Assembly: GCA_937899835.1 (NCBI GenBank) | Contig: CALCCE010000206.1 | Span: 1 to 42,618, forward strand | Source of the DNA: an uncultured Flavobacteriales bacterium | GTDB lineage: Bacteria > Bacteroidota > Bacteroidia > Flavobacteriales_G > Salibacteraceae | Direction of reading: 5' to 3' | DNA length: 42,618 bases | Position numbers and translations under genes: made by a program | The notes under the pieces: model-generated | Database searches by the model: none | Seen by the model: the letters and a program-made list of their open reading frames with translations, nothing else | What the model was told of the DNA's origin: nothing | Part shown: piece by piece, positions 1-42,618 of the stretch | How the letters are laid out: each line of letters begins with the position of its first letter | Numbering within the stretch: position 1 is the stretch's first letter

Positions 1-65
1 TGAGCCTTACCGTCATCTACCGTTAAGCAGCCGATTATTAGTGCATAGACATACAAGAGTTTCAT
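1..65 (-). CDS. N-terminus of a secreted or lipid-anchored protein, cut by the window edge
   Basis: Reading leftward from an ATG at 65, 21 codons run open to the window edge. They begin MKLLYVYALIIGC, which has a lysine, a hydrophobic stretch and a cysteine in a lipobox-like IIGC context. This is the usual look of a Bacteroidota lipoprotein signal peptide. The downstream function cannot be seen. The gene would follow the tandem lipoproteins at 174-1183 on the same strand. The call rests on a short stretch, so chance is possible. Confidence 0.4.
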   Translation of the reverse strand, partial: MKLLYVYALIIGCLTVDDGKA

Positions 66-173
66 TTGAAGCCGAAATTCAATAAGGGTCGAAGGTGGCA
101 TTTGAACATGTATCGACAACCTTATGGTATAATAGAAGAACTCCAAAAACTGTGCCCTTGAAATGGCTCAAGT

Positions 174-683
174 TCACCGGTCGGGATTCACATTTACCGC
201 CTGATACCTGATGTTTTCATTATCGGGTATTTTAGGTAAGATGGTCCAAGTGGAAAACGAAAAGATGTCTATGCCAGAGCCGTTGCACTGCCCTGCCAAA
301 CTGTAGTCGATGGCAATGAGCAGAATACCATCGGATTGACGCCTGCAAAGACTCCCCGCAACTTCGTAATCATGGCCAGCACTTTGGGTATTGCCGTTGA
401 CAACAACGAGTGAATGGGTCGTAAAATCAATAGTGTACCGTTGTTGAAAATCTCCCCACAAAGAGTCCAAAGCTTCTTGTGAGTTGATCATCACTACCTC
501 TTCATTCGGGAATCGATGGATAGGAAAATTGTTCATGTCCAGCTTTTTGATGCAATCGTAGCCAGAAGGACATTGACGGTCATCCAACTTTTTGAAAGGG
601 CATTGGATAAGTTCGCAGGAGTTGCCCAACAGGAGCAACAGTAGAAAAGTGAATGTTCGGACCGTAAAATTTGTATGTAGCAT
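174..683 (-). CDS. Small Cys-rich lipoprotein, paralogue of the upstream gene
   Basis: The protein has about 169 residues. The frame could open at a TTG at 689, but the ATG at 683 (MLHTNFTV) is the more natural start. A hydrophobic run of leucines leads to LLGNSC, a lipobox-like end of a signal peptide, so it is probably anchored in the envelope. The mature part contains KLDDRQCP.GYDCI near the N-terminus and AIDYSLAGQC.GSGID near the C-terminus. Both motifs recur in the gene immediately upstream on this strand (692-1183), and the two are separated by only 8 bp, so this is a tandem duplication probably transcribed together. I do not recognise a named family. Conserved cysteines suggest disulphides, which fits an extracytoplasmic site. 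Function unknown. Confidence 0.75.
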   Translation of the reverse strand: MLHTNFTVRTFTFLLLLLLGNSCELIQCPFKKLDDRQCPSGYDCIKKLDMNNFPIHRFPNEEVVMINSQEALDSLWGDFQQRYTIDFTTHSLVVVNGNTQSAGHDYEVAGSLCRRQSDGILLIAIDYSLAGQCNGSGIDIFSFSTWTILPKIPDNENIRYQAVNVNPDR

Positions 684-691
684 AAACAATT

Positions 692-1183
692 CTAAATCGG
701 ATTGATGTCAATCATTTGGCTGCGCACTACTGCATCTTCCGGCAGTTGGTCAACAATGGCTTCGTAGGTGAGGATGAGGTGGTCGATGCCGGAGCCGCGG
801 CATTGGCCGCTTAAAGAGTAATCAATGGCCACCAGGTAAGAGCCGTCCGATGCCCGTTGGCAAAAGCTGCCTTTGGCCTCATAGCCATCGGCCCAGTTAG
901 TCTGAGCTTTGAAATACACCAAGCTTTGACGGGTATAATCTACCGGTCGGGCATTGGAGCGACCGGGATGCACAGAGTCCTGCTCGGCTTGCGATCGAAT
1001 GATGTATACCTGTCGGTTTTCGAGATGAAAAATGGGAAGGTTGCCAATTTTTACATCTGCATTGATGCAGGCATATCCTTCCGGGCACTGACGGTCGTCG
1101 AGGCTTTTTTGATAGCAGGCCCCGCGCAGGTCGCATCCTGTAACGACCACTAACACGATGAGAAAAAGAAAGTAGGGGCGCAT
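692..1183 (-). CDS. Small Cys-rich lipoprotein, tandem paralogue
   Basis: The frame is open from 1267, but the ATG at 1183 gives a clean lipoprotein signal (MRPYFLFLIVLVVVTGC), so I place the start there and get about 163 residues. It shares KSLDDRQCPEGYACI and AIDYSLSGQCRGSGID with the gene at 174-683, including the spacing of several cysteines. The two copies have diverged strongly elsewhere. It is divergent from the response regulator at 1357, with about 170 bp between the starts. The role is unknown. What the sequence supports is an envelope-anchored, disulphide-rich small protein. Confidence 0.8.
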   Translation of the reverse strand: MRPYFLFLIVLVVVTGCDLRGACYQKSLDDRQCPEGYACINADVKIGNLPIFHLENRQVYIIRSQAEQDSVHPGRSNARPVDYTRQSLVYFKAQTNWADGYEAKGSFCQRASDGSYLVAIDYSLSGQCRGSGIDHLILTYEAIVDQLPEDAVVRSQMIDINPI

Positions 1184-1356
1184 AGTAAATTTGATTTGAG
1201 CACAAGATACCCGTAAACCAACCATCGGTTGTATCGCTACCGAATATCGTGGGCTACCTTCCTTCAAAATTGGTCCTTCATTTCGGGTGCTCCGTCGAAA
1301 ATTGGAAGAGGCATCTTGTTGTATTCTTTAATTTGGGCACAAAATTTACCGCAGGG

Positions 1357-2082
1357 ATGGGCAAGGTGAAAATAATGGTGGTCGAAGACGAAATTGTAGT
1401 GGCCGACAACATTTGCATGATCCTCGAACAGTTGGGCTACGATGTGCTCGATCCGGTGATCAACTATACCGATGCGGTGGCTTTGCTTGAGCAAGATCGC
1501 CCCGATTTGGCCTTACTCGACATTCAATTGGCCGGTAGCAAAGATGGTATTGACCTAGCGTGGAAAATTAAAGAAGATTTTGACCTGCCCTTTGTGTTTC
1601 TCACCTCCAATGCCGACCCACGGACCATCGAGCGGGCAAAAATGCTTACTCCGCCGGCCTATTTGGTGAAGCCCTTCAACCGGGACGACCTGTATACTTC
1701 CATTGAATTGGCCTTATTCAATTTTCAAAAAAGCCAATCCCATTCAGAAGAAGGCGAGGAAGTAATTATCAAAGACGCGCTTTTTGTGAAAGACAGAAAC
1801 CTCTTTCACAAGGTGAAATTCGAAGAGATTCTTTTTGCTAAAAGCGAACATGTGTATGTGGAGCTGTATGTGAAATCTGGCAAAAAACTGCTCATCCGAA
1901 CCACCATGAACCGCATGGTAGAGCGCCTGCCCAAGAACTTTTTTCGGGTGCACCGCTCCTACACCATCAACCTCGATTTTCTCGATACCATTCACCCGGC
2001 AGCCGTTGAAATCGGTGGGCATCAGGTACCGGTGGGTAAAACCTTTCGTGAGCAATTGATGCGGGTTATCCACCTGGAATAA
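1357..2082 (+). CDS. LytTR-family response regulator
   Basis: A 241-residue two-component response regulator. The frame is open from 1249, but ATG 1357 begins directly with the receiver-domain first strand (MGKVKIMVVEDE), so it is chosen. The receiver domain spans about residues 4-120, with the acidic pair E10/D11, phospho-acceptor D55 in LLDIQL, and the conserved lysine K105 in YLVKPF. A LytTR DNA-binding domain fills about 140-240, with the typical F.RVHRSYTINL..L motif. It presumably binds DNA as a phosphorylation-dependent dimer. The neighbouring kinase (2091-4022) is convergent with only 8 bp between stops, which suggests a cognate pair, although convergent order is less usual than an operon. 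A near-match to a Bacteroidota -7 box (TAATTTG, one base short) lies about 25 bp upstream. Confidence 0.92.
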   Translation: MGKVKIMVVEDEIVVADNICMILEQLGYDVLDPVINYTDAVALLEQDRPDLALLDIQLAGSKDGIDLAWKIKEDFDLPFVFLTSNADPRTIERAKMLTPPAYLVKPFNRDDLYTSIELALFNFQKSQSHSEEGEEVIIKDALFVKDRNLFHKVKFEEILFAKSEHVYVELYVKSGKKLLIRTTMNRMVERLPKNFFRVHRSYTINLDFLDTIHPAAVEIGGHQVPVGKTFREQLMRVIHLE

Positions 2083-2090
2083 AGTCCGCT

Positions 2091-4022
2091 TTAGGCTACT
2101 TCTTTTCTCCTGAAGGTATCCAAAAAGGTAACCGTAAAAACGGCACCTTCATCAAAATGATAGTGGGTATTGCCATACAATTGGGTACTCAACCGGCGAA
2201 CCAAACGCAGGCCCAAACTCTTTGCCTTATGAAAATCAAAATCTACGGGTAAGCCTGGACCGTTATCGCGCAACACCAATTGGTTCTTCCCGGGTTCAAG
2301 GGTTGCAACCGAGATGTCTAAAACGGCTTTACCTTCGGAGCTGGCGTATTTGAAAACATTGGTGATGAGTTCACACAAAATCAACCCCAAGGGAATGGCA
2401 GTATCGATGTCGAGGGAAATGCCGGGCGCCTGAATGTGGCGATCTACCGAATGGCCATTGGGAAAGATGGCAGCGATCTGCACCACCAGTTGTTCCAGGT
2501 ACTCCCCAAATACGAGGTGAGCGAGGTCTTCATTTTGATACAATTTCTCATGGATAAGGGCCATGGCTTTCACCCGGTTTTGTCCATCGGCCACCGCCGA
2601 AATTGCCAGTTCATCTTCGAGGTTGAGGGTTTGCAAATCGAGCAGGCTCGAAATTACTTGCAGGTTGTTTTTCACCCGGTGGTGAATTTCTTTGAGCAAC
2701 AGCGCCTTTTCTCCATCCCTACGTTCGAGTTCCAGAAGGCTGTGTTCCAATTCTTCCTTTTGATTCGCAATGATGTGTTGCTGTTTGCGGGCCTTGCGGT
2801 AACGCGAGAAGGCAAAACCACCAGAGAGTGTAATGACAATAAGCAATACCCAAAGCAGGCGAGAGTTTTGCTCTTGCCGGCGGTTTTCCGATTCTTTCAG
2901 GGCCAGTTCGGCCTCGAAAGCTTGTTCTGCGGCAGCATCTTTTAGACTGTCCTGGATGCGTTCGTATTCAAACTTGTAGTTGAATTCAGCTTTGGTCACA
3001 GCGCGAATGTTTTCCTGATCAGCAATGCTGTCTTTGGCAGCCATAAACCGCTCGTGGTAACTCAAGGCCTCTGCATAGTTGCGTTGCTTTTTGTACACCT
3101 TTGATAACAATTCGCAGGCATCCCGAATGCCTCTTGGATAGCCCTTCTCTTCCGCCAATGCCAAACTGGCAAGACCATTTTCCAGGGCTGATGCCTTGTC
3201 GTTTCGCAGCAACTGCACATTGCCCAAGCGGGCAAATGAAAAAATTTGTCCTTGTCGGTCGTTGATCGATTTTCGAATGTTGAGCGATTGCTGAAAAAAC
3301 TCCTGCGCCTTTTCCAGGTTACCCCGGTTTTGGTTAAGACTGCCCAGGTTGATGAAGATGACACTACGGCCCCGTTGGTCGCCCAATTCTTCGTAGAGCT
3401 TGAGTGCCTTTAAAAAATATTCCTCTGCCTTTTCGATGTGGAGTTGTTCCAAAGAAGTGGTGCCCAAATTATTGTAGGTGAGCGCCATGCCACTTTTGTC
3501 GTTGGCGTGTTGCTGAAGTTCCAGTGCTTTACTGTGGTAGGTCATGGCCGATTCAAAATCGCCTTGATTCTTAAAAATGGCTCCAATCACCACATTGCTA
3601 AACCCCTGTCGATTGATCATTCCCAATTGTCCGAATTCATTTTCTGCTTCGTACAAGTAACTCAACGCCTGTGGGAAATTGGCCAGCAGGTAGTAGTTGA
3701 CGCCTAAGCCACCTTTGGCTTCGGCCCGCCGTTTGGCGTAGAAAATGGAGTCCCTCAAAGAAACTTCACCTTGTAGGCGTAGGTTACAGGTATCGATGAT
3801 AGAAAGGTGCAGAGCCTCATTTCCTGCATTGTCGAAAGGGGCAATGAGCTTGGCCCAGCGGGCAAGCGCTTCGAGGCGTACGGTATCTGAAGTAGCGGTG
3901 TCCGACAGTTGCTGCAAAGAGTCGAGCACCAGTGAATCGGGTCCTTGGCTTTTTCCTAAGCGGGCAATGCTCAGTAACAACAGGAGCACCATTCCACATC
4001 TGTAGAATTGGGAGGCTGGCAT
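2091..4022 (-). CDS. TPR-containing sensor histidine kinase (HisKA_2 type)
   Basis: A 643-residue membrane kinase. Residues 1-26 are a signal peptide ending near GKSQ. About residues 60-360 are tetratricopeptide repeats with the usual A.(T/Y)Y.NLG pattern, placed outside the cytoplasmic membrane. A transmembrane helix sits near 392-408 (LLWVLLIVITLSGGFAF), followed by a coiled coil. The HisKA_2 motif EIHHRVKNNLQ follows, with the candidate phospho-histidine at 447/448. A C-terminal HATPase_c domain shows the N-box (CELITNVFKYA) and a DNGPGLP motif. It would autophosphorylate and pass phosphate to the LytTR regulator encoded convergently at 1357-2082. This TPR/HisKA_2/LytTR architecture is common in Bacteroidota. 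The signal is unknown. Confidence 0.92.
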   Translation of the reverse strand: MPASQFYRCGMVLLLLLSIARLGKSQGPDSLVLDSLQQLSDTATSDTVRLEALARWAKLIAPFDNAGNEALHLSIIDTCNLRLQGEVSLRDSIFYAKRRAEAKGGLGVNYYLLANFPQALSYLYEAENEFGQLGMINRQGFSNVVIGAIFKNQGDFESAMTYHSKALELQQHANDKSGMALTYNNLGTTSLEQLHIEKAEEYFLKALKLYEELGDQRGRSVIFINLGSLNQNRGNLEKAQEFFQQSLNIRKSINDRQGQIFSFARLGNVQLLRNDKASALENGLASLALAEEKGYPRGIRDACELLSKVYKKQRNYAEALSYHERFMAAKDSIADQENIRAVTKAEFNYKFEYERIQDSLKDAAAEQAFEAELALKESENRRQEQNSRLLWVLLIVITLSGGFAFSRYRKARKQQHIIANQKEELEHSLLELERRDGEKALLLKEIHHRVKNNLQVISSLLDLQTLNLEDELAISAVADGQNRVKAMALIHEKLYQNEDLAHLVFGEYLEQLVVQIAAIFPNGHSVDRHIQAPGISLDIDTAIPLGLILCELITNVFKYASSEGKAVLDISVATLEPGKNQLVLRDNGPGLPVDFDFHKAKSLGLRLVRRLSTQLYGNTHYHFDEGAVFTVTFLDTFRRKEVA

Positions 4023-4117
4023 GGAGCAACGAAATAAAGGAAAAGCCTTGGTTTGAGCAGCTTGATGGTAAAAAGAACTTGAGGATACGGGAGGCTCAAC
4101 TCAGGTCTACGGTAAGG

Positions 4118-4768
4118 CTATCCGTCATCCAATTGAGCATAGGCATAATCGCTGGCCCTTCGGGCTTCCATTCGGTACAATACCCATGCTTTATTGGCCA
4201 GCAATTGGTCGAGCACCACTGCTGCAGATTCGGGTTGATGCAAGGCCAACAAAGCATTGCCCCGCAACAGCAAAATCAACTCGATTTGCGGGTGGTCTTC
4301 GGGAAACAATTTCAGTGCTTGCTCGGCCTGTGCATACTGCTCCTCCCGATACAATTCAAAAGCGGCCTCCAGCTCAGTGGCTTCGGCGGTATTGCTGCGA
4401 ACCGTAGTCGCCATCAGTTGGTAGGGTTCATAGCCCTGACTTGAATTCCACCACAAGCCAATGCCTACAGCTATAACGATGGTAATAGCTGCGGCCAAGG
4501 GGAGTAAGGAGCGCACATTAGAACCGGTTTTTTCATTCGACTTTTGCTGCGTAAACGCCCGTATGTGTTGTTCCATTTCTTCCGCTTGCTGCAGTGCTTC
4601 TGCTGGGGAAAGACCACTGCGATCCATGGCTTCTACCGCTGCGGCCAACAGGGAATCGGTGGCCATGCGCTGCTCGAATTGTTGGGCCTCCTTTTCAGAA
4701 AGCTTTCCAGCGAGGTAGTTGCCCATTTGTTGTAAGGTAGCGGGGCTATGGTGGGAAGATGTACTCAT
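4118..4768 (-). CDS. Putative membrane anti-sigma factor with TPR-like C-terminus
   Basis: A 216-residue single-pass protein. The N-terminal 80 residues are a helical, acidic cytoplasmic segment with MGNYLAGKLSEKEAQQFEQ, the zinc-finger-less anti-sigma style seen next to Bacteroidota ECF sigma genes. A transmembrane helix covers about 87-107 (LLPLAAAITIVIAVGIGLWW). The extracytoplasmic part (about 120-210) reads as one or two TPR-like helical hairpins (ELYREEQYAQAEQAL...). Its ATG overlaps the TGA of the sigma gene by four bases (4765-4768), so translation is probably coupled. I infer it holds the sigma factor at the membrane until a signal arrives. No catalytic motif is seen. Binding to the sigma factor is not shown by sequence, so this is a context call. 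Confidence 0.75.
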   Translation of the reverse strand: MSTSSHHSPATLQQMGNYLAGKLSEKEAQQFEQRMATDSLLAAAVEAMDRSGLSPAEALQQAEEMEQHIRAFTQQKSNEKTGSNVRSLLPLAAAITIVIAVGIGLWWNSSQGYEPYQLMATTVRSNTAEATELEAAFELYREEQYAQAEQALKLFPEDHPQIELILLLRGNALLALHQPESAAVVLDQLLANKAWVLYRMEARRASDYAYAQLDDG

Positions 4769-5376
4769 TCTGTTGCGTCCATTAATCCTTTGCGATTGGC
4801 GGGGAGCAGCTCTCGCAAACGCCGGATACCCCGGTCGCGGAACCCGCGCACCTGATTGAACGAAAATCCGTGCCGTTTCATGAGTTGCTGATAACTTTCT
4901 TCTTTCAAATAAATGGCCTCCACACAGAGGCGTTCGTTTTCTGGCAGTTGGGCAAGGGCAGCCATTAATACTGCTTCTTCCGGCGAGGCTTCCTCTGCCT
5001 GGGCCTGCGGAAATAGTGCCGCTTCCAGTCCGTAGGCCGATTTGTGCTTGTCATAGTTCTGCTTTTTGCGCAGTTGGTCCAACAAACTGTGCTTGACCAA
5101 AACCGTCATCCAGCTGCCAAAATCCTCCCGATCGTCCAACACCAAGGCGGGCAGCTTCTCCCGCAACTTTAGGAAAAGCTCGGTGGTGAAATCCTCCCGG
5201 TCTTCAGCAGTGGAGCAATAGCGAAAACTCAAACCAGCGATTTGGGCGGCATACCGCTCCATCAGGGCTGCAATAAGGTGCTCGTCACCCGTTTGCTGGA
5301 ACCGACGAATCAATTCCGCGTCCGTGAGCCTCTCGGAGGATTTTCGCAAAAAGGGTATTTGAAACAGTTTGCCCAA
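4765..5376 (-). CDS. ECF-type RNA polymerase sigma factor
   Basis: A 203-residue sigma-70 family protein. Region 2 covers about residues 18-105, with LIRRFQQTGDEHLIAALMERY and the DREDFTTELFLKLREKLP core. Region 4 covers about 130-195, with LPENERLCVEAIYLKEESYQQLMKRHGFSFNQVRGFRDRGIRRLREL, a helix-turn-helix that would read a -35 element. The start is a TTG at 5376; no in-frame ATG precedes it before a stop, and the next methionine lies inside region 2. It overlaps the anti-sigma gene by four bases and is divergent from the large TTR-like gene at 5633, with 256 bp between. That arrangement makes the TTR/DPNK/CHAT block its natural target, which is inference. Confidence 0.88.
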   Translation of the reverse strand: MGKLFQIPFLRKSSERLTDAELIRRFQQTGDEHLIAALMERYAAQIAGLSFRYCSTAEDREDFTTELFLKLREKLPALVLDDREDFGSWMTVLVKHSLLDQLRKKQNYDKHKSAYGLEAALFPQAQAEEASPEEAVLMAALAQLPENERLCVEAIYLKEESYQQLMKRHGFSFNQVRGFRDRGIRRLRELLPANRKGLMDATE

Positions 5377-5632
5377 ACAAACAAAATGGGGGTTTCAAAA
5401 TCCAAAGTAAGCATTTCCAAAGGTTACCTGAATAACGATGCTGCTGAGGTGATTTCCATCTTTCTAATGAAAAATGATGAGAATGTGATTTTTTTGGAAT
5501 TGAAAATCAGTCAGTTAAATGTTTTTGAAAAAATAATTGGTACAAAAAATGGAATTGGGAAAGTCACAAACGTCACCTCTTCAAACACGGCCATCCCGGG
5601 ATTTTTTTGGCCCTCATATCAAATCAAAAAAC

Positions 5633-8089
5633 ATGAAACCATCATTCAATTCGAAGTTCTCCATTGAAGGAATCATTCGAGGAAAAGAGAAGGGGCAGGG
5701 GCTGGAAGGGCTCCTGGTCAAAGCTTATGACAAAGACAAAGGGGTTGACGATACTCTGGGAACTACTAAAACCGATCCCAATGGTCGTTTCTCCATTGCC
5801 TACACCAGTGAAGACTTTAACGATAATGAAGATACGCGTCCCGACATCTACCTTATGGTTTGGAATGAACACGGGCAAGTGATTCACACCACCGAGTCCA
5901 AAGTGCGCTATGGTGCTTCTTGGGCAGAAAAATTTGAATTGGTCATTTCCGAAGAACTGCTCAAGCTTCCGGAGCGTGATCACCTGCGCGAAGACTTTGG
6001 CAGTCTCATCAGCATCAACCCCAATTACTTTGGTAGCATCCCCGAGCTGGACATTGATCTCGATTTTCCGGTGATTTTACCCAAAACGCTGGATACCTCT
6101 TATGAAGAACTGCTTTGCATCGGCCTTGATTCCAACAGGGATGAGTTAGAGGCGGTTTTTGAAGTGAAGCGCAGCACCGGCTTTCGAGGCGACCAATGCC
6201 GTGGTGGCAGCAACGAGTATGTAGCCTTCTACATCGATTATGGCGATGGGGCAAACGGAGCGCCCAACTTTGTGCCAGCCGGAGCTCCGGTAACCATCCG
6301 CGTACACGATTTTCGAGTGGCTGAAAAAGCACGGCCCAACTTTGCTGCACGTGCCGTTTTTACTCCCGAAATGCGGGAGAAATGCAACCAGGCGGGCTTA
6401 GTGCGCCTGCGTGCCATTCTTTCTTGGGATCAAGTGCCCACCGGGCCCAACTACCAACCCACTTGGGGAAACATTGTGGAGGCCAACATTCAAATCGCAC
6501 CAGAGCGGTTGATTCCTCCTTCTCCTTTGCCAGAGCTGATACCTTTTGCCAAGGTAGCTACCCAATACCCGCAGCAAATGATCGAATTGGCCAAGATCAC
6601 CGAAAAGCAATTGACGGGTATCGACCTTAAAAAACTTAGCGAAGAAGATAGGGAACGGTATACCTTAACCCAGCCTTTGAAGTTCAACGCAATAAACACG
6701 GAGGCACTGCAGCAGCGGGCCAGCTCTCGTACGCGTTGGGAAAAACTCACTTGTGTGGGCCTCTATCCGGAACAAAACCTGCTGGCAGCTACCATTGAGG
6801 TAAAACGAACGGCGGGTTATAATGGTGGGTTATGCACCTTCGGTAGCCCCGAATGGGTGATTTTTTACATCGACTTTGGCCAGGGCTTTGAGTACGTCGG
6901 TACTACTTCGGTAGCGGTACACGATGATGTTGCCAGCGAGGAAAATCCGGTCATGTATGCGGTGAGCATGGTATTGGACAACTTGCAATCGCGTTTGGAA
7001 AAATGCTCGGTAGAAAATGTGGTGCGGGTGCGCGGCATTCTTTCCTGGCGAGACGATCTTACCAACCAAGGACCTGACCCTGTTATTATTTACGGGAATC
7101 TCCTGGACCGAAGGGTGATTTTGCCACCGGCCCGCACCGAAAATCGACAACCACGTATTGAATCCATCAGCCTGATCCCAAGGGTAAACATTGCACAGGT
7201 GGGCAATCTCAGCGGCTATGCCGTGAAACAAAATGCCGCGGGCAACGATGTACCCGGTGCATTCGATCGCCCGTTTGGAGGCACAGTAGTAGCCAAAGGC
7301 GTTGTACAAGATGCGCTGGCGCAGTTTTACCGCTTCCGTTTCCGCAAAGTGGGCAATGTAGATTGGTTGCCGGTGACCAATCCCGTGGGCGCTTTTGATC
7401 CTGTTCTTTTACGAGCGGTGCAGCGACTGCCGGATAATGAAGGTTGGTTATCGTTGCAACAATTCAGAACCGACCGTTCGGTCTACCCCGATCAATTTAT
7501 GATGATGTGGAACAGCCGGGGGATAGAAGACGGCTTGTATGAATTGCAATTGGAGGTCGGAGATGTTTTCCGTCAGCCTATCGGCCAACCCGATCGTCTG
7601 CTTTTGCGCATCGACAACAGTGCACCTCAGTTGCTTACTTTCTCTAATTCTCCATTGCGCAACGAGGGAGTTACCGTGAAAACGATACAGGGGCAAAACC
7701 AACCGTGCGGACAATTTGAAGGACCGCAGGAGATCGCGATTTATGGCAACTTTAGCGATGCGCACTTCAGAAACTTTGCGCTTACCATATTTGGTGGCGA
7801 TCTCGACCCAGGAGGCGTTGCGCTGGCAGTAGATGGACGCTACGATGGCAACAATCCTGCCTTGAACACTTCCGGTACCGTTGGCGCAGTACCGGATGGT
7901 GTAGGCGTATTGCTCACCCGATTGAACTTGTGTGAATTGGCCAACATCGCCTGTGCTTACGGCATAGAGTTGTCGGTAAGCGACCGCACCATTGTGGGCA
8001 ACACCCCCGGTGGCTATCGGTTCAATTCCCGGGTTTACCGAGATCGAGCTTTTGTCACCTTCAACTGGGAACCCACCGGATGCCCCTGA
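5633..8089 (+). CDS. Large transthyretin-like beta protein with a duplicated module
   Basis: About 818 residues. The frame is open from 5537, but ATG 5633 (MKPSFNSKFS) opens directly into a transthyretin/carboxypeptidase-regulatory-like beta domain (about 8-110: I.G.IRG...GLEGLLVKAYDKD, TDPNGRFSI). Two copies of another module follow, at about 155-300 and 385-515. They share a CxGL start, an EVKR.(T)(G)(F/Y).G..C..GS.E.V.FYID(Y/F)G block, a VHD motif, and an ILSW followed by a YGN/WGN motif near the end. The remainder is beta-rich and Cys-containing, with an IDNSAP.L motif. There is no signal peptide and no membrane segment, unlike the two genes after it, so its location is open. No enzyme motif is seen. 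It may be the cargo or substrate of this cluster, but that is a guess. Confidence 0.8.
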   Translation: MKPSFNSKFSIEGIIRGKEKGQGLEGLLVKAYDKDKGVDDTLGTTKTDPNGRFSIAYTSEDFNDNEDTRPDIYLMVWNEHGQVIHTTESKVRYGASWAEKFELVISEELLKLPERDHLREDFGSLISINPNYFGSIPELDIDLDFPVILPKTLDTSYEELLCIGLDSNRDELEAVFEVKRSTGFRGDQCRGGSNEYVAFYIDYGDGANGAPNFVPAGAPVTIRVHDFRVAEKARPNFAARAVFTPEMREKCNQAGLVRLRAILSWDQVPTGPNYQPTWGNIVEANIQIAPERLIPPSPLPELIPFAKVATQYPQQMIELAKITEKQLTGIDLKKLSEEDRERYTLTQPLKFNAINTEALQQRASSRTRWEKLTCVGLYPEQNLLAATIEVKRTAGYNGGLCTFGSPEWVIFYIDFGQGFEYVGTTSVAVHDDVASEENPVMYAVSMVLDNLQSRLEKCSVENVVRVRGILSWRDDLTNQGPDPVIIYGNLLDRRVILPPARTENRQPRIESISLIPRVNIAQVGNLSGYAVKQNAAGNDVPGAFDRPFGGTVVAKGVVQDALAQFYRFRFRKVGNVDWLPVTNPVGAFDPVLLRAVQRLPDNEGWLSLQQFRTDRSVYPDQFMMMWNSRGIEDGLYELQLEVGDVFRQPIGQPDRLLLRIDNSAPQLLTFSNSPLRNEGVTVKTIQGQNQPCGQFEGPQEIAIYGNFSDAHFRNFALTIFGGDLDPGGVALAVDGRYDGNNPALNTSGTVGAVPDGVGVLLTRLNLCELANIACAYGIELSVSDRTIVGNTPGGYRFNSRVYRDRAFVTFNWEPTGCP

Positions 8090-8127
8090 TCTCAACGGAA
8101 GCATCACCCGTGAGACAGGTTTTCCAG

Positions 8128-8159
8128 GAAACCGGCCTGCCGACGGGCAGGCCGGTTTC
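8128..8159 (+). terminator. Strong GC-rich hairpin between the TTR-like and DPNK genes
   Basis: The arms at 8128-8141 and 8146-8159 are perfectly complementary (GAAACCGGCCTGCC against its reverse complement) with a GACG loop. The hairpin lies about 40 bp after the stop at 8089. No U-tract follows, so it may work as a pause, attenuator or RNA-stability element rather than a simple intrinsic terminator. Confidence 0.6.
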
Positions 8160-8243
8160 TCCTGCTCACCAACGAAAAACAATGAATTCTAATTTTATGG
8201 GAGAAATGATCCGGTTTTTTTCTCCACCATCACCTATACAATC

Positions 8244-9647
8244 ATGGAAAATTTGGCATCTAAAACAAACTTCTTGCTGTGCTGGATAGCACTCTGTCTA
8301 TTGTGCAGCACGGCTTTTCCAGGAAAAGCCTCCGAAAACCTGGGCATTCAATTTCAGCGGGTACAGACGCCCGACCCCAATGAAGAACGCTATCAATTTT
8401 GGGTGGAACACCAGGTCAATCCCGACAGCTTGGTGTTCTATCATTTTGTTTGGCAACTCGAAGGGCGCTTCTACGAATTTGGCTCAAACATCACCTATAC
8501 TTTTCGCATTCCAGAGGGAAACCTGGAACCTGAAGTGAAGCTCCTGGCACATTGGCGTTCTTCCCGCTATGCCGGAGACGATGACGACCCGGGCGTAACG
8601 GTGGTAGAAATTCCCGAAGGTAGCCTGCAACTAATGGAGCAGGCTACGGTGAAAAATGAAGCGCCCAACCTGGCTTTTGGTCGCTTGCCACGTCCAGGGT
8701 TTGGAACCACCTGTGCGTTGAATTTGCGACAGTCTAATTCCGCTTATTACCTGGAAGTGGTGGCCAGCGATGGTATGAATGAGGTTGACGCCTGCAGGCC
8801 CTGGTTGGGGTTCGAAGCGCAACTCCCAGAAAACATACACTTCTTTTCCAGCTTGTTGGAGGCCTTTCCCGACCGTTTGTTTTACCGCGTGGAACCGACT
8901 GAGGGTGGCCTCGACCTTTTGTTGCCCTTTTGCATTTCAGACAACTTGTTTGAAGGCGACTCGGTGAGGGTACAGGTGAATTTTCACGAAAAGATTGACG
9001 ATGTTGCCGGGCCTACCGATGACCCTTACCACAGCATTGCTCAAACCGCACCGGTAGTCGATTCGTGGGACCCCAATAAAAAGGTGGTGTTTCCTGAGCG
9101 GTATTTCTTTCCGGGGCAAACCCTGGAATACACGATTCACTTTGAAAATGAAGGCTCGGCCATGGAAGACTCGGTTTCGCTGATCGATATTTTACCTCGC
9201 GAGCTCGATCCGGCCTCCCTGGTAGTAGTGCGTTCCAGTCATGCTTTTCAGCAGGAATTTGTTGCCGCTCAACGCACCTTTGTGTGGCATTTTGGCGGAG
9301 ACAATTTTCAGTTGGCTCCCTTAAGCAGCCGCTTATCTGGCCTGAACCGTGGTTTCCTCACTTATCGGGTAAAAACAAAAGAAAATTTACCACCCCAAAC
9401 GGTGATCCGCAACCGGGCAGAGGTGATTTTTCACACCGGAAAATCGAAGCTGCTCACCGAATATTGCGAATCCATTTACCCCTGTGGTAGTGATGCAACC
9501 GACCCAACGGAAAAGGAAAAAGCTTCTTTCGAATTTCCTTGGGAACTACTGGTGATCATCGGCTTGCTCCTACTCGCTTTTCGGGTAGGAACTACCGTTA
9601 AAAAAAGAATGCAAGCTTCCGCAGGCCGTTCGGCCAACGAAGACTAA
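8244..9647 (+). CDS. Surface protein with DPNxK-type beta domain and C-terminal membrane anchor
   Basis: A 467-residue protein. A signal peptide ends around residue 29 (LLCSTAFPGKA). The middle is beta-rich. At about 272-400 is the Bacteroidota motif VDSWDPNKK followed by LEYTIHFENEG and LIDILPRELDPASL, which belongs to a DUF11-like domain often found in T9SS-exported adhesin-like proteins (Pfam now calls one such group DUF7619, from memory). Instead of a T9SS sorting tail, a transmembrane helix (ELLVIIGLLLLAFRV) and a short basic tail close the protein. The bulk should therefore face the periplasm with the C-terminus in the cytoplasm. It sits between the TTR-like and CHAT genes, all in one direction, and like the CHAT protein it has signal peptide plus C-terminal anchor, so the two may meet in the membrane. 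Confidence 0.85.
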   Translation: MENLASKTNFLLCWIALCLLCSTAFPGKASENLGIQFQRVQTPDPNEERYQFWVEHQVNPDSLVFYHFVWQLEGRFYEFGSNITYTFRIPEGNLEPEVKLLAHWRSSRYAGDDDDPGVTVVEIPEGSLQLMEQATVKNEAPNLAFGRLPRPGFGTTCALNLRQSNSAYYLEVVASDGMNEVDACRPWLGFEAQLPENIHFFSSLLEAFPDRLFYRVEPTEGGLDLLLPFCISDNLFEGDSVRVQVNFHEKIDDVAGPTDDPYHSIAQTAPVVDSWDPNKKVVFPERYFFPGQTLEYTIHFENEGSAMEDSVSLIDILPRELDPASLVVVRSSHAFQQEFVAAQRTFVWHFGGDNFQLAPLSSRLSGLNRGFLTYRVKTKENLPPQTVIRNRAEVIFHTGKSKLLTEYCESIYPCGSDATDPTEKEKASFEFPWELLVIIGLLLLAFRVGTTVKKRMQASAGRSANED

Positions 9648-9675
9648 GCTGGAAAACGGCGGTCTCACCTCCTGC

Positions 9676-9710
9676 AAAGAGGGTCCTCCAAATTTGGAGT
9701 GGCCCTCTTT
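9676..9710 (+). terminator. Hairpin terminator after the DPNK-domain gene
   Basis: The arms AAAGAGGG (9676-9683) and CCCTCTTT (9703-9710) enclose a second palindrome, CTCCAAATTTGGAG. The hairpin lies 28 bp after the stop at 9647 and is followed by GTGTTCTATT. It separates this gene from the CHAT gene, which has its own promoter candidate just downstream. Confidence 0.75.
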
Positions 9711-9718
9711 GTGTTCTA

Positions 9719-9752
9719 TTGGTGTAAGACTGGGTTGGCATTGTTACTTTTG
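9719..9752 (+). promoter_or_regulatory. Candidate housekeeping promoter of the CHAT gene
   Basis: TACTTTTG at 9745-9752 matches the Bacteroidota -7 consensus TAnnTTTG. TTG at 9719-9721 sits 23 bp upstream and could be a weak -33 element, at the long end of accepted spacing. The start codon at 9781 would leave a leader of about 20-25 nt. Position directly after a terminator supports the call. Confidence 0.45.
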
Positions 9753-9780
9753 GGCATAGTCCACCAACTGCCCGGCTTTC

Positions 9781-12624
9781 ATGTTTTGGAAATGCATCCG
9801 GTTTTCCCTGCTTCTTTTCTGGCTTTTTTGCTTTCTGCTGCGCGCGAAAGCGGCTGACAGCACCGGCATTTGGTTTCATCAAGCAGAGGAAAGAGCCGGT
9901 AAAGGGCATTTCGAGGAAGCGTTAATCGCTTACCGAAAAGCCCGTTTGGGATATGGACAGCGCCATCAACACGACAGTGTAGTGCTGTGTTGGTATGGCA
10001 TTGGAGACGCTTTGCGGAAAACAGACCGGTGGCTCGAATCGATCGAAGCTTTTGAAGAAGGCCTGGGGTATCAACAAACCTTTCAATCTGCGGACAGTGT
10101 GCAGGCCATGCGCTTTTTGCACTACCTCGGTTTTATGCAGGGCAAGCTGGGGAATCTTCCGGTGAAGTTGCATTACTACCAACGCAAGTTGGAATTACTC
10201 GAAGGTGTGGAAGGGCGCCACTCAATGAAGGTGGCCAAATGGTGCATGCAAATTGGCAATCATTACAACCGCATGGGCGATCTGGGAGCTGCCCTACGGT
10301 ATTTGGAACGCGCCCGGGAAATCATGAGTCAACACCATTTCGAAGCCTTCGAAAACCGGTCTGACCTGGCGATTAATTTGGGCTTGGCCCATTTTCATAA
10401 AGGAGAACCAGCGGAAGCACTTCGGCAATACCAACAAGCTTTGCACCTGCGCAAGCGGGCTTTCCCCGAGAATCCAGCGCCCGTAGCTGAAGTATATGCA
10501 TACTTGGGAGCGGCTTATCACGAACTGGGCAACACCGACAGCAGTCGCTATTGCTGGAAAAAAACAGAACGTGAGTTGGAGCCGAAGCACCATCCACAGC
10601 GATTGGAGGCTTTGCTTGGACTCGCCGAAAATATGGATGCAGCTGCGTTGCCCGGCTTGAGTTCGGAAATTGAGCAGCTTGCTGAAAAGGCCTACAAGCC
10701 CCAAAGTCGCGAGCGAACCATCACCTGGGTGCGATTGGGCAACTACCACCTGCACTTGGACAGGATGGAAGAACAGAGCATTGATTTTTACCAGCGTGGC
10801 ATTGCCGAATTGTCAACGGAAAAATCAGAGACGGAAATCACCGAACCTTGGTTGATGTTGGCCCATCTGGGCATTGCCCAAGCCCATTGGCAGCAATATG
10901 CGGTAACAAAAGAATTAGAAACGCTCAAAAAGGCAATGGCGGCCGCAGAGGCGGCCCTCCATCAATTAGAACGCATTCGGAAAGGCTTTGTCTCAGAGCA
11001 ATCGCGAAAAGAAATCACCGGTCGGGTATATGAGCTATACCGTTTGGGCGCGCGCGTGGCCGTAGAACTGGCTCAGGTTTCTGGTAAAAATACGCATGTG
11101 GCCACTGCCTTTCGATGGATGGAAAGCAGCAAGGCCAACTATTTGATGGAGCGTTACCAAGGCTCGATTGTTCGGAATCCTGCGGTGTTGAAACCCGACG
11201 GTTTCCAGGCGTGGGAGCAAACCCGTTTTTCAATTGATTTTTTGACCGCCCGGCTGGATGGCCTCCCGGAAGGGAGACTAAAAACAGATTTGGAAGCAGA
11301 GCTACACAGCCATTTGAATACCCAGGAAAAGTTGTTGGAAGAATTGGAACACCGTATCCCTGGATTTCGACAAAGCATGCAGGAAAGCACCGGGGTGTCT
11401 GTTGTGCGTTTGCAAGATTACCTTCAAAGAGAAGAGGCTGCACTGGTCACCATGCTTTCTGGACCTGGCGAATGCTTGTTGGTGATGGTTTCGGGAACCG
11501 ATATGGTTTGTCACCGCAGTACTTTGCCCAACAATTGGGAGCAAACGATTCAACAATTGCTCTCTTCGGTTCAAAAACCGCCTCTTAATTCTACCGACTT
11601 ACAACAGCAGTACGAAGACTATGGCAAGGCGGGCAACCTGATTTATCAGCAATTGCTGGCGCCACTGTTTCACCAAATGAAACTTCAGGCATTTCCGAAA
11701 CGCCTCATTTTTATTCCCGATGGTGCGGGGTACCGATTGCCATTTGATTTGCTTCCGATAACGGAAGTAGGAGAAACCACCGACTTTCATCAAGTGGACT
11801 ATTTACTGCGGCACACTGCCGTGTCTTATGCGCATTCGGCCCGGATGCTCTTGTCGGGACAAAAAGAGATGGCCAGGCCCGGCCACTTGTTGGCCATGGG
11901 CTTGGACTATGCTGCTCAAGCCACACAAGGTCAGGTAGCCCGGTTGGAATATGCCCGTCAAGAAATTGATGGGATTGCTGCCTATACCAGCCTGGATTTG
12001 CTCTGGGGCGAGGAAGTATTGAAAAGTAAATTAAAGGAACGCATGGCCAGCCCTTCGGTCCTACATTTTACCGCCCACACTGCTATCGATGCCGAACAGC
12101 CGTTGCGCAGTAGTATTCTGGTAAGTGCTCCAGATGGACAAGGCATTGATTCTCTGCGTATATCCGAAATTATTCAATGGTCGATGAGTGCGAAGTTGGT
12201 GGTGCTAAGCGCGTGCAACAGTGGTTTGGGCAAGCAGTTCCAGGGGGAAGGAGCCCAAAGTCTGGCGACTGCTTTTACCTATGCGGGTTGTCCCAGTACC
12301 GTCATGAGTTTGTGGTCGGTCAACGATCAGGCCACCGCCAGTATCGTAGCTGACTTTTATGATGAATTGGCGAAAAAACAACCAGTAGACCTGGCGCTTC
12401 AAGCAGCAAAGTTGAATTATTTGGCAACGCGGACCGATCGCCTCACGAGCCATCCCTACTACTGGGGGGCACTGGTGGCCTCTGGTCGGCCAGAGGCGTT
12501 GGCATTGGAGCAACCCAAGGGGTGGATGGACTATGGGCCATGGGCTATGGCAGTCGGACTGCTCTTGACAGGCTTGGCCTATGGGATAAAAAGAAAAAGG
12601 CCATTCCGAAGAACAGCCTTTTAA
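9781..12624 (+). CDS. TPR-CHAT protein, predicted caspase-like cysteine protease
   Basis: A 947-residue protein. A signal peptide lies at about 1-25. TPRs run from about 28 to 330 (for example ALIAYRKARLGYG and ALRQYQQALHLRK), followed by a helical linker with a coiled coil to about 560. A C-terminal CHAT domain covers about 600-915, with the catalytic dyad H766 in LHFTAHT and C812 in LSACNSG. The following GAQSLATAF and MSLWSVND motifs are typical of the family. A final transmembrane helix (AMAVGLLLTGLAYG) and a basic tail (KRKRPFRR) anchor it, so TPRs and protease should lie in the periplasm. CHAT is a caspase-clan (CD) peptidase family. Here the substrate is unknown; the neighbouring TTR-like and DPNK proteins and the TPR-bearing anti-sigma factor are candidates. 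Confidence 0.92.
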   Translation: MFWKCIRFSLLLFWLFCFLLRAKAADSTGIWFHQAEERAGKGHFEEALIAYRKARLGYGQRHQHDSVVLCWYGIGDALRKTDRWLESIEAFEEGLGYQQTFQSADSVQAMRFLHYLGFMQGKLGNLPVKLHYYQRKLELLEGVEGRHSMKVAKWCMQIGNHYNRMGDLGAALRYLERAREIMSQHHFEAFENRSDLAINLGLAHFHKGEPAEALRQYQQALHLRKRAFPENPAPVAEVYAYLGAAYHELGNTDSSRYCWKKTERELEPKHHPQRLEALLGLAENMDAAALPGLSSEIEQLAEKAYKPQSRERTITWVRLGNYHLHLDRMEEQSIDFYQRGIAELSTEKSETEITEPWLMLAHLGIAQAHWQQYAVTKELETLKKAMAAAEAALHQLERIRKGFVSEQSRKEITGRVYELYRLGARVAVELAQVSGKNTHVATAFRWMESSKANYLMERYQGSIVRNPAVLKPDGFQAWEQTRFSIDFLTARLDGLPEGRLKTDLEAELHSHLNTQEKLLEELEHRIPGFRQSMQESTGVSVVRLQDYLQREEAALVTMLSGPGECLLVMVSGTDMVCHRSTLPNNWEQTIQQLLSSVQKPPLNSTDLQQQYEDYGKAGNLIYQQLLAPLFHQMKLQAFPKRLIFIPDGAGYRLPFDLLPITEVGETTDFHQVDYLLRHTAVSYAHSARMLLSGQKEMARPGHLLAMGLDYAAQATQGQVARLEYARQEIDGIAAYTSLDLLWGEEVLKSKLKERMASPSVLHFTAHTAIDAEQPLRSSILVSAPDGQGIDSLRISEIIQWSMSAKLVVLSACNSGLGKQFQGEGAQSLATAFTYAGCPSTVMSLWSVNDQATASIVADFYDELAKKQPVDLALQAAKLNYLATRTDRLTSHPYYWGALVASGRPEALALEQPKGWMDYGPWAMAVGLLLTGLAYGIKRKRPFRRTAF

Positions 12625-12629
12625 AAATG

Positions 12630-13082
12630 CTATTTGATTAGGTCTACCCTAACCGCTTTTGGACCTTTCAGTCCTTGTTCTATTTCGAAGGAAACCTTGT
12701 CGTTTTCATCAATCGGTTCTTTCAGATCGTTGATGTGAACGAAATACTGATCTTGCGTATCTAAATCACGAATGAATCCAAAACCTTTGTTGTGGTTGAA
12801 GAACTCTACTTTTCCTTTGCGGATAGGATCAAATTCTTCTTCTTCTCGTTTGGGAACGCCGAGCTCAATGCTTTCTGCATCAATCTCTTCTTTTTTCTTG
12901 GTGGGATCTGGTGGTGTATCGGTGATGTTGCCGAATTCATCCACGTAAGCCATCATGTTGTCCAATCCTCCACCTGAAGAATTGGCTTTGCGTTCTTCGC
13001 GCTTTACTGCTTTCTCTTGCCGTTTTTTCAGGCGTTTCTTCTCTTTTTCTTTCTTGCTAAATGTTTCTTGCGATCTACCCAT
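12630..13082 (-). CDS. Cold-shock domain protein with basic N-terminal extension
   Basis: A 150-residue protein. The N-terminal 30-35 residues are very rich in lysine and arginine (KKEKEKKRLKKRQEKAVKRE), followed by an acidic linker. A cold-shock OB-fold sits at about 88-150, with RNA-binding motif 1 as KGFGFIRD and motif 2 as QYFVHIND. It should bind single-stranded RNA or DNA, perhaps as an RNA chaperone. Bacteroidota carry this long form beside the usual 65-residue CspA type. It is convergent with the CHAT gene with five bases between stops, so their transcripts probably overlap. It does not seem to belong to the CHAT cluster. Confidence 0.9.
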   Translation of the reverse strand: MGRSQETFSKKEKEKKRLKKRQEKAVKREERKANSSGGGLDNMMAYVDEFGNITDTPPDPTKKKEEIDAESIELGVPKREEEEFDPIRKGKVEFFNHNKGFGFIRDLDTQDQYFVHINDLKEPIDENDKVSFEIEQGLKGPKAVRVDLIK

Positions 13083-13401
13083 TCGTGTTCTTTAGTATTG
13101 ATGCACCAGTTTTGGCTATTGTAGCCCGTCTTTTGCAGTGTTGTTTCAACCTTGCCCCAGCACTGCCATGTTAATACAACAGTAGGAACCAAATCATGTT
13201 TTGGAGGCCAACCAGTTTCGTCCAATTAGAGGGATGAATTCGAAAAGGGAGTGAAAAAATCAGCCTTTCGGCAGGGTTAAGCGGGTGTTAAACCCTTACT
13301 TTTAAAAAGCTACAAACGGTGCCGAATCCTACCGCAAAGATCGTATTTATTCTTCGGTTGCCCAAAAATAGTTGCCAACACCAAAGGTTGGATTTCTTGT
13401 G
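13083..13401. other. Non-coding gap between the CSD gene and the MtfA-like gene
   Basis: No convincing gene is seen on either strand. A small inverted repeat (CCAAC, six bases, GTTGG) at about 13374-13390 lies just past the MtfA-like stop and is followed on the minus strand by TATTTTTGG, so it may be a weak terminator. The promoter of the cold-shock gene should lie in the left part, but I find no clean TAnnTTTG box. Confidence 0.4.
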
Positions 13402-14283
13402 TTATCCGTTTTTACCGCAGCAGTGCTTGTATTTACGGCCTTTGCCACAAGGGCACGGGCTGTTGCGGCCAACGGAGATGCGCTGCTTGCGCAAGTCGAG
13501 CGCCTGCATGTCGTGCTGAAAAATCTTTTCCAACTTGGCATACAAAGCCGGGTGCTTCTGGGCCAGCAACTTGGGACGTTCGAAAAAGTACTCACTGGCC
13601 ACCGCAAAAAACTCTTGTTTGTTGGTGCCGCCGTAAGGGTTGATGTCAGAATCTCCTTCGTAGATTTCGCCCACCTTTTCTTTGATCAGGTCGAGCCAGG
13701 GTAGCGTGTAGTGCTGTTCGAGTAAGAGCTCGGGCACCCCGTCTACCGCACCGTCTAACTTGTCGATCAGGTGCACAAACTCGTGTATGGCCGTGTTCTT
13801 TTTGTCAGAAGCATTGGAAAAACCATCGCGCAGTGCTTTGCGCGAAAGAATCATTTTGCCTTCCATGTAGCCCGTGCCCACCATGCCCAATATTTTACGA
13901 TCGGGGCCACTGGTTTCAAAACGTTCGTTGAAGCGGCCGGGGTAGATCAATACCTCGTCGAGGTTGTCGTAGGCCCATTCGGGAAATCGGAAAATGGGAA
14001 TTACAGCACTGGCCGCCACCAATAGGCGATCGTCGAGGTCAATATCTGTATTCACCGGAGTGATGATTGTAGTGAGTAGAAACTCCTGCATTTTGAATTC
14101 AAAATGCGCTTTCTCCTCTGCATTCAGCGCATTGTAGAAATTCACCTTTTGGGTCAACACCACCCGCCAATGATCGGGGAAGGGCGGGAGCGGCTGCTCC
14201 TTTTCCTGTTGCTTCTGGCGGAATTCTTTCCAAATCAAAAACAAAATGACTCCTACCGCCAATAAAATCAGATACGTCACCAA
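13402..14283 (-). CDS. MtfA-like (M90) zinc peptidase with C-terminal SEC-C motif
   Basis: A 293-residue protein. There is no ATG start: the frame opens with TTG-GTG at 14283-14278, directly before a hydrophobic helix (residues 2-18), so it is probably a single-pass membrane protein. The central domain resembles MtfA (peptidase family M90, formerly DUF980), with the zinc-binding HEFVH at about 167-171 and ELLLEQHYTLPW and QEFFAVASEYFFE nearby; the latter glutamate is a likely third ligand. The last 20 residues carry a SEC-C zinc motif (SPCPCGKGRKYKHCCG). In E. coli MtfA binds the repressor Mlc; here the membrane helix and SEC-C tail suggest another partner, possibly ribosome- or translocase-related. 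The fusion recurs in Bacteroidota as far as I recall. Confidence 0.88.
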   Translation of the reverse strand: MVTYLILLAVGVILFLIWKEFRQKQQEKEQPLPPFPDHWRVVLTQKVNFYNALNAEEKAHFEFKMQEFLLTTIITPVNTDIDLDDRLLVAASAVIPIFRFPEWAYDNLDEVLIYPGRFNERFETSGPDRKILGMVGTGYMEGKMILSRKALRDGFSNASDKKNTAIHEFVHLIDKLDGAVDGVPELLLEQHYTLPWLDLIKEKVGEIYEGDSDINPYGGTNKQEFFAVASEYFFERPKLLAQKHPALYAKLEKIFQHDMQALDLRKQRISVGRNSPCPCGKGRKYKHCCGKNG

Positions 14284-14366
14284 TAATCGAGGTTAATACA
14301 CTTCGCAAATTGAGAAAAGAAAAACGAACGGCCATAGATAACCAACCGCTTAATAAGCAATCAAGA

Positions 14367-14446
14367 AGGCCGCCCTTGCCTCCTAAATATCGGTAGTGAT
14401 GCATCACCGAAACTCCGGAGTTGGGGGCGGCCTCTGCCAAAGGCAG
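14367..14446 (-). terminator. Branched hairpin downstream of the metzincin gene
   Basis: The outer arms AGGCCGCCC (14367-14375) and GGGCGGCCT (14425-14433) close a structure holding two smaller palindromes (around GTGATGCATCAC and CTCCGGAG). A second hairpin, CTGCC-AAA-GGCAG (14434-14446), abuts it on the side of the gene ending at 14461. The position fits a terminator or 3'-end stabiliser for that gene. Confidence 0.65.
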
Positions 14447-14460
14447 CAATGAAAACCAAA

Positions 14461-17400
14461 TTAGTGCTGAATCATAAGGGTTTTTACCTCACGGTATTGC
14501 TGACTTTGGATGCTGATGAAATAAGGTCCGGGCACCCATTGGGAAGTGCGCAACAGAACCTCAGTTTGACCAGCTGGAATTGCACGTTCGAATAAAATGC
14601 GACCGCTCACATCAAAAACCTGTAGGGTTACGGCTTCGGTTGCATCGGCCAATTGCCATTGCACTGTAGCCTCATAATTGGCTGGGTTGGGGAATACCTG
14701 TACTTCGTTGTCCAGGCCTTCGCTAAACGGTGCTAAGGCTTCCGCAATAGCAGGTTCATCCAACCAAACGCGGTTGAAAATAGCCGGAGCATTGCCGTTG
14801 TATTGATGTCGGGTAACGTAGAAATCGCGGAAACCCACCGAACTGGCCTGCAAAGCGGTGCCAAAAAGATCGAAAGTAGCGGTGCCCGGAATGCTGCCAC
14901 CCGAATAGATGTTGCCGCCGATTCCTCGGGTCATTGCAGAAGGGTTGGCCGTGAAAAAGCTATGGATGACCGGAGCCGCCACTGCCTGATTCCAGGAGTT
15001 GGCCGTTTGGTCGAGGCCTACAATAATACCAACCGGGTTGCTGCCTGGTGTATACACCAACTGCGATACGAGTTGATCGTGCACCATATCGGTATTCAAG
15101 CTGTGGTGGGAGCTACCATAGTTGGGCAAGGGCTGGCTGAAATAAAACGGCCCGATGCCGCCACTGGTTACCTTGTATTTGCTGATGTAGGTCTCCTGGG
15201 TAGGCCAGGTGGTGGTTTGCACATAAGCATTGCCCTGAGCATCGAGCGCCAACCCAAAGGCCTGGTGATAGAGTGCTCCGCCTGGATAGAAAGTGCCATC
15301 GTTGACAAAAAGCCCTGAAGTAGTGTAATAGAGCAGGGTAGAGGCCGCCTGGGTTTTGGAAAAAATTTGATCAACGGCCACCACCACTTCTTTGCCCTTG
15401 AACTCCAGGTAGCGCCCGTGTGCAAAGCCATTTTTTTGGTAAGTGGTGCGCCACGTAACTCCCCCATTTTGATCCATGCGCAACAGACTGGCCGCCCGGT
15501 TGAAAGACGAAGGCTGTGCCTGTAAGGTGAGTCCTGAAAGGGTCAGGCCCGGATTGCTGTAGAGCAAGAAGAACGAAGCATTGTTGGGATCTAACGTACC
15601 AGTAGTGAAAATATCACCTGTAGCAGGATCGTATTGTACCTCGTGCAGTTCGGCGAAAGTCTGGTTGTATTGCACCATCAGCCAATCGAGGTCGCCTTCG
15701 TAGGTATATTTGGCAATGAAACCATAGCGGCCACCTTGCCACGCCGGAAAAGTATTGACATCCGGATTGTTGCCGCCCTCAAAACGCACCGCACCGGTCA
15801 GTTGGCCCGACAAGTAGAGGTTGCTGTCCTGATCCATGGTGATACTGGTGCTGCTGCTGTAACCCATGGCCGAAAAAGACCTTCTGAACCATTCTACCTG
15901 ACCACACTCGTCCAGCTTGGCCAGGAAGAAACTGTTGCCGGTTTGGTTGCTGCCATTGAACGTAACATCCACCAAATGGCCGGTGGCAAACACGTTGCCC
16001 TGAAAATCTTCTTGCAGGTCGAGAATTTGCCCCTTGTCCGCTTCAATTTGCACCAGTGGCCATTGTGTGTTGGCCAGCGACAACAAGAGGCAAGTGGTGA
16101 TCGGCAAATCGCAGGCATTGTTGGCGGCCGTAATCGCTACACAAGGTTCTACCGTTCCACAAAAAGAACCGGGAGAAACCTCTACTCGAACCGTATAAGA
16201 AACCGTGGAGGCAGCTGGAACTGAAAAATTAGCCGGAATGCCGTTGCTCACCACCGAGAGTTGAGCCGGCAATTGTACCTGGGCTTGCCCACCAGTGACG
16301 GCATTGGTGGGGTTGGCGTTGGCAAAAGTGACCTGAAGGTCTACCTGATCGCCTGCTTGATAAGGCCCACTGTTGGTCAGGTCAAGCATAGAAGCACTCA
16401 GAGTATTGCCGGCAATTGGCTGCCGCACAACATTTACCGAAGCATTCGAAGCGGCACTCACACAAGCACCGGTGCCATTGGCCACCAACTGCACGGGCAG
16501 CGTAGTACCTACCACAGTGCCGGCATCAAATTCCAGGTTGAGTGTCACCGTAACGCAGCCACCCGCTGGAATCGACAGGTTGGTGATGGCGCCATTTGTA
16601 AAATCGCCACCTACAGCGAAGTGGAGGCCCAGGGCAGGCAGTTGTGCATTTAGGTTGAGGCCCGTTACCGCCGTAGGGCTGCAAATGTCGTAGGTCAGTT
16701 GCGCTTCGTCACCCAAACAAGTAGGGTAAGTAATCGAGGTAGTGATGTCGAGCGGAGAAGCCGTAACCGGCTGCAACGTAAAATCATCAACCACCATGTG
16801 ACCGTTGTAGCGGTTCTCCACCAAAACCACCAGGTTGTCGAGGTTGGTACCGGCGGGCACTCCCGAAAAGGTAACGGTATTGCGCACCCAAACCTGATTG
16901 GCCGTTGAGGGAGTCACCGAACTGTTGACCCAGAATTCTGGTTGGTAGGTAGGACAGGTAGCAACACTCGGAGGGGTGGTGTTGCCCAATTGGCTAGGGT
17001 TGGGCACATTGATCCAGTTGTGGAGGGTGCCGCCACCGTTGGCCGGCGAACAAGGAGGTGCATCGCTAAAAATAAAGGCCAGACGGGCGTTGGGACACGC
17101 CGTGTAGGAAAGGTAAGTCAACTCATAGGTGATGCCCGATTGTAAGCTTTGGTTGAGTGAAAAACCCAGCGCTTCAATGTTGCCACTGTAGGCAGACATG
17201 CTCGCGTAACCCGTGTTGGGATTGCCCAATGCAAGGTTAGAGGGTCCGTTGGGGGTAGCAATGTTGCACACCGATTGAAAGTTGTTGAACGGATAATTGT
17301 AGTTGCCAGGAAAGAAAAAATCCGGCGTGTTGGAACCACTGTTAATATTGCCATAGCTTACCCGAAAGCTCGAATTCTGGGCAACAGTATTCACATTCTC

Positions 17401-19005
17401 CACATCGCCATGGCAAATCATGTTGCAGGAGTTGGCCGGAAGGTTGCAATCGGCAATGGCCGCCTGCTCCACCTCGATCACTACATAAGTAAAGGCACCG
17501 GGAACTCCATTACAAACCGGCAGGTAGCGCACCAGAGCCGTTCCGCTAAAAATGGGCGAAGGAGAAAAAGTCATAGTGGTACCGTTGAAAGCCACCGTTC
17601 CCACGGCAGTACCTCCCAACACTTCAAAACTATTGAGGTGAATGCCGGTAGCACCAATGTCGTTGGCCAGCAAACTGACTGCCGTAAGCGAAACCGGAAC
17701 TCCTGAAGCAGTAGTAGCCGCATCGGCCTGACCGATGGGCAAACACAATTGACCCGAACACCCAGTATATTGTTCAAAGTTGGAAAACTCGCCTACCGAT
17801 GGGGCATTGCTGCCAAAAAAGGCATTGAAAGCCACCGAGTAGCCCAGGTCGCAGAGCATGGTCACCTCGCGTGGGTGCAGGTGCCGCTGCGCAGTGCCGC
17901 GCGGCAAACAGGTATTCATAATATAACCGTTGTTGGTGGCACATCCGGTGGGATGAGCCGCATCGCAATTGAGGTGACTAAGGCCCGAACCCGACCAATT
18001 GGCACCGCTCGGCATGTAAATGGCCTGGCCAGGAGTAGCGTTCCCGTTGAAATCAACCGAATAATCACAATTGCCGGGCGCATTGTTGAGAATGGTGGTA
18101 ATCGGAGCCGTGGCATAAGGAGCCGAGTAGTTGACCAAAGGCGTGGCAGTTCCACTAATGTTGAGGTCCAACTCCAGATCGTAGCGGTTGTAGAGCCGGT
18201 TAGAGCCATTGGCGGCAAAAACACTGACGTTGTTGTTGGCCGCGTCCACCAAAGAGTAAAAACCCAACAAGTGCACCGATTCGTGCAACACGGCCGAGTA
18301 GAGGTCCATTTGGCCGCTCGGAACCGGTGTACCCGGGTTTCCAAAATCTACCAGGTGATATGGAACATTTTCAAAGTTCACCCGGATCATACCGTGAAAA
18401 CTGGTGCTGTTGAAGCCGAAAGCCGACAATCCATTGTAAGGATCAACGCCACCGACCAGCGATTTCCACACCATGCCATAGGTAATGCCGTTGGAAAACC
18501 CTAACAAATTGATGTCAGATGCCACCGCAGCTGCGGTGGGCGCCAATACATTGACCGTAAACCCGTTGGGGTCGGTGCCTTCGGAGGCGGCCACATTGAT
18601 GCGTACTCCACCCGCCCCAATTGGCGATTGAATGAGCTGCGACAAATCAGTGAATACCTGGCAAACAACTCCCCGGCGTTGCGCGCCATACATGGGATCA
18701 TCGAATCCGTACTGGCGGCTCATTTGCACGTCTTCGAAACAAAGCGTAAAATGACCGGCAACGCAGGTACTACCTCCACTTCTGGAAGCCGAAACCGGCA
18801 AACTAAGGTCTTGAGGCGTGTAATGGTGGCCAAATTGATCAATGGCTTCCAACTGTCCTTTGGAGGAAGCCACGGTCTCACCCGAGGGCGCCTGATGGTG
18901 GTGAGGGTGATGATGTTGGTGGCCCGAGGAGTGTCCCTGAGCGCTCGCGGTGAAGGCTAACAAGCCTGCGATTCCTGTAAAGAGGCTGCGTCTAAGTAGA
19001 TTCAT
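14461..19005 (-). CDS. T9SS-exported metzincin (leishmanolysin-like) with beta-propeller-like repeats
   Basis: About 1514 residues. The frame is open from 19104, but ATG 19005 gives a clean signal peptide (MNLLRRSLFTGIAGLLAFTASAQ). A striking His-rich stretch follows it (HSSGHQHHHPHHHQ). The peptidase domain (about 60-400) has HESVHLLGF with zinc ligands H241 and H245 and catalytic E242. The third ligand is probably the distant H344 in GLSHLNC, as in M8 leishmanolysin-like enzymes, and a Met-turn candidate lies in YIMNTC. The middle holds beta-sandwich modules, then about 400 residues of SBBP-like repeats (GNVFATG, NLYLSGQ). The end is a type A T9SS sorting domain (VFPNPANYEATV to the C-terminus). 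It should be secreted and processed at the outer membrane. Confidence 0.9.
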   Translation of the reverse strand: MNLLRRSLFTGIAGLLAFTASAQGHSSGHQHHHPHHHQAPSGETVASSKGQLEAIDQFGHHYTPQDLSLPVSASRSGGSTCVAGHFTLCFEDVQMSRQYGFDDPMYGAQRRGVVCQVFTDLSQLIQSPIGAGGVRINVAASEGTDPNGFTVNVLAPTAAAVASDINLLGFSNGITYGMVWKSLVGGVDPYNGLSAFGFNSTSFHGMIRVNFENVPYHLVDFGNPGTPVPSGQMDLYSAVLHESVHLLGFYSLVDAANNNVSVFAANGSNRLYNRYDLELDLNISGTATPLVNYSAPYATAPITTILNNAPGNCDYSVDFNGNATPGQAIYMPSGANWSGSGLSHLNCDAAHPTGCATNNGYIMNTCLPRGTAQRHLHPREVTMLCDLGYSVAFNAFFGSNAPSVGEFSNFEQYTGCSGQLCLPIGQADAATTASGVPVSLTAVSLLANDIGATGIHLNSFEVLGGTAVGTVAFNGTTMTFSPSPIFSGTALVRYLPVCNGVPGAFTYVVIEVEQAAIADCNLPANSCNMICHGDVENVNTVAQNSSFRVSYGNINSGSNTPDFFFPGNYNYPFNNFQSVCNIATPNGPSNLALGNPNTGYASMSAYSGNIEALGFSLNQSLQSGITYELTYLSYTACPNARLAFIFSDAPPCSPANGGGTLHNWINVPNPSQLGNTTPPSVATCPTYQPEFWVNSSVTPSTANQVWVRNTVTFSGVPAGTNLDNLVVLVENRYNGHMVVDDFTLQPVTASPLDITTSITYPTCLGDEAQLTYDICSPTAVTGLNLNAQLPALGLHFAVGGDFTNGAITNLSIPAGGCVTVTLNLEFDAGTVVGTTLPVQLVANGTGACVSAASNASVNVVRQPIAGNTLSASMLDLTNSGPYQAGDQVDLQVTFANANPTNAVTGGQAQVQLPAQLSVVSNGIPANFSVPAASTVSYTVRVEVSPGSFCGTVEPCVAITAANNACDLPITTCLLLSLANTQWPLVQIEADKGQILDLQEDFQGNVFATGHLVDVTFNGSNQTGNSFFLAKLDECGQVEWFRRSFSAMGYSSSTSITMDQDSNLYLSGQLTGAVRFEGGNNPDVNTFPAWQGGRYGFIAKYTYEGDLDWLMVQYNQTFAELHEVQYDPATGDIFTTGTLDPNNASFFLLYSNPGLTLSGLTLQAQPSSFNRAASLLRMDQNGGVTWRTTYQKNGFAHGRYLEFKGKEVVVAVDQIFSKTQAASTLLYYTTSGLFVNDGTFYPGGALYHQAFGLALDAQGNAYVQTTTWPTQETYISKYKVTSGGIGPFYFSQPLPNYGSSHHSLNTDMVHDQLVSQLVYTPGSNPVGIIVGLDQTANSWNQAVAAPVIHSFFTANPSAMTRGIGGNIYSGGSIPGTATFDLFGTALQASSVGFRDFYVTRHQYNGNAPAIFNRVWLDEPAIAEALAPFSEGLDNEVQVFPNPANYEATVQWQLADATEAVTLQVFDVSGRILFERAIPAGQTEVLLRTSQWVPGPYFISIQSQQYREVKTLMIQH

Positions 19006-19272
19006 AGAAAAGATGGTTTCTAAAGCCCGATTGCTTCCGGGTGGTTTGGTGCTTACTCTTTGGCACTGGTTGGTCTTCGACCAGAAGTGCCGGCTTTTCT
19101 GCATCCGCCGTTTTCGCGAAACATTCCATGAGTACCCGCATTGGGAAAGAACCTAACCGGAGAGAAGAAATTTTTTTTAGAAAAGTGGAGATGAATCGGA
19201 TGTTCCTTGATGAAATCCTGTGCTATCCAGTTGTAATCGGATAAGCATTGAAAGTGGAATCAAACAATGAGC

Positions 19273-19839
19273 TTACCTCACTACGATGCCATATTTTACC
19301 AACAACCCCGGCAGTCCATCAGCCGAAAAAGTGGCACCACGCAGGCGGTTTTGGTCCGGGTCGATCCGGTAATTAAAAGCCGTGCTCAGGTTGGCTTTTT
19401 GCAAGTTGGTTTGCTCGAAAATAGCACGGGAAAGGTCGCAAGCTTCCAAAAGCAATCCTTCAGCATTGGCTTCCGTAAAATCTACTTCTTGCAGGGTGCA
19501 CTCATGAAAGCTACATTGACGCAAGTTGCAACCATAGAAAGTGGCCAGGTGGAGTTGACAGCGATGGGCCTGCAGCGCAAACAAAAATGGATTCGACTGA
19601 TCGAAAGGTAAGCCCACCATTTTACAGTCTTCAAATTCCACTTCCCGAAATCCAGTGTTTAGAATTTTAGCGTTGGTGAGGTCGCAAGACAAAAATCGGC
19701 ATTCAATGAAGTTGACATCTGACAGGTCCGTCTCTTGGAAATTACAAGCTTCAAAAGTGCAGGCTTCATAATCTCCTTTGGGAAACCCCTCGGTAAAATC
19801 CTGGTTGCGAAAGTCTTTTTCAACTGCATAATGCCCCAT
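19273..19839 (-). CDS. Pentapeptide-repeat protein
   Basis: About 188 residues from ATG 19839. The frame is open to ATG 19989, but the extra 50 residues do not look like this family, whose members begin near the phrase YAVEKDFRNQDF. Many tandem A(D/N)Lxx-type repeats with central F/L follow (for example ACNFQETDLSDVNFIECRF), forming a right-handed quadrilateral beta-helix. The C-terminus (FSADGLPGLLVKYGIVV) matches a common Bacteroidota subgroup. Qnr-type pentapeptide proteins mimic DNA and shield gyrase, but nothing here shows that role, so I do not call it Qnr. It is the last gene before the repeat-rich gap to the right. A TACCTTTG match 5 bp upstream of the ATG is too close for a normal promoter unless the message is leaderless. 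Confidence 0.85.
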   Translation of the reverse strand: MGHYAVEKDFRNQDFTEGFPKGDYEACTFEACNFQETDLSDVNFIECRFLSCDLTNAKILNTGFREVEFEDCKMVGLPFDQSNPFLFALQAHRCQLHLATFYGCNLRQCSFHECTLQEVDFTEANAEGLLLEACDLSRAIFEQTNLQKANLSTAFNYRIDPDQNRLRGATFSADGLPGLLVKYGIVVR

Positions 19840-19989
19840 AGACCAAAGGTATACTTCTGCAGTGGCTGTTTGATTCTCTTTTGCCATGAATGGCAGATAC
19901 ATTTCTAACAAAGTTCCAGAGGTGTCCACCATTGCAGTGGGACAATCTTTCGAAACCCCTATCTCTTGAAGTTGAAACGTGATGTCCAT

Positions 19990-20298
19990 CAGTTACTGCC
20001 TTCTCTCAAAGCCGATTTACCGAGCATTTGTGAGCCTAACAAGTCGGAGACAAAAATTGGAGAGTTGGAGTTCCGGGCAAGCATTAAAGCTGTCCCCGGC
20101 TTTAAAAAATTTGGCGGGATTTTTTTCGAGCCCATGCCGGAATCGCTTGCGCAAGTTTTCCTGTTCCGGCCGATGAGCGTTCTCGTCCCCGGGTTGTGAA
20201 AGATTGGAAACTCTTTTTTCCAAAAAGAGTTGAATTCAAAATTTTTTGGAGTCGGGGACAAGCCTCACTCCGATGGGGTTTCCGACCTCTTGCCAAAG
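19990..20298. other. Non-coding stretch with degenerate copies of the GTCCCC repeat
   Basis: No supportable gene is seen. It contains outlying copies of the arms found in the array to the right: CGGAGACAA at 20044, TGTCCCCGG near 20092, GTCCCCG at 20185 and CGGGGACAA at 20253. It also holds a separate A/T-rich hairpin (listed). The degenerate copies suggest the array once extended further left. Confidence 0.5.
20209..20231. terminator. Perfect AT-rich hairpin inside the repeat region
   Basis: AACTCTTTTT (20209-20218) and AAAAAGAGTT (20222-20231) form a 10-bp perfect stem with a TCC loop. It could act as a bidirectional terminator for anything transcribed through the array, but there is no adjacent gene end. 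Confidence 0.4.
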
Positions 20299-20510
20299 TT
20301 GTCCCCGCGTTTCTATGAAGTCGGGGACAGCCTTTCCTTTAAGTTGTCCCCGGGCCAGCCGGGCAGCCGGGGACAAATAATATTTGGTATTGTCCCCGGG
20401 TAGTTCAGGTAGTCGGGGACAAATAATATTTGGTGTTGTCCCCGGGTGGTTCAGGTAGTCGGGGACAAATAAAATTTGGTGTTGTCTCCGGGCATTTTCC
20501 TCCGGGGACA
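20299..20510. repeat. Array of alternating TTGTCCCCG / CGGGGACAA arms, 46-bp period
   Basis: Left arms (TTGTCCCCG) begin at 20299, 20344, 20390, 20436 and, as TTGTCTCCG, 20482. Right arms (CGGGGACAA or CGGGGACA) begin at 20322, 20368, 20414, 20460 and 20503. Between arms, a 15-base spacer (GGTAGTTCAGGTAGT type) alternates with a 13-base AT-rich spacer (ATAATATTTGGTG type), so the middle three units repeat exactly every 46 bp. Each unit can fold into a hairpin of 9-10 bp, and the arms can also pair the other way across the AT spacer. It lies between two minus-strand genes and holds no ORF of its own. It is not CRISPR-like because the spacers are themselves repeated. REP-type palindromes spread by a RAYT transposase are one known class it could belong to. 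Confidence 0.85.
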
Positions 20511-20648
20511 GCCTTGAATTGAAATGGAGGAAGGTTTTAAAATTGGGAGCTTAGTGGAAGGGGAGATTTGAGAGGTTGATTTTCCATTGATTTGGAGAAA
20601 CCTTTCAATGGTTTTGAGAGAGAACTACCACTCATCCTAATGTTGGTC

Positions 20649-20930
20649 CTAAAACGTTTTACGCTTTTTCTGAAGCACAAAGGTTCCTGTAACTACGATC
20701 CAGGTGATGAAACAGTCCCAAAAAAGATTGTTCAAACGCCAACCGGAATTGGGGACAGGATATTCGACCATGAATTCATAATAATAATTGAACGGAAACC
20801 CAATGTTCAGCTCGTAGGCATCGGTTAGTCGATGAAGTGGTGAATTGATTTGAAACAATACAGTTAGAAAAGAGGTGGAGAAGAAAACCAGGATGGACAA
20901 TCCTGTTCCGTAAATAATTGATTTTATCAT
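20649..20930 (-). CDS. Small membrane protein, unknown
   Basis: A 93-residue protein from ATG 20930. It has two predicted transmembrane helices, at about 5-25 (IIYGTGLSILVFFSTSFLTV) and 68-86 (LFWDCFITWIVVTGTFVL), with a polar loop of about 40 residues between and a basic C-terminus (QKKRKTF). No family is recognised. The opposite strand is open over part of this stretch, but the hydrophobic pattern favours the minus strand. It stands alone, with a repeat array downstream and no close neighbour upstream. Confidence 0.6.
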   Translation of the reverse strand: MIKSIIYGTGLSILVFFSTSFLTVLFQINSPLHRLTDAYELNIGFPFNYYYEFMVEYPVPNSGWRLNNLFWDCFITWIVVTGTFVLQKKRKTF

Positions 20931-21062
20931 CCTAATCAGTGATTTCTATGATCCACTTCTCAATCCAGAATTTTGCTGTTTCAGGATGGATGTCAAAGTT
21001 TTATTGGCTCATTTAGATAAAGTGAACGGATTAATGGTTTAAAGCGTATGAATGGAAAGGTT

Positions 21063-21096
21063 ATAGCGGAGTGTAATTGCAAACTACACTCTGTAA
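21063..21096. repeat. 34-bp REP-like palindrome, copy 1
   Basis: It begins ATAGCGGAGTGTAATTGC and ends CTACACTCTGTAA. GAGTGTA and TACACTC form a 7-bp stem. It lies 6 bp beyond the stop of the gene at 21103-21897. A second copy is at 22117-22150. Confidence 0.75.
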
Positions 21097-21102
21097 TAAG
21101 GT

Positions 21103-21897
21103 CTATGGCGCAGCAAATGTTTTCCTTGTGGCTTCACTAAAAACCACTGGAATTGCCCATTTCATGGGGAAGACTTTCCCTTGCCTATAATAAACATCCC
21201 ACTCTGGGAGCAGCCTCATAACACGCAGTGCTTCTTCATTTAGAATGTCTATTTCGGAACCCATAGCCAAGCTTATACTGTCCGGTTTTTTGGATTCACC
21301 AGATTGTAAGGAGATAAACACCCTTATTTTATCCTCTTTTAAATCAGGTATTTTGTTCCAATTGATGTTGGAGTAAATGAACTGATAAAGACTATCGGGA
21401 TGTTGACTGAAGCCCGATATATAGAAATTAGAGTTGTCGTGTTCTACTTCTTCCTCCAGTATACCTTTATTAAAAGTCAGCACCAGTTCTTTTTCAAAGT
21501 ATGAATCATAGCCACTGTGGACGTACCGGAGCAGTTTTCCTTTAGGAACAATGCCTTTTCCGGTAAACCATCGAGCAAAAACACGATTTGCACCAAACTC
21601 TTGCTTTAAGTTGAAAAACTCTGGGGTGCCACTGAAACATCCTTTTTGAAGGCAAATGAGGTATAAGCTATCATTGGATAACAACCAAGTGGCTTTGTAC
21701 CCTCTGTAGCAAGCTGTGCTTGTCCACTCCAAAGGAAAGTCGTTGATGGCCCTTTCGGTTTTGCTATTCAAATATTGCTCCAAGGGATTGGTGTGGAGTA
21801 GCAGGGTGTCTCCTTGGTAGATCAGGAGGTCGCCGATTTGACTGGTTGCCAATCCAGTCAAAGGAAATAGCATGAATAGGATGATCAACTTTTTCAT
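21103..21897 (-). CDS. Secreted protein with TonB-C-like C-terminus
   Basis: A 264-residue protein with a clear signal peptide (MKKLIILFMLFPLTGLATSQ). The mature N-terminal half is not recognised. It contains C-x-RGYKATWLLSNDSLYLICL, a motif-like stretch seen in uncharacterised Bacteroidota secreted proteins. The last 70 residues (IRVFISLQSGESKK..., NEEALRVMRLLPEWDVYYRQGKVFP) resemble a TonB C-terminal fold with its typical EALRV(M/I)..LP.W....G motif. Such domains occur in many periplasmic proteins without an energy-transducing role. It may therefore bind a partner in the periplasm. It stands alone, with a REP-like palindrome directly after its stop. Confidence 0.75.
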   Translation of the reverse strand: MKKLIILFMLFPLTGLATSQIGDLLIYQGDTLLLHTNPLEQYLNSKTERAINDFPLEWTSTACYRGYKATWLLSNDSLYLICLQKGCFSGTPEFFNLKQEFGANRVFARWFTGKGIVPKGKLLRYVHSGYDSYFEKELVLTFNKGILEEEVEHDNSNFYISGFSQHPDSLYQFIYSNINWNKIPDLKEDKIRVFISLQSGESKKPDSISLAMGSEIDILNEEALRVMRLLPEWDVYYRQGKVFPMKWAIPVVFSEATRKTFAAP

Positions 21898-22116
21898 TAT
21901 TGTATTGCTAAGTTACCGCCTTAAATGGACCTTTAATTCTTATGGCTGAGCGAAATGAATAGCAAATACCTTACCCACTTTTTAGAAGGGGTAATCTTAT
22001 GTTTTATGGTTACGTTTCTTAAGCGTATTTAGTTGATTGAAGCCTATTTGAACATCATCGATTAATGATCTTTTGTAATGCTTCCTGGCTCAATGGGTTG
22101 GTTCTTTAATGGGTTG

Positions 22117-22150
22117 ATAGCGGAGTGAAGTTGCCAACTACACTCTGTAA
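22117..22150. repeat. 34-bp REP-like palindrome, copy 2
   Basis: It begins ATAGCGGAGTGAAGTTGCC and ends CTACACTCTGTAA, the same length as copy 1 and differing at about four positions. It lies 3 bp beyond the stop of the GNAT pseudogene. GAGTG and CACTC form the outer stem, with GTT/AAC inside it. Confidence 0.75.
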
Positions 22151-22153
22151 GGA

Positions 22154-22624
22154 CTACTCCGGCCAGTTCAATACATACCTAATAAACTGCTCCTCGCCAA
22201 TTTTTACTACACCCGTTTTTTTAAAACCCAAACGCAGTAATCCTTGAACGTGCGTTTTCGTAGGAGGAAACAAAACTTGGATAGCATCCAGCTTCAGCTC
22301 ATTGAAAGCTTTTTCAGTCATCTTTTCATACAAGATTTTTCCTGCACCCCAATAATCCGGATGATGCACCAAAGCCAAATCGGCTACCCGATTTTCGGGT
22401 TGTATACCACTCCAACCCGCAAATTGACGATCAATTAAAAATGCCTAAGGTCCAAATCCATGTGCTTCCCATAGCTGCTCCTTGGAGGCTATGAATTGGT
22501 GTCAATCTGCTTCCGTGAAATTGCCTTGCAACAACGGTATTGGTTTGCGCACCTGTGGGTGATTCATCCAATCGATGAACTTGGACGGATCGATTTCGCT
22601 CAAACGTTTGAACTCCAGGAGCAT
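22154..22624 (-). pseudogene. GNAT-family acetyltransferase broken by two nonsense codons
   Basis: From ATG 22624 to TAA 22154 there are exactly 157 codons in one frame, interrupted by TGA at codon 41 (22502-22504) and TAG at codon 60 (22445-22447). Reading through gives a coherent GNAT protein. It contains MLLEFKRLSEIDPSKFIDWM, then HQFIASKEQLWEAHGFGP, then AFLIDRQFAGWSGIQPENRVADLALV, then the acetyl-CoA-binding region around HHPDYWGAGKILYEKM, and the C-terminal GLLRLGFKKTGV. By analogy with related proteins both stops most simply replace tryptophan (TGG to TGA and TGG to TAG). The longest intact piece is only the last 74 codons (ATG 22378), which lacks the N-terminal half of the fold. I therefore call a recent pseudogene. 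A sequencing error would have to have occurred twice. Confidence 0.85.
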
Positions 22625-22682
22625 TTATGGAAGGCTGCTATTTTGTTATTGAAAAACGGATGAATCCATAACCTTTTAGAGC

Positions 22683-23783
22683 TTAATTTAACTCGACCTG
22701 AAAAGCCTTGATTATGGCATGTCCGCTCGAGTTGCCTACTTCGTTGCCAAGTTCGATGGAAGATAAATAGTGAGTAGGTGCTACGATGCCCTTAGTCACC
22801 AAATAAGCAAGCAGTTCATCAATATCCACCGTTCCTTGGCTGCGGTTACCGATTCTTTGAAAGGCCAGATATGTCCAATCGCTGCCGGGTGGTTCCCAGG
22901 TAGGATCGCCCATGTAAAAACGGTAGGTGCCATTTGAGGTGACCACGTCTTCCTGATAATCTCCAAAGGGAACCAGGTTATTGGCATCTTCCCAAATCAT
23001 AAATTCAAAGAGAATATTTTGTGGGGTGATGTTTTCCGAAGAATTGATCCAATTGTCAAAGGCCAGGTTATAGTCACCTTCATTTCTGGACACCTCCACA
23101 TCATAGGTAACCTTAAGGTGTTGAATGTCGGCTATTCGCTTAGGCAGGTTTGAGGTAGTGGACGGAGGTAGCCACGGTTTCCATCCATAAATAAGCTGAG
23201 GATAAGCATTCACACCAAAGGCATTGTCGGGATATTGCCACTGCCATCCAAGCAATTGTAGGCTTGCATCTTCGTAGGTGTAAATGCATTGGGAATAACT
23301 GCCATTCGTTAGTCCTGTTGTATTCCACACATTGTTCTCAACTTTCCAATCACCAATAGATATGGTAGCGTAGTGGTCACAGTTAGTGGCGGAAGGTATA
23401 TCAAATAAAAGTTGTGCATAGTCCGGTTCGTCCGCTACTTCGAGTGGCAAGGAATAAATTTTTTTGTTTTGGTTGTTCTCGGCAATGACTTCGATATGTA
23501 CTAATCCACGGTTTACCCACAAGGTGTCTCCCGAGTATCGGTTGGTTCTTGCCATTGGTGAGGCCTGAAGGGATTTTATAGTAACGTATTCAGCGTGAAA
23601 AGGCAATGGAGCCAATAATGCAATTGCGCTGTTGGTGATGGAAGTAGTGTAGATGTTTCCCTGGTACGCAACGGATAAGTGTACCAAATTAGCTTGATCG
23701 GATAAGACAAGTTCTTCGTCTCGGTTACAGGCAAAGGCAAGTACTATTACAAACCATAAAGCTAACCTAAAGACTTTATTCAT
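22683..23783 (-). CDS. GH12-like glycoside hydrolase lipoprotein
   Basis: A 366-residue lipoprotein. The frame is open from 23828, but ATG 23783 gives MNKVFRLALW...LAFAC with the lipid-modified cysteine at 19. Residues about 25-125 are a small beta domain. The C-terminal part (about 140-366) has the GH12 layout: YPQLIYGWKPW, then DYNLAFDNWI, then the candidate nucleophile E260 in FEFMIW, then a YLAFQR segment, and the candidate acid/base E348 in IELGNEV. GH12 enzymes cut beta-1,4-glucans or xyloglucan, with retention. GH12 is uncommon in Bacteroidota, and no SusC/D-like genes or other carbohydrate enzymes lie nearby, so it acts alone here. The substrate is open. Confidence 0.8.
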   Translation of the reverse strand: MNKVFRLALWFVIVLAFACNRDEELVLSDQANLVHLSVAYQGNIYTTSITNSAIALLAPLPFHAEYVTIKSLQASPMARTNRYSGDTLWVNRGLVHIEVIAENNQNKKIYSLPLEVADEPDYAQLLFDIPSATNCDHYATISIGDWKVENNVWNTTGLTNGSYSQCIYTYEDASLQLLGWQWQYPDNAFGVNAYPQLIYGWKPWLPPSTTSNLPKRIADIQHLKVTYDVEVSRNEGDYNLAFDNWINSSENITPQNILFEFMIWEDANNLVPFGDYQEDVVTSNGTYRFYMGDPTWEPPGSDWTYLAFQRIGNRSQGTVDIDELLAYLVTKGIVAPTHYLSSIELGNEVGNSSGHAIIKAFQVELN

Positions 23784-23999
23784 TTTTGACTTCCCAAAAT
23801 TTCCTTTAAAATAACAATTTATGCCCATATTATTGATCCAAACCTGTCGGGTAGATTATTCCGTCATAACTAATTCGTATACACCTAATTATAAGTCTCA
23901 ATGCAGTCCATGGAGATTGTAAACGGTTAGCCTTTTGAAGTATGAATTTTTTGTCCTAAAAGATGTTATAATGAGGTATTAGGATTGGCCTTTTTGAAA

Positions 24000-24485
24000 T
24001 TATCTCCTCAAATCATCCAAATTGAACAACGTTACCGAAGTACATTGTGAAAAATTAGTGTCAGCGGTGATTTTTATTTGATAGGACCGACTAAATTCTT
24101 TTATAAGCTTTAAAAACTGTGCTTGTTTGTCTGCTGGAATAGCATCCTTCTTTCTGAAATTAAAAAACCAATATTCAATCTCACCGGTTGGGGAGAAGTA
24201 GATTTTATTGAAGCAGTAGGTTGGGTTTTCCCATTCCAAACCATGGTCATGGAAGTGTTGAATCAAGTCTTCGTAAAACTGCCCCCATGCCTTTTCAAAG
24301 TTTTTTTGTCGGCCCATAAAAGGACCTTGAGCGGTGTCTGGATGTAGTGCATTGGGGTATGTGCTGTCAAGACTGTCCATAGGCAGGCCCTGCCGCTCCA
24401 TCTCCTGAAAGGTGATACACGTTTGACCAACGGTCACAGAACATGTTAGCAACAAAAGACACAAGGTGATAGCAAAGTTTTTCAT
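24000..24485 (-). CDS. Small secreted protein, unknown
   Basis: A 161-residue protein. The frame is open from 24500, but ATG 24485 opens with a proper signal peptide (MKNFAITLCLLLLTCSVTVGQ). The mature part contains CITFQEMERQGLPM, an acidic and aromatic middle (FYEDLIQHFHDHGLEW), and FSPTGEIEYWFFNFR followed by a region ending SVTLFNLDD. The pattern resembles small Bacteroidota secreted proteins with a TonB-C-like partial fold (a GEIEYWFF strand), but I cannot name a family. It is alone between the GH12 lipoprotein and the ZipA-like gene, in the AT-rich part of the window. Confidence 0.7.
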   Translation of the reverse strand: MKNFAITLCLLLLTCSVTVGQTCITFQEMERQGLPMDSLDSTYPNALHPDTAQGPFMGRQKNFEKAWGQFYEDLIQHFHDHGLEWENPTYCFNKIYFSPTGEIEYWFFNFRKKDAIPADKQAQFLKLIKEFSRSYQIKITADTNFSQCTSVTLFNLDDLRR

Positions 24486-24618
24486 TTTGTTAGGGCCCAT
24501 TTTAGGTGAGTATCAATTAGTAAGGGTTAGCCAAAATCGAACTGTACAAATGAATTAGCTATCATACTTGGTTTGCCAAAGGTTAAGTCCATTCTATTTG
24601 AAATTGGGAGTTGGTCGT

Positions 24619-25728
24619 TTAAAACATCCTCAATGCCTTGCCAGATCCTGGAGGAATTCCTTCCTTTTTCAAGGCTTCTATCAGTTGTAACAGCTCTTGT
24701 TGCTCCAAATGCTCATTAAGAGGCTGGCTATGTTCATTCAGCAACTTTCCGCCCAATTTGTTTTGGCAGTATTGAGCTGCTTCCAACATTATTTTATAAA
24801 CGTTAATTGGATAAGCACTTCGCGGAATCGAAAACCCAAAAATTAAATTTTCAGGATTCATATTGCCGTTTTTGATTTCTTCGGGAAAAAAGAACCCCGG
24901 ATCGGTTGATGTCCAAACACTGAAATGCTGGTCGTGTCCGTATTTAGATTCGTAATTATTCCAATGAAAGATATCCATATCTCCCCAATTTAATCCAGTG
25001 CATTGTAGGGCATCCCAGGCTTCAATACCTTTAAATCTCTTGGCAGATTGCAGTATAATGATCGCATCTTTGTTGAATTGATTGTAAACATCAATTAGCC
25101 GCCTGGCTTTTTGAATGGCCACTGCAATCGATTCTTTCGTCTCTAATCTTACCGGGGTAGGGTAGTGCTGCAAACGTTTCTCCAACTCGGTTCGGTACCG
25201 TTCTAATTGGATGGGCGAATAATCCTGGGATTCCTCAGCATAAACTCTCTGAACATCTATTCCGATTTGAAGCTTGTTGTATTCATTCGGAGAGTCTCCT
25301 GCATTGGCATAGGTCCATTCTTTTTCTTCGATTGCATACCCGTATAAAGTCGAACTGAATTGAGACCTCCATTCGTAATCAAAAATTTTACTAAAATCTG
25401 CTTTATGGAAAATTTGCCCGTCCGTTGGAATCAATTCTATAACCCATTCCCTGCTGGGATCAGCCTGGTAGTCGTTTGGCTCATCAGTGTTCTTAGTTGG
25501 GAGTAATAGACGTTTGGGGTTGAGAATAGAAGAGGCATCTTCAGAAGGTTGGTCCAGCCCCAAATCCTTGATGCGTTGGTTGCTTCCGCTTTGGGTAGCA
25601 ATGAACATTTCATCTTCATTGGAAGATAAATCCGTTGAATGTCCAGAATTTCTTTTTTCAAACAGCGTGTAGATCAGCCGGGTTAATACTACTACCCCAA
25701 TGATTACGACTATGATGATTTTGACCAT
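24619..25728 (-). CDS. Membrane protein with ZipA-C-like domain
   Basis: A 369-residue protein. Residues 3-21 are an N-terminal transmembrane helix (IIIVVIIGVVVLTRLIYTL), followed by a polar linker to about 90. The rest resembles the ZipA C-terminal (FtsZ-binding) fold: REWVIELIP.DGQ.F at the start; then LNWGDMDIFHWNNY, close to the GDMNIFHRH signature of ZipA; then FSVWTSTDPGFF, matching the ANxxxPGxF element; and a C-terminal helix MLEAAQYCQNKLGGKLLNEHSQPL. The layout (N-terminal anchor, linker, C-terminal domain) is also that of ZipA. ZipA itself is known from Gammaproteobacteria, so a division role here is unproven. An extra segment of about 80 residues (YNKLQIGIDVQRVYAEESQD...) sits between the two halves. 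It lies 43 bp after the VWA lipoprotein gene and may be cotranscribed. Confidence 0.75.
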   Translation of the reverse strand: MVKIIIVVIIGVVVLTRLIYTLFEKRNSGHSTDLSSNEDEMFIATQSGSNQRIKDLGLDQPSEDASSILNPKRLLLPTKNTDEPNDYQADPSREWVIELIPTDGQIFHKADFSKIFDYEWRSQFSSTLYGYAIEEKEWTYANAGDSPNEYNKLQIGIDVQRVYAEESQDYSPIQLERYRTELEKRLQHYPTPVRLETKESIAVAIQKARRLIDVYNQFNKDAIIILQSAKRFKGIEAWDALQCTGLNWGDMDIFHWNNYESKYGHDQHFSVWTSTDPGFFFPEEIKNGNMNPENLIFGFSIPRSAYPINVYKIMLEAAQYCQNKLGGKLLNEHSQPLNEHLEQQELLQLIEALKKEGIPPGSGKALRMF

Positions 25729-25771
25729 TTGATTTTGCTTTCACTCTTAGTTGTCCAAAACCTTATCAAAA

Positions 25772-26794
25772 CTATTTTCTAATCAAAATTTTTCTCTGAT
25801 CGACCTGCTCGTTGTTCTTGGTCAACACCCGGAGGACATATAAATCTTCTTTACTGCCGCTTAAGTCGATTTGGTGTTTTTTGTTCGCTACTTTTCTTTG
25901 GTAGACCAATGCTCCACTCGAACTGAATACTTCTAAGGTGTATTCTTGCTCCTTTTCAAATAAAATGTTGAACAAGCCGGCGGAAGGATTAGGGTAGACG
26001 GAAGCAATTAGATTTTCCTTAGCAGGTCCAGGTTTTTCACCGGCAAAACCAACCACTATTGGATAATAGTTCATTAGTATTTCCTTCGTATTTGCGGCAT
26101 CAATCACATCTTGAACGGAGTAGCTGGCTAGCGGTGGTACCAGTGAAGGAGCATCACCGATAAGTAGGATCACTCTTTTGTTGGTCGAAGTCCAATTCAG
26201 TTCATTAATTACGGCATAAGCTCCATCGGTCACCGACTCCGGTGCGTCTCCTCCTCCCGAATACCGAACGGTTTTAAACTTCTTTGCGAGTCGGTCAAAA
26301 TCCTGACTAAATGAATTGATTTCAAGCCACAATTTTCCATCCTCATTTTTGTCTCCATAATAGGCGAGGGCCACATTCACATTTTTGTAAGCCTTAATGG
26401 CGGCAAATATTCGATCCATACTACTTTGAATAATATAGATGTCGTCCATCATACTGCCGGTTTTGTCAATAAGGAAACACAAATCGATGTTGTCGTCTCC
26501 GTGGGTTTCGAGCACTTCAATAATGGTTTCAACCACCGAGAGGGCATTGGCAGCCAGGTACATTTCCCCTTTGGTTTCCGTGGCTAAATTTTGGAAAATG
26601 GCGATGGTGGTAGTGTCGAATTGTAAATAATTGATGACAGTAGGCAGGGCTACCTCGGTGATCAGTAGCGAGTCTACACGGGTTATGGAAGAATCACTAA
26701 ATGGAGGTGGAGCCGACTTTTCGGGAATGGGTTCTTCCGTGGGGGCGCAAGCGTAGATTCCGAAAACAAAAAGCAGGAGCAGGAGCGTTTTCAT
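25772..26794 (-). CDS. VWA-domain lipoprotein with C-terminal T9SS sorting domain
   Basis: A 340-residue protein. The frame is open from 26848, but ATG 26794 gives a lipoprotein signal (MKTLLLLLFVFGIYAC). A von Willebrand A domain covers about 80-255, with a MIDAS-like DKTGSM in place of the common DxSxS, plus YSGGGDAPESV and ILLIGDAPS strands. The last 75 residues are a type A T9SS sorting domain (VYPNPSAGLFNILF, LEVFSSSGALVY). Lipobox and T9SS tail together are unusual, since the tail is normally cut off when the protein is moved to the surface. VWA domains mediate metal-dependent protein contact. It precedes the ZipA-like gene and has a TATCTTTG box upstream. Confidence 0.85.
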   Translation of the reverse strand: MKTLLLLLFVFGIYACAPTEEPIPEKSAPPPFSDSSITRVDSLLITEVALPTVINYLQFDTTTIAIFQNLATETKGEMYLAANALSVVETIIEVLETHGDDNIDLCFLIDKTGSMMDDIYIIQSSMDRIFAAIKAYKNVNVALAYYGDKNEDGKLWLEINSFSQDFDRLAKKFKTVRYSGGGDAPESVTDGAYAVINELNWTSTNKRVILLIGDAPSLVPPLASYSVQDVIDAANTKEILMNYYPIVVGFAGEKPGPAKENLIASVYPNPSAGLFNILFEKEQEYTLEVFSSSGALVYQRKVANKKHQIDLSGSKEDLYVLRVLTKNNEQVDQRKILIRK

Positions 26795-27135
26795 ACCAAT
26801 ATTCAATACAAATAGGTAATCCTCAAAGATAGTTGAATTCGGCTCCAAAGCCTTTCTGTTTTGGGCATTTCATCAGGTGTTTTTCTGCCCATCATTCACC
26901 TTGTGTCAATCGGTTTGAGTTGTATGTACAATCAGGTAATTGCCTCCACAAAATGCCTGTAGTTAAGGCTGCAGTATTGAAATTTAGTTACCTAAGAAGG
27001 GAGTGAAAATTTTTAGAAAATCCTTAACCGAAAGAGGACCTTAAAGAAACCTCCCAAACCGGAATCGTCCCAAAGACCATCCATTTTTCGGTGTTTTGTA
27101 CTATGCTGTGATTTTAAGCGGATTAGACCGGTTTT
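26795..27135. other. Non-coding gap upstream of the VWA gene
   Basis: No gene is seen on either strand. It holds the candidate -7 box at 26824-26831 for the minus-strand VWA lipoprotein gene and the 3' end of the LRR gene at its right border, without a clear terminator hairpin. Confidence 0.4.
26824..26831 (-). promoter_or_regulatory. Candidate -7 box of the VWA lipoprotein gene
   Basis: On the minus strand the bases read TATCTTTG, matching TAnnTTTG. The start codon is at 26794, so the leader would be about 25 nt. A TTTG at 26849-26846 lies only 14 bp away, too close for a normal -33 element, so only the -7 box is supported. Confidence 0.4.
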
Positions 27136-27972
27136 TTACTTCTCCCAAATCTTTCGGATGAGTTTTAAAGAGGGTAGTTCTCCTAATTTCTTTCCCTGCT
27201 TCTGCTCACCGGCTTTTATCCTGATTACTCCGGGAACATCCTCGCCTCTGTCTAAACGTTTTTTGATTTCAACCCATTCCTGTTCTGCATCAGGAGGCTG
27301 TTGCAGATCAGGGCCACCTTTGTGCGGCTCCTGCACGTATTTCTCGTGCGGAGTTGGAAGCCGGGATTTACATGAAGTAGAACAAACATTGGCCAGCAGT
27401 GGAACCACATCGGTTCCAATCAGAAGCGAAATCCAGTATTGGTCGGTTTGGGCATAGGAAATGGGAGTATCGCAAACGCTACATTTCAGGTTTTGACTGT
27501 GATACCGAACGGGGTTACCCGCTAATGAAGGAAAAGGAGATCGGTGTTTGAAGTTGCCAAACAAGGCTCGGGTGCTTATCCTGCTATCTTTTAAGTGCTT
27601 GCATCTGGTGATTTCGTAAGGAAACCAATGGAGGTCATAAGAAGTGTAGGGGTCAAAGTATTCCAGCGATTCCATTTCACCGATTTCAGGTGGAAGCCAC
27701 TGTAGCCTGCTTCCATACAACCCAACCTTTTTCACCCGTTTGAGCTGCGCAATAGAGGCTGGAAGCGTATAGATTTGAGCGAAGAGTGCATCGCCTAAAG
27801 CTTCTCTTGGAGTAAATTCGTCATCTCCTGATGCAGCCAAGGCATCAATGTAAGCACAAAGCTTTCTCCACGCTTCTGAAGTTCGATCCTGGTGATCGGT
27901 TGGAAGAGTAGGGCCTTTCATTGGGTTGAGTTGGGGATGGGTATTGATTGAAGCACAATCGTAGGGTTTCAT
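27136..27972 (-). CDS. Leucine-rich repeat / zinc-ribbon protein
   Basis: A 278-residue protein from ATG 27972; an alternative ATG at 27921 (MKGPTLPTD) would remove 17 poorly ordered residues. Residues about 70-135 carry two to three LRR units of the LP..I..L..L type (LPASIAQLKRVKKVGLYGSRLQWLPPEIGEMESLEYF). A small zinc site follows, with CSVCDTP and CSTSC about 35 residues apart. The C-terminus is basic (KKRLDRGEDVPGVIRIKAG). No signal peptide is seen, so it is probably cytoplasmic. LRRs bind partner proteins; the partner is unknown. It follows the VOC gene by 34 bp on the same strand and may share its message. Confidence 0.75.
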   Translation of the reverse strand: MKPYDCASINTHPQLNPMKGPTLPTDHQDRTSEAWRKLCAYIDALAASGDDEFTPREALGDALFAQIYTLPASIAQLKRVKKVGLYGSRLQWLPPEIGEMESLEYFDPYTSYDLHWFPYEITRCKHLKDSRISTRALFGNFKHRSPFPSLAGNPVRYHSQNLKCSVCDTPISYAQTDQYWISLLIGTDVVPLLANVCSTSCKSRLPTPHEKYVQEPHKGGPDLQQPPDAEQEWVEIKKRLDRGEDVPGVIRIKAGEQKQGKKLGELPSLKLIRKIWEK

Positions 27973-28006
27973 TTGTCCTTCTTTCGATTTAGAACGCTTG
28001 TGTGTT

Positions 28007-28366
28007 CTAATCCTTGGGTAAAGGAGTTATGAGCCCGATAAGGTTACCAGCTACATCTCTAAACCAGGCAAAAGACCTCCCGTCCGGGAGCTCAATGGGT
28101 TGTACAAATACGGTTCCTCCGTTTGATTCAACTGCTTCCAAATCAGCGGTAAGAGAATCGGTTTCGATGTAAATAGTGACATAATTTTCAGGGTCCTTTG
28201 GCCCCAGTTGGTTGATGTGCCCACTGAGCGCATCCGGTGCTCCCGTATCTATTATCGCGGCATTGCCGTTTTTCGTCAGGTTCCAATCAAAAACACGCTT
28301 GTAAAACGCTGTGGTTTGGTCGATATCGCTGCAACCAATTTCAAAATGTACTACGGTTTTTTTCAT
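28007..28366 (-). CDS. VOC-family (glyoxalase/bleomycin resistance-like) protein
   Basis: A 119-residue protein. It has the standard vicinal-oxygen-chelate order: VVHFEIGCSDIDQTTAFYKRVFDWNL at the start, a central ALSGHINQLGPKDPENYVTIYIE, then TVFVQPIELPDGRSFAWFRDVAGNLIGL at the end. Metal ligands are only partly visible. H7 and E9 in VVHFEIG could serve, but the usual terminal Glu is not clear, so enzymatic activity is uncertain. Its genome context (LRR gene downstream, SDR terminator upstream) gives no substrate. Dimers of the fold are normal for the family. Confidence 0.85.
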   Translation of the reverse strand: MKKTVVHFEIGCSDIDQTTAFYKRVFDWNLTKNGNAAIIDTGAPDALSGHINQLGPKDPENYVTIYIETDSLTADLEAVESNGGTVFVQPIELPDGRSFAWFRDVAGNLIGLITPLPKD

Positions 28367-28464
28367 AATTATACACAGATCGATGTCTATTCCAAGTTAG
28401 CACATTTTTAGTCGGTTACGATGTCCGGGAATACAATATTCATCGATTGGGTATATATAAAGAA

Positions 28465-28490
28465 GGGCCATTCCCAACTAGGAATCGCCC
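28465..28490 (-). terminator. Terminator of the SDR gene
   Basis: On the minus strand GGGCGATTCC and GGAATGGCCC pair around a TAGTTG loop with one mismatch, followed by TTCTTTATAT. It lies 25 bp after the SDR stop at 28516. Confidence 0.7.
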
Positions 28491-28515
28491 CTCAATGATT
28501 TGAACTGTAAGGAAT

Positions 28516-29403
28516 TTAAGCTTCAGCTTCCGCTCCGGCCACTTTTAGCATGCCGTCGGTTCCGAAAGCAGTATATATTCCTTCCGTTACTTTGGCCAGG
28601 TGGTCGTTGTACCCTTCGATGTGGGTACCCATGCCCATTTTATCTACCACGGTGCGGAAAGAACGATTGCCGTGCGGTTGTGCCAATACGCTGGATACCG
28701 CCAGGGCCACATTTTTAGGGTCTTGCTCCGGATTGCCGGCCATGGCTTGTTCAAAGCCTTCAAAAGTAGCTTTGGGCGCGTGTTGAAAATCGCCGAATTC
28801 GGCATTGCGGCTATCATCGCTGGGCGTTACCAGGCTGTGCATGAAATTGGTAGGAAATCCACCGGGCTCGATCAATACCGATTCAATGCCAAAGCCGGAA
28901 AGTTCTACCCGGTTGTTTTCAGCCAAGGCTTCCAGGGCCCACTTACTGGCATTGTAAGGACCATAGAAGGGAATGGTCATCCGACCCAGCAGGCTGGAAA
29001 TGTAGACGATCACGCCTTTCCCTTGTTTTCTCAAATAGGGAAGGGCTGCCCGGTTCACCCGGTGTACACCTACAACATTGATGTCGAGAATGCGGTGGAA
29101 ATCTTCTGGAGTGAATTGTTCCTGAATGCCCAGTACACCCAGGCCGGCATTGTTTACTACGACATCCAAACCGCCGAGTAGTTCAATGGATTTAGCTACA
29201 CCCTGGTCTACACTTTCGGTACTGGTAACATCCATTTCTACCACCTGTGCACCCGCTTCACGCAATTTTGCTGCGTTTTCTGCATTACGGCCTTCAATGG
29301 CCCGCATGGTGCCTACTACCTGGTGACCTTCTGCCAACAGCTGGTTGACAATCAGTTGACCAAATCCGCCATTTGCTCCGGTTATAATTACTTTCTTAGA
29401 CAT
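28516..29403 (-). CDS. Short-chain dehydrogenase/reductase (SDR)
   Basis: A 295-residue classical SDR. The frame is open far upstream (to 29631), but ATG 29403 begins MSKKVIITGANGGFG, the Rossmann fold with the TGxxxGxG cofactor motif, so the extension is rejected. Further motifs are the NNAG stretch (DVVVNNAGLGV), catalytic S in VYISSLLGRM, and YxxxK in YGPYNASKWALE. A PGG motif after the active site closes the core. It should reduce or oxidise a small carbonyl or alcohol with NAD(P)H; the substrate is not shown. The AraC-family gene lies directly upstream on the same strand, with a candidate operator and -7 box between, so it is probably the regulated target. Confidence 0.93.
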   Translation of the reverse strand: MSKKVIITGANGGFGQLIVNQLLAEGHQVVGTMRAIEGRNAENAAKLREAGAQVVEMDVTSTESVDQGVAKSIELLGGLDVVVNNAGLGVLGIQEQFTPEDFHRILDINVVGVHRVNRAALPYLRKQGKGVIVYISSLLGRMTIPFYGPYNASKWALEALAENNRVELSGFGIESVLIEPGGFPTNFMHSLVTPSDDSRNAEFGDFQHAPKATFEGFEQAMAGNPEQDPKNVALAVSSVLAQPHGNRSFRTVVDKMGMGTHIEGYNDHLAKVTEGIYTAFGTDGMLKVAGAEAEA

Positions 29404-29444
29404 GTTTATTGGTTTTATTAGGTTGTGCTCGAAATCTGATAAGA

Positions 29445-29452
29445 CAAATGTA
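29445..29452 (-). promoter_or_regulatory. Candidate -7 box of the SDR gene
   Basis: The minus strand reads TACATTTG, matching TAnnTTTG, and starts about 42 bp upstream of the ATG at 29403. No -33 TTTG is seen at the usual distance, which is what one would expect of an activator-dependent promoter. Confidence 0.45.
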
Positions 29453-29490
29453 GCTGGGTGGTAAGGATGCAGAATGACCCTAAACTCAGG

Positions 29491-29507
29491 CCAAATGACC
29501 AATTTGG
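29491..29507. promoter_or_regulatory. Inverted repeat, candidate operator of the AraC-type regulator
   Basis: CCAAAT (29491-29496) and ATTTGG (29502-29507) are separated by GACCA. It lies about 40 bp upstream of the -7 box of the SDR gene, a normal place for an activator site, and 45 bp downstream of the AraC stop. Binding by that regulator is inferred. Confidence 0.4.
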
Positions 29508-29551
29508 AAGATGGGCTAAAAAAGTGGAAACAACCGGAATTGGGGCCGATG

Positions 29552-30454
29552 TTAGTGGCTCCGGCGGTAGGCTCCGGGAGTAAGTCCGGCCTGCTTTTTG
29601 AAAAAGCGGCTAAAGTGGGTTGCTTCCGCAAAACCTAAACGAAACCCAATTTCTTTCGCGCTCAGATCGGTGCTCTTCAGCAAGGCCTTAGCCGAACTCA
29701 CCATGCGATCGGCAATCCATTGGTGGGCCGAGCGGCCGGTTTTGGCTTTGATCACTTGGGTGAAATAGTTGGGGTGCAAATGGAGGTCGTGCGCGTAATC
29801 CTGCACTTGCCAAACGTGCTCGTGGCCCAGTTCGGTAAGACCGGTAAAATGCTCTTCAAGCCGTTGTTGGAAGGCGCGCACAATGCGGGAGTTGCCATCG
29901 CCTTCTGCAATAGGGTCATAAGTGTTCCAAAACTGCTCTTTTATCTTAAGCAATAGCACCACAAACAAACTGCTCAAAATTTTGGATTTGAAATGGGACA
30001 GTTGATTGAACTCCCGGTAGAGTTGTAAATACAAGGTCTCGAACTCGGAAAAATCAGCTTCGGAGAGCTGAATGGGAGGCACCGTTTCCGCCAACAGAAA
30101 AGGAAATTCTCCAAAAATATCCGGGTGTACATTCTCCCGCAAAAAGCTCTCGGTGAGGGTGACGATGTAGGCATCGTCACATGCCTCAATGAAAAACGAC
30201 TTGATGTGCCCCGGATTGGTAAAATACAAAGTGCGTTCCTGAAATTTGAACTCTTGCTCGTCGAGCGTGTAGGCTCCCTGGCCGCACTTTACAAAAACAA
30301 AAGAGAAATAATCGGCCCGGAAAATGGGCGATCGAAACGGAAGCGCATCATGAATTTCGGATAACGAGTGCACCGTGAATTCCAGGTCTTGGGTAACCGG
30401 CAGGTCCAAAGACTGGTACAGGTCCGAAATACTTTGGTGAACGATCAATTCCAT
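29552..30454 (-). CDS. AraC-family transcriptional regulator
   Basis: A 300-residue protein. The N-terminal half (about 30-170) is an AraC-type cupin-like sensing domain (FVFVKCGQGAYTLDEQEFKF). The C-terminal 100 residues hold the two helix-turn-helix motifs: VWQVQDYAHDLHLHPNYFTQVIKAKTG, then AKEIGFRLGFAEATHFSRFFKKQAGLTPGAYR, the AraC signature. It is encoded just upstream of the SDR gene on the same strand with 148 bp between, in which lie an inverted repeat and a -7 box. It therefore most likely controls that gene. The effector is not known. Confidence 0.93.
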   Translation of the reverse strand: MELIVHQSISDLYQSLDLPVTQDLEFTVHSLSEIHDALPFRSPIFRADYFSFVFVKCGQGAYTLDEQEFKFQERTLYFTNPGHIKSFFIEACDDAYIVTLTESFLRENVHPDIFGEFPFLLAETVPPIQLSEADFSEFETLYLQLYREFNQLSHFKSKILSSLFVVLLLKIKEQFWNTYDPIAEGDGNSRIVRAFQQRLEEHFTGLTELGHEHVWQVQDYAHDLHLHPNYFTQVIKAKTGRSAHQWIADRMVSSAKALLKSTDLSAKEIGFRLGFAEATHFSRFFKKQAGLTPGAYRRSH

Positions 30455-30528
30455 GGTGAAAGGCGCAAGGTGCTTCTACAAATTTGTTTATTTTTCAGAG
30501 AAAGAATGGTGGAATGGTGGGAGTTGGA

Positions 30529-31062
30529 TTATCCCCAAAAACTGTAGGATATCATAAGAAAGATTTCTCGAAGGAGGTACAGCCCAATGCCAACTGCAGG
30601 ATAAAACCACCAGCGTGGCGGGGGTTGCAGTTGCAAAAGCGAGCGAACTGGCGAGCTCCTCAACCAAACCAATACCGGAATGTAAATCAGAAATGGAATG
30701 AATCCGGTGGCTTTGCCCAAACTCCAGTGAATTGGCTCGGTGATATTCCCCAAAGCCTCCATAGACAAAATGATCATTACTGCATTCCAACCCAAATAAC
30801 TCCACTTTGGACGCAACTGCACCGCCATGCCACTGCCCATCCAAAGCAAGCCAATCACAAAGTCAATGAGGTAGTGGTAAATCATTGGCCGGGCAAATAG
30901 ATAAAGCACCCCTGGCGGACCGCCATAGTAACCGTAATGCAATGCGTTGTAATAATCCACCAAAGTGGAGTAAAAGATCCACCAGCCCCACAACACGCTG
31001 AGAATAGACACCCAAAAGAGGGTTTTTTTTTGAAGGGGTTGGGAAAGTACGAGTGGAAACAT
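30529..31062 (-). CDS. Polytopic membrane protein, unknown
   Basis: A 177-residue protein with about four transmembrane helices: SILSVLWGWWIFYSTLVDYY, LIDFVIGLLWMGSGMAV, AVMIILSMEALGNI with the following FIPFLIYIPVLVWL, and FYPAVGIGLYLLREIFLM. It contains GGPPGVLYLFARPMIYHYLIDF in the first loop. I do not recognise a named family. It follows the DUF2071 gene on the same strand with about 80 bp between, so it could be the end of the DoxX/DUF2071 unit. Aromatic content is high. Confidence 0.75.
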   Translation of the reverse strand: MFPLVLSQPLQKKTLFWVSILSVLWGWWIFYSTLVDYYNALHYGYYGGPPGVLYLFARPMIYHYLIDFVIGLLWMGSGMAVQLRPKWSYLGWNAVMIILSMEALGNITEPIHWSLGKATGFIPFLIYIPVLVWLRSSPVRSLLQLQPPPRWWFYPAVGIGLYLLREIFLMISYSFWG

Positions 31063-31141
31063 AAACAGCAGGATTAGATGCTTGCCTCATCAAATAGCTT
31101 GCCTTGTGACCTAAAGCGTATCTTTTCGGAAAAATTGTCAG

Positions 31142-31885
31142 CTAAAGTTGAGTTGGTAAGGTTTCTGTCACCCCTTTTTTCCAGGAGTAAGGCACCTGCT
31201 CTACGCGAAAAGCACTGGCCAATTGAGGTGTTGGCAGGTCTAAGGTGTTCCAGAAAGGCACCTCATGCTCCAGAACGGTGGTGGGAGTCGGCCGCCAATT
31301 GTTGCGCACCCCTTCTACCCAGAGCACCGCTGGTATCTTTGGCAGATGCGTAAAGGTAAAAGGCAAAGGACCGGCAAACCGACGGGCCTCTTTCCAGTTG
31401 GAAAAAGGAGAGCCTTCTGGCAATGCAGCAGCTGCATCACCGTGCGTAGTCAATACGTTGAAGTCGCTTTGTGTGGAATGGATGTGCCACTGGTCTGCTG
31501 TGATCTTCCACGCTAATGGTTGCAAATGATACCGGTAGTGGGTGAAGGAATTGCCAAGGCGTACCATTGATCGCCGGTTCGTTTCCGAGCGAAGTATGTA
31601 AAGCCCCCGTTTTCGTTTGCCATCGGGATGCGTGTAGCGCACAAAAATCCGGTATCCGGCCAGTAGGAAATTCCGGCCCATCCATGAAGGAAAACCCGTA
31701 GGGCGCAAATGTTGTGTATCTACCAAAGCAATGGCGACAAAGCCCCAATGCTCTTGAAACAGATCGGGAACCAAACAATCGGGAAGTAATGGACGCAGGG
31801 AATCTGCAGGAACCGCATAGGTGAGCACCAGCGATTTGCGAAAGTAGGCCGAAACTCCAAACGGGTGATTTTGCAACCAACTCAT
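31142..31885 (-). CDS. DUF2071-family protein
   Basis: A 247-residue soluble protein. The N-terminus (NHPFGVSAYFRKSLVLTYAVPADSLRPLLPDCL) and the central GRNFLLAGYRIFVRY block fit DUF2071, the YqjF-like family, whose proteins fold like acetoacetate decarboxylase. The catalytic lysine of that enzyme is not evident here, so enzymatic activity is doubtful. Its ATG overlaps the stop of the DoxX-like gene by four bases (31882-31885), so the two are coupled. DUF2071 and DoxX-like genes often stand together, sometimes next to epimerase-like SDR genes; this agrees with known neighbourhoods. Confidence 0.85.
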   Translation of the reverse strand: MSWLQNHPFGVSAYFRKSLVLTYAVPADSLRPLLPDCLVPDLFQEHWGFVAIALVDTQHLRPTGFPSWMGRNFLLAGYRIFVRYTHPDGKRKRGLYILRSETNRRSMVRLGNSFTHYRYHLQPLAWKITADQWHIHSTQSDFNVLTTHGDAAAALPEGSPFSNWKEARRFAGPLPFTFTHLPKIPAVLWVEGVRNNWRPTPTTVLEHEVPFWNTLDLPTPQLASAFRVEQVPYSWKKGVTETLPTQL

Positions 31886-32259
31886 ACGCTTGGAGGCTTT
31901 AGGTAAAACTCATGGAAGTATAAGTAAGCCGAAAAAAATACAGCAAAAACCAGGTTCAACCTGCCCCAAAGTAAAAGATCAGAGACCAGGAAAAACTCCA
32001 TTACATTCATGACCATCACCAGGCCGATCTGCAAAAAGGTAACCAGCCGCGATTGCCAGCGCGTGAGAATCACCATTGCGAGCGCTGTTTCAGAAAGCCC
32101 GATGAGCAGGGTAAGTTCCGAAGCCCAGGCTTCTCCCAAAATAATCCCAACAATTTCCTGGTGCCGTGGTACGAAGTCCAAGACCTTGCACACCAGCCCG
32201 TTCAGCACCCAAACCAAGGCGATGGCAACCAATGAAATCCAGTAAAAAACGACACGCAT
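31882..32259 (-). CDS. DoxX-like membrane protein
   Basis: A 125-residue protein. The frame opens at a TTG (32271), but ATG 32259 (MRVVFYWISLVAIALVWVLNGLVCKV) is preferred. It has four transmembrane helices: residues about 3-23, 43-65 (WASELTLLIGLSETALAMVIL), 72-90 and 97-115. The pattern NGLVCKVLDFVPRHQEIV with a second-helix GLSE.A resembles the DoxX_3 family. The final stop overlaps the ATG of the DUF2071 gene. Function of such proteins is not settled. Confidence 0.82.
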   Translation of the reverse strand: MRVVFYWISLVAIALVWVLNGLVCKVLDFVPRHQEIVGIILGEAWASELTLLIGLSETALAMVILTRWQSRLVTFLQIGLVMVMNVMEFFLVSDLLLWGRLNLVFAVFFSAYLYFHEFYLKPPSV

Positions 32260-32442
32260 GCTTGGGGTCAATGTCTACAGTTATAAACCTTCTTATTGGC
32301 AATTGGTTCTCAGCGAAGGAAGGAACCTAAAAGCTACCAATCCAAAATGAATTGCCACACCGGAGGAAAAATCCGCTCTAAATAATGATAGCTGATCCAT
32401 ACCACCGGGTAGCTTCATCAAAGATTGAGGCTGGTGCATGAA

Positions 32443-32790
32443 CTATTTCGTAGTGGCCTTCGGCTTTAACGAACACACATAATCGAAGCTCATTTGCAAG
32501 TAATGCTCCATTTGTTGACGGTCTTCCAAAAGCGCATCGGGTACCGAAACGTATTCCTTCATCACCGTGTTGTAAGACACCGCAAGTTGGGTATTATGTT
32601 GTTCCAAAAAGTCCTCCCGGTCGGCTTTGGCCATACGCAAGGCCACTTTTCCGTCTTTTCCAAAAAAAGTGAACATGTGGCCGTTGTGTGATGTGTAAGG
32701 GTTTGCTTTTCCCTTTCGGGTAATCTTAGGGTGCGAAGCAATCAGTTCATCGTAGTGGGCCAGGGCTTCTTGATGCTCGGCTAAACTCAT
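32443..32790 (-). CDS. TfoX-N-like small protein
   Basis: A 115-residue protein. The frame starts with TTG at 32811, but ATG 32790 (MSLAEHQEALAHYDEL) is the natural start. The core SHNGHMFTFFGKDGKVALRM, then LAVSYNTVMKEYVSVPD and YVCSLKPK, resembles the TfoX N-terminal/MmcQ-like fold seen in many small Bacteroidota proteins. No catalytic residues are known. It sits 21 bp after the DUF2834 gene on the same strand and may share a message with it and the Crp-like gene. Confidence 0.72.
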   Translation of the reverse strand: MSLAEHQEALAHYDELIASHPKITRKGKANPYTSHNGHMFTFFGKDGKVALRMAKADREDFLEQHNTQLAVSYNTVMKEYVSVPDALLEDRQQMEHYLQMSFDYVCSLKPKATTK

Positions 32791-32811
32791 GTCTCCAAGA
32801 TAAAAAAACAA

Positions 32812-33147
32812 TCATCTACTTTCCCGGACGTGCGCTTGCCACCACCAAAAAAATGGAAAACCAAAGGCCAGGCCAAATGCCATGGTAGCGGCCCAGATTC
32901 CCAAAAGTCGGGTGCGGTGATGCGCGGAGGTAAGCGCAAAGCTCCATCCAAAAAACACCAGGGTGACAAAGAGAAGATCAATAGCGAAAATGCTGGAAAT
33001 ACGGTTGGCAAACATGGCTGAGAAGGTAGCCACGGGATCGGCATACAAGAGAAAATTACCGCTTTCCAGCGATTCTTGAACAACCAAAATGTTGGGTAGG
33101 ATAAAGCCGATGATGCTAAGGAGTAAAAAGATGTGGTAACGTTTCAT
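32812..33147 (-). CDS. DUF2834 membrane protein
   Basis: A 111-residue protein. The upstream TTG at 33165 is rejected in favour of ATG 33147 (MKRYHIFLLLSIIGFILPN). Three transmembrane helices are seen: about 5-23, 53-72 (ISSIFAIDLLFVTLVFFGWSFA) and 83-100 (GIWAATMAFGLAFGFPFFW). The order and the SFFADLLFVTL-like middle fit DUF2834. It lies 55 bp after the stop of the Crp/Fnr-like gene. Confidence 0.82.
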   Translation of the reverse strand: MKRYHIFLLLSIIGFILPNILVVQESLESGNFLLYADPVATFSAMFANRISSIFAIDLLFVTLVFFGWSFALTSAHHRTRLLGIWAATMAFGLAFGFPFFWWWQAHVRESR

Positions 33148-33202
33148 GATTCTTTTTGAGGACAAAGAACCATGCTCCTGAGGCCGTGCGCATTGACGAT
33201 CG

Positions 33203-33784
33203 TCAAGACTTTTGGGAGAGCGCTCTTTTTTTGATGCGGCTTAGGGTTTCGGGCACCACCCCGATGTAAGAAGCGATGTAATGTTGCGGTACCCGCTGAA
33301 ATACTTGCGGGTTTTCATCGAGCAAATGGAGGTACCTTTCCACCGGGTTGAGGGCCAGCAAGGAACCAATGATCCGTTGATTGATCAACAATTCGTTTTC
33401 AAGGGCAAGTCGGGCTAGCTTTTCAAATTTGGACGAATGGTTCAGCAAATGGCTGGCTGCTTCTTGCGTAAATTCCAATACTTGGCAACTTTCGATGGCT
33501 TGCAGGTTAAATCGACAAGGGCTTTGGTGCATGTAGCTTTCGTAGGCAGAAACAAATTGTCGTTCCTGGTAAAAATAGGCGGTCTTTTCGCCGGAATCCC
33601 GATCGTAGTATAAGCGTACAAACCCTGAAACCACAAAAAAGAACGACTTGGATATGGCGCCCGCGCGCAGCAAATAGTCGCCACGCTGAAACACTTTGCT
33701 ACGCACCACAGCTCCGAGCAACTGGCGGTCGCTGTCATCGAGGGGAGCATAAGCTTCCAGTTGTTCAAACAAAGCCTCCAACAT
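33203..33784 (-). CDS. Crp/Fnr-family regulator
   Basis: About 193 residues from ATG 33784 (MLEALFEQLEAY); an ATG at 33808 would add eight residues. The cyclic-nucleotide-binding-like domain (about 15-130) shows FQRGDYLLRAGAISKSFFFVVSGFVRLYY, but the phosphate-binding RxAT region is replaced, so cAMP binding is unlikely, as in most Bacteroidota members. The C-terminal winged helix ends PQHYIASYIGVVPETLSRIKK. Such proteins commonly regulate a neighbouring gene; the DUF2834/TfoX-like genes directly downstream are candidates. Confidence 0.9.
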   Translation of the reverse strand: MLEALFEQLEAYAPLDDSDRQLLGAVVRSKVFQRGDYLLRAGAISKSFFFVVSGFVRLYYDRDSGEKTAYFYQERQFVSAYESYMHQSPCRFNLQAIESCQVLEFTQEAASHLLNHSSKFEKLARLALENELLINQRIIGSLLALNPVERYLHLLDENPQVFQRVPQHYIASYIGVVPETLSRIKKRALSQKS

Positions 33785-33830
33785 GGCACCAAAGATAAGT
33801 TGAGGCATGCAGAATTCCAGTTTCCCCGAT

Positions 33831-34385
33831 TTAATCGGCTGCCATCATCGTATAAAATACATCGCTTCGCAGCACGTATTTAGTTCCCGAAGCCAATTCC
33901 GTCCCCTCGTGTTGTAATTCGTGGTAAAAGCACAATGCCCTTCCCGTTACTGGCACAACGGTGTGGTCTTGAAAAGTGGTTTCACCTCCTTCAAAACCTT
34001 CATTGAGGTAAATCATAAAGGTGATAAAGCTGGCTTCTCCTGTCTCCAGACGCACTTGCCCATCGCGGTGTTTTCGAAACCGCTGCCCCGGTTGATAACG
34101 GTAAAAACGAAACAAATCGTTAAGGCGTTCCGCTTGAAACAACCCCAACTTGGTGGGGCAATGGGCCTTGAGTTTTAGCCATAGCAGGTCGGCCAATTGC
34201 CGGTCTTGTAGCAGTACCCGATCGTTGTTGCGAACGCCCTTCACGATTCGGGGGCCATCGCTGGTAGTGACGGTTGCCTCACCAAAACCACGACTTTCGG
34301 CCAGGGAAATCAAATCTTTACATTCCTGATGGCTTAAAAAGTCATCGATGGTCCAAATACCTTCGGTCAATTGTTGCACTTTCAT
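33831..34385 (-). CDS. 2-oxoglutarate/Fe(II) oxygenase, prolyl 4-hydroxylase-like
   Basis: A 184-residue protein with the double-stranded beta-helix of the P4Hc group. The iron ligands are H106 and D108 in KHRDGQ and H159 in ELQHEG; K169 in SGTKYVLRSDVFY binds 2-oxoglutarate. The N-terminal DDFLSHQECKDLI and the central FMIYLNEGFEGGETTF are characteristic. It should hydroxylate a protein or small substrate with O2 and 2-oxoglutarate; the substrate is unknown. It lacks a signal peptide and so is cytoplasmic. It lies after the nitroreductase terminator and is probably transcribed on its own. Confidence 0.92.
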   Translation of the reverse strand: MKVQQLTEGIWTIDDFLSHQECKDLISLAESRGFGEATVTTSDGPRIVKGVRNNDRVLLQDRQLADLLWLKLKAHCPTKLGLFQAERLNDLFRFYRYQPGQRFRKHRDGQVRLETGEASFITFMIYLNEGFEGGETTFQDHTVVPVTGRALCFYHELQHEGTELASGTKYVLRSDVFYTMMAAD

Positions 34386-34447
34386 TGGGGTAGAGAATAA
34401 AAAGTGAAAGTAATAGAACTTGGTTAAGCAGCAATTCTATGAAACAA

Positions 34448-34474
34448 GAAAGGCCGCACATTGGCGGCCCTTTC
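34448..34474 (-). terminator. Terminator of the nitroreductase gene
   Basis: On the minus strand GAAAGGGCCGCC and GGCCTTTC pair around CAATGTGC with one bulge, followed by TTG-TTTC. It lies 22 bp after the stop at 34496. Confidence 0.7.
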
Positions 34475-34495
34475 AAGTTTCCGATTCCTGTTGAA

Positions 34496-35125
34496 TCAAA
34501 CGGTTTCGAACAGGTCTTCTTTGGCATAGCGCACTTTAGGCGCATTGGCAGTAGCATCTTCCTCGGACCGATACCCAATGGTAGCAATGACCGCCGTGGT
34601 CAGCCCCCGCGCTTCCAGCCCCAAAATGGCGTCTATTTTATCGGCCTCAAAACCTTCCATGGGGCAAGCATCAATATGAAGCTCTCCACAAGCGGCCAGT
34701 AAATTGCCAAGGGCCACGTAAGACTGGCGGGCCGTCCATCCGGTAGCCTTGTCTTCCGGCAGGTCCACCAGTTTCGATTTCATGAAATCGCCGTAACCTT
34801 TCAGGTTCTCCGAAGGAATGTTTTGCGTTTCACTTTTTAAAGCCACAAAGCGATCGATCAATTCAGGAGTCACCTTTTTCTCCACCGCAAAGATCACCGC
34901 GTGGGAGGCATCAGTAAGCTGGGATTGTCCCCAAGAGGCGGGCTTCAGCTGCTCTTTTACGTCTTGATTCTCCACAAGGAAAATTTTGTAGGGCTGTAAT
35001 CCGTACGAAGACGCTGAAAGCCGCATGGCTTCCTTGATTTTTTCGAGGTCTTCGTGGCTCACCTTTTTGGTGGGATCGAACTTTTTAGTGGCGTAGCGCC
35101 AGTTGAGAGCTTCTATTAGTTGCAT
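34496..35125 (-). CDS. NAD(P)H-dependent nitroreductase-family oxidoreductase
   Basis: A 209-residue FMN-dependent enzyme of the NfsB-like group. Motifs: NWRYATKKFDPTKKV at the N-terminus for FMN binding, RLSASSYGLQPYKIFLVEN for the active-site region, and ALGNLLAACGELHIDACPMEGFE and YRSEEDATANAPKVRY at the C-terminus. The family reduces nitro-aromatics, quinones or other electrophiles with NAD(P)H. It lies 50 bp downstream of the pirin gene on the same strand, so the two may be one unit under the AraC-type gene upstream. Confidence 0.92.
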   Translation of the reverse strand: MQLIEALNWRYATKKFDPTKKVSHEDLEKIKEAMRLSASSYGLQPYKIFLVENQDVKEQLKPASWGQSQLTDASHAVIFAVEKKVTPELIDRFVALKSETQNIPSENLKGYGDFMKSKLVDLPEDKATGWTARQSYVALGNLLAACGELHIDACPMEGFEADKIDAILGLEARGLTTAVIATIGYRSEEDATANAPKVRYAKEDLFETV

Positions 35126-35175
35126 GTTGCTATTCTTCTTATCATATAAAAGCGGTGGAAAAGTCCACCGAGTGA

Positions 35176-36057
35176 TTAATTCAAGTTCATGGGTACTTCC
35201 ATTAACAAGACTTTCGCAGCACTGTTTGCTTGGAAGTCAAAATTAGGAGTGTCCCAGAGGCCAAAGCCATCGCGAGGATTCAATTCCTGACCATCAACGG
35301 TAACCTTTCCATCAATAACGAAAGCATAAACTCCGTTTCGGCTATCTTTCAATTGATAGTTGGTGGTGGTTCCAGCATCGAACTCCCCCATGTGAAACCA
35401 GGCATTCTGATGAATCCAAACCCCTTCATCTTCGGCATTGGGCGATAAAACCTGGTAAAACTGATTTTTCATCTTGCCTTGGTCAATGGTGATTTGATCG
35501 TAACGAGGCGTCACCTGCTTCTTGTTGGGAAAGACCCAGATCTGCAGAAACTTCACTTCGCGGTCCTCATTCTTGTTGTACTCGCTGTGGAAAATACCAG
35601 TTCCAGCACTCATCACCTGAATATCACCTTGCTTGATCACACCCAGGTTACCCATGCTGTCTTTGTGTTCCAAATCCCCTTCGAGCGGGATGGAGATAAT
35701 TTCCATATTATCATGTGGATGGGTGCCAAATCCGCGCCCGGCGGCAACCCGGTCGTCGTTCAATACCCGCAAAACACCAAAGTGCATCCGCTCAGGGTTA
35801 TGGTAGTTGGCAAAGCTGAAAGAGTGGTGAGAGTTTAACCAACCGTGGTTGGCATGGCCGCGCGTAGCGGCTTGATGCAATACAGTATTCATGGTTTTCC
35901 TTTCTTGGTTTGGGAGATGATTAAAACCCACCTGTTCCATCAGGCGGTCATACGTGGAGGGCTCCGCAGGGGGCGTTCCGGCTTGCGCAATTGCCGGAGC
36001 CAGGGCGGCTACCGTTCCGGTGAGCATGGTTTTGCGTAAGAATTCTTTGCGGTCCAT
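35176..36057 (-). CDS. Pirin-family protein with signal-like N-terminus
   Basis: A 293-residue protein, about 50 residues longer than usual pirins. The bicupin core starts at about residue 56 (MNTVLHQAATRGHANHGWLNSHHSFSF). The metal ligands are H113 and H115 in GTHPHDNMEI, H157 and E159 in IFHSEY. The YhhW-type quercetinase resemblance is clear. The N-terminal 27 residues (MDRKEFLRKTMLTGTVAALAPAIAQAG) look like an export signal of the Tat kind, with RK in place of RR. An alternative start at 35892 would give an ordinary cytoplasmic pirin. Two forms are thus possible. The AraC-type gene lies upstream and the nitroreductase follows. Confidence 0.9.
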   Translation of the reverse strand: MDRKEFLRKTMLTGTVAALAPAIAQAGTPPAEPSTYDRLMEQVGFNHLPNQERKTMNTVLHQAATRGHANHGWLNSHHSFSFANYHNPERMHFGVLRVLNDDRVAAGRGFGTHPHDNMEIISIPLEGDLEHKDSMGNLGVIKQGDIQVMSAGTGIFHSEYNKNEDREVKFLQIWVFPNKKQVTPRYDQITIDQGKMKNQFYQVLSPNAEDEGVWIHQNAWFHMGEFDAGTTTNYQLKDSRNGVYAFVIDGKVTVDGQELNPRDGFGLWDTPNFDFQANSAAKVLLMEVPMNLN

Positions 36058-36145
36058 TGTATTAAATGTTTATACATACAAATATCAATACAACAGCCTT
36101 CTTGCAGAATATGGGAAGCCGGGAAAGACGTATGAAAATCCGACC

Positions 36146-37012
36146 TCAGTGTTTGGAGCGAAATTCACGAGGAGAAATTCCAGTACATTTCTTAAAAAAA
36201 GCACTGAAATTACCAGGTTCGGAATAGCCCAAAGAATAGCCGATTTCTTTGGTGGTCATCTCCGAAAAGAAAAGCAGGCGCTTGGCAGCTACCACAATTC
36301 TGGATTGAATAAAATCCTTCGCTGTTTTTCCGGTAAGTGATTTTACCGATCGGTTGAGGTAGTCAGGAGTGATGTGCAACGCGGCTGCGTATTGAGAACT
36401 CGCATGCCACTCGGTATAATGTTCTTCTAATAATTGCTTGAACTGCCGCAGCAAGGAGTTGCCCGCTTCCTGTCGGTGGGTATCTTCAAAAGGAAGCACA
36501 CACAAGTTGTTGCAACGGATAAGGAACAACGATAGCAAGGCCCCAATGGCTTCCGCCTTAAACTTATCTTCCGTTTGATAGAAACCGAGAATTTCTTTGC
36601 AGTAGAGGTCCAGCTGAAGTAAATCCTTTTGATTCAGCTGGAGCGGTGGTGCCTCTCCAAAATCATTGAACAGGTTTAAATCCTGAATGAAGCGATCTGG
36701 AATGTGGTTTCGAATAAGAAATTCCTCTGAAAAAAGCAATGCAAAACCTTTAGGACGGTCGGTAAGTATCAATTGGTGTACCTGTCCAGGTCCTACAAAA
36801 TACACTTGTCGGTTGGCCAACGGATAGGCTTGAAAGTCAATGGTGTGTTCTCCCTTTCCTTGTTTCACCAGCAAAACCGTGTAGAAATTATGCCGATGCG
36901 GCTTGTCGAGGGCACCTTTTGTCAGGTCGTAGTTCTCTTCCAAAGTAGAGATGCGAAATCCTGCCGATTGGTCGGAGCGCTCAACGTGTTGATAGGTTTT
37001 GATGGTTTCCAT
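36146..37012 (-). CDS. AraC-family transcriptional regulator (second)
   Basis: A 288-residue protein. The frame is open from 37051, but ATG 37012 (METIKTYQHV) is the likely start. The N-terminal cupin has PHRHNFYTVLLVKQGKGEHTIDF. The C-terminal DNA-binding domain has SSQYAAALHITPDYLNRSVKSLTGKTAKDFI and TKEIGYSLGYSEPGNFSAFFKKCTGISPREFR. It differs in sequence from the AraC gene at 29552-30454 but has the same architecture. It lies upstream of the pirin gene on the same strand (88 bp) and probably controls the pirin/nitroreductase pair. Confidence 0.93.
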   Translation of the reverse strand: METIKTYQHVERSDQSAGFRISTLEENYDLTKGALDKPHRHNFYTVLLVKQGKGEHTIDFQAYPLANRQVYFVGPGQVHQLILTDRPKGFALLFSEEFLIRNHIPDRFIQDLNLFNDFGEAPPLQLNQKDLLQLDLYCKEILGFYQTEDKFKAEAIGALLSLFLIRCNNLCVLPFEDTHRQEAGNSLLRQFKQLLEEHYTEWHASSQYAAALHITPDYLNRSVKSLTGKTAKDFIQSRIVVAAKRLLFFSEMTTKEIGYSLGYSEPGNFSAFFKKCTGISPREFRSKH

Positions 37013-37085
37013 GTTCGGGAGATACGAAGTTACTTGGACCCAGTGGAACATCCATGAGGTAGAAAGAATTCATAACGCCATGGAA

Positions 37086-37117
37086 AACCCCACAGGCATA
37101 CCATATGCTGCGGGGTT
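37086..37117 (-). terminator. Terminator of the DUF4345 gene
   Basis: On the minus strand AACCCC and GGGGTT close a longer imperfect stem (CAG, CAT against ATG, CTG) with an ATATGGTATG-type loop, followed by TTTCC. It lies 25 bp after the stop at 37142. Confidence 0.75.
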
Positions 37118-37141
37118 GAAAAAATAGTATCATCTACGCAC

Positions 37142-37555
37142 CTAGGCGCCCGGGGCTAGACTACGATGGTAGAAGGCATAAAGGCCCACTGCCAGCACAC
37201 AGAAAACGCTTTCCATCAGGAGCCATTGACTGCCAAAGTCTCCCAGCGGCCCATCCGCTATCAGTGTAATGAGCCGACTGATGGCATAAGCTCCCCAAAA
37301 AAGGATGAGAAAACCCAAGCCCATCCGAATGTCTTTGAAAAGCAAATAAACAATGGCAACGGTGATGGAAAGTCCTACACCTCCGTAGATGCCCCGAATA
37401 GAACTGATAGCATCGTTGTTGGTGAGTTCAACCTGAACAAAATCCATGGTCGCCTGCGGATTGGCCAAAGAAAGTAAGCTGAGGTAGGCCAAACAAAACG
37501 CACAAAAGCCAAGGTAGATGCGTGCACTGAGGGTAGCTGTTTTGTAAAAATTCAT
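37142..37555 (-). CDS. DUF4345-family membrane protein
   Basis: A 137-residue protein. The frame has a TTG at 37585, but ATG 37555 (MNFYKTATLSARIYLGFCAF) is preferred. Four transmembrane helices are seen, with conserved RGIYGGVGLSI in the second and GLGFLILFWGAYAISRLITLIADG across the third. This is the DUF4345 pattern. Function is not known. It follows the Crp-like gene on the same strand with 73 bp between. Confidence 0.87.
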   Translation of the reverse strand: MNFYKTATLSARIYLGFCAFCLAYLSLLSLANPQATMDFVQVELTNNDAISSIRGIYGGVGLSITVAIVYLLFKDIRMGLGFLILFWGAYAISRLITLIADGPLGDFGSQWLLMESVFCVLAVGLYAFYHRSLAPGA

Positions 37556-37628
37556 GTCCTGTAGTTGTTGTTGGTTACCGGACAAAGGTGAGGGGAAAGA
37601 AAATGGAGCATCTTGACAAATGCCAAGA

Positions 37629-38213
37629 TTAAAGTCGGGTATGGTTCAGAATTTTGCTGAAGGTGGCGGGGTCTATCCCAATGTAATTGGCCAGGTACTT
37701 GTGTGGGACCAATTGCAGCACCTGAGGACTGCGTTCGAGCAAGCGTTGAATTTTTTCAGCCGAAGAAAAGCACTGCAATTCTACCATGCGTTCTAAAAGG
37801 CCCGAAAAGGCTCCATACATGGCCTTGGTGATGTGCTGGTTCATGTTGGGGATTTCCTGCATCACTTCCTGAAACCGATGATGAGGAGCACGCAGCAAAC
37901 GGGAAGGGGTGAGGGTTTCCACATAATAGCGGGAAGGGGTTTGCAACATAAAAGAATCTACCACACCCGTGAAAGAGGGCGGATAGCTGAAAACCAAGGT
38001 AGCCTCGCGCTCCTGATCGTCGAAGTAATAAATCCGTTGCACGCCTTCCAGCACAAAATACAGGTAGGACTCCACCGATCCTGGGGCAGTTAAAACCGCT
38101 TTTCGTCCCAACTCCAAAGGTTCCCAGAGAGCCGAGAAGGCCGACCATTCAGTTTCATTGAAAGGGCCCAATCGGGCAATGAATTCTCTAAGAAGTTGGA
38201 GTTCTTGTTGCAC
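37629..38213 (-). CDS. Crp/Fnr-family regulator (second)
   Basis: About 194 residues from a GTG at 38213 (VQQELQLLREFIARLGPF). The frame extends to a TTG at 38249, which would add a short hydrophobic run unlike this family, so GTG is favoured. The sensing domain shows GSVESYLYFVLEGVQRIYYF and the C-terminal winged helix PHKYLANYIGIDPATFSKILNHTRL. As with the gene at 33203, cyclic-nucleotide contacts are not conserved. It lies 66 bp after the MATE gene on the same strand, and upstream of the DUF4345 gene. Confidence 0.88.
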   Translation of the reverse strand: MQQELQLLREFIARLGPFNETEWSAFSALWEPLELGRKAVLTAPGSVESYLYFVLEGVQRIYYFDDQEREATLVFSYPPSFTGVVDSFMLQTPSRYYVETLTPSRLLRAPHHRFQEVMQEIPNMNQHITKAMYGAFSGLLERMVELQCFSSAEKIQRLLERSPQVLQLVPHKYLANYIGIDPATFSKILNHTRL

Positions 38214-38279
38214 AATGGCAACGATAATGAAAAGCCACTGGAAACCCAAAAATGGGCCAGTTTTTGATGCAGTTGGTCT

Positions 38280-39611
38280 TTAAATCTGTTTGAGCTTCCA
38301 GGTGCCTTTGCGCAAGTAAACCCAAGACAAAATACCCATCAAGCCAAAGTAAACGTACTCTGAAGCCCATATCCACTCTACCGGCTGGGGCCAAATAATG
38401 GCCAGAAAGTAGGTTACTACCAAATAGCTCAAAATCACCGTGGATTCAATGATCAGTGCTTGCCGGGTATTGCCACTGCCGGAAATAACGGCAAACACAA
38501 TGAAGGTAACCGAGAAAATGAACAGGGCCGGTGAAATGACATATATAATACGTATCGACAGGTCTACCACTTCTGGAGTATCGGTTAAAATTGAAAGGTA
38601 AGTTGCAGGAAAAATCAGCAAGGACCCCAACAGTATCAGCGTTCCTGTAATGGTCATCCATACAATTCGCCTTACGGTAGTTGGAATTAGATCAGATTGT
38701 CCTGCACCCAGCAAATTGCTGACATAGGTTTGGGTAACCGATGAAAAACCGAGGATAGGAATGAACAGCAACAAGTAGAGGTGCCGTACCACATTCGAAG
38801 CTTGAAAACTGGTTTCGCCCAACTGTTCAATCAGAGCAAAAAACAAGAACCAGCCCGTGAAAGACAAAAAATGCTGCCCCACCAGCGGAAGACTTACCTT
38901 CAAGAGCCGCTGGAAAACCGAAATGCTTGGCCGGAAACTCGACCAAATTTCATAAGGCCGCAATTGGGGATGGAGGATAATGTAACCCAGCCCCACCAGA
39001 AAGGCGGTGCTTTCTGCCAAAAAAGAAGCCAACGCAGCCCCTTCAATGCCCATTTCTGGCAAGCCCCAATGGCCAAAGATCAAGGCATAATCGAGTACAA
39101 TGTTGGTTATTGCGGTGATGAGAGAAAACAGAACCAGCACATTTGTACAGCCCGTTCCGGTAAAAAGGGCTGTGAGCGCCAGGTAGCCAAAACCCGAAAG
39201 GAAGCCGAAGCCTCTGTAGTGGGCAAAAAGCACTACGGCATCAGCCATTTGCTTGGATTGCATGAATTGCGCCATGGCGGCAGGAGCCACGTAGCGAAAC
39301 AAGAATAGCAGTAAGAGACCCGTTACGAACAAGAGAAGACCAACGTGCCGAAACACCTTTCCTACTTCGGCCAGTTTACCGGCTCCTGCTCTACGGGCAA
39401 TAATGATTTGGGCACCAGATGATAAGCCCAAGCCCAACATGAACAAAGAAAGGTATAGCATGCCACCAATGCCCGCAGCATTGAAGGAGTTGGCATCGTA
39501 TCGGCTCAGAAAGGCACCATCGCAAAGCACTACCACAAACTCCACCAACAACCCAAACATAATGGGCAGTGCAATCTTAAGGATGTTGAGCGGCCGGGTA
39601 GAAAGTTCCAA
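38280..39611 (-). CDS. MATE-family efflux transporter
   Basis: A 443-residue protein with about twelve transmembrane helices in two similar halves, as in the MATE family. Motifs: ALPIMFGLLVEFVVVLCDGAFLSR in the first helix, GLGLSSGAQIIIARRAGAGKLAEVG in the second and, in the second half, ILGFSSVTQTYVSNLLGAGQSDL. The start codon is TTG at 39611; no ATG lies upstream before a stop. MATE proteins export cationic drugs or metabolites with Na+ or H+ antiport. The coupling ion cannot be told from sequence by eye. It is the first gene of the pair with the Crp-like regulator. Confidence 0.92.
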   Translation of the reverse strand: MELSTRPLNILKIALPIMFGLLVEFVVVLCDGAFLSRYDANSFNAAGIGGMLYLSLFMLGLGLSSGAQIIIARRAGAGKLAEVGKVFRHVGLLLFVTGLLLLFLFRYVAPAAMAQFMQSKQMADAVVLFAHYRGFGFLSGFGYLALTALFTGTGCTNVLVLFSLITAITNIVLDYALIFGHWGLPEMGIEGAALASFLAESTAFLVGLGYIILHPQLRPYEIWSSFRPSISVFQRLLKVSLPLVGQHFLSFTGWFLFFALIEQLGETSFQASNVVRHLYLLLFIPILGFSSVTQTYVSNLLGAGQSDLIPTTVRRIVWMTITGTLILLGSLLIFPATYLSILTDTPEVVDLSIRIIYVISPALFIFSVTFIVFAVISGSGNTRQALIIESTVILSYLVVTYFLAIIWPQPVEWIWASEYVYFGLMGILSWVYLRKGTWKLKQI

Positions 39612-39660
39612 AAGTTTGGGTAAATGGGCTGTTTACCTTCCCGAAGGTTGGGGGAATCAG

Positions 39661-40377
39661 CTATTGAACCGCAAATATGACGTAAATACTGCTTTCCAAC
39701 TCAATTTCTGTAAACTGCAATTCAGTGTTGTCTTCCTGATCATTAATTGCTTCGTAGCTTGTATTGAAATTGAACCGATAGTTATCGTTTCTCAACCCAT
39801 TCCCCAAAAGAGTTGCATTCGTCTCCCTTACATGGAGTGCTTTGCCCGTTTGTTCTCCAATGGCCGTTAGCAAGTAGTCGGCTTTTTTCTTGGCGGCTTT
39901 GATAGCCATAATTTTTACTGCTTGCTGTAGGCTATCTTGTTTGGAGTGATCAAAACGTAAGATGTAAGCACTTTCTACTTTGAGGTCATTTAATACAGCG
40001 AAAACCTGGCCCACCTTCTCCGCATCGTTCACCTCCAAATGATAGTTGGTTTTGGAAATGACATCTTTCTGACGCCAGCTTAATTTTACATAATTGGCGC
40101 CTGCATTCGCCAATGTGAGTTGTTCCAAAGGAATGCCCAAGTTACGGATGGCGGTCTTGAGTGCTGCTTCCTGTCCAGAAACGGAAATTTTGTCTTTGCC
40201 CTCCATGCGCTCCTGCAGCCCGATGGCAATCACGATCTCGTCAGGTACAACAGATAGTTTGGCTACACCGGTCACTTCAACGTGTGGCTGATCGAAAAAC
40301 TTTTCATCAACAGTCTGAGCTTGGAGTAGAGTTAAAAAAAGAAAGAGGAAAATCAGCGAGAGGCAAAGGTTTTTCAT
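39661..40377 (-). CDS. SIMPL-domain (DUF541) secreted protein
   Basis: A 238-residue protein. The frame is open to 40455, but ATG 40377 (MKNLCLSLIFLFLFLTLLQAQ) gives a proper signal peptide. The SIMPL core covers about 35-235: VEVTGVAKLSVVPDEIVIAIGL at the start, then YVKLSWRQKDVISKTNYHLEV, and AVKIMAIKAAKKKADYLLTAIGEQTGK in the helical part. The family forms oligomeric periplasmic shells of uncertain use. It lies after the MATE gene's start, apparently on its own message. Confidence 0.9.
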   Translation of the reverse strand: MKNLCLSLIFLFLFLTLLQAQTVDEKFFDQPHVEVTGVAKLSVVPDEIVIAIGLQERMEGKDKISVSGQEAALKTAIRNLGIPLEQLTLANAGANYVKLSWRQKDVISKTNYHLEVNDAEKVGQVFAVLNDLKVESAYILRFDHSKQDSLQQAVKIMAIKAAKKKADYLLTAIGEQTGKALHVRETNATLLGNGLRNDNYRFNFNTSYEAINDQEDNTELQFTEIELESSIYVIFAVQ

Positions 40378-40508
40378 CGTTAGAAGGTATTTGATTGAAT
40401 GGCTTTTGACAATGTGGTGAAATAAATGCATTGATTTCACATGCCACCCGCACAAAAATTAAAACCTGGGGGTTAGCGATAGCCCAGCCTTTCCTTCAAG
40501 CCTTCCGC

Positions 40509-41819
40509 TTATCTACTTTGGCGTTGTTTTCGGGCTTCCTGATAAGCTTTTTTTCGACCAATGAACCGTACGTATTGAATGAAGTTAAACTCAATTTGAT
40601 CGAACATGACCTTCTCTCCCTCGGCTTCCAAATGCAATCCTGGGGTCCATCGGAGGTTGGTGCGCAGCAAGCTTACCTCGGTTTGGGTCACGCGAATATC
40701 CCACCCTGCGATGATTCCCCAGGTCGGTTTTACCTCCTCATAGCTTTTACCGTTAAACTCCAAGCGCAGTGCTTCCAGACTGGCAGTAGCGCCAACAAAA
40801 GGTACAAAGCCCAACCAATTGAACAGGTTTTTGTAGCTCTCCAGCATAATTGAATTTCGGTCCATGCGAACCTCATCATCAAAGCCACTTGAAGTGCCAC
40901 CCAACCGCCGATAGGCCAAGCCAATGTTCATGTCAGGTTTATGAAAATACCGGCCAAAAGTGATGTCAGGAGTAAACCGAACGACATAATCATCATATAA
41001 ATGGGGAGCAAACGCCATCAAAAAATCTGATTTCGACATTTGTAAGGCTGCCGAAGGGCCTAAACCCCAATACCATGTGCTCAGCCGATCCGCTTTTTCC
41101 AAAACCTCGTGTTGTAGGTTCAAATTTCGAGCAGCCTTTTTGGTACGCATGTGGCGATCGGTATCCATGTAGCGATAGATTCCAAAATTGAAAGTCAATG
41201 GCTCCAGTTCAACCCGTCCGAGGGTGCCAGGGGCGAGGTAGTAATCAAACCTATCGGTAAACTGATAGTATCCCGAAGCCGAAAAAAGGTACTTACCCGA
41301 AGCATAAGTGAAACCGAATTCTACCGGGGTGATCACCTTAGCAAAAAAAGGTCCACCGTTAGAAAAGTTACTTTCTTTTTGTTCGTGCCGGTAATACATC
41401 GGGCGAAAGCTAATCCCGGCATATGGTCGAAAGGAGCTTGGTTTAAGAGCAAAAGGATAAATGCGCGCCCCCGTTTCCACGCTTTGTCGATAACGTAGCT
41501 CCGAAAAAACCGAAGGAGTTGACCCAACCGCCAGAAAACCCAATGGAAAAGTCACGTAGAAATTGGCGTGTCCCCAAAAGTGTAAACCGCCAATGGTCAA
41601 CCGAGGCAAAAGGGTAGGAGCAAAAGAAGTGGTAGTGAGTTGGTTATTGTCGAGGTAATTGCTTTCACCACCTCCCAGTAAAAAAAGGTCGCCACCCAAA
41701 ATGAAGGATGCAAATTTGGTGCTTTTTTGAAGGTAAGGAAGGGTATAAGTACTGTCGCTTTGACAAAAAGTGGAGGAACCCCAACTTAGAAATAAGAGGG
41801 TAAAGACGAGATGCTTCAC
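40509..41819 (-). CDS. Outer-membrane beta-barrel candidate
   Basis: A 436-residue protein. The first codon is GTG (41819), then KHLVFTLLFLSWGSSTFCQ as signal peptide. The mature part is a series of alternating hydrophobic strands with aromatic ends (ANFYVTFPLGFLAVG, RPYAGISFRPMYYRH, FSASGYYQFTDRFDYY, TFNFGIYRYM, FTPDITFGRYF, MNIGLAYRR). These and a C-terminus ending FIQYVRFIGRK suggest a barrel of more than ten strands. No named family is recognised. It has glycine-rich FILGGDLFLLGGGE near the N-terminus. It sits upstream of the SIMPL gene on the same strand. Confidence 0.78.
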   Translation of the reverse strand: MKHLVFTLLFLSWGSSTFCQSDSTYTLPYLQKSTKFASFILGGDLFLLGGGESNYLDNNQLTTTSFAPTLLPRLTIGGLHFWGHANFYVTFPLGFLAVGSTPSVFSELRYRQSVETGARIYPFALKPSSFRPYAGISFRPMYYRHEQKESNFSNGGPFFAKVITPVEFGFTYASGKYLFSASGYYQFTDRFDYYLAPGTLGRVELEPLTFNFGIYRYMDTDRHMRTKKAARNLNLQHEVLEKADRLSTWYWGLGPSAALQMSKSDFLMAFAPHLYDDYVVRFTPDITFGRYFHKPDMNIGLAYRRLGGTSSGFDDEVRMDRNSIMLESYKNLFNWLGFVPFVGATASLEALRLEFNGKSYEEVKPTWGIIAGWDIRVTQTEVSLLRTNLRWTPGLHLEAEGEKVMFDQIEFNFIQYVRFIGRKKAYQEARKQRQSR

Positions 41820-41875
41820 AGGGAACGGGTTGGGTGACTACTGAAGTAAAACCACTCAAAGGAAAGATTGTTGAC

Positions 41876-42364
41876 CTAATCTAAATGTACCCAGTAGATC
41901 GCTTTGGATAAATGACCTCTCTGGAAAAACAGTTCCCACGAAAAACCACCATCAGGACCAACAATCTGGGTGTTTTCGTGAATTGTAGTTTCAAGGTTAG
42001 CTTTAAACGCGTCCATCGGGCTACCGATGGCCAGGCTATCCCAGAGAGCTGTACCCGGTTCCATGAAGACGATACTTTGGAGTAAGGCCTTATCTGCATT
42101 GTTGTAAAAGCAGACTTCATTATTACCATTGGAGAGATAAACCAGAGTGTCGATGCTATCGGATTGATGTTGGTTAGGTTGAAAGGAGCGCTTGTGCTCT
42201 CGAAATCCATAGTTGGATTTCAGAATTGTGGGCGTAACATTTTCGCCATTGAATGGCTGTGGAAAACGCTCAGGATAAACCTTGTGGATTTCATCTGAAT
42301 GACAACTGAAGCAGATTTCCAAAAGGATCAACAAAACCACTGAGAGGAGAAAGTTCACCTTCAT
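41876..42364 (-). CDS. Lipoprotein, unknown
   Basis: A 162-residue protein. ATG 42364 (MKVNFLLSVVLLILLEICFSC) gives a lipobox-like FSC at residue 21; an upstream TTG in the frame is not needed. The mature part has VTPTILKSNYGFREHKRSF, then VYLSNGNNEVCFYNNADKALLQSIVFMEPGT and DGGFSWELFFQRGHLSKAIYWVHLD. I recognise no family. It lies 57 bp upstream of the barrel gene on the same strand and could act with it at the outer membrane. Confidence 0.75.
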   Translation of the reverse strand: MKVNFLLSVVLLILLEICFSCHSDEIHKVYPERFPQPFNGENVTPTILKSNYGFREHKRSFQPNQHQSDSIDTLVYLSNGNNEVCFYNNADKALLQSIVFMEPGTALWDSLAIGSPMDAFKANLETTIHENTQIVGPDGGFSWELFFQRGHLSKAIYWVHLD

Positions 42365-42449
42365 AATTATCAAGTCCTAAACATATCATCTTTCGATCAA
42401 TTTAGAGCCCTTTTTTGTTAAAGAACTGGCCACATTCGAAATAGAAAAA

Positions 42450-42477
42450 GCAGATCACTTCCGAAGAAGCAATCTGC
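42450..42477 (-). terminator. Intrinsic terminator of the right-edge gene
   Basis: On the minus strand GCAGAT and ATCTGC enclose GCTTC-TTCG-GAAG, followed directly by TTTTTCTATT. It lies 13 bp after the stop at 42490 and is the clearest U-tract terminator in the window. Confidence 0.85.
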
Positions 42478-42489
42478 AATTAAGAATGA

Positions 42490-42618
42490 TCAAAGCTCAC
42501 GGAGCAATTCAATGTGAATAAAGAGTAATTCCATTTCCAACTCCGAATCATGCAATGGAAAAAGTTTCAACTGAAGCCTTCTGATCTCGAGGTATTGGTC
42601 GGTCAAATCTTTGAGGTG
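42490..42618 (-). CDS. C-terminal fragment of a gene cut by the right edge
   Basis: On the minus strand, 42 codons run from the window edge to TGA at 42490. They read as a helix-rich, charged and leucine-rich tail (HLKDLTDQYLEIRRLQLKLF, then DSELEMELLFIHIELLREL). The good terminator 13 bp downstream supports a real gene end. Too little is present to name the protein. Confidence 0.6.
   Translation of the reverse strand, partial: HLKDLTDQYLEIRRLQLKLFPLHDSELEMELLFIHIELLREL

Follow-up and report, generated by a model that had tools for sequence, protein, structure and literature searches.

Sigma factors controlled by proteases are found in the SAVED-CHAT and CalpL/CalpT/CalpS systems, which are cytoplasmic, CRISPR-linked and triggered by cyclic nucleotides. 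In type III-E CRISPR systems the CHAT protease Csx29 cleaves an inhibitor of an ECF sigma factor (PMC10028731), cutting after Leu407 (PMC9729208). In the RseA/DegS/RseP system a single-pass anti-sigma factor receives a periplasmic site-1 cut near the membrane and the sigma factor is freed (PMC10028731). CHAT, subtilase and carboxypeptidase genes also occur beside genes for ECF54 sigma factors, for which a review proposed proteolytic control (PMC8999054). The transmembrane anti-sigma factor DdvA of Myxococcus xanthus pairs with an ECF sigma factor, DdvS, that controls a defence island (PMC12288465); its PDB entry, 8rot, is named CHAT domain protein. The locus described here had been presented as an undescribed system, which was partly right in view of the related type III-E CRISPR, ECF54 and DdvA cases. 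Its core unit consists of three proteins: an ECF sigma factor, an anti-sigma factor that crosses the membrane once and carries a TPR domain on the periplasmic side, and an anchored periplasmic TPR-CHAT protein.

The window is a stretch of 42,618 nucleotides from an uncultured Flavobacteriales bacterium. All five open reading frames that the original prediction had named were found where it had placed them. The reverse strand carries the gene of the 203-aa ECF sigma factor (4765..5376) and that of the 216-aa anti-sigma factor (4118..4768), and a 4-bp overlap of the two genes is consistent with the translational coupling that had been proposed. The divergent intergenic region (5377..5632), where promoters are expected from its position, is followed on the forward strand by genes for a TTR-like protein (5633..8089, most likely starting at the ATG at 5633), a DUF7619 or 'DPNK' surface protein (8244..9647, DUF7619 match 8.3e-19) and a TPR-CHAT protease of 947 aa with a signal-like N-terminus and a C-terminal membrane anchor (9781..12624). 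Both the DUF7619 protein and the CHAT protein begin with a signal-like stretch and end in a hydrophobic helix with basic residues after it, in agreement with the topology claimed for them.

Sigma-70 regions 2 (Sigma70_r2, 1.9e-7) and 4 (Sigma70_r4, 7.8e-6) scored above the Pfam cut-offs in the 203-aa protein, which also exceeded the cut-off of the sigma70-ECF family TIGR02937 (4e-17); with regions 2 and 4 and without region 3 it has the composition of an ECF sigma factor. The 216-aa protein matched the NCBIfam model 'anti-sigma factor' at 4.9e-7, below the family cut-off, and its assignment draws further on an AlphaFold model (mean pLDDT 84.9) and a family alignment of 23 (A1). A gene directly behind the sigma gene, an N-terminal cytoplasmic helical domain, one membrane helix and a periplasmic domain give it the build of a membrane anti-sigma factor. 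In the model, N-terminal helices (residues 10-78) precede the membrane helix (residues 89-110; 4439..4504, reverse strand), an unstructured juxtamembrane linker (residues 111-127; 4388..4438, reverse strand) and the periplasmic TPR domain (residues 128-215; 4124..4387, reverse strand). The linker contains the motif GYEPYQLMATTVR-SNT. The best structural neighbours of the TPR domain were the TPRs of BamD, which matched weakly.

The CHAT domain (PF12770) spans residues 617-902 of the third forward-strand protein (7.5e-53; 180 bits against a Pfam cut-off of 24), which also contains Pfam TPRs. The dyad was intact, as had been claimed. The alignment and conservation in anchored CHATs place the catalytic His766 at 12076..12078 and Cys812 at 12214..12216 (forward strand), and His and Cys are both retained in 160 of 161 C-terminally anchored CHATs. 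By domain score and dyad the protein is a CHAT-domain peptidase, predicted to be active. In its AlphaFold model (pLDDT 84) a membrane helix formed by residues 919-938 (12535..12594, forward strand) precedes a basic tail. The length of the C-terminal tail divides CHAT proteins sharply into those with 26-52 residues and those with 0-5.

The closest folds to the CHAT model were Csx29 (Z 31.6 over 584 residues with 7y83; 30.9 with 8eey) and separase. The Craspase or CASP system (Csx29, Csx30 and CASP-sigma) has in common with the window a TPR-CHAT protein, an ECF sigma factor and a sigma inhibitor. Csx29 is a cytoplasmic protein that depends for activation on Cas7-11 with target RNA; the window CHAT, by contrast, is membrane-anchored and begins with a signal-like stretch, and the presumed inhibitor in the window, unlike that of Craspase, is a single-pass membrane protein. 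With 25.5 bits the window CHAT did not reach the cut-off of 300 of the Csx29 equivalog NF041237, and a Pfam scan of ten flanking and member genes found no Cas proteins. PADLOC gave sub-threshold or TPR-type matches only, and assignment as a defence system was rejected; nothing in the data pointed to cell death. DdvA aligned with residues 72-902 of the model, which cover both TPR and CHAT parts (Z 22.7), and its CHAT segment contains His and Cys, in ATHG and LAACEGG. DdvA unites anti-sigma factor and CHAT in one chain; the window encodes them separately, and its anti-sigma factor has a TPR domain of its own. For the CHAT domain itself, structural neighbours included SAVED-CHAT (Z 20.4, rmsd 2.1 over 178 residues). 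The site-1 protease of the RseA system is a PDZ serine protease, whereas the one proposed here is a CHAT of clan CD that brings its own anchor and TPR array and has many dedicated copies per genome. The likeness to ECF54 lies in gene context; according to the proposal ECF54 needs no anti-sigma factor, whereas the window has one (NCBIfam match and model).

In the genome of the window, 9 of the 11 CHAT genes adjoin a sigma/anti-sigma unit, with about 55 sigma genes present in 6.9 Mb; one apparently unpartnered case was due to a contig break only. We examined the linkage further in a class sample of Bacteroidia that was picked by CHAT alone. This type of anti-sigma factor was present within 6 kb of 19/30 anchored CHATs and of 0/53 unanchored ones (p = 2e-11). 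In a second sample, of genome contigs, nearly every CHAT is tailed, so that this sample taken alone does not tell tailed and untailed CHATs apart. A CHAT was found in 66 of the 69 genomes with a strong anti-sigma match as against 84 of the 327 others, in counts uncorrected for kinship. Among 87 anti-sigma/CHAT pairs the gene order was convergent in 38, divergent in 28 and same-strand in 21, so the linkage outlasts any single operon. The sigma-CHAT linkage is far above chance. That the genes are adjacent without any functional connection, as could be imagined for Bacteroidota genomes that carry many ECF sigma genes (53 region-2 matches here), is contradicted by these statistics and by the covariation described below, and we regard this explanation as refuted. 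Some partners are apart: 11/30 and 28/63 anchored CHATs lacked this anti-sigma factor within 6 kb, and about 20 anti-sigma factors had no CHAT within 9 kb. Partners must therefore at times act in trans.

The original prediction had grouped all five genes into one system. Co-occurrence was found for the sigma factor, anti-sigma factor and anchored CHAT, and did not extend to all five. At four loci the trio is joined by a DUF7619 membrane protein, which marks a four-gene subtype; a homologue (5.9e-58) holds the equivalent place in locus L042, and DUF7619 proteins do so in L015 and L044. The TTR-like gene lies outside the conserved unit. It is single-copy in its genome and had no match in 34 other genomes of the family; relatives in the class were few, scattered and partial, and its TTR-52 match was below the Pfam cut-off. 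It is absent from L042, the family member in which the remaining four genes are arranged as in the window, and this together with the genome survey ruled out the TTR-like protein as a conserved member. The proposal that it serves as substrate or ligand of the CHAT protease in a five-gene system could appeal to its gene running in the same direction as the DUF7619 and CHAT genes; with the gene missing from L042 and from nearly all genomes that have the unit, and with no obvious signal peptide in the protein, we consider this very improbable.

The juxtamembrane linker of the anti-sigma factors contains a conserved Arg with Gly or Ser next to it. In the window it corresponds to R124 (P1) and S125 (P1') at 4394..4399 (reverse strand), in a disordered stretch of the AlphaFold model, and it is the predicted cleavage site on the basis of linker conservation and covariation with CHAT positions 728, 810 and 849. 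Over the 87 pairs, P1 was Arg or Lys in 84% and P1' was Gly, Ser, Thr or Ala in 95%, and the site lay a median of 25 residues beyond the end of an 18-residue hydrophobic window, with a narrow spread.

On the side of the protease, an equation of D849 with D2151, the P1 reader of separase, was dropped. Csx29 K670 has been named as the D2151 position (PMC9729208), and in the PDB alignment both K670 and D2151 fall at Trp+8, whereas D849 is Trp+4. An unbiased scan of the CHAT-domain columns was run instead. The columns that best predicted a basic P1 were, in order, Cys-2 (S810, 12208..12210), E728 (11962..11964) and D849 (12325..12327, all forward strand), the last being invariant in alignment A2. 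The three residues are expected to line the S1 pocket, for 728 and 849 as read from the caspase fold. The association of D849 with a basic P1 gave a Fisher value of 2.6e-9 over the 87 pairs, most of which were collected after the idea of a D849/P1 relation had arisen. The combined pocket agreed with P1 in 82 of 85 pairs, and when P1 was Met, Leu or Phe the pocket was altered nearly always. In the PDB alignment the Cys-2 residue of Csx29 is Gly and its Trp+4 residue is Ser, so its cut after Leu407 fits the same rule. Exceptions were L261, with Leu at the site and a consensus pocket, and L233, with Lys at the site and Glu at 849; L187 was ambiguous.

The pocket has changed independently only about 4 times and the site only about 5 times. 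Supported pairs on the tree were too few for a sign test on independent pairs, and the relation was assessed by comparing models and by simulation. A dependent model of D849 and P1 was preferred over an independent one (p = 0.002), and under a phylogeny-aware null the observed association was reached in 0/300 simulations for the best column and in 1/300 for the third. Within single genomes it was precisely the altered CHATs that had non-basic sites beside them (combined p = 1.1e-4). The only CHAT without the dyad (H to V, C to G) adjoins a protein in which a sigma2-like part is fused to a membrane helix and TPR, and in this fusion the P1 Arg has become Phe.

The linkage, topology, dyad, conserved linker site, pocket covariation, joint decay and precedent together lead us to read CHAT as the site-1 protease of the anti-sigma factor, in a unit that follows the logic of Craspase without CRISPR, in the envelope. 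It probably cuts after R124, within a self-contained envelope signalling circuit. The loop in which a protease frees the sigma factor through its anti-sigma factor, as originally predicted, is hence the best-supported explanation, to which the column scan and within-genome covariation add a likely cut site and pocket. An unlikely alternative is that CHAT belongs to the output of the sigma factor, for instance as an effector of defence or cell death with other protein targets, and that the anti-sigma factor is released otherwise. CHATs with other substrates do exist, such as activators of bacterial gasdermins (PMC9729208), and divergent layouts are compatible with sigma-driven CHAT expression, but such a role leaves unexplained both why pocket residues track a linker residue of the anti-sigma factor and why the dead CHAT is paired with a fused sigma/anchor protein. 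Slightly less probable still is cleavage at the conserved Arg by another envelope protease, with CHAT binding the TPR domain and regulating access only. Most of the anti-sigma factors without a nearby CHAT do retain the Arg, as this would allow; by eye, no replacement anchored protease was recognised among the ORF ends listed for the CHAT-free loci. Retention of the dyad in all anchored CHATs except one, and covariation with the catalytic pocket, in a scan confined to the CHAT domain, rather than with TPR surfaces, argue against it.

With CHAT as the site-1 protease, the circuit could operate as follows. At rest the anti-sigma factor would use its cytoplasmic N-terminal domain to keep the ECF sigma factor bound at the inner membrane, and in the periplasm its TPR domain would face the TPRs of the anchored CHAT. 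Likely sensors for CHAT activation are the TPR array and, in the subtype found here, also the DUF7619 membrane protein. Activated CHAT would cut the juxtamembrane linker after Arg124 and before Ser125, shedding the TPR domain, and the truncated anti-sigma factor would then be finished by a site-2 protease as in RseA-type cascades, after which the freed sigma factor would transcribe its targets. An M50 protease of the site-2 type is encoded in the genome (PF02163, 1.3e-51) and may be an available candidate for this step.

If correct, this mechanism would explain what a large group of anchored Bacteroidota CHATs does, which protein they cut and at what predicted position. Caspase-like cutting of a sigma inhibitor would then be a general mechanism of envelope signalling and not a CRISPR oddity, and the Craspase relay might have its origin here. 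Both the bond that is cut and the pocket residues that must change with it are named, which makes the prediction exact. More tentatively, and with the odds somewhat against it, many Bacteroidota may run parallel insulated circuits, each having a CHAT protease and an anti-sigma factor to itself, that are kept apart partly by a P1 code of Arg, Met or Leu to which the pocket corresponds, the Craspase, SAVED-CHAT and DdvA relays being later captures of an envelope module that is older. The inferred P1 is Arg in the window as compared to Leu/Met in Craspase, and up to about 40 CHAT candidates were counted per genome.

The five genes that the original prediction had joined into one system are borne out by the ORF coordinates. 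The gene of the ECF sigma factor (4765-5376, minus strand) overlaps by 4 bp with that of a single-pass membrane protein, the anti-sigma factor (4118-4768, minus strand). Divergent from this pair are the genes for a TTR-like protein (5633, ATG, to 8089), a DUF7619 protein with a membrane helix at its C-terminus (8244-9647) and a TPR-CHAT protein in which H766 and C812 are intact (9781-12624). According to an AlphaFold model, the anti-sigma factor begins with a helical N-terminal domain, crosses the membrane with a helix at residues 89-110 and ends in a TPR domain (128-215), which an unstructured linker (111-127) separates from the membrane helix. The CHAT protein starts with a signal-like stretch and carries, at residues 919-938, a membrane helix with basic residues behind it, which agrees with the periplasmic exposure proposed earlier, and protease and linker should therefore both face the periplasm. 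Adjoining the unit at 1249-4022 are a TPR histidine kinase (HisKA_2) and a divergent LytTR response regulator. Further genes encode two related small secreted proteins in tandem with a common C-(x)n-DDRQCPxGY motif (174-1267) and an MtfA-like M90 peptidase with a C-terminal SEC-C motif (13402-14283).

The source genome (6.9 Mb) contains 11 CHAT matches, and eight of these lie near the sigma/anti-sigma unit, either as separate genes or fused. The reading frame of a ninth CHAT is split over two contigs, running from C13 into the end of C198 across an exact 55-bp end overlap; C13 carries both a sigma and an anti-sigma gene. Some sigma proteins beside these CHATs are divergent, that of locus L009 giving only weak library matches. 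At another locus, L010 (contig C302, anti-sigma gene 3782-4534), the periplasmic part of the CHAT-linked anti-sigma factor is beta-domain-like instead of TPR and the adjoining CHAT has no membrane tail, an alternative subtype.

Across the class Bacteroidia a CHAT was present in 150 of 396 genomes. Among loci chosen by CHAT alone, two kinds of protein could be told apart by how long a tail follows the CHAT domain, and the longer tail bears a hydrophobic helix. An anti-sigma factor of the window type occurred within 6 kb of 19 of the 30 tailed CHATs but of none of the 53 untailed ones (p = 2e-11). Searching the same genomes with an anti-sigma profile gave strong matches (E <= 1e-30) in 69, and a CHAT was found in 66 of these versus 84 of the 327 others, kinship being ignored in this count. 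CHAT/anti-sigma pairs were convergent (38), divergent (28) or on the same strand (21), and the named organisms among the loci include Aquimarina, Agaribacillus, Roseivirga, Fulvivirga, Aureispira, Sunxiuqinia and many Saprospiraceae. Within the DNA stretches read, roughly one third to two fifths of the anchored CHATs had no anti-sigma partner nearby and some 20 anti-sigma factors had no CHAT nearby. Some partners may therefore work together from separate places in the genome, or the association may be less tight than described here. Unanchored CHATs at six loci (L088, L123 of family f38, L083, L085, L125 and L130) have another membrane or beta-domain type of anti-sigma factor nearby and are possibly parallel systems. 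Genomes of family f1 (L046-L053 and others) each encode a single long CHAT of about 1,400-1,600 aa with no sigma genes nearby and with similar-looking neighbours of ~450 and ~900 aa. These CHATs probably belong to a conserved system of their own. Four genomes of family f4 (G039, G290, G306, G338) show an unusual expansion to 33-40 CHAT candidates each.

Of the five genes originally predicted to form one system, sigma factor, anti-sigma factor and anchored CHAT recur together, in some loci with DUF7619, but the TTR-like gene does not recur with them. Locus L042 of a relative (G030) has the window layout minus the TTR-like gene, and its DUF7619 protein is a clear homologue of that in the window (5.9e-58). 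A DUF7619 membrane protein occupies the same place at L015 of the source genome and L044 of G030. No counterpart of the TTR-like protein was found in 34 other genomes of the family, and elsewhere in the class nine genomes gave matches, all of them partial. By this distribution the TTR-like protein is not a member of the unit.

Outside the N-terminal helices, the aligned anti-sigma factors share little except an F-x-P-Y type motif and a single Arg that follows it; we take this Arg as the residue before the predicted cut (P1). P1 was read from the profile column, allowing a shift of at most 2 residues; in 87 CHAT-linked pairs it was Arg (79%), Lys (5%), Met (10%) or Leu (3%), and P1' was Gly (44%), Ser (38%), Thr (8%) or Ala (5%). 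The distance of P1 from the membrane helix was narrow (interquartile range 23-27 residues). In the window the pair is R124-S125, inside the unstructured linker of the model. A clade with Met at P1 (L161, L162, L165, L166, L171, L176, L078), spread over several families, has the motif DPGLPxxM-S and a T/A/L-T/A-E pocket.

The idea that this site covaries with the protease came from four odd loci in a first sample, after which sixty loci were added by anti-sigma profile and eighty by CHAT. Asp at CHAT position 849 was associated with a basic P1 (72/1/4/10, Fisher 2.6e-9). In a scan of the CHAT domain with no column picked in advance, the best three columns for P1 were 810 (the second residue ahead of the catalytic Cys), 728 and 849. 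With a basic P1 these were Ser (73/73), Glu (72/73) and Asp (72/73), respectively; with Met, Leu or Phe they were T/A/Q/G/I, T/L/A/S/D and E/P/G. In 82 of 85 pairs the combined pocket agreed with the site, and it accounted for two of the loci that had been exceptions before, L169 (728 L, 810 A) and L016 (728 V, 810 N). L261 is still an exception, and L233 combines Lys at P1 with Glu849. On a tree built without the trait columns there were about four pocket and five site changes. Simulated site traits (n = 300) equalled the best column in 0/300 and the third in 1/300 cases, and for D849 a dependent model was better than an independent one (LR 16.9, p = 0.002); an independent-pairs test had too few supported pairs to decide. 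Within single genomes, where host kinship cannot matter, the non-basic sites adjoined exactly the altered CHATs in 5/5 informative genomes (combined p = 1.1e-4), the source-genome pairs L016 and L017 being entered by hand.

In caspases the S1 pocket is made up of the position two before the Cys, the point where the helix following the first core strand begins, and the loop that comes after a conserved Trp. Columns 810, 728 and 849 presumably occupy these places in CHAT. In our alignment Csx29 has Gly at Cys-2 and Ser at Trp+4, and it cuts after Leu407 (PMC9729208). The pocket rule predicts such a cut for a changed pocket, which provides an outside check. The residue that reads P1 in separase, D2151, corresponds to Csx29 K670 (PMC9729208); since K670 aligns at Trp+8, D849 is not its direct equivalent.

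Catalytic His and Cys were both lost in a single anchored CHAT, that of L017 in the source genome (contig C22, 8692-10773), and both kept in 160 others. It lies 5 bp from a gene (10778-11761) for a fusion of a sigma-region-2-like part, a membrane helix and a TPR domain, with Phe at the P1 position. The sigma-like part was seen only by a profile built here and had no NCBIfam or Pfam call. At L017 the circuit is decayed or repurposed.

In the simplest account, the anchored CHAT would act as site-1 protease of the anti-sigma factor and so switch the sigma factor. The source genome also encodes a protease of the site-2 type. Covariation, linkage and the joint decay at L017 favor the loop originally proposed, in which the protease frees the sigma factor, except for the part given to the TTR-like protein. 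The presence of TPR domains on both CHAT and anti-sigma factor suggests that the two proteins may bind each other. In the part of the literature covered, no paper was found that describes a CHAT of the envelope together with an anti-sigma factor. The closest fold to the window CHAT is Csx29 (Z 31.6), which in type III-E CRISPR systems cuts an inhibitor of an ECF sigma factor (PMC10028731). The window unit scores below the Csx29 level, and none of the flanking genes scanned is a Cas gene; it is not a Craspase but, by analogy, would work like one. ECF54 sigma genes are reported close to CHAT genes without an anti-sigma factor (PMC8999054). DdvA of Myxococcus, a transmembrane anti-sigma factor of solved structure that the PDB lists as a CHAT protein, aligns with both TPR and CHAT of the window protein, as if anti-sigma factor and CHAT were fused, and its sigma factor governs a defence island (PMC12288465).
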